DNA from: Burkholderiales bacterium LSUCC0115
Lineage (GTDB): Bacteria > Pseudomonadota > Gammaproteobacteria > Burkholderiales > Burkholderiaceae_A
NCBI GenBank assembly: GCA_009646425.1
Contig: WJBW01000001.1
Span: 1-64,000, forward strand
Direction: 5' to 3'
Length of the DNA: 64,000 bases
The notes beneath the pieces were generated by a model, which was given only the letters and a program-made list of their open reading frames with translations, was not told the DNA's origin and made no database searches. Both the position numbers and the translations under genes were made by a program. Positions 1 to 64,000 of the stretch are shown one piece after another. Each line of letters begins with the position of its first letter. Positions within the stretch are counted from its first letter, which is position 1.

Positions 1-1
1 T

Positions 2-1732
2 GAGAGCAATGCGAACGATGGTTCGATCAGTACGACCATTACGATAACGCTGACGGGGGATACTTTTGCTGCTGGGGTTGTGAGCGGCAGCAAGGTCAGT
101 GCTTCTAACGTTCCGGCTGGGTTGACTGCGAGTTTTACGAGGGTTAGCAACACTGAGGTTAGCGTCACGCTGACGGGCAATGCTGCTGCCCACGCCAATG
201 CGCAAGACATTAGCAATCTGACGGTGACGTTTGCTGACGGGGCCTTTACAACCGAAGGTACCGCTTCGAATGTCACCAATTACTCTAAGTCTGACTTGGT
301 CATCGACTTTGCGGATCCCCCGGGAAATAGTGGTGGTGGGGGCGACACCACGTCTCCTCGAAATATCGCTGCGGATCTTGATCCTCAGTCAGATACGGGA
401 GATCGAGATCGTGTCACGAAGGTAATCGATCCAGATATCTCCGTCAATGCCGGAGATCTTTTGCAGGCGGATCGTACAGTTAGGCTTTTGGACTCAAAGG
501 GCGGAGTCGTCTCTTCCAAGGGCGTTTCAGCGGACGAGATTCAATCAGGGGTTTCCAATATTTCCCCGGGTTTACTAGACGATGGCGTTTACACATTTAA
601 GTCTCAAGTTCTAGATAAGAACGGCGTGGTCGTCGGAGAGTCACCCGTGACCATCACAATCGTGACTGATAGAGATGGTGTTGCACCATCAGTTGAGCTT
701 GCTGCTAACGGCGGAGACTTTAACCGGGATGGTGTCAAAGATTGGGAACAAAACAACGTTGCCCAGTTACCGCTTTTGTCTCTCGAGGCTTTTTCTCAGG
801 GGAAAGAGGCTCCGAAGGAATCATTTGGGGCGGTTATTGCTGGTTCGCTAGATCGCGGTAATCTTGGAGCGTCAGCGTCGTTGAATAGTAACGCTCAGTT
901 GGCGGACTTGTCTGTAGAAGCCCTTCCGGAAACGCCTACCCCTGAGGGTTTCACTGCGGTGACGCCACTATTTCAATTCTCGTTGACATCCCAAGACTCC
1001 CAAGTTCTGTTGGATACTGATTCCGACAGGGAGGGGCTACAGGTTCAAGCCGTAATCGATTTGCCGACAGGTGTTAAGGCCACTAGCTACATCAAATTTA
1101 ACTCCCAAACCAATGAGTGGGTCGACTTTACAAACGTCAGTTCTCTTGAGGGGACTGGTGATGGTGCCGTTCTAATCGATTCGAATCGTGACGGCTTGGT
1201 AGATCGCGTGTTACTCACCTTGACTGATGGCGGCCCTGGTGACGAGGACGGTATTGCTAACGGAGTTGTCGTCGATCCTGGGGCTTTGGCCGCATTTGAT
1301 GATTTTGCGTTTTATGCAGAGCGAACAGCTTGGGGTGATACGTTCCTCAGAACGGACGCAACGGACGACATAACTGGAATTGACTTTTATGCCGCACCTG
1401 ATTTTTCCGAGGGCCTACTAAAGTTAAAGGGGTACTTCAATCCGTTTACCAAAGATTATTTTTATGCCCCAGAGGGCGTCGCGACACCTTATGCATGTTT
1501 TCAAGAAATCACATCTGTCGACTTCGGCTATGTCGCCGCTGTGGGGCAAGGAGCTTTTGATTTGCATCTTTATATGAACACTCAAGGGCTAACTGAAATT
1601 TTGAGTGAAGAAGCGGCTGCTGAGAGGAATCTGACGGAGATGGGTTACAAGGATTACGGCGAAATTTTCGCCTCTACGCAGGACGTTAACATCATTACAT
1701 TGGTTGGCTCCGAAGGCTATTTTTATGCGTAA
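2..1732 (+). CDS. Large Ig-like repeat surface protein, C-terminal part (5' end outside window)
   Basis: The reading frame is already open at base 2, so this is the last 576 residues of a longer protein; the GTG at base 80 is only an internal codon. The first ~95 residues are a Thr/Ser/Val-rich beta-strand repeat of the kind found in very large adhesin-like proteins. A GGGG linker and a second Ig-like segment follow. Three acidic Ca-binding-like motifs are visible: DFNRDGVKDW, DTDSDREG and DSNRDGLVDR. The segment LTDGGPGDEDGIANGVVVDP matches my memory of the choice-of-anchor U domain, which suggests an exported, surface-anchored protein. The last ~140 residues are rich in aromatic residues and I do not recognise them as a family. 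Codon use looks AT-richer than the core genes to the right. It overlaps the next gene by 8 bases. Binding partner and role are unknown. Confidence 0.8.
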   Translation, partial: ESNANDGSISTTITITLTGDTFAAGVVSGSKVSASNVPAGLTASFTRVSNTEVSVTLTGNAAAHANAQDISNLTVTFADGAFTTEGTASNVTNYSKSDLVIDFADPPGNSGGGGDTTSPRNIAADLDPQSDTGDRDRVTKVIDPDISVNAGDLLQADRTVRLLDSKGGVVSSKGVSADEIQSGVSNISPGLLDDGVYTFKSQVLDKNGVVVGESPVTITIVTDRDGVAPSVELAANGGDFNRDGVKDWEQNNVAQLPLLSLEAFSQGKEAPKESFGAVIAGSLDRGNLGASASLNSNAQLADLSVEALPETPTPEGFTAVTPLFQFSLTSQDSQVLLDTDSDREGLQVQAVIDLPTGVKATSYIKFNSQTNEWVDFTNVSSLEGTGDGAVLIDSNRDGLVDRVLLTLTDGGPGDEDGIANGVVVDPGALAAFDDFAFYAERTAWGDTFLRTDATDDITGIDFYAAPDFSEGLLKLKGYFNPFTKDYFYAPEGVATPYACFQEITSVDFGYVAAVGQGAFDLHLYMNTQGLTEILSEEAAAERNLTEMGYKDYGEIFASTQDVNIITLVGSEGYFYA

Positions 1733-2420
1733 GAGATTAATTACGGGCCTTTTGGCTTTTTTTGGGGTTGTTCAGTTTTCGGGTGCAATAGCCGCTCCGA
1801 TAATGCTTGATCAGGAGTTCGTCTACGTTCAGGGAGCCCTCGAAGCCTCTAAGTTGTCAAATTTCCAGGGGCCCACTGTGGATTTGGGTTCTGGGATCTC
1901 TGCAACAGGGACGACGACTATTGATCGTGGAAGAGGTTGGGGTCTAGCGCTAGGCAGGCAATGGATATCAGAGGATGAGGATAGGAAGCAGGAATTTCAC
2001 CGACTCGAAATCGAGTTGTTTTCCACATCGTTTAAAAGGCAGTATGTAACGTTCTTTCAGGCTATGCCGGCTTCAGGTGATCTGAGTGCGGAAGTACTGT
2101 TTCTTAATTATCTAAAGCGGGTCTCAGAGAGAGACAACTACAGATATCTGGCCGGGCTTGGGATTGGTTTGGCTAGACTTTCCGTTACTGACGGTCCCAT
2201 CTTTTCTAATGAGTGTGGGTGTCCAAAAGGTGGCGATTCCACTGGGTTCGCATGGCAGGCAAAAGCGGTTGTTCAGAGGCCACTGAGTGATTCAAGTGTT
2301 CTCAATGGGTACATTTTTTACAGAAGCTTGCCAGCGATGAGTTTTGGTAATTCGCCGCAGACGCAGTATCCGCGTTTCGGGCTATACGGCATCGGTATCT
2401 CGATAGAGTTTTCTCTCTAG
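1725..2420 (+). CDS. Small outer-membrane beta-barrel protein (hypothetical)
   Basis: This encodes a predicted 231-residue protein. I chose the ATG at 1725 over an in-frame TTG at 1704 because it gives a clean signal peptide (MRKRL, a hydrophobic stretch, then GAIAA as the likely cleavage site near residue 21). The rest shows alternating polar and hydrophobic residues, many aromatics and Gly, and a C-terminus ending in a beta-strand (GIGISIEFSL), all typical of an 8- to 10-stranded outer-membrane barrel. A CGCPKG element near residue 165 could form a disulfide in a loop. The start codon lies inside the end of the surface-protein gene (8-base overlap), which suggests translational coupling and a joint role, for example anchoring or export of that protein. 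This is inference; no family name can be given from sequence alone. Confidence 0.65.
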   Translation: MRKRLITGLLAFFGVVQFSGAIAAPIMLDQEFVYVQGALEASKLSNFQGPTVDLGSGISATGTTTIDRGRGWGLALGRQWISEDEDRKQEFHRLEIELFSTSFKRQYVTFFQAMPASGDLSAEVLFLNYLKRVSERDNYRYLAGLGIGLARLSVTDGPIFSNECGCPKGGDSTGFAWQAKAVVQRPLSDSSVLNGYIFYRSLPAMSFGNSPQTQYPRFGLYGIGISIEFSL

Positions 2421-3139
2421 CAATCTTTGACCACATTGCGGGTAGTCTTGGTCTCTCTTGGTTGGGTAGTATGGTTGCCTCATAGTGCCCCCCGGGGACG
2501 TCTACCTGCGATGCCGGTTTTGCCTGTAAACAGCTGAAGTAGCTCACCAAGCTGCCTGAGATTATGAAGTCGGCTGGACACCTCTGACGCTCGCTCTTTG
2601 GTCGCCCGGGTTGATCCCCCATGGATATAGCGGGAATGATTCACACCTTTCAGGACATTCCTAGAGCGATGGGCTCCATGCATCCGACAGGCGCAGCAAC
2701 CTTATGCAGCGGGATTCCGACAAGGGAGTCCGGTGCGCTTGGTGAGTACGGAGCACTGTCTCGTAGTTTCCTTCCTTATGTTAGGTAGTGGCATTACTAG
2801 TAGTCTTCATAGTAAAGGTGGTTCATTTGGAGGCTAGTCCTTGGATTGTTCTCAATACCTATGCAAGTACCACCAAGAGACCCATACATACCGGCACGAT
2901 CTGTCGACATAGTTACCCTAATCACCTTGGCTTAAAGTTGGTGAGATAGACAAATCGGATTGTAGGAATAGGGGGATGGCTACCCGTCTGGCCGCCACCC
3001 CCGGTTGGGACTTAGGGGTTTGCTTTACAGCAGGCTTCTGGAATAAGGGTTGCAGTCGTCTCGTGGAAAAAATACGCAAATATCCCTGGGCCTGCGTAGC
3101 TCTCCACGTAAAACTGATCTTTCAACCAGTTAATTCGTC
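2421..3139. other. Stretch of about 720 bases without a recognisable gene
   Basis: No open frame here has a plausible ribosome site, start and family resemblance. Short frames exist on both strands but read as random low-complexity protein. Base composition is more mixed than in the core genes. It lies between the outer-membrane barrel gene and the broken integrase, so it is most simply decayed mobile-element DNA. The missing C-terminal part of the integrase should have been here, but I could not recognise its catalytic R-H-R-Y motifs in any frame. Confidence 0.5.
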
Positions 3140-3505
3140 TCAACGAGTCTCTGGGTTGAAGAGGTCAGAGACGGTGATTTTGGCCTCGCGGGCAGCCGTT
3201 GCCTCCCTCAGCGCCTTTGCTTCCCTCTCACGCTCGTCGATCGGGTCTAGCCCCTGCCTTAAGAGCCGTCTGAGGTCGTTCGCTGCCTCTCGGGCGACGG
3301 CGAGGCTGACACTTGGGTAGGCGCCGATGTGAAGCTTGTGGGCACCTCCTAAGCGGGTATACCGAAACAGCCAAGTCTTCCTGGTGTTTGGGTTTCTGAT
3401 TAGCAGGTTCAAGCCATCCCCATCCGAGAGCAACATCTCCGTCTTTGTCGAGCCGATGGGGATCCTTGCGTTACGTACAGCGAGTTCGGTTAGCTTTGCC
3501 ATCAT
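3140..3505 (-). pseudogene. Truncated tyrosine integrase (N-terminal arm-binding domain only)
   Basis: The start at 3505 (a second ATG follows at once) has a good GGAGG ribosome site. The product is about 121 residues: MAKLTELAVRNARIP, then KTEMLLSDGDGLNLLI, TWLFRYTRLG and IGAYPSVSLAVARE. This is the DUF4102-type arm-binding domain of P4/prophage-like integrases. The frame stops right after the beginning of the core-binding region (ITVSDLF), whereas intact family members are near 400 residues and carry the catalytic domain after this point. The catalytic half is absent, so the protein should not recombine DNA. It reads leftward away from the proline tRNA fragment 180 bases to its right, as expected for an integrase at the end of an island. 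Confidence 0.8.
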
Positions 3506-3684
3506 TTCCTCCGATTCACGTTTTGCCCTGGTTTGGGTACAAGATTGGGTACAACTTCTTCGAGGATTCATTGAAATCTAGAAAAACAACTTGAGACAGC
3601 AAATCTGCTTAACTCACGGTTTTTTCAGTGATTTCTCGTCTGCGGGGTCTTGTCGACGGCGTCCTGACGGGGACAAAGGGCTTG

Positions 3685-3729
3685 ATGGGGTGCAAGGGGT
3701 CGGATGTTCGAATCATCTCGCCCCGACCA
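3685..3729 (+). other. 3' fragment of a proline tRNA (GGG): attachment-site remnant
   Basis: The 45 bases fit tRNA positions 32-76 exactly. They give loop ATGGGGT with anticodon GGG, the 3' half of the anticodon stem GCAAG, a 5-base variable loop, T stem GGATG/CATCT around TTCGAAT, acceptor strand CGCCCCG, discriminator A and CCA. The 5' half of a tRNA (D arm and CGGGGCG acceptor strand) is missing; bases before 3685 show only a chance CTTG. Such 3' tRNA fragments are left at the far end of an element that integrated into a tRNA gene. The orientation puts the element to the left and predicts an intact tRNA-Pro left of the window. Confidence 0.8.
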
Positions 3730-3757
3730 ATTCTTCTCTAGTAGTCACTCCCGGGTT

Positions 3758-3787
3758 TATACTTTTGGCTGTCTACATTTGTAGACA
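3758..3787 (+). promoter_or_regulatory. Possible -10 box and perfect palindrome upstream of the cobalamin riboswitch
   Basis: TATACT at 3758-3763 is a fair -10 box, although no good -35 is seen. Seven bases downstream lies a perfect 8-base inverted repeat with a 2-base spacer, TGTCTACA-TT-TGTAGACA (3770-3787). Its core TACA-N2-TGTA resembles operators of BlaI/CopY-type repressors. It sits between the likely promoter and the riboswitch, where a bound repressor could block btuB transcription. No matching regulator gene is in the window. Confidence 0.4.
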
Positions 3788-3791
3788 CCGT

Positions 3792-3984
3792 CTGTTGGTG
3801 CTCGTCTAACGCGAGTTAAACGGGAAGCTGGTGAGAATCCAGCGCTTCCCCCGAAACAGTCAGGGCTTTGTCTCTGCTCAGGATCCTGCCCAACAGGATC
3901 AGCCACTGGTGAGTCACCTCACTGGGAAGGCGAGCAAAGCGGTGCGAATGCACCTGGGCCCGAGCCTGGATACCGGCCACAGTC
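3792..3984 (+). promoter_or_regulatory. Cobalamin (B12) riboswitch
   Basis: Class features appear in order. GTTAAACGGGAAG opens the core, GGTGAGAATCC is the family's GGTGnnAATCC element, and a CCCGAAACAGT segment stands where CCCGCAACTGT is usual. The B12 box GCCACTG is at 3902-3908, followed by TGGGAAGGCGAG and the closing GCCCGAGCCTGGATACC. It ends about 50 bases before a TonB-dependent receptor gene, the standard target of this RNA. In this family, adenosylcobalamin binding normally lowers expression of the downstream gene. The exact ends are approximate. Confidence 0.9.
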
Positions 3985-4034
3985 GTTGACGTTGTCTGTC
4001 GCTTCGGGGTTGGGGCGGCCGGGAAGGGTACACA

Positions 4035-5936
4035 TTGAAAACCAAACCAGTTGCGCTGGCGTTGGCAGTTTCGGCTACGTTCGGCTGCGCACAGGCTCAG
4101 TCCGTCCAGACCTTGGATCCAGTGGTGGTGACGGCGAGTAAATTCGAGGAACCGAAAGGCCAGGCCACCGCAATCGTCGATGTCATCGACCGCCAGCAGA
4201 TTGAGGCCAGCGGTACGGCCAACATCACCGAGTTATTAGACCAGGTCTCCGGGGGCTTGCTCACCCGACAGTACGGCCGGCTCGGTGCAGACGCGAGCTT
4301 TGACCTGGGCTATCTAGGTGGAGCCAGTGTCCAACGCACCCTGGTGCTGGTCGATGGCGTGCGTATGAACGACATAGATGGCGCCACCATTCGATGGGGC
4401 CAGGTGCCACTGGATGCCATTGAGCGCATCGAGGTCCGCAAGGCGGGCGGTGGTGTCTTGTTTGGAGACCGTGCCCTGGGCGGCGTGGTGAACATCATCA
4501 CCAAGCGCGCACCGGGATACAGTTCGGCCACGGTGACACTCGGTAGCTTTGGCACTCGGGTGGTTGGCGTTCAGACCAGCCAGAAGGCCGGGCAGACCTC
4601 TTTACAGATTGCTGCCCAGCAGGCCAAGACGGCCGGCTATCGAGAGGATGCCGACCAGACCATCAAGAGCCTTCAGGTGGGCCTCGGTCAACTGACACCG
4701 TTTGGCACATTCGGTCTAGACCTTCGCAGTACCTATGAGAATGTGAACCAGCCCTCCGCCGTTAGTTTGGCCACGTTTCAGGCCAACCCGCAGTCCAGCA
4801 GCAACGGCCTGACGCGGTTCAAGCGGCGTGGTGTGAACACCGACCTGAGCTGGGCCTATCCACTCGCCGACGGATCAGAGATCAAATCCAGGTGGTCCAA
4901 GGAGAGCTCCAGAAGCGAGGCCTGGAACATCTACGACAATGATCGCGACACCTTTGAGTTGTCATCGCTCGTTAGGCTGGGATCAAGTCGAATCGTCGCG
5001 GGACTGGAGTACTTTGATGCGGAGTCTGCCTCTAATCGTTCTCAGAGGGCCAGCGTCACCCAGACCTCCACAGCGGGATTTGTGAACTTAGAGGCGCCTG
5101 CTGGCAGCAGTCTGCTGAACCTGGGTGTGCGGCAGCAGCAGATGGAAAACCGCTTCTACAACACCAGTGGTGCTACGGCTGAGCAATCCAATGAGAACCT
5201 CAATGGCTGGTCGTTGGGTGGCCTAACACCCATCGGCGGGATGGATCTGCGCTATAGCCTGCAGTCCTCGTTTGCCTTTCCGCATGCGGATCAACTCTTC
5301 ACTTACCAGGCGACATCGCCCTATGCGCCTCTGGACATCTATTCCGGCGTAAAGGCCATGCGCTCTCAAGAGGCTCAGACCTCGCTTGATTACAAGGGCA
5401 GTCGCGCAAGGCTACGGGCCGGTCTTCGCTACCTGAAGATCTTAGATGAGATCGGTGAGCTGACCGACTGCGCCGGCGTCAACGTCTCTTGCAACACCAA
5501 TCTATACGACACCACTCGCGTGATCTTGTCACTAGAAGGAACGGGACGGATCAGCAAGGGCTGGGCTTGGCGAGCCTCGGTCGATCGGGTCCAAGCCAAG
5601 ATTGACTCTGGGTCCAACAAGGACAACCTGGTCCCCATGGTCCCCAATCTCCTGGCCAGGGTGGCGCTGACCTATCAGTCCACCGCGGGGCAATTCCAGA
5701 TGCTGGCCAATCACCGCGGCAAGATGTTCAAAAACGGCGACAACGCCAACAGCTCCAGCAAGATCCCTGAGCGGGTCGTCGTGGACGCAGGCTATGCCAT
5801 CGCCAACAAGACCCAGGAGCTGTCTTTTTGGATTCGCAACCTGGCTGATCACCAGTACTTTGATTTTGCCGAGACCTGGGGCGTCGCCCCCGCCGATGGC
5901 CGAAGCATCGAGGTGCGCTTTAAGCAGACCTTCTAA
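4035..5936 (+). CDS. btuB: TonB-dependent cobalamin receptor (BtuB-like)
   Basis: This is a 633-residue outer-membrane receptor, a usual length for BtuB. It starts at a TTG with GGGAAGG as ribosome site. A signal peptide runs to about residue 21 (FGCAQAQ). The TonB box is LDPVVVTASK (about 27-36), followed by the plug domain with VLVDGVRMND and GGVVNIITK, then the barrel, ending in the phenylalanine-terminated strand VRFKQTF. A cobalamin riboswitch sits directly upstream, which is the main reason for naming the substrate. Transport needs energy from TonB-ExbBD, not encoded here. Its 3' end overlaps the convergent potassium-channel gene by 4 bases. It may also take up related corrinoids. Confidence 0.85.
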   Translation: MKTKPVALALAVSATFGCAQAQSVQTLDPVVVTASKFEEPKGQATAIVDVIDRQQIEASGTANITELLDQVSGGLLTRQYGRLGADASFDLGYLGGASVQRTLVLVDGVRMNDIDGATIRWGQVPLDAIERIEVRKAGGGVLFGDRALGGVVNIITKRAPGYSSATVTLGSFGTRVVGVQTSQKAGQTSLQIAAQQAKTAGYREDADQTIKSLQVGLGQLTPFGTFGLDLRSTYENVNQPSAVSLATFQANPQSSSNGLTRFKRRGVNTDLSWAYPLADGSEIKSRWSKESSRSEAWNIYDNDRDTFELSSLVRLGSSRIVAGLEYFDAESASNRSQRASVTQTSTAGFVNLEAPAGSSLLNLGVRQQQMENRFYNTSGATAEQSNENLNGWSLGGLTPIGGMDLRYSLQSSFAFPHADQLFTYQATSPYAPLDIYSGVKAMRSQEAQTSLDYKGSRARLRAGLRYLKILDEIGELTDCAGVNVSCNTNLYDTTRVILSLEGTGRISKGWAWRASVDRVQAKIDSGSNKDNLVPMVPNLLARVALTYQSTAGQFQMLANHRGKMFKNGDNANSSSKIPERVVVDAGYAIANKTQELSFWIRNLADHQYFDFAETWGVAPADGRSIEVRFKQTF

Positions 5937-6877
5937 GGGTGCGGGTGGTGACCCCGCCCCTTAGACTCTTCTAGCACCCGCTTGGTAATGGCATTGGCAT
6001 GCTCGTGGGTCAGGCCAAACTTAATCCGCAGGCGCTCTAGGATCTCCTGCTCTTCCTCGTCAATGTGTTGGTCATCGGACAGAGCTTTGTGAACCTCGGA
6101 CTCAAAGATCGCCCGCTTACGCGCCATCTGGTTGGCAAATGAGTTGGCCACAATACCGGTGAGCAAGGCCACGGTGCAGACGCCGAGCAAGGCCGTAATC
6201 GCCCCAAGCACCTTGCCCGCAATGGTCACTGGATAGACATCGCCATAACCCAGTGTGGTCAGCGTCACGATCGACCACCACATGGCGGCGGGAATGCTGC
6301 CAAAGTGCTGCGGCTGAGCCTGGTGTTCAACCGTGTAGGCCAGACAGGCCGACAACAAGATGGCAATCGCCAGAATGTACAGAGCCGAGACAAAAGACCG
6401 CCGCTCGTCATAGATGGCGCTGAACAGGTCTTCCAGGGCCGTGTTGTAGTGGCTGATCTTCAGAACCCGCAGCATCCGCACCGCCCGCATGAACCGCAGA
6501 TCCAGATCCAGGCCAAAGACGTGCAGGTAGAAGGGCAGAATCGCCAACAGATCGATGATCCCGTGGAAGCTCAAGACATACTTCAGTCGAGCCCGAGTGG
6601 GGGTTAGGTGGGTTCGGCCAGCCGGCGCACACCAGAGCCTGAACAAGTACTCAATCGAAAAGAACGCAACCGAAAAGACCTCGAAGGCATGAAAGGCCCG
6701 GGCGTAGCTGGTGTGTAGCGCTGGGACCGACTCCAGAATAATGGTCAGAATGCTGGCCACAATCATCGTCAGAATGACCCACTCCAGGGCCACTCGGGCC
6801 TTGTCGCCTGGCTCTTTGCCAAACAGCAGCTGGTAACACCGCAGCTGAACCGAGACGGGGCCGCGGTGGTGGCTCAT
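5933..6877 (-). CDS. Voltage-sensor-type potassium channel
   Basis: This 314-residue protein has six predicted membrane segments, at about residues 33-53, 66-86, 101-121, 127-143 (S4), 161-184 and 219-246, with a pore loop between the last two. The selectivity filter is TLGYGD at 208-213. S4 carries basic residues at every third position (R128, R131, R134, R137, K140), so a working voltage sensor is likely. The cytoplasmic C-terminus is acidic then helical, and no RCK/TrkA-N domain is seen. The gene begins 3 bases after the DUF2863 gene ends, so it is probably co-transcribed with the TCA genes upstream. A channel in such an operon is unusual. Confidence 0.88.
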   Translation of the reverse strand: MSHHRGPVSVQLRCYQLLFGKEPGDKARVALEWVILTMIVASILTIILESVPALHTSYARAFHAFEVFSVAFFSIEYLFRLWCAPAGRTHLTPTRARLKYVLSFHGIIDLLAILPFYLHVFGLDLDLRFMRAVRMLRVLKISHYNTALEDLFSAIYDERRSFVSALYILAIAILLSACLAYTVEHQAQPQHFGSIPAAMWWSIVTLTTLGYGDVYPVTIAGKVLGAITALLGVCTVALLTGIVANSFANQMARKRAIFESEVHKALSDDQHIDEEEQEILERLRIKFGLTHEHANAITKRVLEESKGRGHHPHP

Positions 6878-6880
6878 GAC

Positions 6881-8050
6881 TTAATGCAGGTGAGCGCCTG
6901 AAGGCTCACCAGTCTCTGGCAGCTCAGCGTGAACCATCTCACCTTCGGTGTTGGGGTAGAGCGGTGCGCCACAATCGTCGCAGTACTCCATGGGCATGCG
7001 CTGGCGCAGCACCTCGATGCGGACCAGGCCGGAGTCCTTGAGTACCGTCTCAACCTCTTCGATCACGTCGCTCATCTCATCCTCGGCACCCAGCAGGGGC
7101 CAGACAATGCCGTGAATGACTTCCTCTTCGTCGGCCACCTGAAAGCCAATCCGGTATTCCTCGAGTTGGCGGTTGTAGCAGCCAGCAATGGTGGCCACCA
7201 GATTGTTCGGGGTGATGCTGAGCGTCGTGCACAGAAAGGCCACGGAGGCCGAGATGCTGAAGGGACGGGCGGCTCTGTCGGCATCCCGGCAGGCCACGTA
7301 GTAGGCCCGCGGCAGCATGGGCTCAAACCCACAGGCCGGCAGCAGCTCACCCAGACTCTTCTCCACGGCCTGGTTCCAGGCGGCGTGGACCTCTTCGCGG
7401 TTGACCATGCCCTCTTGCCACTTGAACAGGGCTTTGCCAGCGGGTCCGGCCACCACACCCAAGATGTATCGCTGGTCGGCCAGGAACTGAGCGGTCTCGT
7501 TTAGGGATCCGGTGTCGACCGGCAGTCGACCATCGGACAGGTGCGACATCAGGCTGGTACGAAACTCCGCTGTCTCGCCAAAACTCTCGGGCAGCTGATC
7601 GGGCGAGAAGAAATAATCGGCCACGACGACATCGGTGTCATCGGCAAAGACATGGGCCTTGAGAGCCTGACGAATCTCCTCGGTGATCTTGGTCCCGAGC
7701 ACGCGGGTGGGCAGAGGCATGCGTGACCACGCCAACACCGGTGCGGCAAACAGCAGGACGTCACGCTGGCCATCGGAACTGCGAACCAAGACATGCTCCA
7801 CCCGGCCCTCGATGGCATCGGCCAGTTCTTCGTAGGCGCGCGACTCGCGGTCTGCCAGACGATCCAGGGCAGCGTTGAGGCTGCCCTCATCGTTGTTCTG
7901 AAGCAAGGCATCGATCTCGCCGTCTAGGCGGGATTCCCAGAAATGGTCTTCGGCCCGACTGCCCGACTGGGCCAGGCCTTCGGCCAGTTCAACCAAACGG
8001 TCGGCCTCACGAGAGGCACGACCGCGACGAGACGATGGAGAGGTTTTCAT
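6881..8050 (-). CDS. DUF2863 family protein
   Basis: This 389-residue protein resembles the DUF2863 family, which is largely confined to Burkholderiales and has no known function. The N-terminus is basic and Ser/Arg rich. An acidic helical region follows (about 20-90). A mixed alpha/beta body ends with CDDCGAPLYPNTEGE near residue 360, a CxxC that could bind zinc. There is no signal peptide or membrane segment, so it is probably cytoplasmic. It begins 2 bases after the acnB stop and is followed 3 bases later by the channel gene. This is tight operon packing, though the link to aconitase is unexplained. Confidence 0.8.
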   Translation of the reverse strand: MKTSPSSRRGRASREADRLVELAEGLAQSGSRAEDHFWESRLDGEIDALLQNNDEGSLNAALDRLADRESRAYEELADAIEGRVEHVLVRSSDGQRDVLLFAAPVLAWSRMPLPTRVLGTKITEEIRQALKAHVFADDTDVVVADYFFSPDQLPESFGETAEFRTSLMSHLSDGRLPVDTGSLNETAQFLADQRYILGVVAGPAGKALFKWQEGMVNREEVHAAWNQAVEKSLGELLPACGFEPMLPRAYYVACRDADRAARPFSISASVAFLCTTLSITPNNLVATIAGCYNRQLEEYRIGFQVADEEEVIHGIVWPLLGAEDEMSDVIEEVETVLKDSGLVRIEVLRQRMPMEYCDDCGAPLYPNTEGEMVHAELPETGEPSGAHLH

Positions 8051-8052
8051 CC

Positions 8053-10653
8053 TTAGACGGTAACACCCTTGGCCGTTTCCGCGTATTCCTGAATCTGATC
8101 GAAGTTCATGTAGCGGTAAACCTCCGAGGCGGCTGCGGTCACAACCCCCGTGTGCTCCAGGTACTCGGCCACCGTCGGAATGCGACCCAGCTTGGAGCAG
8201 ACCGCAGCGAGCTCGGCTGAGCCCAGGAACACATTGGTGTTCTTGCCCAGACGGTTGGGGAAGTTACGCGTGGAAGTCGAGATGACCGTGGCGCCCTCGC
8301 GAACCTGAGCCTGGTTGCCCATACACAGCGAGCAGCCCGGGGTCTCGGTACGCGCACCGGCCTGACCGAAGGTGCTGTAGTAGCCCTCTTTGGTCAGCTC
8401 GTTCTGGTCCATCTTGGTGGGAGGCGCCACCCAGAGACGAACCGGAATGTCGCGCTGGCCCTCGAGGACCTTGGCTGCGGCACGGAAGTGACCGATGTTG
8501 GTCATGCAAGAGCCAATAAAGGCCTCGTCGATCTTGGTGCCCGAGACTTCGGACATGAACTTGGCGTCGTCCGGGTCGTTGGGGCAGCAGACGATGGGCT
8601 CTTTGATGTCGGCTAGGTCAATCTCGATGACAGCGGCGTATTCGGCGTCTTTGTCGGCCTCGAGCAGATCGGGCTTGGCCAGCCAGGCTTCGACACTCTT
8701 GATCCGACGCTCCAGCGTGCGACGGTCTTGGTAGCCGTTGGCAATCATGTTCTTCATGAGCACGATGTTGCTACGCAGGTACTCGGCGATGGGCTCTTTG
8801 TTGAGCTTGATGGTGCAGCCAGAAGCCGAGCGCTCGGCCGAGGCATCGGAGAGCTCAAAGGCCTGCTCCACCTTCAGGTCGGGCAGACCCTCGATCTCCA
8901 GAATGCGGCCCGAGAAAATGTTCTTCTTGCCCTTTTTCTCGACGGTCAGCAGACCGGCCTTGATCGCATAGAGCGGAATGGCATGCACCAGGTCACGCAG
9001 GGTGACGCCGGGCTGCATCTTGCCCTTAAAGCGCACCAGCACAGACTCGGGCATATCAAGAGGCATCACACCGGTGGCCGCACCAAAGGCGACCAGTCCC
9101 GAGCCAGCGGGGAAGGAGATGCCAATGGGGAAGCGGGTGTGAGAGTCACCGCCCGTGCCAACGGTATCGGGCAGCAGCAGACGGTTGAGCCAGGAGTGGA
9201 TCACGCCATCACCCGGACGCAGGGCCACACCACCACGATCGCTCATAAAGTGGGGCAGCTCGCGGTGGGTCTTGACGTCCACAGGCTTGGGATAGGCCGA
9301 GGTGTGGCAGAAGGACTGCATGACCATGTCGGCCGAGAAGCCCAGGCAAGCCAGGTCCTTGAGCTCATCACGGGTCATGGGGCCGGTGGTGTCCTGAGAA
9401 CCCACGGTGGTCATCTTGGGCTCGCAATAGGTGCCGGGGCGAACGCCCTTGCCCTCGGGCAGGCCACAGGCGCGGCCGACCATCTTCTGGGCCAGGGTGA
9501 AGCCTTTGCCAGAGTCCGCAGGGGACTGGGGCAGACGGAAGAGGGTTGAGGCGGGCAGACCCAGGAACTCACGGGCCTTGCCAGTCAGCGAGCGGCCGAT
9601 GATCAGGTTGATACGACCACCTGCGCGAACCTCGTCGAACAGCACGTCGCTCTTGAGTTGGAACTCGGCCACGGTCTTGCCATCTTTGACGATCTTGCCC
9701 TCGTAGGGGCGCACCTCGATCACATCGCCCATCTCCAGGCCGCCGACATCGACCTCGATGGGCAGACAGCCAGAGTCTTCTTGGGTGTTGAAGAAGATCG
9801 GCGCGATCTTGTTGCCCAGGGTCACACCGCCATAGCGCTTGTTGGGCACAAAGGGAATGTCTTTGCCGGTCATCCAGACCACGCTGTTGGTGGCGGATTT
9901 ACGAGAAGAACCGGTACCGACCACATCGCCCACATAGGCGACCAGGTGGCCTTTTTTCTTGAGGTCTTCGATGAACTGAATGGGGCCGCGCTTGCCGTCT
10001 TCTTCGGGCTTGAAGGCCGCATCAGGACGGGTGTTCTTGAGCATCGCCAGGGCGTGCATGGGAATGTCAGGACGGCTCCAGGCATCGGGCGCTGGGGACA
10101 GGTCATCGGTGTTGGTCTCGCCAGGCACCTTGAAGACGGTGACCGTGATGCTCTGGGGTACTTCGGGGTTCTTGGTGAACCACTCGCCGTCGGCCCAGCT
10201 CTGCATGACAGCCTTGGCCTGGGCGTTGCCCTTGGAGGCCTTCTCGGCCACGTCGTGGAAGGCATCAAACATGAGCAGGGTGTGCTTGAGACCTTCGGCT
10301 GCGATGCTGGCGACTTCGGCATCGTCGAGCAGATCGATCAGGGGCTTGACGTTGTAGCCGCCCACCATGGTGCCAAGCAGCTCGGTGGCCTTGGCCTTAG
10401 AGATCAGGCCAACCTTGAAGTCACCATGGGCCACAGCAGCCAGGAAACTGGCCTTGACCTTGGCGGCATCGTCCACGCCAGGAGGGACCCGATGGGTCAG
10501 CAGGTCGAACAGAAAAGCGTCTTTGCCGGCCGGTGGGTTCTTGAGCAGCTCAATGACTTCAGCGGTCTGCTGAGCAGTCAGGGGCAGGGGAGGAATGCCA
10601 AGCGCGGCGCGCTCTTTAACGTGGGCATCGTAGGTTTGCAGAAAAGTCGACAT
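8053..10653 (-). CDS. acnB: Aconitate hydratase B (bifunctional with 2-methylisocitrate dehydratase)
   Basis: At 866 residues it matches E. coli AcnB (865). It interconverts citrate and isocitrate in the TCA cycle, and family members also act on 2-methylisocitrate. The order is an N-terminal HEAT-like domain, the swivel domain and the iron-sulphur catalytic domains. The three 4Fe-4S ligands are visible as C716 ([10 protein letters not shown]), C774 and C777 ([10 protein letters not shown]). [18 protein letters not shown] is also present. It follows the citE-like gene by 18 bases in the mdh-citE-acnB operon. AcnB proteins are oxidant-labile and can act as RNA-binding regulators when the cluster is lost; nothing here confirms this for this protein. 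Confidence 0.98.
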
Positions 10654-10671
10654 GGCTGTCTCCAGAGGTTT

Positions 10672-11694
10672 TTAAAGAGGATTAAAGAAGGATTCGGTGG
10701 CCTGGGCCGGAATGGGCCTGCTCATGTTGTGGGCTTTCTTGAGCAGCGACCAGAAGTAGCGATAGCTGGCACGGTCGTGAAGCTTGCCGCCAAAGGCAAT
10801 AGGCCCCCAGTCAGCGGCCTGGGCCGCGAGCAGCAGGTTGGCGGCCTCTTCGATCTCGTCTTGACCAGGTGCAAAGGTCGAGACAATCGGCTCGATCTGG
10901 GCCGGGTGAATGCTCCACATGCGCAGAAAGCCAAAGTCTTTGGCCCGCTGGGCGTCGCTGCGGGTCTGCTCGACATCGTTGTAATCCACCGTGGGCCCGT
11001 GGGTTGGCGTGATGCTCGCCGCATGGCAGGCGGCTGATAACTCCACCTTGGCCCGACGCATGAGCACGTGGTCAAACTGACCCGGACTGCGCATGGCACT
11101 GGCCGGAATGGCGCCGTTGTGGGCACTGGTGAAGTCCATCTGGCCAAACGAGATCATCTGCACCTCGGGTAGCTCGGCCAGGGCAAAGACATCACGAAGG
11201 GCCCCGTGGGTCTCGATCATGACCTGCACGGGTGGCAGAGGCTTGCCGGCTGACTGAAAGACCTGGGCCGCATGGGCAATGGCCTGCTTGGCCTCGGCCA
11301 GGTGGGCCGGCTTGGGCAGGGTCATGTAGGCCAGCGGATGTTTCAGGCCATGCGCCAGGGCATGGACGTCGTCGGCAAAGGACGGGTGATCAAACGGATG
11401 AACCCGGCAGCCAAACCGACAGGCGCTGCCGTCGGGCCGGCGGACATGATTGGCTGGATCGCTGAAGAACTGGTTGACCAGGGCCACCTGGGCGGCCACG
11501 GTCTCTTTTTCTTGACCGGCCACGGCCCCGTCTTCAAGGTCGATGGTGACGTCGAAGTCACCGTGTCGGCTTTGCTGAAGGGCCAGGGCCTTGGCCAGTT
11601 TCTTCTCATTGCCCGCGTAATGCTCGCAGACAGGCAAGGCGCCAGCCACCGCACCCGTGGCGGCTAGGACCTCATCGGGGTGAAGGGCTGGCAT
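10672..11694 (-). CDS. CitE-like CoA-ester lyase / aldolase (HpcH/HpaI family)
   Basis: This is a 340-residue TIM-barrel protein of the citrate-lyase beta-subunit/malyl-CoA lyase group. VTIDLEDGAV holds the metal-binding Asp/Glu pair, IETHGALRDVFALAE holds a catalytic Glu, and SFGQMDFT and MWSIHPAQIEPI are family motifs. Citrate lyase alpha and gamma genes are absent, so this is not part of a fermentative citrate lyase. In Burkholderiales a gene of this type recurs between mdh and acnB. The substrate could be malyl-CoA, citramalyl-CoA or a related ester, and sequence alone does not decide. It is 9 bases after mdh and 18 before acnB. Confidence 0.8.
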   Translation of the reverse strand: MPALHPDEVLAATGAVAGALPVCEHYAGNEKKLAKALALQQSRHGDFDVTIDLEDGAVAGQEKETVAAQVALVNQFFSDPANHVRRPDGSACRFGCRVHPFDHPSFADDVHALAHGLKHPLAYMTLPKPAHLAEAKQAIAHAAQVFQSAGKPLPPVQVMIETHGALRDVFALAELPEVQMISFGQMDFTSAHNGAIPASAMRSPGQFDHVLMRRAKVELSAACHAASITPTHGPTVDYNDVEQTRSDAQRAKDFGFLRMWSIHPAQIEPIVSTFAPGQDEIEEAANLLLAAQAADWGPIAFGGKLHDRASYRYFWSLLKKAHNMSRPIPAQATESFFNPL

Positions 11695-11703
11695 AAGATC
11701 GCC

Positions 11704-12696
11704 TTAACCCAGCAGGTGCTTGACGCCGTCGCGCTCGCCTTCTAGTTCTGCCAGGGTCTTGTTGATGCACTCCTGCGAGAAGGCATCAATGGCCAGACCC
11801 TCAACAATCTTGTACTCGCCGTTGGCGCAGGTAACGGGATAGCCAAAGATGATCTCTTTGGGAATGCCGTACTCGCCGTTGGAGGCGATGCCCATGGTGA
11901 CCCACTCGCCGTTGGTGCCCAGGGCCCAGTCGCGCATGTGGTCAATGGCAGCGTTGGCAGCCGAGGCAGCCGACGACAGGCCGCGGGCCTCGATGATGGC
12001 TGCGCCACGCTTGCCGACAGTGGGCAGGAAGGTGTCTTTGTTCCAGACCTGGTCGTTGATCATGTCCTTGACCGAGGCGCCATCGATGGTGGCAAACCGG
12101 TAGTCGGCGTACATGGTGGGCGAGTGGTTGCCCCAGACGGCGAGCTTCTTAATGGACGAAACAGGCTTGCCGGTCTTGGCCGCAATCTGGCTAGCCGCGC
12201 GGTTGTGGTCAAGGCGAAGCATGGCGGTGAAGTTCTTGGCCGGCAGGTCAGGCGCCGACTTCATGGCAATGTAAGCGTTGGTGTTGGCGGGGTTGCCGAC
12301 GACCAGGACCCGAACGTTGCGCGAGGCCACGGCGTTTAGGGCCTTGCCCTGGGCGGTGAAGATCTGGGCATTGGCGGCAAGCAGATCGGCCCGCTCCATG
12401 CCGGGGCCGCGAGGACGGGCACCCACCAGCAGGGCATAGTCGGTGTCCTTGAAGGCGGTCATGGCGTCGCTGTGAGCTTCCATGCCAGCAAGCAGGGGGA
12501 AGGCACAGTCTTCGAGTTCCATCATCACGCCTTTGAGGGCCTTCTGGGCCTTCTCGTCGGGGATCTCGAGCAGCTGAAGAATGACGGGCTGGTCTTTGCC
12601 CAGCATCTCGCCAGAGGCAATGCGGAACAAGAGGGCGTAACCGATTTGTCCGGCGGCTCCAGTGACTGCGACGCGGACGGGTGCTTTTTGCGACAT
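11704..12696 (-). CDS. mdh: Malate dehydrogenase
   Basis: This is a 330-residue NAD-dependent enzyme that oxidises malate to oxaloacetate. The ATG at 12696 is chosen over an upstream in-frame start because it has AAGGAG 7 bases before it and gives the family N-terminus [20 protein letters not shown], with the dinucleotide-binding loop at 13-19. Catalytic and substrate residues include R96, R102 and N138, plus R161 with the D163/H191 pair (LRLDHNR and WGNHSPTMY). It heads the leftward operon with citE and acnB and is divergent from the sdh operon. A 7-base inverted repeat lies just upstream of its ribosome site. Confidence 0.97.
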
Positions 12697-12709
12697 GGAT
12701 ATCTCCTTA

Positions 12710-12727
12710 TTGCATTGCGAAATGCAA
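12710..12727. promoter_or_regulatory. Inverted repeat in the mdh leader
   Basis: TTGCATT-GCGA-AATGCAA is a perfect 7-base inverted repeat with a 4-base spacer. It lies 2 bases upstream of the mdh Shine-Dalgarno AAGGAG, in the mdh-sdhC divergent region. It could be an operator or an RNA hairpin that tunes mdh translation. No regulator gene lies between mdh and sdhC, where several relatives carry a GntR-type gene. Confidence 0.4.
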
Positions 12728-12774
12728 GGCTGAACATGAATTTGAGTAAGTCCCCAGAGTTTAGGGTTGGCCCT

Positions 12775-12803
12775 AGCCTGTGTCAAAAAGGCGGGCTTAT
12801 AAT
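12775..12803 (+). promoter_or_regulatory. Probable promoter of the sdh operon
   Basis: A perfect TATAAT -10 box lies at 12798-12803, 33 bases before the sdhC start. The matching -35 region (about 12775-12780) is weak, which would suit a promoter needing an activator. The resulting leader would be short, with AGAGG as the sdhC ribosome site. Confidence 0.5.
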
Positions 12804-12835
12804 GGCCGCACTCAAATTAGAACCAGAGGTTACGA

Positions 12836-13246
12836 ATGGCCGAAACCGTCCAAAAACGTCGTCCGCAGTTCCGTAACATCCACGTCACTCAGATTGTCTC
12901 GTACCGCCTTCCCATTGCCGGCATCATGTCCATATTGCACCGCGTCAGCGGTGCAGCCATGTTCCTGTTGCTGCCGGTCTTGGCCTGGGTGTTTGACCTG
13001 AGCCTGACCTCGGAACTGAGCTATGCCCAACTGACCGAAGTCACCGACTCGGTCATCGTCAAGCTGATTCTCTGTGGTCTGGCCTGGGCCTTTATCCACC
13101 ATTTCATGGGGGGTATTCGGCACCTGGTCAATGACATGCACATCGGCATTACCAAAGAAGCCAGCCCCAAAATGGCCACCGGCTTCATGGTGGCCAGCCT
13201 GGTGGTCACCGCCTGGGCCTGCCTCAAAATCTTCGGAGCCCTGTAA
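12836..13246 (+). CDS. sdhC: Succinate dehydrogenase cytochrome b556 subunit
   Basis: This is a 136-residue membrane anchor of complex II with three membrane helices (about 26-52, 72-95, 111-134). HRVSG at 35-39 holds the Ser and Arg that line the quinone site in the E. coli enzyme. HFMGGIRHLVND at 89-100 contains H89, equivalent to the haem b ligand. Its stop overlaps the sdhD ATG (TAATG). First gene of sdhC-D-A-B-E-gltA. Confidence 0.96.
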   Translation: MAETVQKRRPQFRNIHVTQIVSYRLPIAGIMSILHRVSGAAMFLLLPVLAWVFDLSLTSELSYAQLTEVTDSVIVKLILCGLAWAFIHHFMGGIRHLVNDMHIGITKEASPKMATGFMVASLVVTAWACLKIFGAL

Positions 13247-13608
13247 TGACAGACAACATCGGACGTAAGCGCCTCGTCGTCGGCGCTCATTACGGCCTGC
13301 GCGACTGGCTCAGCCAGCGTGTCACGGCCATTGTTCTGGCGGCCTACAGCGTGGTGCTGGTGCTGGCCGCCTTGCTCACCAGTGAACCCGGCTACTACGG
13401 CTGGTCAGGCCTGTTTGCCCAGACCTGGATGAAGGTCTTCACCCTGTTGGCCCTGCTGTCCTTTGTCTACCACGCCTGGGTTGGCGTGCGCGACATTTGG
13501 ATGGACTACATCAAACCCGTCGGCATTCGTCTGGCGCTGCAGATCTTCACGATTCTGTGGCTGCTGGGCTGTGGCATTTGGGTTATCGACGTGCTCTGGA
13601 GGGTCTAA
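13246..13608 (+). CDS. sdhD: Succinate dehydrogenase membrane anchor subunit
   Basis: This is a 120-residue partner of SdhC with three membrane helices (about 26-45, 61-82, 96-118). The family stretch HAWVGVRDIWMDYIKP (76-91) contains the conserved HxxxGxxDxxxDY pattern near the quinone site and haem pocket. With SdhC it holds SdhAB at the inner membrane and passes electrons to ubiquinone. Both ends overlap neighbours by one base (TAATG), which suggests translational coupling. Confidence 0.95.
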   Translation: MTDNIGRKRLVVGAHYGLRDWLSQRVTAIVLAAYSVVLVLAALLTSEPGYYGWSGLFAQTWMKVFTLLALLSFVYHAWVGVRDIWMDYIKPVGIRLALQIFTILWLLGCGIWVIDVLWRV

Positions 13609-15395
13609 TGGCTAACGTACTTTCGAATCAAACCAAGAATCTGCCCCGTCGTCGCTTTGATGCGGTGATTGTGGGGGCTGGTGGCTCGGGCATGCGCTGC
13701 TCGCTGCAACTGGCCGAGGCTGGCCTGAACGTGGCCGTGCTCTCCAAAGTCTTCCCAACCCGTTCTCACACCGTGGCCGCGCAGGGCGGTATTGGTGCGT
13801 CGCTCGGCAACATGAGCGAGGACAACTGGTACTGGCACATGTTTGACACCGTCAAGGGCTCGGACTACCTGGGCGACCAGGACGCCATTGAGTTCATGTG
13901 TCGTGAGGCCCCCAAGGTGGTCTACGAGCTCGAGCACTTTGGCATGCCCTTTGACCGCAACCCAGACGGCACCATCTACCAGCGCCCCTTTGGTGGTCAC
14001 ACCGCCAACCTGGGCGAAAAGCCTGTTCAGCGCGCCTGTGCGGCAGCTGACCGGACCGGTCACGCCCTGCTGCACACCCTGTATCAGCGCAACGTTCGCG
14101 CCCGCACCCAGTTCTTTGTGGAGTGGATGGCGCTGGACATCATTCGCGACAGCGAAGGCGCCTGCGTTGGCGTAGTGGCTCTAGAGATGGAAACCGGTGA
14201 GGTCATGATCCTGGAAGCCAAGACCACGGTCTTTGCAACCGGCGGTGCTGGCCGCATCTGGGCCGCCTCGACCAATGCCTTTATCAACACCGGTGACGGC
14301 ATGGGCATGGCGGCTCGCGCTGGCATTCCACTCGAGGACATGGAGTTCTGGCAGTTCCACCCAACGGGTGTGGCCGGTGCCGGTGTCTTGATCACCGAGG
14401 GCGTGCGAGGCGAGGGCGGCATTCTGCTCAACTGCAACGGCGAGCGATTCATGGAGCGCTATGCGCCCACGCTCAAAGACCTGGCCCCTCGCGACTTTGT
14501 CTCTCGGTCCATGGACCAGGAGATCAAAGAAGGCCGTGGCTGCGGACCCAACAAAGACCACGTGCTGCTCAAGCTCGATCATTTGGGTGCAGACAAGATC
14601 CTCAAGAAGCTGCCCTCCATCCGTGAGATCGCGCTCAAGTTCGCCAACGTCGATCCGATCAAAGAGCCCATCCCCGTGGTGCCCACCATTCACTATCAGA
14701 TGGGCGGCATTCCAACCAACGTCCACGGCCAGGTCCTGTCCACCACCAATGGCCAGAACCAAGTCGTGCCAGGCCTATACGCCATCGGCGAGTGCGCCTG
14801 CGTCTCGGTACACGGCGCCAACCGTCTGGGGACCAACTCGCTGCTAGACCTGGTGGTCTTTGGTCGTGCGGCTGGTAACCACATTGTCGGCACCAACCTG
14901 AAGTCGCAGGAGCACCGCGACCTGCCGGAAAACGGCGCAGACGTCTCGCTGTCTCGTCTGGCCAAGATCGATGCCTCGAGCAAAGGCGAGCGGGTTCAAG
15001 ACGTGGCCAACGACATTCGCAACACCATGCAGACCTACTGCGGCGTGTTCCGGACCGACGAGCTGCTCAGCCAAGGCGTGTCCAAGATCATGGAGCTGGC
15101 CGCCCGCGCGGACAACATCTACATCACCGACAAGTCCCAGGTCTTCAACACCGCTCGTGTGGAGGCGCTGGAGCTAGCCAACCTGGTGGAGACGGCCAAG
15201 GCCACCATCGTGTCGGCTCAGGCCCGCAAGGAAAGCCGTGGCGCGCATGCGCACCGCGACTTCCCTGAGCGCGACGACGCCAACTGGATGAAGCACACGC
15301 TCTGGTACTCAGAGGGCAATCGACTGGACTACAAGGCGGTGAACCTCAAGCCGCTGACCGTTGAGTCCTTCCAGCCCAAAAAGCGCACCTTCTAA
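13608..15395 (+). CDS. sdhA: Succinate dehydrogenase flavoprotein subunit
   Basis: This 595-residue subunit oxidises succinate to fumarate with covalently bound FAD. The ATG at 13608 overlaps the sdhD stop; a longer in-frame extension lies inside sdhD and is rejected. The FAD-binding GAGGSGMR is at 23-30. H54 in [16 protein letters not shown] is the covalent flavin His. [11 protein letters not shown] and [10 protein letters not shown] are substrate-site motifs, and a C-terminal helical domain follows. The gene is followed 23 bases later by sdhB. Confidence 0.98.
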
Positions 15396-15418
15396 GCCCA
15401 ATTGCAGAGGACATCGAT

Positions 15419-16132
15419 ATGACGACCCGCACCGTACGCTTTTCGATCTACCGTTACGATCCAGACAAGGATGCCAAGCCCTATATGCAAGACCTGACAG
15501 TCGAGCTGCAGCCCACTGACAAGATGCTCTTGGATGCACTCATGCGCATCAAGTCAGACTTTGATGACTCCGTGGCCTTCCGTCGCTCCTGCCGTGAGGG
15601 GGTCTGTGGCTCTGATGCCATGAACATCAACGGCAAAAATGGTCTGGCCTGTATCACCAACCTGCGCGACCTGAAAGAGCCGATTGTTCTGAAGCCGCTG
15701 CCTGGTCTGCCCGTGGTCCGCGATCTGATCGTGGACATGACCCAGTTCTTCAAGCAGTACCACTCGATCAAGCCCTTCCTGATCAACGAGACGCCTCCGC
15801 CCGAGAAGGAGCGTCTTCAGTCGCCCGAGGAGCGCGAGGAGCTCGACGGTCTGTACGAGTGCGTGCTGTGTGCCTGCTGCTCGACGAGCTGCCCGTCCTT
15901 CTGGTGGAACCCCGACAAGTTCGTCGGCCCCGCCGGACTGCTGCAGGCTTATCGGTTTATCGCCGACAGCCGCGACCAGGCCACGAGTGAGCGTCTGGAT
16001 AACCTGGAAGACCCATACCGTCTCTTCCGTTGCCACACCATCATGAACTGCGTCGATGTCTGCCCCAAGGGTCTTAACCCCACCAAGGCCATCGGCAAGA
16101 TCAAGGAGTTGATGGTCCGCCGGGCCGTCTAA
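15419..16132 (+). CDS. sdhB: Succinate dehydrogenase iron-sulphur subunit
   Basis: This 237-residue subunit carries electrons from FAD to quinone through three clusters. The 2Fe-2S ligands are C58, C63, D66 (Asp replaces Cys, as in E. coli) and C78. Two C-terminal Cys groups, [12 protein letters not shown] and [14 protein letters not shown], bind the 4Fe-4S and 3Fe-4S clusters. The size is normal for the family. It is followed 9 bases later by sdhE. Confidence 0.97.
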
Positions 16133-16141
16133 GCCAAGACC

Positions 16142-16435
16142 ATGCAGCCCGATCCGTTTGCCGCCCTTGCCACGGCAGACCTTGCTCCCGAAGACGTCAT
16201 TCGTCGTCTTCGGTGGCGAGCCCGGCGCGGTCTGCTGGAAAACGACCTGATCATCGAGCGGTTTTTTCAGAAGCACCAAGACAGCCTGACCCAAGACGAC
16301 CACGACGGCTTGGCCCAATTGCTGGATCTCACCGACAACGACCTCATGGACTTGCTGCTGGCTCGCGTTGAGCCACCGGGTGAGCTCAACACGCCCGAAG
16401 TCCGCGGGGTCCTGGCCAAACTCCAGCAGGTCTAG
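16142..16435 (+). CDS. sdhE: FAD assembly factor SdhE
   Basis: This small, 97-residue protein promotes covalent attachment of FAD to SdhA. The conserved RGxxE motif is present as [14 protein letters not shown] (about 28-41), with the usual Met replaced by Leu. An acidic helix [14 protein letters not shown] follows, as in the family. The C-terminal tail is Pro-rich. It sits between sdhB and gltA, its common place in betaproteobacteria. Confidence 0.93.
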
Positions 16436-16476
16436 CCCCCAGAACCTTATTCAAAAAGCCAGGAAGGAAGCAGCGT

Positions 16477-17784
16477 ATGACCACGCAACACAAAGCCACC
16501 ATGTCGTTTACCGACGGCACCCCTCCCATTGAATTCCCGATCATGTCGGGCACTGTCGGCCCCGATGTCATTGACATCCGCAAGCTCTACGCCCAGACCG
16601 GCAAGTTCACCTATGACACCGGTTTCATGTCGACCGCTTCGTGCGAGTCCACCGTGACCTACATCGACGGTGACAAGGGCCAGCTGATGTATCGCGGTTA
16701 CCCCATCGAGCAACTCGCCACCCACTGCGAGTTCCTGGAAGTCTGCTACCTGCTTTACTACGGTGAGCTGCCCAGCGCCTCGCAGTACGAGGAGTTCAAG
16801 AGCCTGGTCATGCACCACACCATGGTCCACGAGGCTATGCAGTTTGCGGTTCGTGGCTTCCGTCGAGATGCCCACCCCATGGCAGTGCTCACCGGCCTGA
16901 CCGGTGGCATGGCAGCCTTCTATCCCGACAGCATGGACATCAACTCGCCCGAGCAACAGGACATCTCGTTTATTCGCCTGATTGCCAAGATGCCCACCAT
17001 GGTGTCCATGGCCTACAAGTACTCCATCGGCCAGCCGTACATGTACCCCCAGAACAACATGTCGTATGCAGCCAACTTCATGCACATGATGTTCGGTACG
17101 CCCTGCGAGAAATATGAGCCCAACCCCGTGTTGGTTCGTGCCATGGACCGCATCTTTACCCTGCACGCAGACCACGAGCAAAACGCGTCGACTTCGACGG
17201 TTCGCCTGTGCGGCTCGTCCGGTACCAGCCCCTTCTCGGCCGTGGCCGCGGGTGTGGCCTGTCTGTGGGGCCCCGCCCACGGTGGCGCCAACCAGGCCTG
17301 CCTGGAAATGCTCGAGCAGATTCAAGCCGAGGGTGGCGTTGCCAAGGTCGGTGAGTACATGGAGCGCGTCAAAGACAAGAACTCGGGCGCCCGCCTGATG
17401 GGCTTTGGCCATCGCGTCTACAAGAACTTCGACCCCCGCGCCAAGCTGATGCAAGAGACCTGCAAGGAAGTGCTGCAGGAGCTGGGTCTGGAAAACGACC
17501 CCATCTTCAAGCTGGCCATGAAGCTCGAGAAGATCGCCTTGGAAGACGACTATTTTGTGCAGCGCAAGCTCTACCCGAACGTCGACTTCTATTCGGGCAT
17601 TGTCCAGCGCGCCCTGGGCATCCCCGTTTCCATGTTCACCTGCGTCTTTGCCCTGGCCAGAACCATTGGCTGGGTGACGCACTGGAAAGAGATGATCACC
17701 GATCCGGAGTACAAGATCGGTCGTCCCCGTCAGCTGTACACGGGGCACACTGGCCGGGACGTCGTGCCCATCGCCAAGCGGTAA
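16477..17784 (+). CDS. gltA: Citrate synthase (type II)
   Basis: This 435-residue enzyme condenses acetyl-CoA and oxaloacetate to citrate. The family signature [14 protein letters not shown] holds a catalytic His. The acetyl-CoA-site motif is [13 protein letters not shown], and [11 protein letters not shown] is conserved. Length and the N-terminal small domain fit the hexameric, NADH-sensitive gram-negative type. GGAAGGAA is the ribosome site. It is last in the sdh operon, and a terminator follows its stop. Confidence 0.98.
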
Positions 17785-17794
17785 GCAGTCAGGA

Positions 17795-17826
17795 CAAAGG
17801 GGGCGTTAGACCCCCTTGTTTTTTTT
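17795..17826 (+). terminator. Rho-independent terminator after gltA
   Basis: AAGGGGG and CCCCCTT form a stem around CGTTAGA, followed by a run of eight T. It starts 11 bases after the gltA stop and separates the sdh-gltA operon from the odh operon. Confidence 0.88.
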
Positions 17827-17846
17827 GGAGCAACGCACGAGGAGGG

Positions 17847-17884
17847 GTTCCACTAGATGGAACGAGGTGGTACATTGTAACCAC
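17847..17884 (+). promoter_or_regulatory. Two adjacent inverted repeats in the odhA leader
   Basis: GTTCCA-N5-TGGAAC (17847-17863) is followed closely by GTGGT-N8-ACCAC (17867-17884). Both lie in the 146-base gap between the gltA terminator and odhA. They may be operator sites or leader hairpins for the 2-oxoglutarate dehydrogenase operon. No clear sigma-70 boxes could be fixed. Confidence 0.3.
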
Positions 17885-17972
17885 TTAGCAATCTACAAGG
17901 GCAGCGTCGCAGCCTGCGTAGAAGGGATTCCCTGCATCGTTTTCGGCCATCGGCCATGAAAGGTGAAGCAAC

Positions 17973-20828
17973 ATGATGAAGAGCTTTGCGCTCAACAGCT
18001 ACCTATTCGGTAGCAATGCCCCGTACGTAGAAGAGCTGTACGAGGCCTATCTCGACAACCCCGGTTCCGTCTCTGACAAGTGGCGCGCTTATTTCGACAG
18101 CCTGCAGCTCGTCCCCGCGGCCGATGGCAACCCAGATGCCCGTGACCAGGCCCATGCCCCCGTCGTCGAGTCATTTGCCCAACGGGCCAAACACAACCAG
18201 TTTCTTCCCAGGGTCGCCGAGCGCGACCTTTCTGTTGCCAGAAAGCAGGTCCATGTCCAGTCGATCATTGCGGCCTATCGCAACCTGGGCAACAAGTGGG
18301 CCGACCTAGATCCCCTGCGTCTGCGCGAGCGTCCGGCGATCCCCGACCTCGAGCCGACCTTCTACGATTTTTCTGAGGCCGACCTGGACACCGCTTTCCG
18401 GGCCGACAACCTGTATTTTGGTTCTGAGCAGATGAGCCTGCGCGACATGATCGCCGCCCTGCGCGAGACCTACTGCGGCAAGATCGGCGCCGAGTTCATG
18501 TACATCTCGGACCCGGTGGCCAGACGCTGGATCATGGAGCGGCTGGAATCCACCCGCACCAATCCCGACTTTGGGCCCCAGAAAAAGAAGTCCATTCTGC
18601 AGAACCTGACGGCAGCCGAGGGCCTGGAGCGCTTCCTGCACACCAAGTACGTGGGCCAGAAGCGCTTCTCACTCGAGGGTGGTGAATCCTTCATCGCCTC
18701 CATGGACGAGATCATTCAGAAGGCCGGCGAAGCGGGTGTCGAAGAGGTCGTGATCGGCATGGCCCACCGCGGTCGATTGAACGTGCTGGTCAACACCCTG
18801 GGCAAGATGCCCGCCGATCTGTTTGCCGAATTTGAAGGCAAGCATGCCGATGACCTGCCGGCTGGTGACGTCAAATACCACCAGGGCTTCTCCAGCGATG
18901 TCACCACAGCGGGCGGCCCGGTTCACCTGTCGCTGTCCTTCAACCCATCTCACCTGGAGATCGTCAACCCCGTGGTCGAAGGCTCGGTTCGCGCCCGTCA
19001 AGACCGCCGCGGTGACACCGATGGCGACAAGATTCTGCCGATTCTGGTCCATGGCGATGCGGCCTTTGCCGGCCAGGGCGTGATCATGGAGACCCTAAAC
19101 CTGGCCCAGACCCGCGGCTACCGAACCGGCGGCACGGTGCACCTGGTCATCAACAACCAGATCGGCTTTACCACCTCCGACCCACGCGACACCCGCTCCA
19201 CGCTCTACTGCACGGATGTGGTCAAGTCCATCGAGGCTCCCGTCTTCCACGTGAACGGCGACGATCCAGAGGCGGTGATTTTTGTCACCCAGCTGGCCGT
19301 GGACTACCGCATGACCTTTGGCAAAGACGTGGTCATCGACCTGGTCTGCTTCCGCAAACTGGGTCACAACGAGCAAGACACCCCATCGCTGACCCAGCCC
19401 ATGATGTACCGTGCGGTCGGCGCCCACCCAGGCACCCGCAAGCTCTATGCCGACAAGCTGGTGGCCCAGGGCGTGCTCCAAGAAAACGAGCCCGATGACA
19501 TGGTCAAGGCCTACCGGGCCGCCATGGAAGAGGGCCGCCACACGCGCGAACCGGTGCTCACCAACTACAAGAGCAAGTTCGCAGTGGACTGGGCCCCGTT
19601 CCTGGACAAGAAGTGGACCGACGATGCCGACACGGCCGTGCCCGCCAGCGAGCTGGGCCGCCTGGCCGAGCGCATTACCTCCATTCCCGATGGCTTCACC
19701 CTGCATCCGCTGGTCGAGAAGGTGGTCAACGACCGCCGGGCCATGGGACGTGGTGAGATGAACGTGGACTGGGGCATGGGCGAGCACCTGGCCTATGCCT
19801 CCTTGGTTTCGAGCGGCTATGCGGTTCGCCTGTCTGGTCAAGACTGCGGCCGCGGTACGTTTACCCACCGCCATGCGGTCTTGCACGATCAGAAACGCCA
19901 ACGCACCGACGCGGGCACCTATGTCCCCCTGGAGAACATCGCACCGGGACAGGCGCCTTTCACGGTCATCGACTCGGTGCTTTCTGAAGAAGCCGTGCTG
20001 GGCTTTGAGTACGGCTACTCCACCGCAGACCCCAACACCCTGGTGATCTGGGAAGCCCAGTTTGGTGACTTCGCCAACGGCGCCCAGGTGGTCATCGACC
20101 AGTTCATCGCCTCAGGCGAGGTCAAGTGGGGACGCCAGAGCGGTCTAACCCTTCTGCTGCCACACGGCCACGAAGGGCAGGGGCCTGAGCACTCCTCGGC
20201 TCGCCCAGAGCGCTTTTTGCAACTCTGTGCCGATACCAACATGCAGCTCTGCCAGCCCACCACGGCCGGCCAGATCTTCCACCTGCTGCGCCGTCAGATG
20301 ATTCGCCAGTTCCGCAAGCCCTTGGTGGTCTTCTCGCCCAAGTCGCTGCTGCGAAACAAAGAGGCTGCCTCGCCACTCGAGGTCTTGGCCAAGGGCAAGT
20401 TCCAGACGGTGATTGGCGAGACCGACACCAGCATCGATGCCAAGAAGGTCAAGCGCCTGCTGGCCTGTTCGGGCAAGGTCTATTACGACCTGGTCGCCCA
20501 GCGCAAAGAGCGCGGCCGCGACGATGTGGCCATTGTTCGTGTGGAGCAGGTCTATCCCTTCCCACACAAGGTCTTTGGCGCAGAGGTTAAGAAATACGCC
20601 AACTTGAACGAGATCGTTTGGGTGCAGGACGAGCCTCAGAACCAGGGCTTCTGGTTCCAGGTTCAGCACAACCTGCGTGAGCACATGACCGATGGCATGA
20701 AGCTGGGCTATGCGGGCCGTCCCGCCTCGGCCTCACCAGCGGCGGGCTACTACGAGAAATTCCTGGCACGCCAGAAGGAGCTTCTCGAGAACGCCTTTGC
20801 CAAGCTGAAAAACGCTCAGGTCATCTAA
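17973..20828 (+). CDS. odhA: 2-oxoglutarate dehydrogenase E1 component
   Basis: This is a 951-residue thiamine-diphosphate enzyme (synonym sucA) that decarboxylates 2-oxoglutarate. The N-terminal E2-binding segment begins SFALNSYLFGSNAPYVEELY. The ThDP domain contains HRGRLNVLVNTLGK, LVHGDAAFAGQGV and INNQIGFTTSD. The pyrimidine-binding domain carries GRGTFTHRHAVLHDQ and GHEGQGPEHSSARPERFLQL, and a C-terminal regulatory domain ends the protein. Two ATG codons lie at 17973 and 17976; either may start. It is 46 bases before odhB. Length is normal (E. coli 933). Confidence 0.97.
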   Translation: MMKSFALNSYLFGSNAPYVEELYEAYLDNPGSVSDKWRAYFDSLQLVPAADGNPDARDQAHAPVVESFAQRAKHNQFLPRVAERDLSVARKQVHVQSIIAAYRNLGNKWADLDPLRLRERPAIPDLEPTFYDFSEADLDTAFRADNLYFGSEQMSLRDMIAALRETYCGKIGAEFMYISDPVARRWIMERLESTRTNPDFGPQKKKSILQNLTAAEGLERFLHTKYVGQKRFSLEGGESFIASMDEIIQKAGEAGVEEVVIGMAHRGRLNVLVNTLGKMPADLFAEFEGKHADDLPAGDVKYHQGFSSDVTTAGGPVHLSLSFNPSHLEIVNPVVEGSVRARQDRRGDTDGDKILPILVHGDAAFAGQGVIMETLNLAQTRGYRTGGTVHLVINNQIGFTTSDPRDTRSTLYCTDVVKSIEAPVFHVNGDDPEAVIFVTQLAVDYRMTFGKDVVIDLVCFRKLGHNEQDTPSLTQPMMYRAVGAHPGTRKLYADKLVAQGVLQENEPDDMVKAYRAAMEEGRHTREPVLTNYKSKFAVDWAPFLDKKWTDDADTAVPASELGRLAERITSIPDGFTLHPLVEKVVNDRRAMGRGEMNVDWGMGEHLAYASLVSSGYAVRLSGQDCGRGTFTHRHAVLHDQKRQRTDAGTYVPLENIAPGQAPFTVIDSVLSEEAVLGFEYGYSTADPNTLVIWEAQFGDFANGAQVVIDQFIASGEVKWGRQSGLTLLLPHGHEGQGPEHSSARPERFLQLCADTNMQLCQPTTAGQIFHLLRRQMIRQFRKPLVVFSPKSLLRNKEAASPLEVLAKGKFQTVIGETDTSIDAKKVKRLLACSGKVYYDLVAQRKERGRDDVAIVRVEQVYPFPHKVFGAEVKKYANLNEIVWVQDEPQNQGFWFQVQHNLREHMTDGMKLGYAGRPASASPAAGYYEKFLARQKELLENAFAKLKNAQVI

Positions 20829-20874
20829 CCCACACGTCACGACAACGTCCAGAATCTAGAAAGCTCTATTCATC

Positions 20875-22134
20875 ATGTCTATCAAAGAAGTCAAAGTCCC
20901 CCAGCTCTCTGAGTCCGTGGCCGAGGCCACTCTGCTGCAATGGAAAAAGCAGCCCGGTCAGGCCGTCGCCGCCGACGAAATCCTGATCGAGATCGAGACC
21001 GATAAGGTGGTTCTCGAAGTCCCAGCCCCTGCGGCTGGCGTGCTGACCGAGATCATCAAGGCCGACGGCTCGACCGTGGTCTCTGATGAGCTGATCGCCA
21101 AGATCGACACCGAGGCCAAGGCCGGTGCTGCTGCGCCTGCCGCATCCGCCACTGCAGCTGCTGCCGCTCAGGCTGCGCCAGCTGCTGCTGCGCCTGCGGC
21201 TCAGAAGACCACCGGCACCGTGGCCATGCCATCGGCTGCCAAGCTCATGGCCGAGACGGGTGTGTCCGTTTCGCAAGGGACCGGTAAAGACGGTCGCGTG
21301 ACCAAGGGCGATGTGATCGCCGCCGCCAGCGCACCCAAGGCCCCTGTGGCCAGCAGCCTGCCAGCAGCGCCGAGTGCCGCCAGCAGCCTGCCAGCTGTTC
21401 CTGTCAACCTGGGCCCTGAGGCCATGCTCGAGGGTCGTCCCGAGCAGCGCGTGCCCATGAGCCGACTGCGGGCCCGTGTGGCCGAGCGTCTGCTGCAGTC
21501 CCAAGCGACCAACGCCATCCTGACCACCTTCAACGAGGTCAACATGGCGCCACTCATGGCCATGCGCAAGCAGTACGTGGAGCGGTTTGAGAAGGAGCAC
21601 GGCGTCAAGCTGGGCTTCATGTCCTTCTTTGTGAAGGCTGCTGTCGCAGCCCTGAAGAAATACCCCGTGCTCAACGCCTCGGTCGATGGCAATGACATCG
21701 TCTACCACGGCTACTTCGACATCGGCATTGCCGTTGGCTCGCCGCGTGGACTGGTGGTACCCATCATCCGCAACGCCGACCAGCTGACTTTTGCTGAGAT
21801 CGAAAAAACGATTGCCGACTTCGGCGTGCGCGCTCGCGAGGGCAAGATCATGCTCGAAGAACTCACCGGCGGTACGTTCTCGATCTCCAATGGCGGTGTC
21901 TTTGGCTCCATGCTGTCGACCCCCATCATCAACCCACCCCAGTCGGCCATTCTGGGCATTCACGCGACCAAAGACCGTGCGGTGGTGGAGAACGGACAGG
22001 TCGTGGTGCGCCCCATCAACTACCTGGCCATGTCCTATGACCACCGCATCATCGATGGCCGCGAGGCTGTTCTGGGTCTGGTGACCATGAAAGAGGCGCT
22101 CGAGGATCCTGCTCGTCTGCTGCTCGAAGTCTAA
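20875..22134 (+). CDS. odhB: Dihydrolipoyl succinyltransferase (E2 of 2-oxoglutarate dehydrogenase)
   Basis: This 419-residue protein (synonym sucB) has one lipoyl domain (1-76) with K44 in [10 protein letters not shown] as lipoylation site. An Ala/Pro linker follows, then a peripheral subunit-binding domain (about 118-152) and a second Ala/Ser/Pro linker with the duplicated unit ASSLPA. The catalytic domain contains [13 protein letters not shown], with H390 and D394 as active-site residues. It moves the succinyl group to CoA and forms the core of the complex. The next gene follows after 12 bases. Confidence 0.97.
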
Positions 22135-22146
22135 GGAGAGGCGACC

Positions 22147-23589
22147 ATGTCCAAAGAGCAAGCACAGTCATTTGACGTCGTCGTCATTGGTGCCGGCCCG
22201 GCCGGCTACATCGCCGCCATTCGTGCGGCCCAATTGGGACTCTCAACGGCCTGCGTCGAGAAGTGGGTCAACCCAGCCGGTGAAGCCGTCTTGGGTGGCA
22301 CCTGCCTGAACGTCGGCTGTATTCCGTCCAAAGCCCTGCTGGCCTCGAGCGAGGAGTTCGAGAAGATCGCCCACCATGCCGACGTGCATGGCATTTCGGT
22401 CAAGGGCGCCAGCATCGATGTGCCCAAGATGATCGGTCGCAAGGACGCCATCGTCTCCAAGATGACCAAGGGCATTGAGTTTTTGTTCAAGAAGAACAAG
22501 ATCACCTGGCTTAAGGGCCACGCCAGCCTGACCGGCGAGGCCGGTGGACTGGTCAGCCTGGAAGTGACGTCTGGCAAGACCAGCCAGGCCGTCACCGCCA
22601 AGAGCCTGATCATCGCCACGGGTTCCAAGGCCCGTCATCTGCCCGGCATTCCCGTTGACAACCAACTGGTCTGCGACAACGAAGGCGCCCTGAACTTTGA
22701 TGTCGTGCCCAAGAAACTGGGCGTGATCGGTGCAGGCGTGATTGGCCTGGAGCTGGGTTCGGTCTGGCGTCGTCTAGGCGCAGAGGTCACGGTACTCGAG
22801 GCCATGCCTGGATTCCTGACCGCCTGTGACGAGGCCGTGGCCAAGGAGGCCCACAAGCTCTTCACCAAGCAGGGGCTCAACATTCAGACCGGTGTGAAGA
22901 TCGGCGAGGTGAAGACCAGTGCCAAGGGCGTCAAGGTCGCCTACACCGATGCGGCTGGCGCCGCCCAGTCGCTGGACTGCGATCGCCTGATCGTCTCAGT
23001 GGGCCGTGTGCCCAACACCGAGAACCTGAACCTGAAGGCCATTGGCCTGGTCACCGACGAGCGTGGCTTCATTCCGGTAGACGACCACTGCCGCACCAGC
23101 AAGCCCAACGTCTATGCCATTGGTGATGTGGTCCGTGGCCCCATGCTGGCCCATAAGGGTGAAGACGAGGGCGTGATGGTCGCCGAGCTGATCGCCGGTC
23201 AAAAGCCCCACATCGACTACAACTGCATTCCCTGGGTCATCTACACCTCGCCCGAGATTGCCTGGGTTGGTCAGACCGAGCAGCAGCTCAAAGCGGCCGG
23301 ACGTGCCTACAAATCAGGTCAGTTTCCCTTTGCGGCCAACGGCCGGGCCCTGGGCATGGATGCAGCCGATGGCTTCGTCAAGGTGTTGGCCGATGCCGCC
23401 ACGGACGAGATCCTGGGCGTGCACATCGTGGCCTCGAGTGCCTCGGACCTGATCGCCGAGGCCGCTGTGGCCATGGAGTTCAAGGCGGCTGCCGAGGACA
23501 TTGCCCGCATCTGTCACCCGCACCCCTCCATGTCCGAAGTCATGCGTGAGGCGGCTCTCGCGACCGATAAACGCGCCCTGAACATGTAA
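22147..23589 (+). CDS. lpd: Dihydrolipoyl dehydrogenase (E3)
   Basis: This 480-residue flavoprotein reoxidises the lipoyl group of E2 with NAD. FAD binding is by [12 protein letters not shown]. The redox disulfide is C53/C58 in [14 protein letters not shown] second dinucleotide motif is [16 protein letters not shown], and the catalytic pair is H459/E464 near the C-terminus (HPHPSMSEV). It directly follows odhB with GGAGAGG as ribosome site, so it is the E3 of this complex. Confidence 0.97.
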
Positions 23590-23600
23590 GGCTGGCCGAC

Positions 23601-24725
23601 TTGCGATCCGTTGCGCAGGTCTACCAGGCCGAACTGACGGCTAAGGGGTTTCAGGCCGATCCGGGGCAACTCGTCGGTCTAGAGGCCTTGGAGCGCTGCG
23701 CCGACGAGTGGGCCAACTACAAGGCCCGCCGCGGCGGTCGACTGGCGCGGGTGCTCATTCATCCACCTCTGCCACGCGGGGTCTACCTGTGTGGCGGGGT
23801 TGGGCGCGGCAAAAGCTTTCTGATGGACTGCTTTTATCAGGCCGTGCCCATCGAGCGAAAGCTACGCGTGCACTTTCACGAGTTCATGCGAGCCACCCAC
23901 CGCGAGATGCACGACCTGCGCGGGACCGAAGATCCTCTGCACGAGGTCGCCATTCGGGTCGCCCGTCGATACCGGCTGATCTGCTTTGATGAGTTTCACA
24001 TCTCAGACATTGCGGACGCCATGATCCTGGAGCGCCTGCTTCATGCGCTGATCAAAGCGCGGGTGGGCTTTGTCATGACCTCGAATTACCCGCCAGATGG
24101 CCTGTATCCAGATGGTCTGCACCGAGACCGGCTGCTGCCGGCCATTGACCTGCTCAACACCCACCTGGAGGTCGTCGAGCTGGCCTCGCCCACCGACCAC
24201 CGCAGGCGCTCCACGGACCAAGAGGCCGAGTCGGAATTGGAGATTTCTCTCTACCAGACGCCCCTGTCGGTCAAGGCTGAGAACAACCTGTTTCGGCTCT
24301 TTGAGCGCTTTGCCGATGGTCCCATGGTGGATCAGCCACGACTGATCATCGAGGCCCGCGAGATCCCGGCCAAGTGGCAGGCCGGTGGCGCCATCTGGTT
24401 CGATTTTGCCGTGCTCTGTGGCGGACCACGCTCCCAAAACGATTACCTGGAGTTGGCCCACCAGTTCCACACCGTGGTGGTCTCGGGGGTGCCCGCCATG
24501 TCAGCGGGCCAGTCCTCCGAGGCCAGGCGCTTCACCTGGCTGGTCGACATCTTGTACGACCACAACACCCGCTTGGTGGTGAGTGCCGAGACTCTGCCGG
24601 ATGGCCTGTACACCACCGGCGTGCTGGCCAATGAATTCCAACGCACAGCCAGTCGACTCACCGAGATGCAGACCTCGGTTTACCTCCAAAAAGTAAGGCG
24701 ACAGACCGTGGAGTCGATCCGCTAG
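23601..24725 (+). CDS. zapE: Cell division ATPase ZapE (AFG1-like)
   Basis: This 374-residue AAA-type ATPase has Walker A GGVGRGKSFLMD (65-76) and Walker B RLICFDEF with D130/E131. HFHEFMRATH between them is a family signature. E. coli ZapE interacts with FtsZ; mitochondrial homologues act in protein quality control. Start is a TTG 11 bases after the lpd stop. Placement after lpd is shared by many betaproteobacteria and probably means read-through from the odh operon. Its last base overlaps an upstream GTG of the next frame. Confidence 0.93.
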   Translation: MRSVAQVYQAELTAKGFQADPGQLVGLEALERCADEWANYKARRGGRLARVLIHPPLPRGVYLCGGVGRGKSFLMDCFYQAVPIERKLRVHFHEFMRATHREMHDLRGTEDPLHEVAIRVARRYRLICFDEFHISDIADAMILERLLHALIKARVGFVMTSNYPPDGLYPDGLHRDRLLPAIDLLNTHLEVVELASPTDHRRRSTDQEAESELEISLYQTPLSVKAENNLFRLFERFADGPMVDQPRLIIEAREIPAKWQAGGAIWFDFAVLCGGPRSQNDYLELAHQFHTVVVSGVPAMSAGQSSEARRFTWLVDILYDHNTRLVVSAETLPDGLYTTGVLANEFQRTASRLTEMQTSVYLQKVRRQTVESIR

Positions 24726-24739
24726 TGGATAATGGCGGC

Positions 24740-25129
24740 ATGACCGTTCGCCGCTTTTTGACGTCCCTGCCTTCGATCCTGTCCTCGGCCCTGCCAGCCA
24801 GCGTGGCCCTGGCCCTGTGGCTCGGCTTCTGGGCCCAACCGTCGCTGGCGGCCGTGCTCAACGACAACGAGCAGGCCGTTGTCGATCGGGCTAACAAAGC
24901 CTTGGCCGAGATCGAACAGCAGCGCAAAGTCCTCTATCAGGTCTCAAGTCAACAAGAGCAGGTCTGCCTGAAGCAGTTCATCTCGGCCCCGTGCCTGGAG
25001 GACCTGCGGCAATCCCATGCAGCCGCCTCCCGCGACCTGGATCTGGCGGCCGAGGGACTCAAAGAGCAGATTCGGGAAGCCCAGGCCAGTGCCCGGGCGC
25101 GTGCTCGGGGGGTGCAACGTGCCCCTTAG
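24740..25129 (+). CDS. Small secreted helical protein of unknown function
   Basis: The 129-residue product starts at ATG 24740; an in-frame GTG at 24725 would only add five residues. A signal peptide is clear: MTVRRF, a hydrophobic run, and a cut after about residue 33 (AQPSLAA). The mature part is predicted to be mostly helical and charged (EQAVVDRANKALAEIEQQRK), suggesting a coiled coil. Two Cys (VCLKQF and APCLEDL) could form a disulfide in the periplasm. The last 10 residues overlap the start of the DUF465 gene. It looks like a conserved Burkholderiales periplasmic protein, but I cannot name a family. Confidence 0.7.
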   Translation: MTVRRFLTSLPSILSSALPASVALALWLGFWAQPSLAAVLNDNEQAVVDRANKALAEIEQQRKVLYQVSSQQEQVCLKQFISAPCLEDLRQSHAAASRDLDLAAEGLKEQIREAQASARARARGVQRAP

Positions 25130-25328
25130 CAAAGACATTCGAACCGTTCAGATGCGCATCCTGGAGCTCGAGGCTGAACACCGGGAGCTGGATCAGGTGA
25201 TCGAGGAGATCACAGCCGCGGTCGTCGTCGATGAACTGGCCATTCGGCGCCTCAAAAAGCGCAAGCTGCAGATCAAAGACCAGATGGCCTTGCTCTCGTC
25301 CCAGCTCAACCCAAACGAGCCGGCCTAG
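25119..25328 (+). CDS. Small DUF465/YdcH-like coiled-coil protein
   Basis: The product is 69 residues from a GTG at 25119 that overlaps the previous gene by 11 bases. The sequence ILELEAEHRELDQVIEE, then AIRRLKKRKLQIKDQM, gives two helices joined by a short turn, as in the YdcH/DUF465 family of small cytoplasmic proteins of unknown function. A longer in-frame start at 25017 is rejected, since it lies in the other gene and adds unrelated sequence. The dinG start follows directly after its stop. A second DUF465 gene lies at 45894-46109. Confidence 0.75.
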   Translation: MPLSKDIRTVQMRILELEAEHRELDQVIEEITAAVVVDELAIRRLKKRKLQIKDQMALLSSQLNPNEPA

Positions 25329-27431
25329 TTGACGGTCGGTGTCACCGCGCCCGGCCCAATCGATGACTGGTTGGGGCCATCCGGCCGCCTGCAGCAGGCC
25401 ATCGAGGGCTTTCGGGTTCGCACCGGTCAACTGAACCTGGCCAAGGCCGTTGATCAGGCCATTCGTGACAAACACAATCTGGTGGCCGAGGCCGGCACGG
25501 GCGTTGGCAAGACCTTTGCCTACCTGACCCCCATCATCCTGGCCGGTGAAAAGGCCATCGTCAGCACGGCGAGTAAGACCCTACAAGACCAGCTTTTTAG
25601 CCGTGACATTCCCCGACTGATCCAGGCCATGGGCCTGCCGCTGCAGGTAGCTCGCCTGAAGGGCCGGGCGAATTATCTGTGCTGGTATCGGCTGGAAAAG
25701 GCCAAGACCGAAGGCCGGTTGGCCAGCCCCCTGGAGGTCGAGCAGCTGCGAGCCATCCAACAGTTTGCAGGCGTCAGCAGTGATGGCGACATCGGCGGCT
25801 GCGAGTCCGTGCCGGAGACTGCGTCCATCTGGCCGCTGGTCACCTCGACCACGGACAACTGTCTGGGCTCGTCCTGTCCGGATTACAGCCGATGCCATGT
25901 GGTGGCCGCCCGTCAAAAGGCCCATGCCGCCGACCTGGTGGTGGTCAATCACCACCTACTTTGTGCGGACCTGTCGCTCGATCACAGCTACGAGGCCCAG
26001 TTGCTGCCCAGGGTAGGGGTCATGGTCATTGACGAGGCCCATGCCTTTGCCGACATCGCCACTCAGTTCTTTGGTGCGAACCTGTCCACCCAGACCCTGG
26101 CTGGATTTGGCCGGGAGCTGCTCGCTGCAGGACTGGTCCATGCCCGCGACGGCGCGGACTGGGCGGGGCTCAACGGCCGACTGGAGCTCTGCATCTCAAC
26201 CATTCGTCAGGCTTTTGCCGAGCAGGCTCATCGCCCTGGTGCTGGGTCCGGTGCTGGCCCGGGCTCTGGCAGTGGTCACAGGGGCCAGGGGCTGGGGGTG
26301 GATCGCTTTCGGTGGACAGATCTGGGAGCAAAGCAACTTGAGCAATGCCAACTGGCCTTGGCCGAGCTGGGTGAGACGCTAGAGACCATCTTGTCGTCTC
26401 TGACGCCCAATCTGGGACGCCACCCCGAGATCGACCGGCTTTACGACCGGGTGGGTCTCATCAAGGACAGCCTGCGCCAATGCCAGCCACCGAGCATCGC
26501 CCCGGGAATGACAGCAGGTTCATTGGGAAGCCCATTGGGAGACACACCGACAGTTGCCGCTGACCAGGATGGTGTCTTCTGGATCGAGCGCCACCGGCAC
26601 GGCCTGTCCATGCACTGGGCGCCGCTGGCGGTGGGCGATCAGCTGGCGCCTTATTTCTCGAGCCCGTCGACAGCCTGGATTATGGTCTCGGCCACCCTGG
26701 CCACGGCCGGTGACAACTTTGACTACTTCATGCAGCAGACCGGGATCCGGGCCGAGCAGGCCCTGACGGTGGAGAGCCCCTTTGACTATGCCCAGCAGGG
26801 CTTGCTCTGGGTGCCCGAGGTCTTGCCAGACCCCAAGTCGCCCGAGCTGATGCGTCAGCTGCTGCAAAACCAAGACCTGCGAGCGGTGATCCGTCGCTGC
26901 TCCGGCGGCATTTTTATGCTGTGCACCAGCCATCGGGCCGTCCGCCAGGCCAAGGCGGTTCTGGAGGAGGAGCCCGAAGCCTTTGGCAATCGGCTGCTCT
27001 TGGTGCAAGGAGATGCCTCGCGGGACGCCTTGCTCAACCAGTTTAGACAGGCGGGTCAGGCCATTCTGGTGGGCAGTGCCAGCTTCTGGGAAGGCGTGGA
27101 TGTGCCAGGCCAGGCCCTGTCCATGGTGCTGATCGACAAGCTGCCCTTTGGCACGCCGGACGATCCGATTCTGGAGTCCCGCATTGCGGCCTGCAAGGCC
27201 GAGCAGGGCGATGCCTTTATGAACATCCAATGGCCGGAGGCCACGCTGGCGCTCAAGCAGGGGGTTGGTCGGCTGATTCGAACCGAGACCGACCACGGCC
27301 TGCTGGTGATTGGTGACAAAAGACTGGCGGAGACCGGCTACGGCCGGCGCATGCTGAGAAGCCTGCCGCCTTTTACCCGAACGCGATCAGCGCAGCAGGC
27401 TCGGGATTTTTTCCCAGACCTTCAGGCTTGA
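25329..27431 (+). CDS. ATP-dependent DNA helicase, DinG/YoaA type
   Basis: This is a 700-residue XPD-like superfamily 2 helicase. Walker A EAGTGVGKT is at 54-62 and the DEAH box is at 235-238 (VIDEAHAFAD). Four Cys (C118, C178, C183, C189) are spaced for a 4Fe-4S cluster. Motif VI region is SASFWEGVDVPGQALS and the C-terminus carries GVGRLIRTETDHG. A Gly/Ser-rich insert sits around residues 304-318 (AGSGAGPGSGSG). Such helicases unwind R-loops and repair intermediates. A TTG start follows the DUF465 stop directly. The last 45 bases overlap the convergent bamD. DinG and YoaA cannot be separated here. Confidence 0.92.
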   Translation: MTVGVTAPGPIDDWLGPSGRLQQAIEGFRVRTGQLNLAKAVDQAIRDKHNLVAEAGTGVGKTFAYLTPIILAGEKAIVSTASKTLQDQLFSRDIPRLIQAMGLPLQVARLKGRANYLCWYRLEKAKTEGRLASPLEVEQLRAIQQFAGVSSDGDIGGCESVPETASIWPLVTSTTDNCLGSSCPDYSRCHVVAARQKAHAADLVVVNHHLLCADLSLDHSYEAQLLPRVGVMVIDEAHAFADIATQFFGANLSTQTLAGFGRELLAAGLVHARDGADWAGLNGRLELCISTIRQAFAEQAHRPGAGSGAGPGSGSGHRGQGLGVDRFRWTDLGAKQLEQCQLALAELGETLETILSSLTPNLGRHPEIDRLYDRVGLIKDSLRQCQPPSIAPGMTAGSLGSPLGDTPTVAADQDGVFWIERHRHGLSMHWAPLAVGDQLAPYFSSPSTAWIMVSATLATAGDNFDYFMQQTGIRAEQALTVESPFDYAQQGLLWVPEVLPDPKSPELMRQLLQNQDLRAVIRRCSGGIFMLCTSHRAVRQAKAVLEEEPEAFGNRLLLVQGDASRDALLNQFRQAGQAILVGSASFWEGVDVPGQALSMVLIDKLPFGTPDDPILESRIAACKAEQGDAFMNIQWPEATLALKQGVGRLIRTETDHGLLVIGDKRLAETGYGRRMLRSLPPFTRTRSAQQARDFFPDLQA

Positions 27432-28295
27432 CCAGATGCTTTTCTCGTCAGGTCTGACCGAGGCCTGCAGGCCCATGCGCTCCTTGGGCTGATAAGCGTG
27501 CTTTAGGTAGAGGCTCTTGGGGTAGTTGGTCGACAGCACGCGTTTGGTGTCCTCGGCGAGCTGATCGAGCTTGAGCTGCTGATAGCCGTAGACCATCTGG
27601 GCCAGGGCTTCTTCAACCGCCGGCGCGTCTTGATACTGCTTGATGACCTGTTGAGCCCGGTTCACGCCGGCTAGAAAGGCACCACGGCGCAGGTAGTAGC
27701 GGGCCACATGCACATCGTTCTGGGCCAGCACGTTGATCAGAAACTGCAGACGGGCCGCGCTGTCGGCCGCATAGCGGCTATCGGGAAAACGGGTGACCAG
27801 TTCCTTGAAGGTGTCAAAGGCCACACGGGCCGCCTTTGGGTCCCGCTCGGCCATGTCCTCGCCACTGACCGAAGTGAACAGGCTGGCCCGGTCGTTGAAG
27901 TTGATCAGACCCTTGAGGTAGAGCACATAGTCCACGCTCTCGTGATTGGGGTAGAGGCGCAGGAAACGCTCGACTGCGGCCAGGGCCAGAGCAGGCTCTC
28001 CTTCCTTCCAGTGAGCATAGGCGGTGTCAATCTGGGCCTGCTGGGCATAGCGGCCAAAGGGGTAGCGCGACTCCAGTTTCTGCAACAGCATGAGGCCTTG
28101 GGCCCAGTTGCCTGCGGCCATTTCGTCCTTGGCTTCTGCATAGAGGCGATCTGCCGTCCAGTTAAGCGTCTGGTCCTGGCTGGCGGGATCGACCGCACAC
28201 CCCGAGAGGACCAAGCTGGCGCCCAACATGGTCACAGTCAACAAACGAGCGCCGCGGCGCAAGAGGCCAGTAAAAAGCAGGGACAATAGAGTCAT
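27387..28295 (-). CDS. bamD: Outer-membrane assembly lipoprotein BamD
   Basis: This 302-residue lipoprotein is part of the BAM complex that inserts outer-membrane barrels. The lipobox is LVLSGC with C33 as lipidated residue. TPR-like repeats follow: AKDEMAAGNWAQGLMLLQKL, RYPFGRYAQQAQIDTAYAHW and RFPDSRYAADSAARL. Its start codon shares the CATG sequence with the divergent rluD start (2-base overlap), so its leader lies within the rluD coding region. bamA is in this window too, at 60824-63184. Confidence 0.95.
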   Translation of the reverse strand: MTLLSLLFTGLLRRGARLLTVTMLGASLVLSGCAVDPASQDQTLNWTADRLYAEAKDEMAAGNWAQGLMLLQKLESRYPFGRYAQQAQIDTAYAHWKEGEPALALAAVERFLRLYPNHESVDYVLYLKGLINFNDRASLFTSVSGEDMAERDPKAARVAFDTFKELVTRFPDSRYAADSAARLQFLINVLAQNDVHVARYYLRRGAFLAGVNRAQQVIKQYQDAPAVEEALAQMVYGYQQLKLDQLAEDTKRVLSTNYPKSLYLKHAYQPKERMGLQASVRPDEKSIWSSLKVWEKIPSLLR

Positions 28296-29280
28296 GCAGG
28301 ATTCAAACCTCGAGGAAGATGTCTCTGATTATAGCCAGCCGGTGCGCTTTGTCGTCCCTACGGAGCACCAAGGCGAGCGACTGGATCGCTTTCTGTCGGC
28401 GTGCCTGCCGGAGCACTCCCGGGCCCGTTTGCAGAAGTGGGTAGAGCAGGGCTTTGTCACCCTGGCCGATCGCAGCCTTCGACCCAGCACCACGCTGAAA
28501 TCAGGAGAGGTCATCGAGGTCTTGGCACCGCCCCCCGAGCCTGAGGGCGACTGGCGGGCCGAGCCGGTGGACTTTGAAGTGGTTCACGACGAGGACAGTT
28601 TTCTGGTGGTCAACAAGCCCGCTGGCCTGGTGGTGCATCCGGCTGCCGGCCATGCCAGCGGCACGCTGCTCAATGGCCTGCTGCATCTTCACCCCGAGCT
28701 GGTTCACCTGCCCAGGGCCGGCATCGTGCACCGCCTCGATCGGGACACCACCGGCCTGATGGTGGTCGCCAAGACTGCCGAGGCGCAGACCTCGCTGGTC
28801 CGTCAGCTACAGGCCAGGACCGTCTCGCGGGAGTACCTGGCGTTGGCCTGGGGTTACATGAAAAAAGACCAGACCATCACCGGCGACATTGGGCGGGACC
28901 CCAGAGACCGCCAGAAAATGGCCGTGGTGGTGACCAACGGCAAGCCCGCCACCACCCACGTCAAGATCCTGGCCTATGGACAGATTCACCAAAGGCCGGT
29001 CACCCTGGTGGCTTGCAAACTTGAGACCGGGCGCACGCACCAGATCCGGGTGCACCTGCAGTCGATCGGCCACCCTCTGGTGGGTGACCCCAGCTATCAG
29101 CGAGGGGCACCAGGACTGGGACAGCGATTGGGCTTTGACCGACAGGCACTGCATGCCAGAGCCTTGTCGTTTGACCATCCCATCCACCCGGACCCCCAGC
29201 ACCCGAAGTCCTTCAAGGCCGTCATACCGCAAGACCTGGCTGACCTGATTGCCCATGCCCAAATCCATTACACCGATTGA
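28294..29280 (+). CDS. rluD: 23S rRNA pseudouridine synthase RluD
   Basis: The ATG at 28294 gives 328 residues; a longer ORF start lies inside bamD and is not used. An S4 RNA-binding domain spans about 25-80 (LDRFLSACLPEHSRARLQ). The catalytic motif is GIVHRLDRDTTGLMVVAKT, with D149 as nucleophile. VACKLETGRTHQIRVHL is the C-terminal family motif. RluD modifies helix 69 of 23S rRNA (positions 1911, 1915, 1917 in E. coli). The next gene overlaps its end. Confidence 0.95.
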   Translation: MQDSNLEEDVSDYSQPVRFVVPTEHQGERLDRFLSACLPEHSRARLQKWVEQGFVTLADRSLRPSTTLKSGEVIEVLAPPPEPEGDWRAEPVDFEVVHDEDSFLVVNKPAGLVVHPAAGHASGTLLNGLLHLHPELVHLPRAGIVHRLDRDTTGLMVVAKTAEAQTSLVRQLQARTVSREYLALAWGYMKKDQTITGDIGRDPRDRQKMAVVVTNGKPATTHVKILAYGQIHQRPVTLVACKLETGRTHQIRVHLQSIGHPLVGDPSYQRGAPGLGQRLGFDRQALHARALSFDHPIHPDPQHPKSFKAVIPQDLADLIAHAQIHYTD

Positions 29281-30130
29281 GGGCTGGCCCACCGGCGTTC
29301 GGGCGGCCTTCACGACCCGTGGACTGGGCTGCGAGTTGGTGCAGCCGGTCGTCACCGATGCCGCTGGCATGCGCACCGACTTTGACGGCTTGAATTTAGG
29401 GGCCCACGTGGGTGATGAGCCTTCACGGGTCTTGTTTCACCGCCAGGCTGTCGAGCAGTTCATTGGGGCCAAACCCATCTGGCTCAACCAGATCCATGGG
29501 GCAGAGGTGCTGCGGGTGGATGGTCATCAACCGCCCACCGCCCAAGCCCCGCTCACCTCTCTGTCCACCTCTCTGTCTTCTCATCTGCCCGCAGTCGATG
29601 CCCTGATCACCAACCAAGCTGGTCAGGCCGCCTGCATCATGGCCGCCGACTGTCTGCCCGTCTTGGCAGCGACCACCGATGGGCAATGGGTGGGGGCCGC
29701 CCACGCTGGCTGGCGGGGCTTGGCTGCCGGGGTTTTAGAGAACCTGTTGAAGGCGATGACCGAAGCCCAAAATCAGGCCCAAGAACAGGACCAGCAACGG
29801 GCCGCAGCTCAAGACCCGTCGGTGATGGTCTGGCTGGGGCCCTGTATTGGGCCTCAGGCCTTTGAGGTGGGGCCAGAGGTCCTGCAGGCCTTTGACCTAA
29901 AGGCCACGGACCCTTTGGTGCAGCCCAGTCAACGGCCGCAGCACTTCTACCTGGATCTGGCGGGACTGACTGCTAGACGCCTGCAGCAATGGGCCCTGGA
30001 CCATCGGGTCACCCTGAACTTGCGCAACCAAGACCAGGCCTGCACCTGGTCTGATCCCGAGCGCTATTACAGCCATCGGCGCTCAGCACCCTGTGGTCGC
30101 ATGGCCTTTCTCATTTGGCGCGAGGACTGA
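29255..30130 (+). CDS. pgeF: Purine nucleoside phosphorylase / laccase-domain protein (PgeF, YfiH family)
   Basis: The 291-residue product belongs to the DUF152 family. The metal-site residues are in NQIHGAEVLRVDG, ADCLPVLAA and GAAHAGWRGLAAG, and WLGPCIGPQAFEVG closes the fold. The family has been assigned both peptidoglycan-precursor proofreading and purine nucleoside phosphorylase/adenosine deaminase activity. ATG 29255 is preferred; a TTG two codons upstream is possible. It overlaps rluD by 26 bases, the usual rluD-yfiH pairing. A low-complexity insert TSLSTSLSSHL sits near residue 105. Confidence 0.9.
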   Translation: MPKSITPIEGWPTGVRAAFTTRGLGCELVQPVVTDAAGMRTDFDGLNLGAHVGDEPSRVLFHRQAVEQFIGAKPIWLNQIHGAEVLRVDGHQPPTAQAPLTSLSTSLSSHLPAVDALITNQAGQAACIMAADCLPVLAATTDGQWVGAAHAGWRGLAAGVLENLLKAMTEAQNQAQEQDQQRAAAQDPSVMVWLGPCIGPQAFEVGPEVLQAFDLKATDPLVQPSQRPQHFYLDLAGLTARRLQQWALDHRVTLNLRNQDQACTWSDPERYYSHRRSAPCGRMAFLIWRED

Positions 30131-30159
30131 TTTCTCGAAAAGCTAGATCCCGTCTAGAT

Positions 30160-30188
30160 TTGACAAGCATCAGACAAGGGAAAAGAAT
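30160..30188 (+). promoter_or_regulatory. Possible sigma-70 promoter of phaC
   Basis: A consensus -35 TTGACA (30160-30165) is followed after 17 bases by AAGAAT, which matches 4 of 6 bases of the -10 box. It lies 82 bases upstream of the phaC start. An alternative -10, TAAGAT, lies near 30223. Confidence 0.45.
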
Positions 30189-30269
30189 GACCTCAAGAGT
30201 CATCCAATTGAGGCAAAAGCCCCATAAGATATGACCATCGAGCCACCAACCGTGGCGACAGGGAGACAC

Positions 30270-31865
30270 ATGAGTAACCAGAAGCCTTTGGTCGCAATCG
30301 AACCAGACCGTCTACAGGCCATTCAGCAGGCCTACATGGAGAAGCTCGCCGGACTGCTGGCCTCCAACGACCAAGCCGTGAGCCTTGCCAAATCCGATCG
30401 TCGTTTTTCATCAGACAGCTGGCTCAGCAGTGGCCCCTTTGCCACCATGGCCGCCATGTATGTCCTCAACAGCCAAACGCTGATGGACATGGCCAAGTCG
30501 GTGCAGGCCGATGCCAAGACGCATCAGGCCCTGGAGTTTATGGTTCAGCAGTGGGTGGACTTTGCATCGCCAGCCAACTTCCTGGCCACCAATCCAGAGG
30601 CCCAGCAAAAGCTCATCGACACCAAAGGCGAGAGCCTTAAGAACGGCATCGACAACCTGCTGGGTGACCTGGCCAAGGGCCGCATCACACAGTCAGACGA
30701 GACTGTCTTTGAGATCGGCAAGAACCTGGCCACCAGCAAGGGATCGGTCGTCTATCAGAACGAACTCTTTCAGCTGATTCAGTACTCGCCGCTTACCGAC
30801 AAGGTGGGCAGCCGTCCCATCCTGCTGGTACCCCCAGCTATCAATAAGTTCTACATCATGGACCTGCAGCCCGAGAGCTCTCTGGTTCGGTTTATGGTGG
30901 AGCAGGGCCACACGGTCTTTCTGGTCTCCTGGCGCAATGTGCTTGATCCCGAGAGCAAACTGACCTGGGACGATTACATCGAAGACGGCATCATTCAGGC
31001 CATCTCGGTCGTGACCGACATCTGCCAGGTGCCCGACATCAACACCCTGGGCTTCTGCGTGGGCGGCACCATGCTGGTCAGTGCACTGGCGGTCTTGGCG
31101 GCCCGCGGCGATACCTCAGTCCACTCGCTCACCCTCATGACGACGTTGCTGGACTTCACCAACACGGGTGTGCTGGATGTCTTTATCAATGAGCAGCATG
31201 TCAGCATGCGTGAGGCCACGCTCGGACAAGGCGGTGTGCTGCCCGGCAAAGAACTGGCAGCCACCTTCTCGGCGCTGCGGCCCAATGACCTGATCTGGAA
31301 TTACGTGGTCAAGAACTACCTCAAGGGCGAGGCTCCACCAGCCTTTGACATCCTGTACTGGAACGCCGACTCCACCAACCTGCCTGGACCGTTTTTTGCC
31401 TGGTACCTGCGCAACATGTACCTGGAGAACAACCTGGTCAAGAAAAACCGCCTCAAGATCTGCGGCGAGAAGATTGACCTGGGCCTGCTGGGCGACCTGC
31501 CGGTCTATGCCTTTGGCGCCGTCGAAGACCACATCGTGCCCTGGGATTCGGCCTGGCAGTCGGCTACCCACCTGGGCAAGAACGTTCGCTACGTGCTGGG
31601 GGCCAGCGGCCACATCGCCGGCAGCATCAACCCGGCCTCTAAGAACAAGCGCTGCTACTGGACGGCCAGCAAACTCAACACCTCGGCTGAGAAATGGCGT
31701 GAGTCGGCCAAGGAGCAGCCCGGTAGCTGGTGGAACGACTGGGCCAAGTGGGCCGCTGGCCATAAAGGCACGGCCAAGGCGGCGCCCAAGCGCGAGGGTA
31801 GTGGAACTCAGTACAAGCCCATAGAGCCGGCACCCGGCAGCTATGTCAAAGTAAGAGCCGTTTAA
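30270..31865 (+). CDS. phaC: Class I polyhydroxyalkanoate synthase
   Basis: The ATG at 30270 has GGGAGA before it and is preferred to the one at 30231. The 531-residue protein polymerises 3-hydroxyacyl-CoA into PHA at granules. The lipase-like box GFCVGG holds nucleophile C263. The other catalytic residues are the Asp in GAVEDHIVPW and the His in GASGHIAG. WRNVLDPESK and VPPAINKFYIMDL are class I motifs. It is somewhat shorter than many class I enzymes (560-590), mainly at the N-terminus. phaB follows after 36 bases. Confidence 0.95.
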   Translation: MSNQKPLVAIEPDRLQAIQQAYMEKLAGLLASNDQAVSLAKSDRRFSSDSWLSSGPFATMAAMYVLNSQTLMDMAKSVQADAKTHQALEFMVQQWVDFASPANFLATNPEAQQKLIDTKGESLKNGIDNLLGDLAKGRITQSDETVFEIGKNLATSKGSVVYQNELFQLIQYSPLTDKVGSRPILLVPPAINKFYIMDLQPESSLVRFMVEQGHTVFLVSWRNVLDPESKLTWDDYIEDGIIQAISVVTDICQVPDINTLGFCVGGTMLVSALAVLAARGDTSVHSLTLMTTLLDFTNTGVLDVFINEQHVSMREATLGQGGVLPGKELAATFSALRPNDLIWNYVVKNYLKGEAPPAFDILYWNADSTNLPGPFFAWYLRNMYLENNLVKKNRLKICGEKIDLGLLGDLPVYAFGAVEDHIVPWDSAWQSATHLGKNVRYVLGASGHIAGSINPASKNKRCYWTASKLNTSAEKWRESAKEQPGSWWNDWAKWAAGHKGTAKAAPKREGSGTQYKPIEPAPGSYVKVRAV

Positions 31866-31901
31866 CAAAAAAATCACAAAACAAAAACAGGAGACAACAC
31901 C

Positions 31902-32639
31902 ATGAGCAAACGCGTCGCATATGTCACAGGGGGAATGGGCGGCATCGGTACCTCGATCTGCCGCAAACTGCATGACGCAGGCTTTACCGTCATCGCGGGC
32001 TGCGGCCCCAGCCGTGACCATGCCAAATGGCTGGCCGAGCAGAAGGCCGATGGCTACACCTTTCATGCCTCGGTCGGCAACGTCTCTGACTGGGACTCCA
32101 CCGTCGAGGCTTTTGACAAGGTCAAGGCTGAGTTCGGCAACCCCGACGTGCTGGTCAACAACGCCGGCATCACCAAGGACGGCATGTTCCTGAAGATGAC
32201 CCGTGAGCAGTGGAATGCGGTCATGGACACCAACCTGAACAGCCTGTTCAACGTGACCAAGCAGGTCGTCGAGGGCATGGTCGCCAAGCAATGGGGCCGG
32301 ATCATCAACATCTCGTCGGTGAATGGTCAAAAGGGCCAGTTCGGTCAGACCAACTACTCCACGGCCAAGGCTGGTATCCACGGCTTCACTATGGCCCTGG
32401 CCCAAGAGATGGCCTCCAAGGGCGTCACCGTTAACACCGTCTCGCCTGGCTACATCGGCACCGACATGGTTCGCGCCATCAAGCCCGAGGTGCTGGAAAA
32501 GATTGTGGCGACCATCCCCGTCAAGCGTCTGGGTGAGCCAGAGGAAATCGGGTCCATCGTGACCTGGCTGGCTTCCGATGACAGCGGGTTTGCCACCGGC
32601 GCAGACTTCTCGCTCAACGGCGGTCTGCACATGGGCTAA
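31902..32639 (+). CDS. phaB: Acetoacetyl-CoA reductase
   Basis: This 245-residue short-chain dehydrogenase reduces acetoacetyl-CoA to (R)-3-hydroxybutyryl-CoA for PhaC, with NADPH. The cofactor loop is TGGMGGIG, with NNAGIT at 86-91. The catalytic S139, Y152 and K156 are in place (ISSVNGQKGQFGQTNYSTAK). The stretch NGQKGQFGQTNYS is typical of PhaB and separates it from FabG. Ribosome site is AGGAGA. A hairpin terminator follows. Confidence 0.95.
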   Translation: MSKRVAYVTGGMGGIGTSICRKLHDAGFTVIAGCGPSRDHAKWLAEQKADGYTFHASVGNVSDWDSTVEAFDKVKAEFGNPDVLVNNAGITKDGMFLKMTREQWNAVMDTNLNSLFNVTKQVVEGMVAKQWGRIINISSVNGQKGQFGQTNYSTAKAGIHGFTMALAQEMASKGVTVNTVSPGYIGTDMVRAIKPEVLEKIVATIPVKRLGEPEEIGSIVTWLASDDSGFATGADFSLNGGLHMG

Positions 32640-32647
32640 TCAAAGTG

Positions 32648-32693
32648 GCCGGCCTCAGGCGCCTCGAGCGTCTCGGCCGGTCCTTTTTTAGTC
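32648..32693 (+). terminator. Hairpin terminator after phaB
   Basis: CCGGCC and GGCCGG form the base of a stem-loop, with AG-CG/CG-CT pairing inside, followed by TCC and a run of seven T. It lies between phaB and phaR and would reduce read-through into phaR. Confidence 0.6.
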
Positions 32694-32716
32694 AGTTCGT
32701 TTAGAAGGGGCCCATC

Positions 32717-33268
32717 ATGAGAAAACAAGACCAAATCCGACTCATCAAAAAATACCCCAACCGCCGTCTCTATGACACGCGAACCAGCACCTACATCACG
32801 CTGGTCGATGTCAAAGAGCTGGTCTTGGCCAACGAAGACTTCCAAGTGATTGATGCCAAGACGGGCGACGACCTGACCCGAAGCATTCTGCTGCAGATCA
32901 TCCTAGAAGAAGAGTCCGCGGGGATTCCCATGTTCTCAGCCGAAGCGCTGGCCAATGTCATTCGCTTCTATGGCAACGCCATGCAGGGCATGATGGGCAC
33001 CTACCTCGAGAAGAATATTCAGGCCTTCATGGACATGCAGGGCAAGTTACAAGAGCAGTCCCAGGCGTTTGTGGGCAGCAAGCCCGGCTCGCAAGAAGCC
33101 TGGACCCAGTTCATGGCTGGCCAAGCGCCCATGATGCAAAACCTCATGAGTAATTACATCGACCAGAGCAAGAAGGTCTTCATGCAGATGGAAGAGCAGA
33201 TGCAGAACAATGCCAAGTCCATGCTGAGCAGCTTTGGCTTGAACCCTGACCAAAAGGACAAGAAGTAG
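32717..33268 (+). CDS. phaR: PHA synthesis repressor PhaR
   Basis: The 183-residue protein has the PhaR/PhbR DNA- and PHA-binding domain at the N-terminus (RLIKKYPNRRLYDTRTSTYITL), then the accessory domain (TRSILLQIILEEE). A Met/Gln-rich amphipathic C-terminal half follows, which in the family binds granules. PhaR represses phasin genes until PHA appears. No phasin gene is in the window. It begins 24 bases after the phaB terminator. Confidence 0.95.
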   Translation: MRKQDQIRLIKKYPNRRLYDTRTSTYITLVDVKELVLANEDFQVIDAKTGDDLTRSILLQIILEEESAGIPMFSAEALANVIRFYGNAMQGMMGTYLEKNIQAFMDMQGKLQEQSQAFVGSKPGSQEAWTQFMAGQAPMMQNLMSNYIDQSKKVFMQMEEQMQNNAKSMLSSFGLNPDQKDKK

Positions 33269-33274
33269 CCCTCA

Positions 33275-34633
33275 ATGTCCTCACCTACCGTTGGTTTTGT
33301 CTCCTTGGGATGCCCCAAGGCTCTGGTTGACTCTGAAAGAATTCTGACCCAGCTCCGAGCCGAGGGCTATGGGGTGAGTGGCAGCTACGAAGGTGCTGAC
33401 CTGGTGGTGGTCAACACCTGTGGGTTTATTGACGACGCCGTCCAAGAAAGCCTAGACGCCATCGGAGAGGCCTTGGCCGAAAATGGCAAGGTGATCGTCA
33501 CCGGCTGCCTTGGGGCCAAGACCTCGGAGCAGGGCGGTTCATTGGTGGCCGAGGTGCACCCCAAGGTGCTGGCGGTCACCGGCCCCCATGCCACGGCCGA
33601 GGTCATGCAGGCCATTCACCAGCACCTGCCAAAGCCACACGACCCGTTTACCGATCTTGTGCCAGAGCAGGGTATTCGGCTCACACCAGACCACTACGCC
33701 TACCTCAAGATCTCAGAGGGCTGTAACCACCGGTGCAGCTTTTGCATCATTCCATCCATGCGAGGCGATCTGGTCTCACGTCCAGTCGGCGAGGTCATGC
33801 GAGAGGCCGAGGCCTTGGTCAAGGCTGGTGTCAAAGAGATCCTGGTGATCTCTCAAGACACCTCGGCCTACGGCGTGGACCTGAAATACCGCACCGACTT
33901 TGTCGATGGCCGGCCGGTCAGGACCCGAATGACCGAACTGGTTCAAGAGCTCGCCAAGCTGGGCGTCTGGATCCGACTGCACTACGTCTATCCCTATCCA
34001 CATGTCGATGAGATCCTGCCACTCATGGCCGAGGGCAAGGTGCTGCCATATCTGGATGTGCCTTTCCAGCATGCCCACCCCGATGTCCTCAAGCGCATGA
34101 AGCGGCCAGCCAGCGGCGAGAAGAACCTGGAGCGCATTCAGCGCTGGCGGGAGATCTGTCCGGATCTGACCATTCGCAGCAGCTTTATTGCTGGGTTTCC
34201 CGGTGAGACCGAGGCCGAGCACCAATACCTGCTGGATTTCCTGACAGAGGCGCAGATCGATCGCCTGGGTTGTTTTGTCTATAGCCCCGTGGATGGGGCA
34301 GGGGCCAATGCACTGCCTGGCCCGCTGCCAGACGAGGTTCGTCAGGCTCGACAGGAGGCGGTCATGGCCCATCAGGCGCCGATCTCCGCCATTCGACAGG
34401 CCCGCTGGATTGGCCGTCGGGTTCAGCTGCTGATCGACGGCGTAGACACCGAGGAGGGCTGCCTGATCGCCCGAACCACGGGCGATGCGCCGGAGATCGA
34501 TGGCCTGGTTCGCGTTTATCCAGACCCCAATTCAAGACATCCCGTCACTGTTGAGACAGGTCAATTCTGCGTGGCAGACATTGTCGATAGCCATGAATAC
34601 GACCTCGAAGCGGTGTATGTTTCTAACCAGTAG
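33275..34633 (+). CDS. rimO: Ribosomal protein S12 methylthiotransferase RimO
   Basis: This 452-residue radical-SAM enzyme adds a methylthio group to an Asp of ribosomal protein S12. The N-terminal UPF0004 domain has C13, C49 and C78 for one 4Fe-4S cluster. The radical-SAM motif CNHRCSFC has C150, C154 and C157. A TRAM domain ends the protein ([14 protein letters not shown], then GLVRVYP). [12 protein letters not shown] separates RimO from MiaB. It starts 6 bases after phaR. Confidence 0.96.
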
Positions 34634-34668
34634 ACCCATTTGCATAAAAAAACCAAGGAGGAGTCAGC

Positions 34669-35844
34669 ATGCGTGAAGTCGTCGTTCTGAGTGCCGTTCG
34701 GTCGGCCATTGGTGGATTCGGGGGCTCCCTGTCGGGCTTTGAGCCGTCTGAGCTCGGTGGCCTGGTCATGAAAGAGGCCATCGCCCAGTCCAAGGCAGAT
34801 CCTGCTGCCATTAACTACGTGGTCTGCGGCAACTGCATCCCCACCGAAGTCCGCAGCCCCTATGTCTCGCGCGTGGCCGCCATTCAGGCTGGCCTGCCCA
34901 TGGATTCTGTGGCACTGACCATCAACCGGCTCTGCGGCTCTGCGCTGCAGGCGGTGGTCTCTTCGACCCAGAACATCCTGCTAGGTGACTCCGACTACGG
35001 GATCGGCGGCGGCGTAGAGGTCATGAGCAAGGGCGGCTATCTGAGCCCAGCCATGCGCTCCGGCGCCCGCATGGGCGACACCAAGGTCATCGACATGATG
35101 GTGGCCACCCTGACCGACCCATTTGGCGTGGGCCACATGGGGATCACCGCCGAGAACCTGGCCAGCAAGCATGGCCTGACCCGCGAGCAACAAGACGCCT
35201 TTGCCCTGGAGTCCCAGAACCGCGCCGCCAAGGCCATTGCAGAGGGCCGTTTCAAGGACCAGATCGTGCCCATCACCATCAAGAGCAAGAAGGGTGATGT
35301 GGTGTTCGATACCGACGAACATCCCCGGGCCACCAGCATGGACAAGCTGGCTGCCATGAAGCCGGCCTTTAAGAAGGACGGCTCAGTGACCGCTGGCAAT
35401 GCCTCTGGCATCAACGATGCGGCCGCCTTCTTGGTGCTGGCCGAGGCCAGCGTGGCAGCCAAGTCTGGCCAGAAGCCCCTGGCCCGTGTCGTGAGCTACG
35501 CAGTCGCCGGTGTGCCCAACGATGTGATGGGCGAGGGTCCCATTCCAGCCACCCAGATTGCGCTGAAGCGCGCTGGCCTGACGCTCGACAAGATCGACGT
35601 GATCGAGTCCAACGAGGCCTTTGCCGCCCAGGCCTTGACTGTGACCAAGGTGCTGGGTCTGGATCCAGCCAAGGTGAACGTCAACGGCGGCGCGATTGCC
35701 TTGGGCCACCCAGTTGGCGCCACGGGTGCGGTTATTGCCACCAAGTGCATCCACGAGCTGCACCGGGTCAATGGCAAGTATGGTCTGGCCACCATGTGTA
35801 TCGGCGGCGGCCAGGGCATCGCGGTGATCTTCGAACGCCTGTAA
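34669..35844 (+). CDS. bktB: Beta-ketothiolase / acetyl-CoA C-acetyltransferase
   Basis: This 391-residue thiolase condenses two acyl-CoA units to a 3-ketoacyl-CoA, the first PHA step. The catalytic residues are C89 ([11 protein letters not shown]), H347 (LGHPVGATG) and C377 (MCIGGGQG). The sequence start [21 protein letters not shown] resembles BktB more than PhaA of Cupriavidus, so it may also accept propionyl-CoA. AAGGAGGAG is a strong ribosome site. It lies 35 bases after rimO. Confidence 0.9.
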
Positions 35845-35916
35845 GCCTTCAGGGCTTAAGCTCCATGGGGCTAGCAGTCAGGGGCCGTTGGTTGGCCCTT
35901 GAGTGGCCCGTTAGAC

Positions 35917-35957
35917 AGCCCGGTCGGGGTGGGGAACATTCTCCAGCCAGCCGGGCT
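35917..35957 (+). terminator. Stem-loop downstream of bktB
   Basis: AGCCCGG (35917-35923) and CCGGGCT (35951-35957) form a perfect 7-base stem with a 27-base loop. Only a weak TCTTC tract follows, so termination is uncertain. The rest of the 253-base gap before tatD (35845-36097) holds a small hairpin right at the bktB stop (TAAGCC-N5-GGCTTA) and nothing gene-like. Confidence 0.4.
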
Positions 35958-36097
35958 TCTTCATCTCTTTACTAGTTTACATAATAAACATTACGCGACA
36001 TTGGCCACAGACTAACTCAAAGCCTCGAGACCATCAAACGGAGGCATTCAAGTCCAAAACGCAGGTCCACAACCAGCACTCCACAACCTGGCGTTGA

Positions 36098-36874
36098 CTA
36101 GGCCAATTGGGCCGAAATGAACCGGTCGAAGTTGGCGGTGGTCTTCTGGGCCACCTCAGCGACAGGCACTTGCTTGAGGTCCGCGATGCGTTGGGCGACA
36201 TGCACCACATAAGCAGGCTCGTTGGTCTTACCGCGAAATGGAACAGGGGCGAGAAACGGCGCATCGGTCTCGATCATCAGGTGATCCAGTGGCAATTCCT
36301 GCGCCACCTGGTGAACCTGGGCCGCATTCTTGAAGGTCACGATGCCAGAGAGCGAGACCAGAAAATTCAGGTCAACGGCCTGTCTGGCGACATCAATACT
36401 TTCAGTAAAACAATGCATTACACCGCCAACCTCATCCGCTTTCTCTTCCTTGAGGATGCGAATGGTATCGGCCGGGGCCTCGCGAGTGTGAATGATCAGC
36501 GGCTTGCCCAGCTCTCGAGCCGCGCGGATGTGAACCCGAAACCGTTCCCGCTGCCAGTCCAGTTCTCCCTTGAGTCGGAAGTAGTCCAAACCGGTCTCAC
36601 CGACAGCCACCACCTTGGGATCCTGCCCACGCCGGACCAGCTCATCGACGCTGGGCTCGACCTCATCCTCGTAATCGGGATGAACGCCCACCGAACAGAC
36701 CAGGAAGTCGTGGGCCTTGGCAATGCCCAGCACCTGATCGGCCTCCTGCAGGGTGGTACAGACGTTCAGGGCCCGCCGAACACCGGCAGCCCGCATGCGG
36801 GCCAAGACCTCTTCGGTCTGCTCCCGCAAGCCCTCGTAGTTCAGATGGCAGTGTGAATCGGCGAACTCAAGCAT
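36098..36874 (-). CDS. tatD: TatD family metal-dependent DNase
   Basis: The ATG at 36874 gives the family N-terminus MLEFADSHCHLNY, with metal ligands H8 and H10; an ORF start at 36910 adds unrelated residues. The 258-residue barrel has VGETGLDYFR, IIHTREAP, GVMHCF and IETDAPFLAPVPFRGKTNEP, all classic TatD motifs. TatD/YcfH enzymes are 3'-5' exonucleases or deoxyesterases. It overlaps the holB stop by 8 bases in the mltG-tmk-holB-tatD operon. Confidence 0.93.
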   Translation of the reverse strand: MLEFADSHCHLNYEGLREQTEEVLARMRAAGVRRALNVCTTLQEADQVLGIAKAHDFLVCSVGVHPDYEDEVEPSVDELVRRGQDPKVVAVGETGLDYFRLKGELDWQRERFRVHIRAARELGKPLIIHTREAPADTIRILKEEKADEVGGVMHCFTESIDVARQAVDLNFLVSLSGIVTFKNAAQVHQVAQELPLDHLMIETDAPFLAPVPFRGKTNEPAYVVHVAQRIADLKQVPVAEVAQKTTANFDRFISAQLA

Positions 36875-37841
36875 AGAAAACCCGTTGTAGATGACCAAAG
36901 ATAGACTCAAAGACCAGTCTGGGGTTCAGCGGATGGTCCGCTGACCGCGTCATGCCCTGCAGCACCGAGAGCTGATGGGCCAGGCGCAGATCGCCACCGG
37001 GCAGTCGGCCCAGGCTCTGGGCCTGGCGACTCAGATCGGGCGAACAGTCCCCAAACACCTTGGGCGCTAGCCCCAGACTCACCCGCTGCAGATCGGTCAG
37101 CCAGAACTGGCAGTGCTCCAACACCTCCCGGACATCGGCCTTGCCAGCCGTCTGGGCCCAGCCCAATGGGTCGGCCCGGTCGGCCTGTCGAAGCATGGGC
37201 AACAACCAGGCCCCGACACTGCTGGCCGCGAGCACCTGCTGGGCCACCAGCCCCGCATCCAGGTGCAGGGTCAGTCGTCGGCAACGGGACAGGATGGTCT
37301 TGGGCACGCCCTCCAGTCGGTCGGCCACCAGGATAAAACGAAGGCCGTCGGCGGGTTCTTCCAGCGTTTTGAGCAAGGCATTGGCAGCGGCAAAGTTCAT
37401 GTCGGCCACAGGCCCCAGGACCACGTATCGGCGGCCACCTCGATGGGAGCTGACCTGGGCAAAGGTGGCCAGGCCGCGGATCTGATCGATCCGAATCTCC
37501 TTGCTGGCCTTTTTGTCACTCCCAGCGGCACTGCCCCCCTCGCCCGTCGACTCTGGGGACTCACCCGATAAAGCCCCCTCCTCCTCGTTGGCATCGGACT
37601 GCACCAACCGCAGGTCGGGATGCTGACCCTGAGAGACCCAGCCACAGCTCGGACAACTGCCGCAGGCAGATCCATCCGGCAGAGGCGACTCGCACAGATC
37701 GGCTGCCGCCCATTCCAGGGCAAAGCCCAGCAGATCGGCATTCGGCGGGCCTGAGATGAGCAGGGCTGAGGCTGGCCTCTGGCGCACAGTCTGGGATTGT
37801 TTCCACCAGTCTTGAAACCATGAGAAGTCTTTTTTAATCAT
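36867..37841 (-). CDS. holB: DNA polymerase III delta' subunit
   Basis: The ATG at 37841 overlaps the tmk stop as ATGA, which fixes the start; the product is 324 residues. It is part of the clamp loader. The zinc module has C50, C60, C63 and C66. The Walker-A position reads SGPPNADLLG, so it should not bind ATP, as is normal for delta'. ILSRCRRLTL carries the SRC motif. A Ser/Gly/Glu-rich insert (GALSGESPESTGEGGSAAGS) at about 86-105 enlarges the protein. Confidence 0.93.
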   Translation of the reverse strand: MIKKDFSWFQDWWKQSQTVRQRPASALLISGPPNADLLGFALEWAAADLCESPLPDGSACGSCPSCGWVSQGQHPDLRLVQSDANEEEGALSGESPESTGEGGSAAGSDKKASKEIRIDQIRGLATFAQVSSHRGGRRYVVLGPVADMNFAAANALLKTLEEPADGLRFILVADRLEGVPKTILSRCRRLTLHLDAGLVAQQVLAASSVGAWLLPMLRQADRADPLGWAQTAGKADVREVLEHCQFWLTDLQRVSLGLAPKVFGDCSPDLSRQAQSLGRLPGGDLRLAHQLSVLQGMTRSADHPLNPRLVFESIFGHLQRVFYA

Positions 37842-38485
37842 GGTCTTGAAAGAATCTCTTTGAGTGTTTTCTGTATCGATTCGATGGGCTGCTCCGCATC
37901 GATCCAATGCACGGTCTTGGGATCACGACGGGCCGCAGCCCGCTGATAGCCCATTCGAACCCGTTCGAAAAAAGCCACGTCTTCCAGTTCGAATCGATCG
38001 AGTGACTGGACCTGGGCATCGCGCTTGGCCCGACGTTGGGCGGCAACACTGGCTGGCAAGTCAAAGTAAATCACCAGATGGGGACCAGCACCGCCGGCCT
38101 CGACCGACTGTGACAACTGCTCCAACAGGCCATCGTCCACACCGCGACCCCCACCCTGATAGGCCCAGCTGGAATCCAGGTAGCGGTCACAGAGCACCGT
38201 TTGACCTTGACGAAGCGCCGGCCAGACCGTCTGCAACAGGTGGTCCCGACGGGCGGCAAAGACGCTGAGGCACTCGGTGAGGCCATCCATGGGACTGTGA
38301 AGCACCAATTCGCGAATCGATTCCGCCAGGACGGAGCCGCCTGGCTCTCGGGTCAGGACGACCTGGTGGCCAAGCTCGGACAGGCATTGCTGAATAAAGG
38401 GCAGGTGGGTGCTCTTGCCGGAGCCGTCGATGCCCTCCACCACCACAAACCATCCAGCGGAGGGGGTCTTGAGTGGGTCTTGCAT
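37838..38485 (-). CDS. tmk: Thymidylate kinase
   Basis: This 215-residue P-loop enzyme phosphorylates dTMP to dTDP. The P-loop is EGIDGSGKST (17-26). The DR(Y/H) motif is CDRYLDSSWAYQGGGRG, with the lid region following. Size and motifs are standard. Its stop overlaps the holB start and its start lies 4 bases after the mltG stop, so the operon is tightly coupled. Confidence 0.95.
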   Translation of the reverse strand: MQDPLKTPSAGWFVVVEGIDGSGKSTHLPFIQQCLSELGHQVVLTREPGGSVLAESIRELVLHSPMDGLTECLSVFAARRDHLLQTVWPALRQGQTVLCDRYLDSSWAYQGGGRGVDDGLLEQLSQSVEAGGAGPHLVIYFDLPASVAAQRRAKRDAQVQSLDRFELEDVAFFERVRMGYQRAAARRDPKTVHWIDAEQPIESIQKTLKEILSRP

Positions 38486-38489
38486 GAGG

Positions 38490-39644
38490 CTATCGTCTCA
38501 CGGTTTTCTGGGCACGACGGGCCTGACGCATCTTGGCGACTGGCCGATCCTCTTCGGGAGGCGCCAGTGCCACTGGGCCATTGTCGAGGCGCGTGGGCTC
38601 AGGGCCCTTTTTGAGCTGGAAGAACCGCACCGCCTGATTGTGCTGGCGAAGGCTGTGGCTGAAGTAGGAGCGTCCATCGCCCATGGCCACAAAATAACGC
38701 CAGGATCCTGCCGCAGGGGTCATCGCCGCCACGATGGCCGCCCGGCCAGGGTTGGCAATGGGCGTCGGTGGCAGGCCCTTGATCACGTAGGTGTTGTAGG
38801 CCGATGGGTGACGCAGGTCGCGCTTGCGCAGGTTGCCATCAAACCGGCCTCCCAGGCCATAGATCACGGTGGGATCCGACTCCAGTCGCATGCCCTCGGC
38901 CAATCGCCGGTGAAAGACCGCAGACACGTAGCTCCGATCAAACTCCGCCTGGGTCTCGCGCTCAATGATCGAGGCGAGGATGAGGGCTTGGTAGGGTGTC
39001 TGCAAGCTGACGTGGGGGTTTCGGGCATCCCAGGCTTGGCTGAGCACAGCCTGTTGCAGCCTGACCGCCCTGGTCAAGATCTCAAGGTCACTGCTGCCCC
39101 GCATGAACAGATAGGTGTCTGGAAAGAGCCAACCCTCGATGCTGGTGCTCTCCAGACCCACTGCCTGAATCAGCGCAGCCTGGGCCTTGGCGGGATCGGA
39201 CGGCAGGCTGGCCGTGACGCCGGAGTGACGGTGCAAGGCGGCCAAGATGTCTGAAAAGCGCCAGCCCTCTACAAAGGTCACGGTGTCCTGAAGCGCATCG
39301 CCACGGGCCATCTTGTCGATCAGGTCATGCAGGCTCAGACCGGGTGTCAGGCCATAGACACCAGCCTGTAGGCTGCGATGCTGACCCAACAAACGCGCCG
39401 TCCAGGCAAAGGCCGTGCTGCCAATCGGCAGCCCAGCATCCTCGAGCAGCAGGCCAACCGCCTGGGCCGAACTGCCCTTGGGCACCACGAGCTCCAGGGC
39501 GATGGTATTGGGGTCTTGGTTGGGACCTGCGACTGGCACCAGGGATTGGCCAAGCCACCACGCCACCGAACCGGCCAGCAGGGCCAAGGCCACCATCAAG
39601 CCACTGATGACACGAAAGAGACGTGGGATTTGAGGAATCTGCAT
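38490..39644 (-). CDS. mltG: Endolytic murein transglycosylase MltG
   Basis: This is a 384-residue inner-membrane protein with an N-terminal membrane anchor (about 8-31) and a periplasmic YceG domain. The catalytic Glu is E228 in ASIIERETQ; SDPTVIYGLGGRFDGNLRK is also conserved. MltG cuts nascent glycan strands and sets their length. After the usual end (YFSHSLRQHNQAV) there is an extra tail of about 45 residues, rich in Pro, Glu and Arg, ending QARRAQKTVRR. It is the first gene of the leftward operon and divergent from ygfZ (24 bases apart). Confidence 0.94.
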   Translation of the reverse strand: MQIPQIPRLFRVISGLMVALALLAGSVAWWLGQSLVPVAGPNQDPNTIALELVVPKGSSAQAVGLLLEDAGLPIGSTAFAWTARLLGQHRSLQAGVYGLTPGLSLHDLIDKMARGDALQDTVTFVEGWRFSDILAALHRHSGVTASLPSDPAKAQAALIQAVGLESTSIEGWLFPDTYLFMRGSSDLEILTRAVRLQQAVLSQAWDARNPHVSLQTPYQALILASIIERETQAEFDRSYVSAVFHRRLAEGMRLESDPTVIYGLGGRFDGNLRKRDLRHPSAYNTYVIKGLPPTPIANPGRAAIVAAMTPAAGSWRYFVAMGDGRSYFSHSLRQHNQAVRFFQLKKGPEPTRLDNGPVALAPPEEDRPVAKMRQARRAQKTVRR

Positions 39645-39668
39645 GAACTGGTCGCTATATTACGGCCT

Positions 39669-40697
39669 ATGTCCTCCACCTCATCCCAGACCACCAGCCC
39701 CTCACCCCTGCCCTACGCCGTCTTGCAGATCCAGGGGGCAGACGCCCAAACCTTTTTGCAAGGCCAGTTCACCAACAGCCTGTCCAAACTCCAGCCCCTG
39801 ACCGGCCAGCCCACGGCCTACCAGCGAAATGGCTATTGTTCGGCCAAAGGTCGCCTGCTGGCCATTGGTCGGTGCTGGCAGACGGCCGCAGACGCCTATC
39901 GGCTCTTGGTACCACAAGAGATCTCGGAGGCCCTGATCAAGCGGCTGCGCATGTTCGTGCTGCGAGCCAAGGTCACCATCGAGCGAGCCGACGTTCAGGT
40001 CTACGGTCTGCAATCAACCGCCTCGGTCCCTCAGGCTACCGAACCCGGTGCACCAGCACTCCTGGTGGACCAGCCCATCCCTGGCCTCACCCGCCTGACT
40101 CAGCCCACTGCCCCACAGGGCATCAACGGTTCAGCTGGGGCACTTCATTGGCTGGTCGTCGAGAACCGGTCACCTGAGGTCTGGCGCGAGGCCCTGCCAG
40201 ACCAGCGCCTGCTCTCCCCCATCGACTGGCACTGGCAGCAGACTGCGCTGGCCGAGCCCTGGATCTGGGCCGCTTCGCAAGACCGGTTCGTTCCACAGGC
40301 CATCAACTTTGAGTTGTTGGATGGCGTCGACTTCCAAAAAGGCTGTTACCCGGGCCAAGAGGTCGTGGCCCGAAGCCAGTACCTGGGCAAGCTGAAGACG
40401 CGGCTCTTTGTGATGACCGCCGATCAAGATCCTTCGGGCTGTACCCTTGGTTCCGATGTCTGGCTAGAGGACGCCGCACCGATTGGCGAACTGGTGCAGA
40501 CAGCTCTGGGGACGGATGGTCGACCCAACCTGGTGCTGGTTAGCCTGGACCTGACGGCCTGGAACGCAGTGGTCCAGACCAAAGGCAGTCTCAGGCTGGG
40601 ACCCTCATGGGAAGAGGGCCTGAGCCTTCGTCCGATGGCCCAGCCCTATGCAGTCCCGCTGGAGCCTAATCAGCCGGTACGGCCGAAACTGAACTAG
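39669..40697 (+). CDS. ygfZ: Folate-binding Fe-S cluster repair protein YgfZ
   Basis: The ATG at 39669 is used; a frame extending upstream lies antisense to mltG. The 342-residue protein has the GcvT-like fold and the family motif KGCYPGQE at 224-231, with C226 the key residue. YgfZ helps maintain certain 4Fe-4S enzymes such as MiaB in a folate-dependent way. The C-terminus overlaps the convergent thioesterase gene by 32 bases. RimO, DinG and AcnB in this window are Fe-S proteins, but a specific link is not shown. Confidence 0.92.
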   Translation: MSSTSSQTTSPSPLPYAVLQIQGADAQTFLQGQFTNSLSKLQPLTGQPTAYQRNGYCSAKGRLLAIGRCWQTAADAYRLLVPQEISEALIKRLRMFVLRAKVTIERADVQVYGLQSTASVPQATEPGAPALLVDQPIPGLTRLTQPTAPQGINGSAGALHWLVVENRSPEVWREALPDQRLLSPIDWHWQQTALAEPWIWAASQDRFVPQAINFELLDGVDFQKGCYPGQEVVARSQYLGKLKTRLFVMTADQDPSGCTLGSDVWLEDAAPIGELVQTALGTDGRPNLVLVSLDLTAWNAVVQTKGSLRLGPSWEEGLSLRPMAQPYAVPLEPNQPVRPKLN

Positions 40698-41106
40698 ACC
40701 GATGAACCACAGGCATCCGCCGAAAGGTGCCCATGGCCTGAGCCAATAGGCGCCCCGAGGCATCTTTGAGGTCCGCCCGACAAAAGGCCATGCTCGTGGA
40801 GCGATGGTCGCAATAGCCAAAGGCATGCAGCTCGCCCTTGGCTGGGCGCAGAAAACTGGTTTTCATTTCAATGGTGACCACTGCCATGTTGGCCGGGTCT
40901 GCTGACCGAGCGGCCAGGGCCATGGTCACATCCAAAAGGGTCATGACCACGCCTCCATGGGCCACCCCAAGGCCATTGAGGTGGTGAGGGGCCAGGCGCA
41001 GCATGATCTCGCTCTGTCCATCGTGGGCCGAGACAAACTCTGCCCCCAGGTGCTCCACAAAGGGCGTGAAGCTGGTGAGATCCGTTCTTTGATCAGGGCT
41101 TTGCAT
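40666..41106 (-). CDS. PaaI-type hot-dog thioesterase
   Basis: The ATG at 41106 gives 146 residues with the hot-dog fold. The active-site region is HLNGLGVAHGGVVMTLLDVTMA, which fits the HGG-N-D pattern of PaaI/YbgC-like acyl-CoA thioesterases. VTIEMKTSFLRPAKGEL is the next core strand. The substrate is not predictable. It is alone on its strand, divergent from selO (33 bases between starts) and convergent with ygfZ. Confidence 0.85.
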   Translation of the reverse strand: MQSPDQRTDLTSFTPFVEHLGAEFVSAHDGQSEIMLRLAPHHLNGLGVAHGGVVMTLLDVTMALAARSADPANMAVVTIEMKTSFLRPAKGELHAFGYCDHRSTSMAFCRADLKDASGRLLAQAMGTFRRMPVVHRSSSVSAVPAD

Positions 41107-41139
41107 AGCCCAAGACGATACCAGCCTTACCATGTGCAC

Positions 41140-42753
41140 ATGAATGGACCTGCCCAGTTCACACCACCCAGCCTGCCGCCTCTGTCGGCCCATCCGCCAT
41201 CTGGGGTCGTGCCGCAGTGTTCGCCAGAGAGCCTGGGCCTGAAGCCCGAGGCCTGGCAGAAAGGTCTGGGTCAGCTGGTGCCGCAGGGCCTTGGCCTGGC
41301 CTGCGACCCTACCCCCTTGGATCGGGCCGAATGGGTGAGTGTCAGTAGCCGGGCGGCCAGTCTGCTGGGCCTAACCCCCGATGAGCTGTTGCAGCAGCCC
41401 GCCTGGCTGGCGCTGCTCTCTGGCCAACAGACCGTTCAAGGCCATGCTGCCTATGCCAGCGTCTATGCCGGTCATCAGTTCGGTGTCTTCGTTCCACGAC
41501 TGGGCGATGGCCGAGCCCTCAACCTGGGCATGCTCAATGGTTGGGAGCTCCAACTCAAAGGAGCTGGGCCCACCCCCTATGCTCGTCACGCAGACGGCCG
41601 GGCCGTCCTGCGTTCGTCGATTCGCGAATACCTGTGTTCGGAGTTCATGGCTGCGCTGGGCGTGCCCACGACCCGTGCCCTCTCTCTGGTCAGTGCCACC
41701 ACTCCGGTCTTTCGGGAGACCACCGAGACAGCAGCCGTCGTCTGTCGGCTCGCCCCCAGCTTTGTTCGCTTTGGCCACTTTGAATACCTGGCCTCCCAGC
41801 AGCAACCGGCCCTCCTCCAGGAGTTGGTCGATCACCTGGTTCAGACCCAACCCAACTTTGAGGCCCTGCGTGGGCAGCCCAGCGGGGCCTCCCGCAACAG
41901 AGCCTTCTTTGAACAGGTGGCAGACCAGACCGCGGCCCTCATGGCCCACTGGACGGTGCAGGGCTTCATGCACGGCGTGATGAACACCGACAACTTCAGC
42001 ATCCTGGGCCTCACCATTGACTATGGACCCTACGGCTGGATGGAGCATTTCGCGGTTCACCACATCTGCAACCACTCCGACCACCAAGGTCGGTATGCCT
42101 ACAGTCAGCAGCCCTCCATTGGACTCTGGAATCTGCAGCGGCTGCTGGTGGCCCTGTCCTCTGTGGATCTGGGTGAACCCATCCAAGCGATCAACGAGCG
42201 TCTGATCGAGTCCTACGAGAAGACCTTTCAGCAGACCTATCAAACCGGCATGGCCCGTCGACTGGGGCTCCCCTCTGAGCAGACCGAGGCCTTGGCCTCA
42301 CTGCTGCAAAACCTTTATCCGCTGCTGGCATCGGTCGACTACCCGCGTTTCATGCGGGCTATGGCCGAGATCGACCCCCGCGAGAATCCGCAAGACCCAG
42401 CGGGCCTGCTCAAGGGCTATGGCCCATTGGTCGACGAGGTGCTCGATCGAGAGGCCCTGGCGCGCTGGCTGGTCGACTATCGGCAACTCTGGCTAGCTGA
42501 TCATGGCGCCCAGGCCGACCTAGCGAGCTGGCAGGCCACAGTCCGTCAGGCCAACCCAGCCTTTGTCCTTCGCAACTGGGTGGCCCAAGAGATCATTCAG
42601 GCCGCCCAAGAGGGAGACTGGAGTGGCTTACACGATGGGCTTCGCATCTTCACCAGCCCCTTTGATGAGCATCTGGACCTGCCCCATCGCCAACACTGGC
42701 GACAGAGTCCGCCAGACTGGGCCCATCACCTGGAAGTCAGCTGTTCCAGTTAA
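41140..42753 (+). CDS. selO: Protein adenylyltransferase SelO (YdiU)
   Basis: The ATG at 41140 gives 537 residues, longer than E. coli SelO (478) mainly at the N-terminus. The pseudokinase-like fold transfers AMP to Ser/Thr/Tyr. Visible motifs are RLGDGRALNLG, LKGAGPTPYARHADGRAVLR, HGVMNTDNFSILGLTIDYGP with catalytic Asp residues, and the end EVSCSS. That Cys third from the end matches the Sec/Cys position of SelO proteins and is thought to be redox-active. It is followed by msrB, a fitting neighbour in oxidative-stress response. Confidence 0.95.
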   Translation: MNGPAQFTPPSLPPLSAHPPSGVVPQCSPESLGLKPEAWQKGLGQLVPQGLGLACDPTPLDRAEWVSVSSRAASLLGLTPDELLQQPAWLALLSGQQTVQGHAAYASVYAGHQFGVFVPRLGDGRALNLGMLNGWELQLKGAGPTPYARHADGRAVLRSSIREYLCSEFMAALGVPTTRALSLVSATTPVFRETTETAAVVCRLAPSFVRFGHFEYLASQQQPALLQELVDHLVQTQPNFEALRGQPSGASRNRAFFEQVADQTAALMAHWTVQGFMHGVMNTDNFSILGLTIDYGPYGWMEHFAVHHICNHSDHQGRYAYSQQPSIGLWNLQRLLVALSSVDLGEPIQAINERLIESYEKTFQQTYQTGMARRLGLPSEQTEALASLLQNLYPLLASVDYPRFMRAMAEIDPRENPQDPAGLLKGYGPLVDEVLDREALARWLVDYRQLWLADHGAQADLASWQATVRQANPAFVLRNWVAQEIIQAAQEGDWSGLHDGLRIFTSPFDEHLDLPHRQHWRQSPPDWAHHLEVSCSS

Positions 42754-42806
42754 CCCACTGAATCCATTGACCCCATTGATCCCATGAACCCTGGAGTTCG
42801 ATTGAC

Positions 42807-43211
42807 ATGAGTGCAAACGACCAAGACCCACGTGATGCGGACTACCGACAGCGGCTCACCGACATGCAGTACGCCGTGACGCGCCTCAAGCACACCGAAC
42901 CACCCTTCACGGGGATCTATTGGAACCACTGGCAAAAGGGGCAGTACCACTGCATCTGTTGTGGCACGCCTCTTTTTTCCTCCGAGACCAAATTCGATGC
43001 GGGCTGCGGCTGGCCCAGCTACTTTCAAGCACTGGATCCCGCTGCCATCAAAGAGGTCCGCGACACCACCCACGGGATGATCCGCACCGAGATTCTCTGC
43101 GCCGCCTGCGACGCCCACCTGGGCCATGTCTTCGACGACGGGCCGGCCCCCACCGGCCTGCGTTACTGCGTAAACTCAGCCTCTGTCGACTTTAAGGAAT
43201 CCTCTGAATGA
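42807..43211 (+). CDS. msrB: Peptide methionine (R)-S-oxide reductase
   Basis: This 134-residue enzyme reduces methionine-R-sulfoxide in proteins. Zinc ligands are C49, C52, C98 and C101. The catalytic Cys is C121 in RYCVNSAS and the likely resolving Cys is C67 (GCGWPSYF). There is no signal peptide, so it is cytoplasmic. The stop overlaps the yciB ATG (ATGA). The 53 bases upstream carry short imperfect repeats of CCATTGA/CCCATGA. Confidence 0.96.
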
Positions 43212-43744
43212 AGCTGTTGGCCGATTGGCTCCCGATTGTGGCGTTTTTTGTGGTCTACAAGACGGTGGACTTGTATTGGGCCACGGCCGTGGCCATTGGA
43301 CTGTCGGTCTTGTTCATTGCCCTGATGCGCATCAAGGGCCAGGCCATTGATCGGATGCAGTGGATCAGTCTGGCCTTGATCGTGGTCTTTGGTGGTGCGA
43401 CCCTGGTTCTGCACGACGAACAGTTCATCAAGCTCAAGCCCACCATTCTCTACGGTGCCTTCTGCCTGGTCTTTCTGCTACCTCAGCTTCTGGGCAAAGC
43501 CCTGGTCATTGAAAAAATGCTGGGCCAGAAGGTCGAGCTGCCAGGTTCGGTCTGGCAGCGCCTGAACACGGCCTGGGCCATCTTTTTTGCGGGCATGGCC
43601 GTTCTCAATTGGTGGGTGGCGCAGGCCTTTTCCACCGACACCTGGGTGAACTTCAAGCTCTTTGGCGGTATTGGCCTGACACTGGCCTTTGTGCTGGCCC
43701 AGGGCGTCTACATGAGCCGCCACGTCAAAGAGACCCAGCAGTGA
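43208..43744 (+). CDS. yciB: Inner-membrane-spanning protein YciB (septation protein A)
   Basis: This 178-residue protein has five to six hydrophobic helices. [18 protein letters not shown] is the family N-terminus, and [16 protein letters not shown] and [20 protein letters not shown] follow. YciB (also IspZ/IspA in Shigella) affects cell-envelope and septum formation. It is coupled to msrB by an ATGA overlap and to bolA by a GTGA overlap. Confidence 0.95.
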
Positions 43745-44019
43745 CCCAAGACGCTCTCACCGAAATCATCGAGTCGCGCCTTCGTGTGGCGCTCAGCCCA
43801 ACAGAGCTTCAGGTCTGGGATGACTCTGATGCCCACAAGGGACATGCAGGGGCGGCCAAAGGAGGGGGCCATTTCGAGGTGCTGATCACTTCGGATCGCT
43901 TCTCGGGCCTGCGGCCCATCGCCCGTCACCGCCTTGTGTATGATGCTTTGGGCGATCTGATGCGCAGCCGAATCCATGCGCTGTCCATCAATGCCAAGAC
44001 ACCAGAAGAGTCCCTCTAA
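43741..44019 (+). CDS. bolA: BolA family protein
   Basis: Starting at GTG 43741, inside the yciB stop, the product is 92 residues. The BolA fold is seen in GGHFEVLITSDRFSGLRPIARHRLVYDALGD, quoted here only in part as FSGLRPIARHRLVYDAL. The conserved RHR-type His lies in ARHRLVY. BolA proteins pair with monothiol glutaredoxins in iron metabolism and influence cell shape. yciB-bolA-ppiC order is common in Burkholderiales. Confidence 0.93.
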   Translation: MTQDALTEIIESRLRVALSPTELQVWDDSDAHKGHAGAAKGGGHFEVLITSDRFSGLRPIARHRLVYDALGDLMRSRIHALSINAKTPEESL

Positions 44020-44087
44020 TCAGCCGACCCATCCCGACCCATCCTGTCCAACTCCTTTTAACCGTTCCTGCCTCCGAGCCCTTCGCC

Positions 44088-44861
44088 ATGACATCCATCG
44101 CCCGCCTGTCCGCCGCCATCTGCCTGCTGACCGTTGTCACCACTGCCTCCGCCCAGAACATCGCCGTGGTCAATGGACGCCCCATCCCCAAAGAGCGCGC
44201 CGATCTCTTTTTGAAAGAGCTGGAAAAGCAGGGCCAACAGGTGACGCCGGAGTTGGCCGCCCTGGTGCGCCAGGAGCTGGTTGACCGCGAGATTCTGCTT
44301 CAGGAAGCCGAGCGTCGTGGGCTGCCCGCCAAGGCCGACATTAAGTTTCAGATTGACTCGTCGCGCCAGCAGATCCTGATCCAGGCCCTGGTCCAGAATG
44401 AGATCGAGCGCTCGCCACTCAAGGATGCGGACATTCGGGCCGAATACGACCGCCTGACGGCCCAGCAGTCGACTGAGTACCGTGCACGCCACATCCTGGT
44501 TGAGACTGAAGATCAGGCCAAAGACACCATCGCCAAGCTGCAAAAAGGCGCCAAGTTCGAAGAACTCGCCAAAGCGTCCAAAGATCCTGGCTCGGCCGCC
44601 AAAGGGGGGGACCTGGACTGGGCCTCCGCTTCGACATTCGTGAAGCCGTTTGCCGACGCCATGGCCAGCCTGAAGAAGGGGCAGCTGGCTGACAAGCCGG
44701 TGCAGACCCAATTTGGCTGGCACGTGATTCGACTTGATGACACCCGGGCAGCCAAGTTGCCCGATTTCGAGTCCGTCAAAGAGCAGCTGGCTGAGAGCCT
44801 ACAGCGCAAAAAACTCGGTGACTTTCAACAGGCCCTGAAAAACAAGGCCAAGATCAAATAA
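44088..44861 (+). CDS. Periplasmic peptidyl-prolyl isomerase, parvulin type (PpiC/SurA-like)
   Basis: This 257-residue protein has a signal peptide ending near residue 22 (TTASAQ). An N-terminal helical SurA-like part follows (about 25-120). The rotamase domain then has RARHILVETEDQAKDTI, GGDLDWASASTFVKPF and TQFGWHVIRLDD. It should assist folding of outer-membrane proteins. It lies 68 bases after bolA and is followed by a hairpin. Confidence 0.93.
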   Translation: MTSIARLSAAICLLTVVTTASAQNIAVVNGRPIPKERADLFLKELEKQGQQVTPELAALVRQELVDREILLQEAERRGLPAKADIKFQIDSSRQQILIQALVQNEIERSPLKDADIRAEYDRLTAQQSTEYRARHILVETEDQAKDTIAKLQKGAKFEELAKASKDPGSAAKGGDLDWASASTFVKPFADAMASLKKGQLADKPVQTQFGWHVIRLDDTRAAKLPDFESVKEQLAESLQRKKLGDFQQALKNKAKIK

Positions 44862-44887
44862 GGCCGTCAGTCGTTCCGGACGGCCTG
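44862..44887. terminator. Hairpin between convergent genes
   Basis: AGGCCGTC and GACGGCCT form a perfect 8-base stem around a 10-base loop. On the minus strand it is followed by TATTTG, so it may stop transcription from the transpeptidase gene. On the plus strand no T run follows. Confidence 0.5.
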
Positions 44888-44894
44888 GCCCTGG

Positions 44895-45428
44895 CTAGGC
44901 GTCCAGTAAATGCACCGTCGTACCGGCGTCGACACGGTCAAACAGTTCGACGATATCGGGGCTGCGCATTCGGATGCAGCCGATCGACCCCGGCTCCCCC
45001 ATCTCGACGGATGGCGGACTGCCATGCAGGTAGACGTAGCGACGCATGGTGTCGCAGTCCCCAAACCGATTAAAGCCAGGCTCGAGTCCACACAGCCACA
45101 GAATGCGAGTCAGGATCCAGTCCCGCGAGGGATTGGCCTGCGCCAACGCCGGCGTCCAGACCTCACCAGTCGGCCTGCGACCCACAAAGACCGTCTCCAA
45201 CGGGGAACCTGCCCCGATCTTGGCCCGGATGCGATGCCTTCCCAGCGGTGTCTGGTAGCTGCCCATCTTCTGGCCAACCCCATTCTTCGAGCTGGAAATG
45301 GCGTATTGCAGGACCGGTTCCAGGGCGGACAGCGCCTCGGGGTTCCAGCGATCCAATTGGTCAGACAGCCCTTCGTAGAAACTCAGGCGCTGCTCGGCGA
45401 TGGAGATCAAGATGTGTTGAGCGGTCAT
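44895..45428 (-). CDS. L,D-transpeptidase (YkuD domain)
   Basis: The 177-residue protein is almost only a YkuD catalytic domain. H135 in YLHGSPP and C151 in GSIGCIRM are the catalytic pair. The domain starts ILISIAEQRLSFYEG. Enzymes of this type cross-link peptidoglycan through meso-Dap or attach lipoproteins, in the periplasm. No signal peptide is visible at this start, which is odd for a periplasmic enzyme; short forms of this kind recur in Burkholderiales. It overlaps the tadA stop by 4 bases (ATGA) and ends the leftward operon. Confidence 0.88.
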   Translation of the reverse strand: MTAQHILISIAEQRLSFYEGLSDQLDRWNPEALSALEPVLQYAISSSKNGVGQKMGSYQTPLGRHRIRAKIGAGSPLETVFVGRRPTGEVWTPALAQANPSRDWILTRILWLCGLEPGFNRFGDCDTMRRYVYLHGSPPSVEMGEPGSIGCIRMRSPDIVELFDRVDAGTTVHLLDA

Positions 45429-45901
45429 GCGCCAGAGCCTTCACGCTGTTGGGCCCGACGCCGGGCAAAAAAAGCTTGCAGCATCTGCCCGCACTCATCG
45501 GCCATCAAACCGCCTCGCACAAGGGTCTGATGGTTGATCGACCGGTTGGCGTACAAATCGAGTGCGCTGCCTGCGGCACCGGTCTTGGGATCAGGGGCCC
45601 CATAGACCACCTCCGACAGGCGGGCATGGAAGATGGCACCCGAGCACATGGCGCAGGGCTCCAGGGTCACGTACAGACGACAGTCGGTGAGTCGATAATT
45701 ACCGAGCCTCCGGGCCGCTGATCGAAGCGCCATGACTTCAGCGTGCGCTGTTGGGTCGTGATCGCCGATGGGGGCATTGGACCCGACCGCGATCACCTGA
45801 TCGCCTTGAACCAAGACCGCCCCAACGGGGACCTCGCCCCGCTCGGCAGCCAAGGCGGCCTGCTCCAGAGCAAGCCGCATGAAGTCCTGGTCGTTAGGCA
45901 C
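45425..45901 (-). CDS. tadA: tRNA adenosine(34) deaminase
   Basis: This 158-residue zinc enzyme makes inosine at the wobble base of tRNA-Arg(ACG). The HAE motif is H53-A-E55, and zinc Cys are C83 and C86 (EPCAMC). DPKTGAAGSALDLYAN is the family loop that follows. It overlaps the DUF465 gene by 8 bases upstream and the transpeptidase gene by 4 bases downstream. Confidence 0.95.
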   Translation of the reverse strand: MPNDQDFMRLALEQAALAAERGEVPVGAVLVQGDQVIAVGSNAPIGDHDPTAHAEVMALRSAARRLGNYRLTDCRLYVTLEPCAMCSGAIFHARLSEVVYGAPDPKTGAAGSALDLYANRSINHQTLVRGGLMADECGQMLQAFFARRRAQQREGSGA

Positions 45902-46109
45902 TGGCCTTTTTCAGAATGGCGTAAAGCTGATCCTTCAGGTGCAGCTTTTCCTTCTTGAGGTTCTCGATCTCTTCGGGCGTCCCGGGGGTCACATGGTCCT
46001 CCATGTTCTTGATCTGCTGATCGAGCTCGTTGTGCCTGTCAAAGAGGCGGATGAAGTGGTGATCAGTCGTCTTAAGTTTGGTGATCAGTTCTCGGTATTC
46101 AGGAAACAT
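45894..46109 (-). CDS. DUF465 (YdcH-like) small coiled-coil protein
   Basis: This 71-residue protein is typical of the DUF465 family: FPEYRELITKLKTTDHHFIR, then HNELDQQIKNMED and ENLKKEKLHLKDQLYAIL. Two helices form an antiparallel hairpin. The function of the family is unknown. It lies 23 bases after the guaA stop and overlaps tadA. It is closer to the canonical YdcH sequence than the copy at 25119-25328. Confidence 0.9.
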   Translation of the reverse strand: MFPEYRELITKLKTTDHHFIRLFDRHNELDQQIKNMEDHVTPGTPEEIENLKKEKLHLKDQLYAILKKASA

Positions 46110-46132
46110 GGTTACATCCTTTCATTGAAGCG

Positions 46133-47752
46133 TCATTCCCACTCGATCGTGGCCGGTGGTTTGGAGGAGATGTCAAAGGTCACCCGGTTGATGCCACGGA
46201 CCTCGTTGATGATTCTGGAAGACACCCGCTTGAGCAGACTGTAGGGCAGCTCGGCCCAGTCCGCCGTCATGAAGTCGCTGGTCTGAACCGCACGAATAGC
46301 CACCACATAGTCGTAGGTACGGCCATCGCCCATGACCCCAACACTCTTGACGGGCAGGAACACTGTAAAAGCTTGGCTGGTCAGGTCGTACCAGGTCTTA
46401 CCAGACTCGGGGTCCACGGTCTGCTGGAGTTCTTCGATGAAGATGGCATCGGCCCGGCGCAACAGGTCTGCGTACTCGCGCTTGACCTCCCCCAGAATCC
46501 GCACACCCAGGCCCGGACCAGGGAAGGGATGGCGATAGACCATCTCGCGTGGCAGACCCAGGGCCACGCCCAGCTCGCGTACCTCGTCCTTAAACAGGTC
46601 GCGCAGCGGCTCCAACAAATCCAAGCCCAGCTGCTCTGGCAGGCCACCCACGTTGTGGTGGCTCTTGATGGTGACCGCCTTCTTGCTCTTGGCGCCACCC
46701 GACTCGATGACATCGGGGTAGATGGTGCCCTGGGCCAAAAACTTGGCGCCCTTGTGCCCCTGCCCGCCCTGCTTGAGCTTTTCCGCCTCTTGTTTAAACA
46801 CGTCGACGAACAGGCGACCGATGATCTTGCGCTTTTGCTCTGGATCAGACACACCAGCCAACTCGCCGAGGAAGAGGTCACTGGCATCCACCCGGATGAC
46901 CCGGGCATGCAGGCGACCGGCGAACATCTCCATGACCATGTCGCCCTCGTTCAGACGAAGCAGTCCATGGTCTACGAAGACACAGGTCAGCTGATCGCCA
47001 ATGGCCCGGTGGATCAGGGCCGCCGCCACCGACGAGTCCACACCACCGGACAAGCCCAAGATGACTTCTTGGTCCCCGACCTGGGTGCGAATCTTGTCAA
47101 CCGCCTCAGCGATGTAGTCACCCATGATCCAGTCCGGACTGGCCTGACAGATCTGCAGCACAAAGCGCTCGAGCATGGCCTTGCCTTGAACCGTGTGCGT
47201 CACCTCGGGGTGAAACTGCACCGCATAAAAGCCGCGGGTCTCATCGGCCATGCCAGCAATCGGGCAGCTGGGCGTAGAGGCCATGAGCTTGAAGCCTGGT
47301 GGCAGCGTGGTGACCTTGTCGCCGTGGCTCATCCAGACCTTGAGCATGCCGTGGCCCTGCTCAGTGGTGAAGTCGGCGATGTCCTTGAGCAAAGCCGTAT
47401 GACCATGAGCCCGGACCTCGGCATAGCCAAACTCCCTTTGATGGCCACTTTCGACCTGACCACCCAACTGGTTGGCCATGGTCTGCATGCCATAACAAAT
47501 ACCCAAGACCGGCACACCCAACTCGAAGACCGAGGCGGGTGCCTTGTCGGTGGTGTCTTCGTAGACGCTGGCATGCGAGCCTGACAGGATGACTCCGCGC
47601 AGCCGACCGTCGACGGCGAAGTCGCGAACCCACTCGTCCGAGACATCACAGGGGTGGACCTCGCAGTAGACGTGGGCCTCCCGGACGCGACGGGCGATGA
47701 GTTGTGTGACCTGCGACCCAAAGTCCAGGATCAGAATCTTGTCATGCTGCAC
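46133..47752 (-). CDS. guaA: GMP synthase (glutamine-hydrolysing)
   Basis: This 539-residue enzyme converts XMP to GMP. The class I glutamine amidotransferase domain has C86 (LGICYGMQ) and the His-Glu pair in QFHPEVTHT. The ATP-pyrophosphatase P-loop is [14 protein letters not shown]. The dimerisation domain ends [24 protein letters not shown] (family end; key residues P-P-A-T-I-E-W-E). It starts 3 bases after the guaB stop. Confidence 0.98.
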
Positions 47753-47755
47753 GGC

Positions 47756-49578
<1,823 letters not shown>

Positions 49579-49579
49579 C

Positions 49580-50032
49580 TCAGCGACCGGCGCCCGCACC
49601 GAACAGGTGCTCAGCCCTCTGAACAAAGGCATCCACAAAACTGCCGGTGATGTGGGCGAAGACAGGCCCCACCAGCTTTTCCAGAATGCGGCTGGAGAAG
49701 TGATAGTCCAGCTCGAACGACACCTTGCAGGCCTGCTCATTGAGCGCCTGAAATTGCCAGTGTCCAGCCAGGGACTTGAAGGGACCACTGTGCAGACTCA
49801 TGTCGATCCGCTCGCCCGCCACATTCAGGTTTCGGGTGCAAAACGACTGCTTGAGGCCTTTGAAGGCGATGTCCACCTCGGCCAGAACCGAGCCATCTGG
49901 CTGCGGGCTCACGCGCGCACCGCCACACCATGGTAAAAAGGTAGGGTAGGCTTCGACATCCGCCACCAGCCCGAACATCTGCTCTGCACTGTAGGGCACC
50001 AATACTGTTTTGATCACGTCCGCCATCCCCAC
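49580..50032 (-). CDS. ratA: RatA / Coq10-type START-domain protein
   Basis: This 150-residue protein has the SRPBCC helix-grip fold. [21 protein letters not shown] is the family start, LPWCGGARV follows, and [22 protein letters not shown] ends it. E. coli RatA was described as a toxin blocking ribosome subunit joining; homologues bind ubiquinone (Coq10), so the physiological role is open. It is divergent from smpB, with only 5 bases between start codons. This is the usual smpB-ratA arrangement. Confidence 0.92.
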
Positions 50033-50037
50033 ATTTT

Positions 50038-50493
50038 ATGTCCATCGTCGATAACAAGAAGGCCTTTCACGACTACTTCATTGAGGAGCGGTACGAGGCT
50101 GGCCTGGTCCTGGAGGGCTGGGAGGCCAAGGCCATCCGAGCTGGACGGGTTCAGCTCAAGGAGGCCTACGTGGTGATCAAACGTGCCGAACTCTGGCTGA
50201 TTGGCTGCCACATCACGGCACTGGCGGCGGCGTCCACCCACATTACCCCAGACCCCACGCGCAGCCGCAAGCTGCTGCTGCACACCGAAGAGATCAGCAA
50301 GCTGATCGGCAAGGTGGAGCGGGCCGGCTATGCCCTGGTTCCACTGAACCTGCATTACAACCGCGGCCGTATCAAGCTCGAGATTGGCCTGGCCAAAGGC
50401 AAAAAGCAGCACGACAAGCGGGCGACTGAGAAGGAGCGGGAGTGGCAGCGTGAGAAGCAGCGCCTGCTGCGCCAGTCCACCAAAGCGGCCTAG
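50038..50493 (+). CDS. smpB: tmRNA-binding protein SmpB
   Basis: This 151-residue protein binds tmRNA and rescues stalled ribosomes. The sequence [29 protein letters not shown] and later [12 protein letters not shown] are diagnostic (key part: W-E-A-K-A-I-R-A-G). The C-terminal tail is basic (KGKKQHDKR, then [10 protein letters not shown]). No ssrA gene is recognised in this window. Its start is 5 bases from the divergent ratA start. Confidence 0.96.
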
Positions 50494-50560
50494 TTTGGAT
50501 TAAATTGTGTGACAAGCCGCGATCGGCGCGGACCACACACCCATTCCAAGGAGAAGACCC

Positions 50561-51700
50561 ATGGTGAATCGTCAGCAGTTGCTAGCCCTGTCCATTGGCA
50601 CCCTGTTCGCCGCAACAGCCCACGCCCAGACCGTCACCGTCAAAATCGGTCACGTGGCCCCCATGACCGGTGGCATCGCTCACCTCGGCAAGGACAACGA
50701 GGCCGGCGCCAAGCTGGCGATTGCCGATCTGAACAAGGCCGGCATCAAGATTGGCGGCAAGACGGTTAAGTTCGAACTCGTGAGCGAAGACGATGGCGCC
50801 GATCCCAAGCAAGGCACGGCTGCCGCCCAGAAGCTGGTCGATGCGAGAGTGGCCGGTGTGATTGGCCACCTAAACTCAGGCACCACGATTCCCGCCTCCA
50901 AGCTGTATCACGACGCTGGCATTCCCCAGATCTCGCCTTCGGCGACCAACCCCAAGTACACCCGCCAGGGCTACAAGACAGCCTTTCGTGTCGTCGCCGA
51001 TGACGTCCACTTGGGCGGTACGCTGGGCCGCTACGCCATCAAAGAACTCAAGGGCAAGTCCGTGGCCATTGTCGATGACCGCACTGCCTATGGTCAGGGC
51101 GTAGCCGACGAGTTCGAAAAAGGGGTCAAGGCTGCCGGTGGCAACGTTGTTGGTCGGCAGTACACCACCGACAAGGCCACCGATTTCATGGCCATTCTCA
51201 CCAACCTGAAGGGCAAGAAGCCTGATGTCGTCTTCTTCGGCGGTATGGATGCCGTCGCAGGCCCCATGCTGCGTCAGATGAAGCAACTGGGCATCACAGC
51301 CAAGTTCATGGGCGGCGATGGCATCTGCACGTCCGAGCTACCCAAGCTCGCGGGTGATGCCGTGGGCAACGAGATGATCTATTGCGCCGAGGCCGGTGGC
51401 GTCGAGGGCAAGTACGTCGCCAAAGACAAGGCCTTCCGCGAGCGCTTCAAGAAAGAGGCTGGTGTCGACGTCAAGCTCTACGCACCTTATGTCTACGACG
51501 CGACCATGGTTCTCGCCGAGGCCATGAAAAAGGCCAACAGCACAGACCCCAAAAAGGTCCTGCCAGCCTTGGCCGCCATTCAGTACGACGGGGTCACCGG
51601 TCCAATTGCCTTTGACAACAAGGGTGACATCAAGGGCGGCACCCTGACCCTCTATACTTACAAGAACGGGGCGCGTCAGCTGGTGAAGGTCATCAAGTAA
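50561..51700 (+). CDS. Branched-chain amino-acid ABC transporter substrate-binding protein (LivK-like)
   Basis: This 379-residue periplasmic binding protein has a signal peptide cut near residue 22 (AATAHAQ). VKIGHVAPMTGGIAHLGKDNE begins the Peripla_BP_6 domain; GVIGHLNSGTTIPASKLY and SPSATNPKYTRQGYKTAFR are ligand-site segments of the LivJ/LivK family. Permease and ATPase genes (livHMGF) are not nearby, so it stands alone with its own terminator. The ribosome site is AAGGAGA. Ligand could be Leu/Ile/Val or another amino acid. Confidence 0.92.
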   Translation: MVNRQQLLALSIGTLFAATAHAQTVTVKIGHVAPMTGGIAHLGKDNEAGAKLAIADLNKAGIKIGGKTVKFELVSEDDGADPKQGTAAAQKLVDARVAGVIGHLNSGTTIPASKLYHDAGIPQISPSATNPKYTRQGYKTAFRVVADDVHLGGTLGRYAIKELKGKSVAIVDDRTAYGQGVADEFEKGVKAAGGNVVGRQYTTDKATDFMAILTNLKGKKPDVVFFGGMDAVAGPMLRQMKQLGITAKFMGGDGICTSELPKLAGDAVGNEMIYCAEAGGVEGKYVAKDKAFRERFKKEAGVDVKLYAPYVYDATMVLAEAMKKANSTDPKKVLPALAAIQYDGVTGPIAFDNKGDIKGGTLTLYTYKNGARQLVKVIK

Positions 51701-51719
51701 ACACAGCCTGACGAGATAA

Positions 51720-51751
51720 AGGCGGGCCTCTCTCGAGGACCCGCCTTTTTT
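51720..51751 (+). terminator. Rho-independent terminator after the binding-protein gene
   Basis: AGGCGGG and CCCGCCT form a stem around CCTCTCTCGAGGA, followed by a run of six T. It begins 20 bases after the stop codon. Confidence 0.9.
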
Positions 51752-51794
51752 ATGGGTGGCCGAGCGCCGCCCGGCCAGACCGACAGTACAGGCC

Positions 51795-54236
51795 TTACTT
51801 GGCCAGGGACTGCCAGGTGTCAATCACCGTATCGGGATTGAGCGAGATCGACGAGATGCCGATGTCCATGAGCCAATGGGCCAGATCTGGGTGATCAGAG
51901 GGGCCCTGGCCACAGATGCCGACGTACTTGTTGGCCTTGCGGCAAGCTACGATTGCCATCTCGAGCAGTTTTTTCACAGCCGCATCGCGCTCATCGAAGG
52001 CATCGGCCACCAGACCACTGTCGCGGTCCAGCCCCAGGGTTAGCTGAGTCAAGTCGTTGGAGCCAATCGAGAAGCCATCGAAATACTCGAGGAACTCCTC
52101 GGCCAAGAGCGCATTGGACGGCAACTCGCACATCATGATGAGCCGAAGACCGCCCTGCCCCTTAGCATCGGCACCCGAACCACGGGCCAGGCCGTGCTCT
52201 GCCAACAGCTCGTTCACACGCTTGGCCTCGGCCACAGTGCGTACAAACGGCACCATGATCTCCATATTGGTCAGGCCCATTTCCTCGCGCACGCGCTTGA
52301 GAGCCTTGACCTCCATCTCGAAGCAGTCCCGGAAGTCTGGAGCAATGTAGCGAGAAGCCCCCCTAAAGCCCAGCATGGGGTTCTCCTCCTCGGGCTCGTA
52401 ACGCGAACCGCCGATGAGTTTGCGGTACTCATTGGACTTGAAGTCCGACATGCGAACGATGACGGGCTTGGGCCAGAAGGCGGCTGCAATCGTGGCCACA
52501 CCCTCGGCCAGCTTGTCGACAAAAAAGTCTCGGGGGGAGGCATGGCCACGGGCAATGCGCTCCACCGCGTTCTTGAGCTCCGGGTCCACCTGGGGATAGT
52601 CCAGGATGGCCTTGGGGTGCACGCCAATGTTGTTGTTGATGATGAATTCCAGACGGGCCAGACCTACTCCCTCGTTGGGCGTGGACTGGAAATCAAAGGC
52701 CAGCTGGGGATTGCCCACGTTCATCATGATCTTGACGGGGATCTTGGGCAGGGCCCCGGTCTGGACCGTGGTGACCTCGGTCTCTAGCAGACCTTCGTAG
52801 ACATTGCCGGTGTCGCCCTCTGCACAGGAAACGGTGACCGTAGCGCCGTCTTTAACCGTGTCGGTGGCATCACCACAGCCGACCACCGCCGGGATGCCGA
52901 GCTCGCGAGCAATGATGGCGGCGTGACAGGTGCGTCCACCTCGGTTGGTAACAATCGCAGAGGCCCGCTTCATGACGGGCTCCCAGTTGGGGTCGGTCAT
53001 GTCGGTCACCAGTACATCACCGGGCTGAACACGCTCCATCTCGCTGGCATCGGCAATCACCCGCACAGGACCGGCACCGATCTTCTGGCCAATCGCTCGG
53101 CCGGAGGTCAGGATCTGGCCATGGCCCTTGAGCTTGAAGCGCTGGACCTGATCATGGGCCGACTGCTGAGACTTGACGGTCTCGGGTCGGGCCTGAAGGA
53201 TAAAGAGCTTGCCATCGCGACCATCCAAGCCCCACTCGATGTCCATGGGACGCCCGTAGTGCTGCTCGATGATCACGGCGAACTTGGCCAGTTCGATGGT
53301 CTGCTCGTGGGTCAGTGAATAACGGTTGCGCTGCTCAACGGGGACATCAACCGTCTTGACCGACTTGCCAGACTCGGCCTTTTCTTCGGCGGTTGAGAAG
53401 ACCATCTTGATGAGCTTGCTGCCAATCTGGCGGCGAATCACGGGGAACTTGCCAGCAGCCAGCATGGGCTTGTGAACATAGAACTCGTCTGGGTTCACCG
53501 CGCCCTGCACCACCGTCTCGCCAAGTCCGTAGGAGCTGGTGATGAAGACCACCTGGTCAAAACCAGACTCGGTGTCCATGGTGAACATGACACCGGCAGC
53601 GCCCAGGTCTGAGCGCACCATGCGTTGAATACCGGCCGACAGGGCGACCTCGGCATGGGTAAAGCCCTTGTGAACCCGGTAGCTGATGGCCCGATCGTTG
53701 TAGAGCGAGGCAAAGACATGGCGAATCTTGTCCAGCACGTCCTCGATGCCTTCAACGTTGAGGTAGGTCTCTTGCTGTCCAGCAAACGAGGCATCCGGGA
53801 GGTCCTCGGCTGTTGCGGAGGAACGAACGGCCAGCGACATCTTGGCGTCGCCCTGGGTGAGCTGATCAAAGTGGGACCGAATCTCGGACTCGAGGGCTGG
53901 CGGCAGTGGTGTGTTGGCAATCCAGTCCCGGATCTCAGCGCCACAGGCGGCCAAGGCCCGTACGTCTTCGGTGTTCAGGCCCTCCAGCCGCTTAGCAATG
54001 CGCGCCTCCAGGCCTTCGTGCTGTAGGAACACGCGAAAGGCATGGGCCGTCGTGGCAAAACCGGTTGGAACCGATACCCCCGCCCCGTGGAGCTGGCTGA
54101 TCATTTCGCCCAGCGAGGCATTCTTGCCGCCCACCGAGTCGACATCGGTCATGCGCAGTTCTTCAAATGGGACAACAAGACGCTCTCCGAGCCGGGATTT
54201 GCTGCCCGGGCTCTGCGCCATTCCTGCGTGGTTCAT
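51795..54236 (-). CDS. ppsA: Phosphoenolpyruvate synthase
   Basis: The ATG at 54236 has GGGGAG before it, giving 813 residues (E. coli 792); an upstream in-frame start is not used. PEP is made from pyruvate and ATP. The N-terminal nucleotide/pyruvate domain begins [22 protein letters not shown] (key part [11 protein letters not shown]). The phosphohistidine motif is [15 protein letters not shown]. The C-terminal barrel ends with [15 protein letters not shown], containing the catalytic Cys. It is divergent from ppsR, its regulator. Confidence 0.97.
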
Positions 54237-54282
54237 CAAAACTCCCCTAAGATGTGAAAAATTGGTCAGTTGGCGAGATTTT

Positions 54283-54298
54283 ACCGGGTTTACCCGGT
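54283..54298. promoter_or_regulatory. Perfect inverted repeat between ppsA and ppsR
   Basis: ACCGGGT-TT-ACCCGGT is a perfect 7-base inverted repeat with a 2-base spacer in the 119-base divergent region. Both genes would have their promoters around it, so it is a candidate shared operator. No transcription factor for it is in the window. Confidence 0.4.
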
Positions 54299-54355
54299 CG
54301 GTCCTTCGGGGCCAGCCCACCAAAAAAAACGAGAACCACCATCGGGGAGATTTCA

Positions 54356-55192
54356 GTGAACACCGACGTCAAGGTCCAGGCAGCAGGCCGCACCGTCTTT
54401 TTCGTGTCCGACGGCACCGGCATCACAGCCGAGACGCTGGGGGCTTCGATCCTGTCCCAGTTCGACCAGCTGAAATTCAAGCAAAAGCGCCTGCCCTTTG
54501 TAGACAGCCTGGAAAAGGCCGAAAAAGCGGCTCGCCTGATCGAGCAGCAACGCCAAGAGGACGGCCGCAGACCCATCGTCTTCTCCACCCTGGTCGACCC
54601 CAAGACCATTGCCTGCATTCGGGCCATTGATGCGGTTCACCTGGATCTGTTTCAGACGTTTGTGGTCCCCTTGGAAGAAGAGCTGGGCATCAAGAGCAAC
54701 CACACCATCGGACGCTTCCACCATGCGACCGACACCGATGCCTATAAGAATCGAATTGAGGCCATCAACTTCTCACTGGCCCACGACGATGGCCAATCGG
54801 CCAAGAACCTCGATGGCGCCGATGTCATCCTGATTGGCGTCTCACGCAGTGGCAAGACACCCACCAGCCTCTATCTGTCCATGCAATACGGGCTCAAGGT
54901 CGCCAACTACCCTCTCATTCCAGAGGACTTCGAGCGGGATGGCCTGCCCTCTGCTCTCAAAGGTCTCAAGCAAAAGTGTTTTGGCCTGACCATCGATCCT
55001 TTGCGCCTGTCAGACATTCGAAACGAACGGCGGCCTGGATCCAAATATGCGGCGCTGGAGAACTGCCGCTACGAGGTCGATGCGGCTGAGCGCATGATGA
55101 AGCGTGAGGGTATTGGCTGGCTATCAACGACCACGAAGTCGATCGAAGAAATCGCCACCACCATCCTGGACACCCTGAACCTCGGTCGCTAG
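54356..55192 (+). CDS. ppsR: PEP synthetase regulatory protein (kinase and pyrophosphorylase, DUF299)
   Basis: The GTG at 54356, 5 bases after GGGGAGA, gives 278 residues, the normal family length. The longer frame upstream begins in intergenic sequence. It inactivates PpsA by ADP-dependent phosphorylation of a Thr and reactivates it by phosphorolysis. [16 protein letters not shown] starts the protein, [18 protein letters not shown] is in the middle, and the P-loop is [14 protein letters not shown]. It overlaps the convergent methyltransferase gene by 4 bases. Confidence 0.94.
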
Positions 55193-56079
55193 CCAGCCAG
55201 CCTGCGGCGGCGCTCAAACAGACAAACCGCTGCAGCCGCGTTAACGTTCAAAGACTCCACTGCATCGGTCTGATCAATGGTCAAGGCTCGGGCCTGCGGC
55301 CAGCTCAGCAAGCGCGACGAGAGTCCACTGCCCTCCTGGCCAAAGGCCCAGACCAGTGGTGCAGGATCGGTCAGCCAATCGGCCTCATGCAGCGACACAG
55401 CCCCCGTGTCCTCGGCGGCCACGGTCAAGACCAGATGCCCGCCGATCTCGTCAATCGCCTGCTCCAACTGATCCAGTTCGACGTCCTCTTGAATCAGCAT
55501 GCCGAACTGTGCCCCCATGCCGGCCCGCAAGGCCTTGGGCGAATGGGCCTCGGCGGACCCCTTCAGAAGCCAGGCCTCACGGCAGCCGGCTGCCGCGGCC
55601 GAGCGCAGAATGCCACCCAGATTGCCAGGGTCTGACACGCGGTCGAGTAACACCACATCGGGCAATGCGCCGGCGGCGTGTTCGACAGACCCCGACTGCG
55701 CCGACCGCTTCGCCTCCCCATGGTCTGGCGCTGGACTCAGCTGAGCCAGCAGACCAACTCCTGGGCCATGGGCCAGCTGACTCAGTCCGCCGTAGAGAGC
55801 GTCGGAGAGCACCAGCTGAGCGGGATCGGACCCAAGGGCCGCACAGCGTTGACTGGCCTCCTGTGCGGCCTCTGAGGCCTGCAGGGATTCACTGACGACC
55901 AGGGCGACAGCCTGCCAGCGGGACCCCTGTGCATCCGCGCGAGACAGAAAGTCCAACACGAGGCGTTGGCCTTCAATCCACATGTAACCGTGCTTGCGCC
56001 GAAACCTCGGCTCACTCGCAGCACGAACCAAGAGCCGGACCTGTTCATTCTGCGAGGAGCTGATGGCCTTAAAGCCCAT
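55189..56079 (-). CDS. TrmH/SpoU family RNA 2'-O-methyltransferase
   Basis: The ATG at 56079 gives 296 residues beginning GFKAISSSQNEQVRLLVRAA. The N-terminal substrate-binding domain (about 1-100) resembles RlmB/TsnR. The SPOUT knot shows the three SpoU motifs: LDRVSDPGNLGGILRSAAAAG, AFGQEGSGLS, and ESLNVNAAAAVCLFE. The target nucleotide, rRNA or tRNA, cannot be told. It overlaps rnhB by 11 bases and ends the lpx operon. Confidence 0.9.
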   Translation of the reverse strand: MGFKAISSSQNEQVRLLVRAASEPRFRRKHGYMWIEGQRLVLDFLSRADAQGSRWQAVALVVSESLQASEAAQEASQRCAALGSDPAQLVLSDALYGGLSQLAHGPGVGLLAQLSPAPDHGEAKRSAQSGSVEHAAGALPDVVLLDRVSDPGNLGGILRSAAAAGCREAWLLKGSAEAHSPKALRAGMGAQFGMLIQEDVELDQLEQAIDEIGGHLVLTVAAEDTGAVSLHEADWLTDPAPLVWAFGQEGSGLSSRLLSWPQARALTIDQTDAVESLNVNAAAAVCLFERRRRLAG

Positions 56080-56689
56080 GGGTCGACTCCGCAACACGTC
56101 TGGCCACTGGAGCGAAGCTGCGACGATGCGCCGGGCAGGCCCCCAGGCTATTCAGTGCGGCCAAGTGCTGAGCAGTGCCATAGCCCGCATGTGAGGCCAG
56201 ACCGTACCCTGGGTACTGATGATCCAGTTCCTGCATATGCGTATCACGCGCCACCTTGGCCACGATAGAGGCCGCGGAGATCTCGGCCACCAGCCCATCC
56301 CCGCCGACACAGGTCTTGGTGGGCCAGGGCCAGTTCAAATCCTGGGCATGGGTAGCGGGGTTCAGATGGCCATCGACCAGCAGCTGCACGGGCTCTCGTC
56401 CATCTAGGCTAGCGACCAAGCCTTGTACCGCCCGGTGCATGGCCAAAAACGTCGCCTGCAGGATGTTCAGCTTGTCGATCTCCTCCACACTGGCCCACCC
56501 CAGGCCGACTGCCACGGCATGGGCTTGAATCTGCTGCGCAAGGGTCTCGCGTCGCCTGGCCGATATCTTCTTGGAATCCTTGAGGGCCAAAGGCGGTGCT
56601 GGACGCCAATCACCCAGGGCGACGGCACAGGCTGTCACCGGGCCTGCCAGCGGACCCCGGCCGACTTCGTCAATGCCCACCCGAATCAC
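56069..56689 (-). CDS. rnhB: Ribonuclease HII
   Basis: This 206-residue enzyme cuts RNA in RNA-DNA hybrids and at single ribonucleotides. The family start GIDEVGRGPLAGPVTACAV holds D7 and E8. QLLVDGHLNP supplies the next catalytic Asp and SIVAKVARD the last. It starts at a GTG that overlaps the lpxB stop (GTGA). lpxB-rnhB is a standard proteobacterial pair. Confidence 0.96.
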   Translation of the reverse strand: MIRVGIDEVGRGPLAGPVTACAVALGDWRPAPPLALKDSKKISARRRETLAQQIQAHAVAVGLGWASVEEIDKLNILQATFLAMHRAVQGLVASLDGREPVQLLVDGHLNPATHAQDLNWPWPTKTCVGGDGLVAEISAASIVAKVARDTHMQELDHQYPGYGLASHAGYGTAQHLAALNSLGACPAHRRSFAPVARRVAESTHGL

Positions 56690-57828
56690 AGCATCGCTCC
56701 CAGGGCCTGGGCCACTCGACCCGCACAGCCTTGGGCCAGCTGGTCATGCAGATCTCCAAAGGCTTGCCGCATCTGGGCCTGGCTCGGCTGGTCATCAGCT
56801 AGTGAGCGAAGGGCCCCGATCAGCGGCGCAGGCTCGCAGTCCTGTTGAATGAATTCGGGCACCAGATCTTGCTGCAGCAACAGATTGGGCAGGCCGATGC
56901 GCTGGACCAGGGCCTTGCGCTTCATCAGCCAGTAGGTCAAGGCGGGGACGCGGTAGGCAATCACCATGGGCAGGCCATGCAGCACTGCCTCCAGCGTGGC
57001 CGTGCCGCTGGCCAACAGCGCCAGGTCTGCCGCCTGCATCGCCTGGTAGGAGGCCGACAGTTCGTTGGGCGGGGTCGGGGCCAGCAGCTGCACCCCAACC
57101 GATTCAGCTTGGCGCCAACTGGGCAAAGCCATGATCTGTCGGGCCACGGTGCTGGAGGCTGCCGGCACCACGACCTGATGACTGGACCTCATTTGAATCG
57201 CCACCGACAAAAACCGCTCCCCCAGGGCTACGATTTCCGAGGATCGAGACCCCGGCAAAACAGCCAAGACCGCCTTGTTCGATGACAGGCCCAGCCGCGC
57301 TCGCGCCTGGTCTCGGTCGATGACCTTTGGAATACGGTCGGCCAGCGGATGCCCCACAAACACGGCCTGGGTCCGGGTCTTGGCATAGAGTGCCGGCTCA
57401 TGGGGAAACAGGCACAGCATGGTGTCAACCGCCTGCTCGATGCCCGACAGGCGATCGGCCCGCCAGGCCCAGATGCTGGGACTGACCAAGTGAGCGGTAC
57501 GCAGGCCCCTTTGACGCAACCGGGCGGCCAGACCCAGGTTAAAGTCCGGCGCATCCACGCCCAGAAACAGATTCAGGTCAGCGTCAGCAAAGCGCTCCAC
57601 CAACTGGCGACGCAGCCTGAGAAGACCAGGCAGGTGGGCCAGCACCTCGACATAGCCACGGACGGCCAAACGATCAGAGGACTCCCAACAGTTCATGCCG
57701 ATGGCTTGAAGCGCAGGACCTCCCAGCCCCATCAGAGCGATCGACCGGTCCTGTCCCAACTGCGAGAGCGCCTGGGCTGCGATCAAGTCGCCTGAGGCTT
57801 CACCCGCGACCAGACCAATCCGATTCAT
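56686..57828 (-). CDS. lpxB: Lipid A disaccharide synthase
   Basis: This 380-residue GT19 glycosyltransferase joins UDP-2,3-diacylglucosamine and lipid X. It begins IGLVAGEASGDLIAAQAL. MGLGGPALQAIGM, DAPDFNLGLAARLR and FVGHPLADRIP are family motifs. LAVLPGSRSSEI is the UDP-binding part, and GTATLEAVLHGLPMVIAYR follows. It lies 12 bases after lpxA and overlaps rnhB. Confidence 0.97.
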   Translation of the reverse strand: MNRIGLVAGEASGDLIAAQALSQLGQDRSIALMGLGGPALQAIGMNCWESSDRLAVRGYVEVLAHLPGLLRLRRQLVERFADADLNLFLGVDAPDFNLGLAARLRQRGLRTAHLVSPSIWAWRADRLSGIEQAVDTMLCLFPHEPALYAKTRTQAVFVGHPLADRIPKVIDRDQARARLGLSSNKAVLAVLPGSRSSEIVALGERFLSVAIQMRSSHQVVVPAASSTVARQIMALPSWRQAESVGVQLLAPTPPNELSASYQAMQAADLALLASGTATLEAVLHGLPMVIAYRVPALTYWLMKRKALVQRIGLPNLLLQQDLVPEFIQQDCEPAPLIGALRSLADDQPSQAQMRQAFGDLHDQLAQGCAGRVAQALGAML

Positions 57829-57840
57829 GCCTGAACTGCG

Positions 57841-58644
57841 CTATCGGACAATGCCGCGACCAGGCGCAGCCAGGAAGGCCTTGAAAGGCGTCAACACATC
57901 AACGACAGAAGACTGGCCTGCCGCCTTGGCAGACGCGAGGTCAGACTCCAGCTGGGCCAGGGCCTCGGCCAGGGTGTGGCCGGCCTTGTAGACAGTCTTG
58001 TAGGCCCGACGCAGCGCCAACAGCGCCGGCTCATCAAACCCGCGGCGCTTGAGTCCCTCAGTGTTAATGCCGTGAGCGCCTGCCGGATTGCCAGTGGCCA
58101 TGACATAAGGGGGCAGGTCTTGCAGCAAGGTGGTGCCCGCACCAGTCATGGCGTGGGCGCCGATTCGCACAAACTGGTGGACACCCGTCAGGCCGCCCAG
58201 AATGGCCCAATCTCCCACCTGCACATGGCCGGCCAGCTGGGTGGCATTGGCCATGATGGTGTTGGAGCCCACATCACAATCGTGGGCAATGTGGACATAG
58301 GCCATGACCCAGTTGCGATCACCGATGGTGGTCACACCCTGGTCCTGGGCAGTGCCCAGGTTAACGGTACAAGACTCTCTGAAGGTGTTCTCGGAGCCAA
58401 TCCGCAGCTGAGTGGGCTCACCGGCGTATTTCTTGTCCTGCGGGACATTGCCGATGACACAGTGGGAATGAATGATGTTCTTGGCACCCAGGCTGGTGCG
58501 ACCGATGACCTGGGCATAGGCCATGACCTGGCAGCCATCCCCCAGTTGAACCTCAGGGCCGATGATGGCAAAGGGGCCAATCTGGACGTTGTCGCCGAGC
58601 TGAGCCTTGGGGTCCACCAGGGCCGTTGCGTGGATCTGATTCAC
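57841..58644 (-). CDS. lpxA: UDP-N-acetylglucosamine acyltransferase
   Basis: This 267-residue enzyme does the first step of lipid A synthesis. Hexapeptide repeats fill the left-handed helix (IHATALVDPKAQLGDNVQIG and on). The catalytic His lies in YVHIAHDCDVGS, and LGGLTGVHQFVRIGAHAMTG is a conserved segment. The C-terminal helical domain begins about residue 190. It follows fabZ after 13 bases. Confidence 0.97.
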   Translation of the reverse strand: MNQIHATALVDPKAQLGDNVQIGPFAIIGPEVQLGDGCQVMAYAQVIGRTSLGAKNIIHSHCVIGNVPQDKKYAGEPTQLRIGSENTFRESCTVNLGTAQDQGVTTIGDRNWVMAYVHIAHDCDVGSNTIMANATQLAGHVQVGDWAILGGLTGVHQFVRIGAHAMTGAGTTLLQDLPPYVMATGNPAGAHGINTEGLKRRGFDEPALLALRRAYKTVYKAGHTLAEALAQLESDLASAKAAGQSSVVDVLTPFKAFLAAPGRGIVR

Positions 58645-58657
58645 GTGGGCTCGATCC

Positions 58658-59119
58658 TTATTGGGCTGCTGGTGCTTTGGGCACTTCGCGCAGGGCGCAC
58701 ATCAGGTCAGCCTCTGCGGCCAGTTGGCCATCCACCATGGCCTTGCCTTTGTACTTCCAGATGCCGCGGGCGTGACGCTCGATGAAAACCTCGAGCATGA
58801 CCACGTCACCAGGCACCACCGGGCGTTTAAAGCGAGCGTTGTCGATGCCTGCAAAAAAGTAGACCTGCTCGTCACTCGCCTGGCTGTCGATGGTCTTGAA
58901 GGACAAAATGCCGGCAGCCTGGGCCAGTGCCTCGATGATCAGCACACCGGGCATGACTTTGTAGTGCGGGAAGTGACCGTTGAAAAATTCTTCGTTGGCC
59001 GTGACGTTCTTCTGGGCCAGGATGCGCTGGCCCGGTTCGAGCTCGACGACCCGATCCACCAGCAAAAAAGGATAGCGGTGTGGCAGGGTTTCCAGGATGG
59101 CTTTGATGTCCATTTTCAT
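58658..59119 (-). CDS. fabZ: 3-hydroxyacyl-ACP dehydratase FabZ
   Basis: The ATG at 59119 gives 153 residues starting [20 protein letters not shown]; a second ATG lies two codons on. The catalytic H49 and E63 are in [20 protein letters not shown]. It dehydrates beta-hydroxyacyl-ACP in fatty-acid elongation and competes with LpxA/LpxD for substrate, which explains its place in this cluster. The spacing to lpxD is 46 bases. Confidence 0.97.
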
Positions 59120-59165
59120 GTGCGGCTCTCTTTTTAGGCGTTGTCTCGTGATGGGATGATGCAAA

Positions 59166-60239
59166 TCAGTCGTTTGATGGATCGCTCTTCAGGCCAGCAG
59201 CCTGCCCCAGCCGACTCAGGCTGCGGCGCATCTCTGGCAGGCGACGAATGATGGCGGCGCTCTTCTCCCACTGGCGTTCGGGCGCCAAAGGCATGACGCC
59301 GACGTATTTTCCGGCGGTCTCGATCGACGACATCACCAGGCTCATCGGGCCAATGATGGTGTCATCTGCAATCTGTAAATGACCCAGGATCCCCGCGGCC
59401 CCACCGATCTGGCAGTGGCGTCCGATCTTGGCGCTGCCGGCAATGCCCACACAGCCAGCAATGGCCGTGTGATCACCGATCTCGACGTTATGGGCCACCT
59501 GAATCAGGTTGTCGAGCTTAACCCCATGACCGATTCGGGTCGGACTCATGGTGCCTTGGTCGATCACCGTGTTGGCCCCGATCTCGACATCGTCACCGAT
59601 CACCACGCCACCGACCTGAGGAATCTTGACCCACTGGCGATTGGCATTCGGTGCGTAGCCAAAGCCATCTGAACCCAGAACAGCCCCGCTCTGAATCACC
59701 ACCCGCTGACCAATCTGCACCCCAGCGCCCACGCTGACCCGGGCATGCAATAGGCCGGCCCGGCCAATTCGGCTGTTGGCCCCAATCACGCAACCAGGGC
59801 CAATGTCGGTGTCGTCACCAATATCGGCTCCCTCCTCGATCACCACGCCTGCTGCGATTCGAACCCGCTGACCCAATTGGGCGGTCTGCGCGACGACGGC
59901 AGATGGATGGACCTGCGTCTGCTGCACCTGGGCAGCACGATGGGACGCTTGGATGAGACCAGCCACTTGAGCAAAGTACAGATAGGGGTCGGCGACGACG
60001 ATGGCAGCCTTGAACCGACTGGCCAACTGGGCCAGCGAGGGCGGCAGGATCATCAGACCGGCCTGGCAGGCAGAGACCTGGTCGGCCAGCCGCTCATGAA
60101 CGGCAAAGGCGGCATCCAGGGGACCCGCCTGCGACAGAGGCCTGAACTGAAGGACCGCGAACGCTTGGTCTCCCCGGGGATCACCCCCGAGGCGCTGGAT
60201 CAGATCGGCAACCGAAAGAGAACTACTTGGATTGGCCAT
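59166..60239 (-). CDS. lpxD: UDP-3-O-acylglucosamine N-acyltransferase
   Basis: This 357-residue enzyme adds the N-linked acyl chain in lipid A synthesis. The N-terminal uridine-binding domain (1-100) starts [17 protein letters not shown]. Hexapeptide repeats follow, with the catalytic His in [35 protein letters not shown] is characteristic. It overlaps the skp stop by 17 bases. Confidence 0.96.
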
Positions 60240-60753
60240 TCAAGACGCGAACGACCTTCTCGGTGATGTCAATTCGCGGGGAGGCGAAGACCGCCTCTTG
60301 GAAGATGATGTCGTACTTCTCGGCCTCTGCGATCTGGCGAATGGCCTTGTTGGCTCGCTCCACCACCACCGCCAGCTCTTCGTTGCGACGCTGATTGAGA
60401 TCCTCACGGAATTCCCGCTGGCGACGCTGCAGATCACGCTCGGTGTCTGAGATCTCGCGCTGGCGTTTGCCGCGATCGGCCTCTGACATGACCGGTGCGT
60501 CACGCTCGAGCTTCTCGACCATGCCACGCAGTTTGGCCGAGGCCTCTTGGAGCTCTTTTTCGCGCTTGGCAAATTCCTGCTCCAGTTTCTTCTGAGCAGC
60601 TTTGGCGGGAGAGGATTCGCGAAGGACCCGCTCCGTGCTCACGAAGCCCACCTTGGTGTCAGCCGCCACCGCCGGCTGAAGGCTCGCCAGCGAAACGAGA
60701 CCCAAGACCGAGACCAATGCCAAAGACTTGTTAAAGCCACCCATCAAACGCAT
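60223..60753 (-). CDS. skp: Periplasmic chaperone Skp (OmpH)
   Basis: The ATG at 60753 has AAAGGG before it and gives 176 residues; a start at 60783 would add ten. The signal peptide ends near residue 31 (LQPAVAA). The mature part is one long charged coiled coil (KLEQEFAKREKELQEASAKL), as in trimeric Skp, which carries unfolded barrel proteins to BamA. The C-terminus [16 protein letters not shown] is the family end. It lies between bamA and lpxD. Confidence 0.93.
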   Translation of the reverse strand: MRLMGGFNKSLALVSVLGLVSLASLQPAVAADTKVGFVSTERVLRESSPAKAAQKKLEQEFAKREKELQEASAKLRGMVEKLERDAPVMSEADRGKRQREISDTERDLQRRQREFREDLNQRRNEELAVVVERANKAIRQIAEAEKYDIIFQEAVFASPRIDITEKVVRVLNGQSK

Positions 60754-60823
60754 AAGAAAACCCTTTAATCGCATACGGTTCACAAGAAGACCCTTAGTTT
60801 CTCACAGCCCTTGGCTCTGGGCG

Positions 60824-63184
60824 CTAGAAGCCGGTTCCGATCTGGAACTGCAGCCGCTGGGTCTTGTCGCCAGTTTCTTTACGAAGTGCATTGCCCATGC
60901 TGAGCTTGAGCGGTCCCACTGGTGAGAGCCAGCTCAGGCCAACACCGGCTGAGGCCCTAAGCCCACCATTGGTACCGACCTCACCCCAGACGTTGCCCAT
61001 ATCAAAGTATGTGAAGAGACGAATGGTTCGGTCCTGGGCCATGCCTGGCAGCGGGAACAACAGCTCGTTGTTGATGACCAGGCGGCGGTTGCCACCCAGC
61101 GCAGTGGAATTGTCGCTGCTCTTGGGGCCCACCGTGCTGCTGGAGAAAGCCCGAATCGACCCAATACCACCGGCGTAGAAGTTCTTGGTCGCCGGGTAAT
61201 TCTGACCAGCCAGACCCAGGCCGTAGCCCAACTCGGTGTTGATGGCGTAGGTAATGGATTTGGTCAGCGCCTTGAACCATTGATGGCCATAGGTCAGACG
61301 GACGTATTCCAACTCGCCGATCGGGGTGCCGTAGTCCCCGTTGACGTACTGGTAACGGCCACTACTGGGGGCAATCGAAGAGTCACGAGAATCACGCGAC
61401 CAGCCCAGTGTCAGCAGATAGGCATCGGCACCGCTGGGATGCGCCTGCTGGTAACTGTAGAAGTTGAGGTTGGTCACGCTGTTGGGTGATCCACCCACCT
61501 TCTGCTGCTCATAGGCGGCACCAAAGAAGATTCGGTCCTCTTCGGTGTAGGGCACACCAAAGCGCATGCCCAGACCTGCAGTCTCAATCGAGTACTGGCC
61601 CAGGGTGCTCAGCTCATCGGCGTTGAACTTACGGGTGTAGATGTCGAACGATCGGCTCACGCCATCGTCGGTCCAGTAGGGGTCGACATGGCTGATCGCA
61701 AAGGTGCGGCTCACCTTGCTGGTGTTGACCTCGAATTTGACGTCGGTACCAGTCCCCAGGAAGTTCTGCTGGGCCACCGAGCCCGACAGCACCAATTTGT
61801 CGGAACTGGAGAAGCCCACACCAAAGGTCAGGCTGCCCAGGGGACGCTCTTCGACCTTGACGTTGACATCAACCTGGTCAGAGGCCCCCACCACGGCATC
61901 GGTGTTGACCTCGACACTCTTGAAGTAACCCAGGCGATCGATACGGTTGCGAGACAAGCGAATCCGCTCGCTGTCGTACCAGGAGGCCTCGAACTGACGC
62001 ATCTCACGGCGAATCACCTCGTCACGGGTCTTGGCATTGCCACTGATGTTGATGCGGCGAACATAGACCCGACGACCTGGATCCAACTGAAGGGTAAAGT
62101 CCACCCGCTTGCTGGTCCGGTCGATTCGGGGCATGGGGTTGACGTTGGCAAAGGCATAGCCCAGCTCACCCATGCGATCGGTCATGGCCTTGGTCACGGC
62201 CAGCAGTTTTTCCTGCGAGAAGACCTCACCCGACTTCAGGGTCTGAAGCTTTTCGAACTGGGCCGGCTGACCGAGCAGATCACCAGCCAGCTTGACCTCG
62301 CCCACGTTGAATTTGTCGCCTTCGTTGATGACCAGGGTGATGAACACGTCCTTGCGGTCTGCAGACAACGACACCTGGGTGGCATCGACCACGAACTCCA
62401 GGTAGCCACGGTTGAGGTAGAAAGACTTGAGGGTCTCGATGTCACCGGTGAGCTTCTGGCGCGAGTACTGGTCCGACTTGGTGTACCAAGACATCCAGGT
62501 GGGCGTCGAGAGTTTGAACTCCGAGAGCAGGTCCTTTTCTTTGAAGGCCTTGGCTCCGACAATGCGGATCTCTTTGATGCGGGCGTCCTCGCCCTCGTCA
62601 ATGGCAATGGAGACCGCCACCCGGTTGCGCTCCAGCGGGGTGATGGTCGATTGAATCTGAACGTCGTATTTGCCACGGCCCAGGTATTGGCGCTTGAGCT
62701 CTTGTTCTGCACGGTCCAGCAGGGCCCGGTCAAAGATTCGGGCCTCGGCCAGACCAGAATCGGCCAAGGCCTTTTTCAGGGTCTCTTTGTCGAACTCCTT
62801 GGAGCCGGTGATCTCGACCACACCAATGGCCGGACGCTCTTCAAGCAGCACCACCAGGACATCGCCCTCGAGCTCCACCCGAACGTCTTTGAAGAACCCG
62901 GTGGCAAACAAGAGGCGTACCGACTCGGTGATGCCATTTTCGGAAATCCGATCGCCCACCTTGATGGGCAGGTAGGAGAACACGGTACCCGGTTCGATGC
63001 GCTGCAGCCCCTCGACCCGCACGTCGCGAATCACCACGCCCGAGACCCCACTGGCAGCGGGCTGGGCCGCTGGCGCCACCGGCGCTGGCAGCTGAACCTG
63101 GGCCTGGGCCGCCAAGGCCGCCAGGGACAGGCCAATGGCCAGACTCAGGCGTGTCACGGTGGGTTGAAGCGTCTGTCTCGACAT
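60824..63184 (-). CDS. bamA: Outer-membrane barrel assembly protein BamA
   Basis: This 786-residue Omp85 protein has a signal peptide to about residue 29 (AALAAQA). Five POTRA domains (about 45-450) begin VIRDVRVEGLQRIEPGTVF and hold YLNRGYLEFVVDATQ. The 16-stranded barrel ends QRLQFQIGTGF. The loop-6 motif, normally (V/I)RG(F/Y), reads IRAF here (GGIGSIRAFSSSTVGPK, codons ATT CGG GCT TTC), so a highly conserved Gly is Ala. It is essential for barrel insertion together with BamD (27387-28295). It follows rseP by 54 bases. Confidence 0.97.
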   Translation of the reverse strand: MSRQTLQPTVTRLSLAIGLSLAALAAQAQVQLPAPVAPAAQPAASGVSGVVIRDVRVEGLQRIEPGTVFSYLPIKVGDRISENGITESVRLLFATGFFKDVRVELEGDVLVVLLEERPAIGVVEITGSKEFDKETLKKALADSGLAEARIFDRALLDRAEQELKRQYLGRGKYDVQIQSTITPLERNRVAVSIAIDEGEDARIKEIRIVGAKAFKEKDLLSEFKLSTPTWMSWYTKSDQYSRQKLTGDIETLKSFYLNRGYLEFVVDATQVSLSADRKDVFITLVINEGDKFNVGEVKLAGDLLGQPAQFEKLQTLKSGEVFSQEKLLAVTKAMTDRMGELGYAFANVNPMPRIDRTSKRVDFTLQLDPGRRVYVRRINISGNAKTRDEVIRREMRQFEASWYDSERIRLSRNRIDRLGYFKSVEVNTDAVVGASDQVDVNVKVEERPLGSLTFGVGFSSSDKLVLSGSVAQQNFLGTGTDVKFEVNTSKVSRTFAISHVDPYWTDDGVSRSFDIYTRKFNADELSTLGQYSIETAGLGMRFGVPYTEEDRIFFGAAYEQQKVGGSPNSVTNLNFYSYQQAHPSGADAYLLTLGWSRDSRDSSIAPSSGRYQYVNGDYGTPIGELEYVRLTYGHQWFKALTKSITYAINTELGYGLGLAGQNYPATKNFYAGGIGSIRAFSSSTVGPKSSDNSTALGGNRRLVINNELLFPLPGMAQDRTIRLFTYFDMGNVWGEVGTNGGLRASAGVGLSWLSPVGPLKLSMGNALRKETGDKTQRLQFQIGTGF

Positions 63185-63238
63185 GCTGTTCCTTTTGACT
63201 ATCGGTCCTGATCGGTCGCTCCCAACGGCTCGACTGAC

Positions 63239-64000
63239 CTAGGCTCCCAAAACCCTTAAAACATCGTTGAACAAGGCCAGGCCGGTCAGAACCAAAATGG
63301 CCACCAGTCCCAACCTCTGGCCCAGTTGCTGAACCCCGACGGACAGCGGCTTTCCACGGACCCACTCGGCCAAATAATACAGGAGGTGCCCGCCATCCAG
63401 CATGGGGATGGGCATGAGGTTGAGCACCCCAATGCTCACACTGATCAAGGCCAGAAACGAGACAAAGGCGGCCAGTCCCACAGCAGCTGACTGACCCGCC
63501 GCACCAGCGATGGAGACCGGCCCGCTCAACTCTCGCCAAGACAGACTGCCCACCACCATGCGGCCAATGGCCTGCCAACTCAGCACAAACATGTCCACCG
63601 TCCGGTCGAGGCCTCGGACAGCCGACTGCCAGACACCATGTTGACGATGGACCTCCTGATAAACCGGTGCCAGAGAAACCCCCAATCGCCAGGTCTTGCC
63701 GGGGGCACCGCCCGCGGCGGTCACTTGAATCGGCGTCACCGTGATCGTCTGCTGGCTACCCGGCTGTTCGCTGTGGGGATCGTCGGCCTTGGGGGTGGTC
63801 ACCAACAGGCTCACCGCCCTGCCCTCGGCCGCTGAGACAGCAGCACTGATGTCGGCCGGCTGGCTCACCGTCTGGCCATTGACTGCCAGAATGACCTGGT
63901 CACTGCGCAGGCCCGCACCCTCAGCTGGGCTGCCCGGCTGCACGCCAGCAACCCGAACAGCCAGACTCTCTGGCCGCAGCCCCAACTGCGCAATCAAAGC
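63239..64000 (-). CDS. rseP: Site-2 protease RseP, C-terminal part (5' end outside window)
   Basis: The frame runs off the right edge of the window, so only about 253 C-terminal residues are seen. A PDZ domain comes first (VAGVQPGSPAEGAGLRSDQVILAVNG, key part GSPAEGAGL). Further on is the conserved membrane motif LNLMPIPMLDGGH, whose Asp is a zinc ligand in this family. The N-terminal HExxH is outside the window. RseP cleaves anti-sigma factor RseA and leftover signal peptides. It begins the leftward envelope cluster. Confidence 0.95.
   Translation of the reverse strand, partial: ALIAQLGLRPESLAVRVAGVQPGSPAEGAGLRSDQVILAVNGQTVSQPADISAAVSAAEGRAVSLLVTTPKADDPHSEQPGSQQTITVTPIQVTAAGGAPGKTWRLGVSLAPVYQEVHRQHGVWQSAVRGLDRTVDMFVLSWQAIGRMVVGSLSWRELSGPVSIAGAAGQSAAVGLAAFVSFLALISVSIGVLNLMPIPMLDGGHLLYYLAEWVRGKPLSVGVQQLGQRLGLVAILVLTGLALFNDVLRVLGA

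Follow-up and report, generated by a model that had tools for sequence, protein, structure and literature searches.

What placed an integrase fragment and part of a tRNA gene between foreign-looking surface-protein genes and btuB at the end of a contig of Burkholderiales bacterium LSUCC0115 (GCA_009646425.1)? We analysed positions 1 to 64,000 of contig WJBW01000001.1 (hereafter the window; the contig is C1) together with the rest of the genome and its relatives. The region is read here, with a probability of roughly 0.93, as the attR of a decayed tyrosine-integrase genomic island that integrated in tRNA-Pro(GGG) by a crossover at the anticodon loop. Such an island explains the foreign-looking surface-protein genes at the start of the window. 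The features are collected in Table 1.

Table 1. Features of the island's right part and of the adjoining chromosome, in window coordinates.
Feature	Position	Strand	Evidence
Large repeat surface-protein gene, 3' part, choice-of-anchor U domain	1-1732	+	NF041766, E 9.3e-12
231-aa protein, probable small outer-membrane beta-barrel	1725-2420	+	weak OMP_b-brl match, E 0.081
Gene-less 719 bp, expected place of the integrase remainder	2421-3139	.	no recognisable gene
Integrase stub, 120 aa, arm-binding domain only	3140-3502	-	PF13356, E 1.3e-21
20-bp motif GGGTACAAGATTGGGTACAA, proposed arm-type site of the right end	3535-3554	+	second exact copy at C2:1740-1759
CTTG, imperfect copy of the 5' anticodon-stem strand	3681-3684	+	direct sequence reading
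attR core, tRNA-Pro(GGG) positions 32-76	3685-3729	+	45 nt identical to the intact tRNA
Start of the right flank, read as chromosomal	3730-3738	+	same 9 bases follow the undisturbed tRNA-Pro in G002
Cobalamin riboswitch of btuB, host, outside the island	3778-3995	+	Rfam RF00174, 89.6 bits
btuB-like TonB-dependent receptor gene, host, outside the island	4035-5936	+	PF07715 and PF00593

The tRNA-Pro(GGG) fragment and the integrase stub

The first-pass annotation had read 45 bases of the window as tRNA positions 32-76, with anticodon GGG and CCA and with no 5' half. Alignment to the intact tRNA-Pro(GGG) gene of the same genome confirmed this: the 45 bases match with 0 mismatches and run from position 32, with the break at the anticodon loop, through to CCA. 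ARAGORN found no tRNA in the window, so the fragment lacks its 5' half. An exact match of this length to a tRNA of the same genome lies far outside chance expectation. The boundary between island and tRNA fragment is at 3684/3685. The four bases in front of it resemble the anticodon-stem strand CTTGC minus one base and could be the core half-site on the element side. A full CTTGC is present at the corresponding place in one of the related elements described below (L064) and is absent in two others (L063 and L085).

The stub is found at the attR end and points into the element. Its frame runs from the ATG at 3502 to a stop at 3140; ATGs at 3505 and 3571 are also in frame. It matches Pfam Arm-DNA-bind_3, presumably the former DUF4102, over model positions 1-82 of 83, and shows no other Pfam family at E 0.001; the core-binding and catalytic domains are absent. 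An integrase of the DUF4102 type cut to about 121 residues and lying 180 bases from the tRNA fragment had been proposed, and the figures proved to be 120 residues and 182 bp, with the arm domain only. A Pfam search of the three minus-strand frames of 2421-3200 gave no match, PF00589 included, and the family integrases aligned over 2421-3139 gave no further match. Since there is no PF00589 integrase in the stub or in the downstream frames, the integrase appears dead, as had been suggested, and we regard the region as a relic and not as an active island.

The stub protein has a single match in its own genome. In the family it gave eight matches in seven of 26 genomes, the stub included; the other seven (six genomes) are 30-45% identical. 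At E <= 1e-18, only its own genome was found among 399 genomes of the order. A scan of genome contigs found no relative, and all matches in phages (119 records) and plasmids (114 records) are below 60% identity. An RNA gene is located beside the integrase in four of the seven family loci, namely tRNA-Ser in L049, L050 and L053 and tmRNA in L051. In these four the integrase frame is directly downstream of the intact RNA gene on the same strand, and a position at the far end of the element is therefore not general for Arm-DNA-bind_3 integrases. The paired GGGTAC motif described below was not seen in any of the seven family loci.

The probable left end on a second contig

The intact tRNA-Pro(GGG) gene was mapped to the minus strand of contig C2 (G000:C2:1818-1894, ARAGORN), 1.8 kb from the broken end of that contig. 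The orientation of the fragment had been taken to put the element on its left, and an intact tRNA-Pro(GGG) with the same 45 bases had been expected leftward. It is indeed present at the far left end, on a contig whose end overlaps C1. The gene order on C2 is pheT-, IHF- and MerR regulator-like frames (named by eye) and then the intact tRNA-Pro; the contig ends 1817 bases beyond it, inside the first part of the large surface-protein gene.

Over 144 bases the end of C2 and the start of C1 are identical, inside the repeat of the surface-protein gene, and the peptide read in the overlap is the same on both contigs. Searched against its own genome, window 1-330 matched only at the C1 and C2 ends, including one diverged unit (91%) on C2. 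Because of the 144-bp overlap in the repeat and the intact tRNA near the C2 end, the contig ends most likely represent the two halves of a single island. The tDNA and its fragment are on separate contigs, and the join is inferred from this overlap. If the contigs do join there, the island measures by arithmetic at least about 5.4 kb from core to core, and more if repeat units were lost in assembly. The intact tDNA and the displaced fragment are in direct orientation with the island between them, a signature feature used by the Islander search. The G+C content is 50.7% in window 1-3684 and 51.1% in C2 1-1817, versus 60.9% and 60.2% outside; the remainder of the window, sampled in 114 overlapping segments of equal size, gave values between 57.7 and 63.3%.

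A 20-bp motif near both ends

Two exact copies of GGGTACAAGATTGGGTACAA are found in the same (direct) orientation, one 58 bp past the intact tRNA on C2 and the other starting 150 bp ahead of the tRNA fragment. Shuffles of either source gave 0 matches. With up to 1 mismatch, the genome itself contains these 2 copies, one near each end, and none elsewhere. The same scan of the class found 3 copies in 2 of 369 genomes (two here and one in G716), and a backwards control pattern matched once in each of 3 of the 369. As the control also yields single matches, lone one-mismatch matches such as that in G716 are at chance level; unlike such a single match, the two exact copies at both ends are meaningful. 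When up to 3 mismatches were allowed in the six motif-holding genomes found by the contig scan below, there were 14 matches versus 5 for the backwards pattern. Owing to this control result, the motif matches used here have at most 1 mismatch, except at L090 (2 mismatches).

Just upstream of the integrase start, GGGTACAA is repeated, which is what an arm-type site could look like. GGGTACAAGATTGGGTACAA is probably an integrase arm-type site, a candidate for binding by the N-terminal domain. The motif had 0 matches in viral contigs. A literature search for 'GGGTACAAG' with 'integrase' returned nothing on bacterial mobile elements, judging by titles. The motif was not found described in the literature searches made, and we consider the shared arm-like motif with its spacing modestly new.

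Related elements in other genomes

A scan of genome contigs with the motif gave seven loci in six genomes, and in four of the six the motif is located at tRNA-Pro(GGG). In Desulfosarcina alkanivorans (NZ_AP021874.1, L085) a complete element of 8.5 kb is found in one chromosome at about 1463-9985, in minus orientation. The order is intact tRNA-Pro, motif, an inward-pointing three-domain integrase of 403 aa, a one-mismatch motif and a 45-base fragment identical to its own tRNA. The motif is 114 bp after the core start on the left and 152 bp before the core on the right (103 and 150 here). Like the island in the window, this element targets tRNA-Pro(GGG) and has an Arm-DNA-bind_3 integrase at the right end pointing inward. 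It differs in its full-length integrase and its other small genes, and its arm domain shares only about 36% identity with the stub. It is a good reference for this element type.

D. cetonica (L063, L086) and an uncultured-proteobacterium MAG (L058, L064) each have the two ends, on different contigs; a further MAG (L060) has just the left one. The distances from motif start to core start, this genome included, are 103, 104, 103, 114 and 112 on the left and 150, 152, 162 and 152 on the right. All three domains are present in the integrases of L064 and L063, whose aligned arm regions share 39% and 33% identity, respectively, with the stub. The motif thus serves as a marker for tRNA-Pro(GGG) islands even where the integrase has decayed: four of the six genomes returned hold such an element or one end of it, and the scan with the stub protein found nothing. 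It is not exclusive to tRNA-Pro, a point against the island reading, as two of the six genomes were retrieved without tRNA-Pro beside the motif. These are the Desulfovibrio and Methylophaga MAGs, with no tRNA gene beside it.

A separate locus in a MAG (L090; G777, contig C137, around 1247) carries a two-mismatch motif and further GTACCC copies just upstream of a full integrase. This integrase is 29.6% identical to that of L064 over 430 residues, and the stretch contains no tRNA gene. The locus suggests that integrases directed to other targets use this arm site as well.

Halves of tRNA-Pro also occur in phages (18 records) and plasmids (17 records), of which three and two, respectively, were examined. 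In phiPSA1, CF418P1 and a Herbaspirillum plasmid record the integrase gene is on the other side of the tRNA-Pro half; phage IPK is unannotated, and the P. aeruginosa plasmid stretch has no annotated integrase. None of the five has the paired motif, and they were rejected as close relatives.

Host flanks and the same locus in relatives

The btuB-like product is 92% identical in amino acid sequence to its counterpart at the syntenic place in relative G002; the name btuB rests on the riboswitch. Among 19 relatives examined, 10 have tRNA-Pro and the btuB upstream region with the riboswitch on one stretch, 1.1-4.5 kb apart, each with a single match to window 3600-3760, the one tRNA-Pro(GGG). Another eight have no btuB upstream region in the stretch and are uninformative on btuB synteny. 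An empty site joining the tRNA to btuB had been anticipated in related genomes. A single tRNA-Pro near the btuB region is what the 10 relatives show, but none of them joins the two directly; the genes in the 1.1-4.5 kb between tRNA-Pro and riboswitch differ between relatives. The spot between tRNA-Pro and btuB is a variable locus even without a recognisable island.

In G002 the intact tRNA is followed by the same nine bases as stand right of the fragment, and then by thioredoxin-like and transglutaminase-like genes. These two genes are not at this place in the window genome, so that none of the genomes examined offers a clean empty site for comparison. The left flank on C2, ATATCTAGG, is 8/9 identical to the flank ATATCTGGG in genus mates G004, G005 and G010 and 7/9 identical to that of G006. 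The nine-base flanks are therefore ambiguous as to which side is host, and the reading rests on the host genes on either side.

Among the relatives that btuB synteny allows to be judged, the scar is missing from this site, G001 being the one possible exception. In that genome (L025, contig C22, 13525-13745) a separate tRNA-Pro 3' half precedes btuB, with no integrase ahead of it. The half tRNA is preceded by a MarR-like regulator gene (sub-threshold MarR_2), which is cut at the junction after about 58 codons and is found in one of 11 genus genomes, G001 itself. The intact tRNA of G001 is at the very end of another contig, C70. A further island at this site, a rearrangement or a chimeric assembly could each explain the junction. 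Seven further tRNA-like matches in family genomes were considered as attR copies and rejected, as all seven are tRNA-Pro(TGG); they are second matches in five genomes and the sole matches in G020 and G025.

The probable cargo genes

The 5' part of the surface-protein gene is at C2:3-1370, and the protein has at least about 985 residues if the contigs join, and more if repeat units were lost in assembly. It has long near-identical repeats; Big_13 (E 0.00024) and Calx-beta (E 0.033) matched it below threshold. A PDB sequence search with the part in the window gave no match at E 0.1. The start of the next gene overlaps the stop of the surface-protein gene. Its 231-aa product has an N-terminus that looks signal-like by eye, and its OMP_b-brl match is below the Pfam cut-off. 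It is probably a small outer-membrane beta-barrel, as far as the sequence can tell. A single-sequence structure prediction was uninformative (mean pLDDT 33). The two proteins would perhaps cooperate on the cell surface.

The surface-protein C-terminus and the barrel protein were found in one of 26 family genomes, the genome itself. The first-pass annotation took both genes as probable cargo of the element and held that their presence at this locus in all relatives would speak against an island. They are not so distributed. Arrival together with the element is likely, though a later replacement inside an older element is conceivable. That the surface-protein gene and the coupled gene for a probable outer-membrane protein are the island's cargo is well supported, though not proven.

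The surface protein had no match in phages. In plasmids it matched two records, one from Massilia and one from Nostoc, the latter partially; the barrel protein had none in plasmids at 1e-5. On the Massilia violaceinigra plasmid NZ_CP024609.1 (L091, 7761-10265) a surface-protein/outer-membrane-protein pair is present, annotated as an Ig-like domain protein and a hypothetical protein, and no tRNA gene was found in the 10.5 kb examined. The first protein is 44% identical to the C-terminal part of the surface protein and is followed directly by one 25% identical to the 231-aa product, a homology that rests on position and a weak alignment. This suggests that the gene pair moves between bacteria as a unit. 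We regard its occurrence on the Massilia plasmid as modestly new.

Mechanism and alternative explanations

In the proposed course of events, an Arm-DNA-bind_3 integrase would have recombined the attP of a circular element with the tRNA-Pro(GGG) anticodon loop, with strand exchange presumably between the CTTGC/GCAAG stem strands that flank the 7-nt loop. From the way such islands work, the intact tRNA on the left would consist of the host 5' half and a 3' half brought by the element. The copy at 3685-3729 would be the displaced host 3' half, marking the right end. In this island and the related elements the integrase gene occupies the far end and faces inward; here it would later have been cut to its arm domain. 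The island is presumably now unable to excise by itself. Its ends look complete, and mobilisation in trans by a related integrase may still be feasible. A bolder version, which we think rather improbable, is that the island is a live non-autonomous cassette with two intact ends, moved in trans by integrases that read the GGGTACAAGWTTGGGTACAA arm site and the anticodon loop. If so, the GGGTACAAGWTTGGGTACAA arm site and its nearly constant distances from the core start (103-114 bp to one side and 150-162 bp to the other) would define a family of islands with far-end integrases across bacterial groups. The arm domains that would read the motif in the related elements are only 33-39% identical to the stub.

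The alternative that deserves most thought is a composite locus, in which the tRNA scar and the stub are an older relic and the surface-protein pair was acquired later, for example when homologous recombination brought it in or the interior was exchanged. The integrase is cut just after the arm domain and followed by 719 bp without a gene, and no phage, replication or transfer gene was seen among the assembled island frames (by eye, with Pfam on the main frames only). In addition, the intact D. alkanivorans relative carries different small genes, and the cargo pair is found on the Massilia plasmid with no tRNA gene in 10.5 kb. All this is compatible with a late arrival, but the core and the motif are retained at either end with the spacing of intact elements, G+C is low in both assembled parts of the island, and the absence from relatives fits one event as well as two. 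We consider two separate events unlikely, although a sober possibility.

Assembly or binning could also have joined a left contig part from another organism to this genome at the tRNA. The contig does end in a repeat 3.7 kb from the junction, its foreign part differs in G+C, and the similar odd junction in G001 could be such a chimera. Yet there are two complementary junctions with a 144-bp overlap, each with its own host flank (pheT/IHF-like on C2, btuB on C1). The genome is listed as 99.96% complete with 0.15% contamination, and the same architecture is found in the complete genome NZ_AP021874.1; an artefact is thus very improbable. Partial tRNA genes can arise in ways other than integration, and the 45 bases might in principle be a stray pseudogene from a gene duplication that has nothing to do with integration. 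The copy, however, starts exactly at position 32, as it does in D. alkanivorans, D. cetonica and L064, and it stands beside an integrase gene, in direct orientation with the intact gene across a low-G+C segment. A stray pseudogene is hardly credible. The reading as attR of a decayed island is thus preferred.

Comparison with known systems

In P. aeruginosa, 41 of 226 completed genomes were reported to contain tRNA-Pro(ggg) islands that have a 49-bp repeat and a P4-type integrase in the 3' and not the 5' border; these were suggested to be a distinct family (PMC8373256). This PAGI-97A group shares with our island the target tRNA-Pro(ggg), the duplication of its 3' end as a direct repeat (49 bp; 45 here) and a lower G+C content (PMC8373256). 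The P4-type tyrosine integrase of the group is in the 3' border, far from the intact tRNA; the position of the stub fits, with the arm domain alone left. The repeats in that group are 21.2 to 102.9 kbp from the tRNA and intG is present, whereas here the distance is about 5 kb and the integrase is a stub (PMC8373256). The likeness lies in target site, repeat, composition and integrase position; the word 'anticodon' does not occur in the text of PMC8373256.

The DUF4102/Arm-DNA-bind_3 tyrosine integrases include the IntSXT subgroup (PMC8138268); compared with these, the stub keeps the N-terminal arm domain and is without the core-binding and catalytic domains. The break at the anticodon loop had been said to match a known integration point, and so it does: Islander counted anticodon-centred sites in 2083 of 3919 tDNA islands (PMC4383910). 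As in those islands, one end has an intact tDNA and the other a 3' tDNA fragment, with a crossover at the anticodon loop. They differ in that the Islander search requires an integrase with the catalytic domain PF00589, which is absent here (PMC4383910). We class the island as a real but ordinary representative of a known type, decayed and with a compact cargo.

The Legionella GI-T4SS islands (PMC3864950) and Pseudomonas fluorescens Pf-5 prophage 04 (PMC2647930) are likened here by integration site. Both are also located beside tRNA-Pro, but they are larger, with secretion-system genes in the former and phage genes in the latter. Among 1273 tRNA-adjacent integrase genes, 736 were reported downstream of the tRNA in the same orientation and 438 converging on it (PMC2951348).
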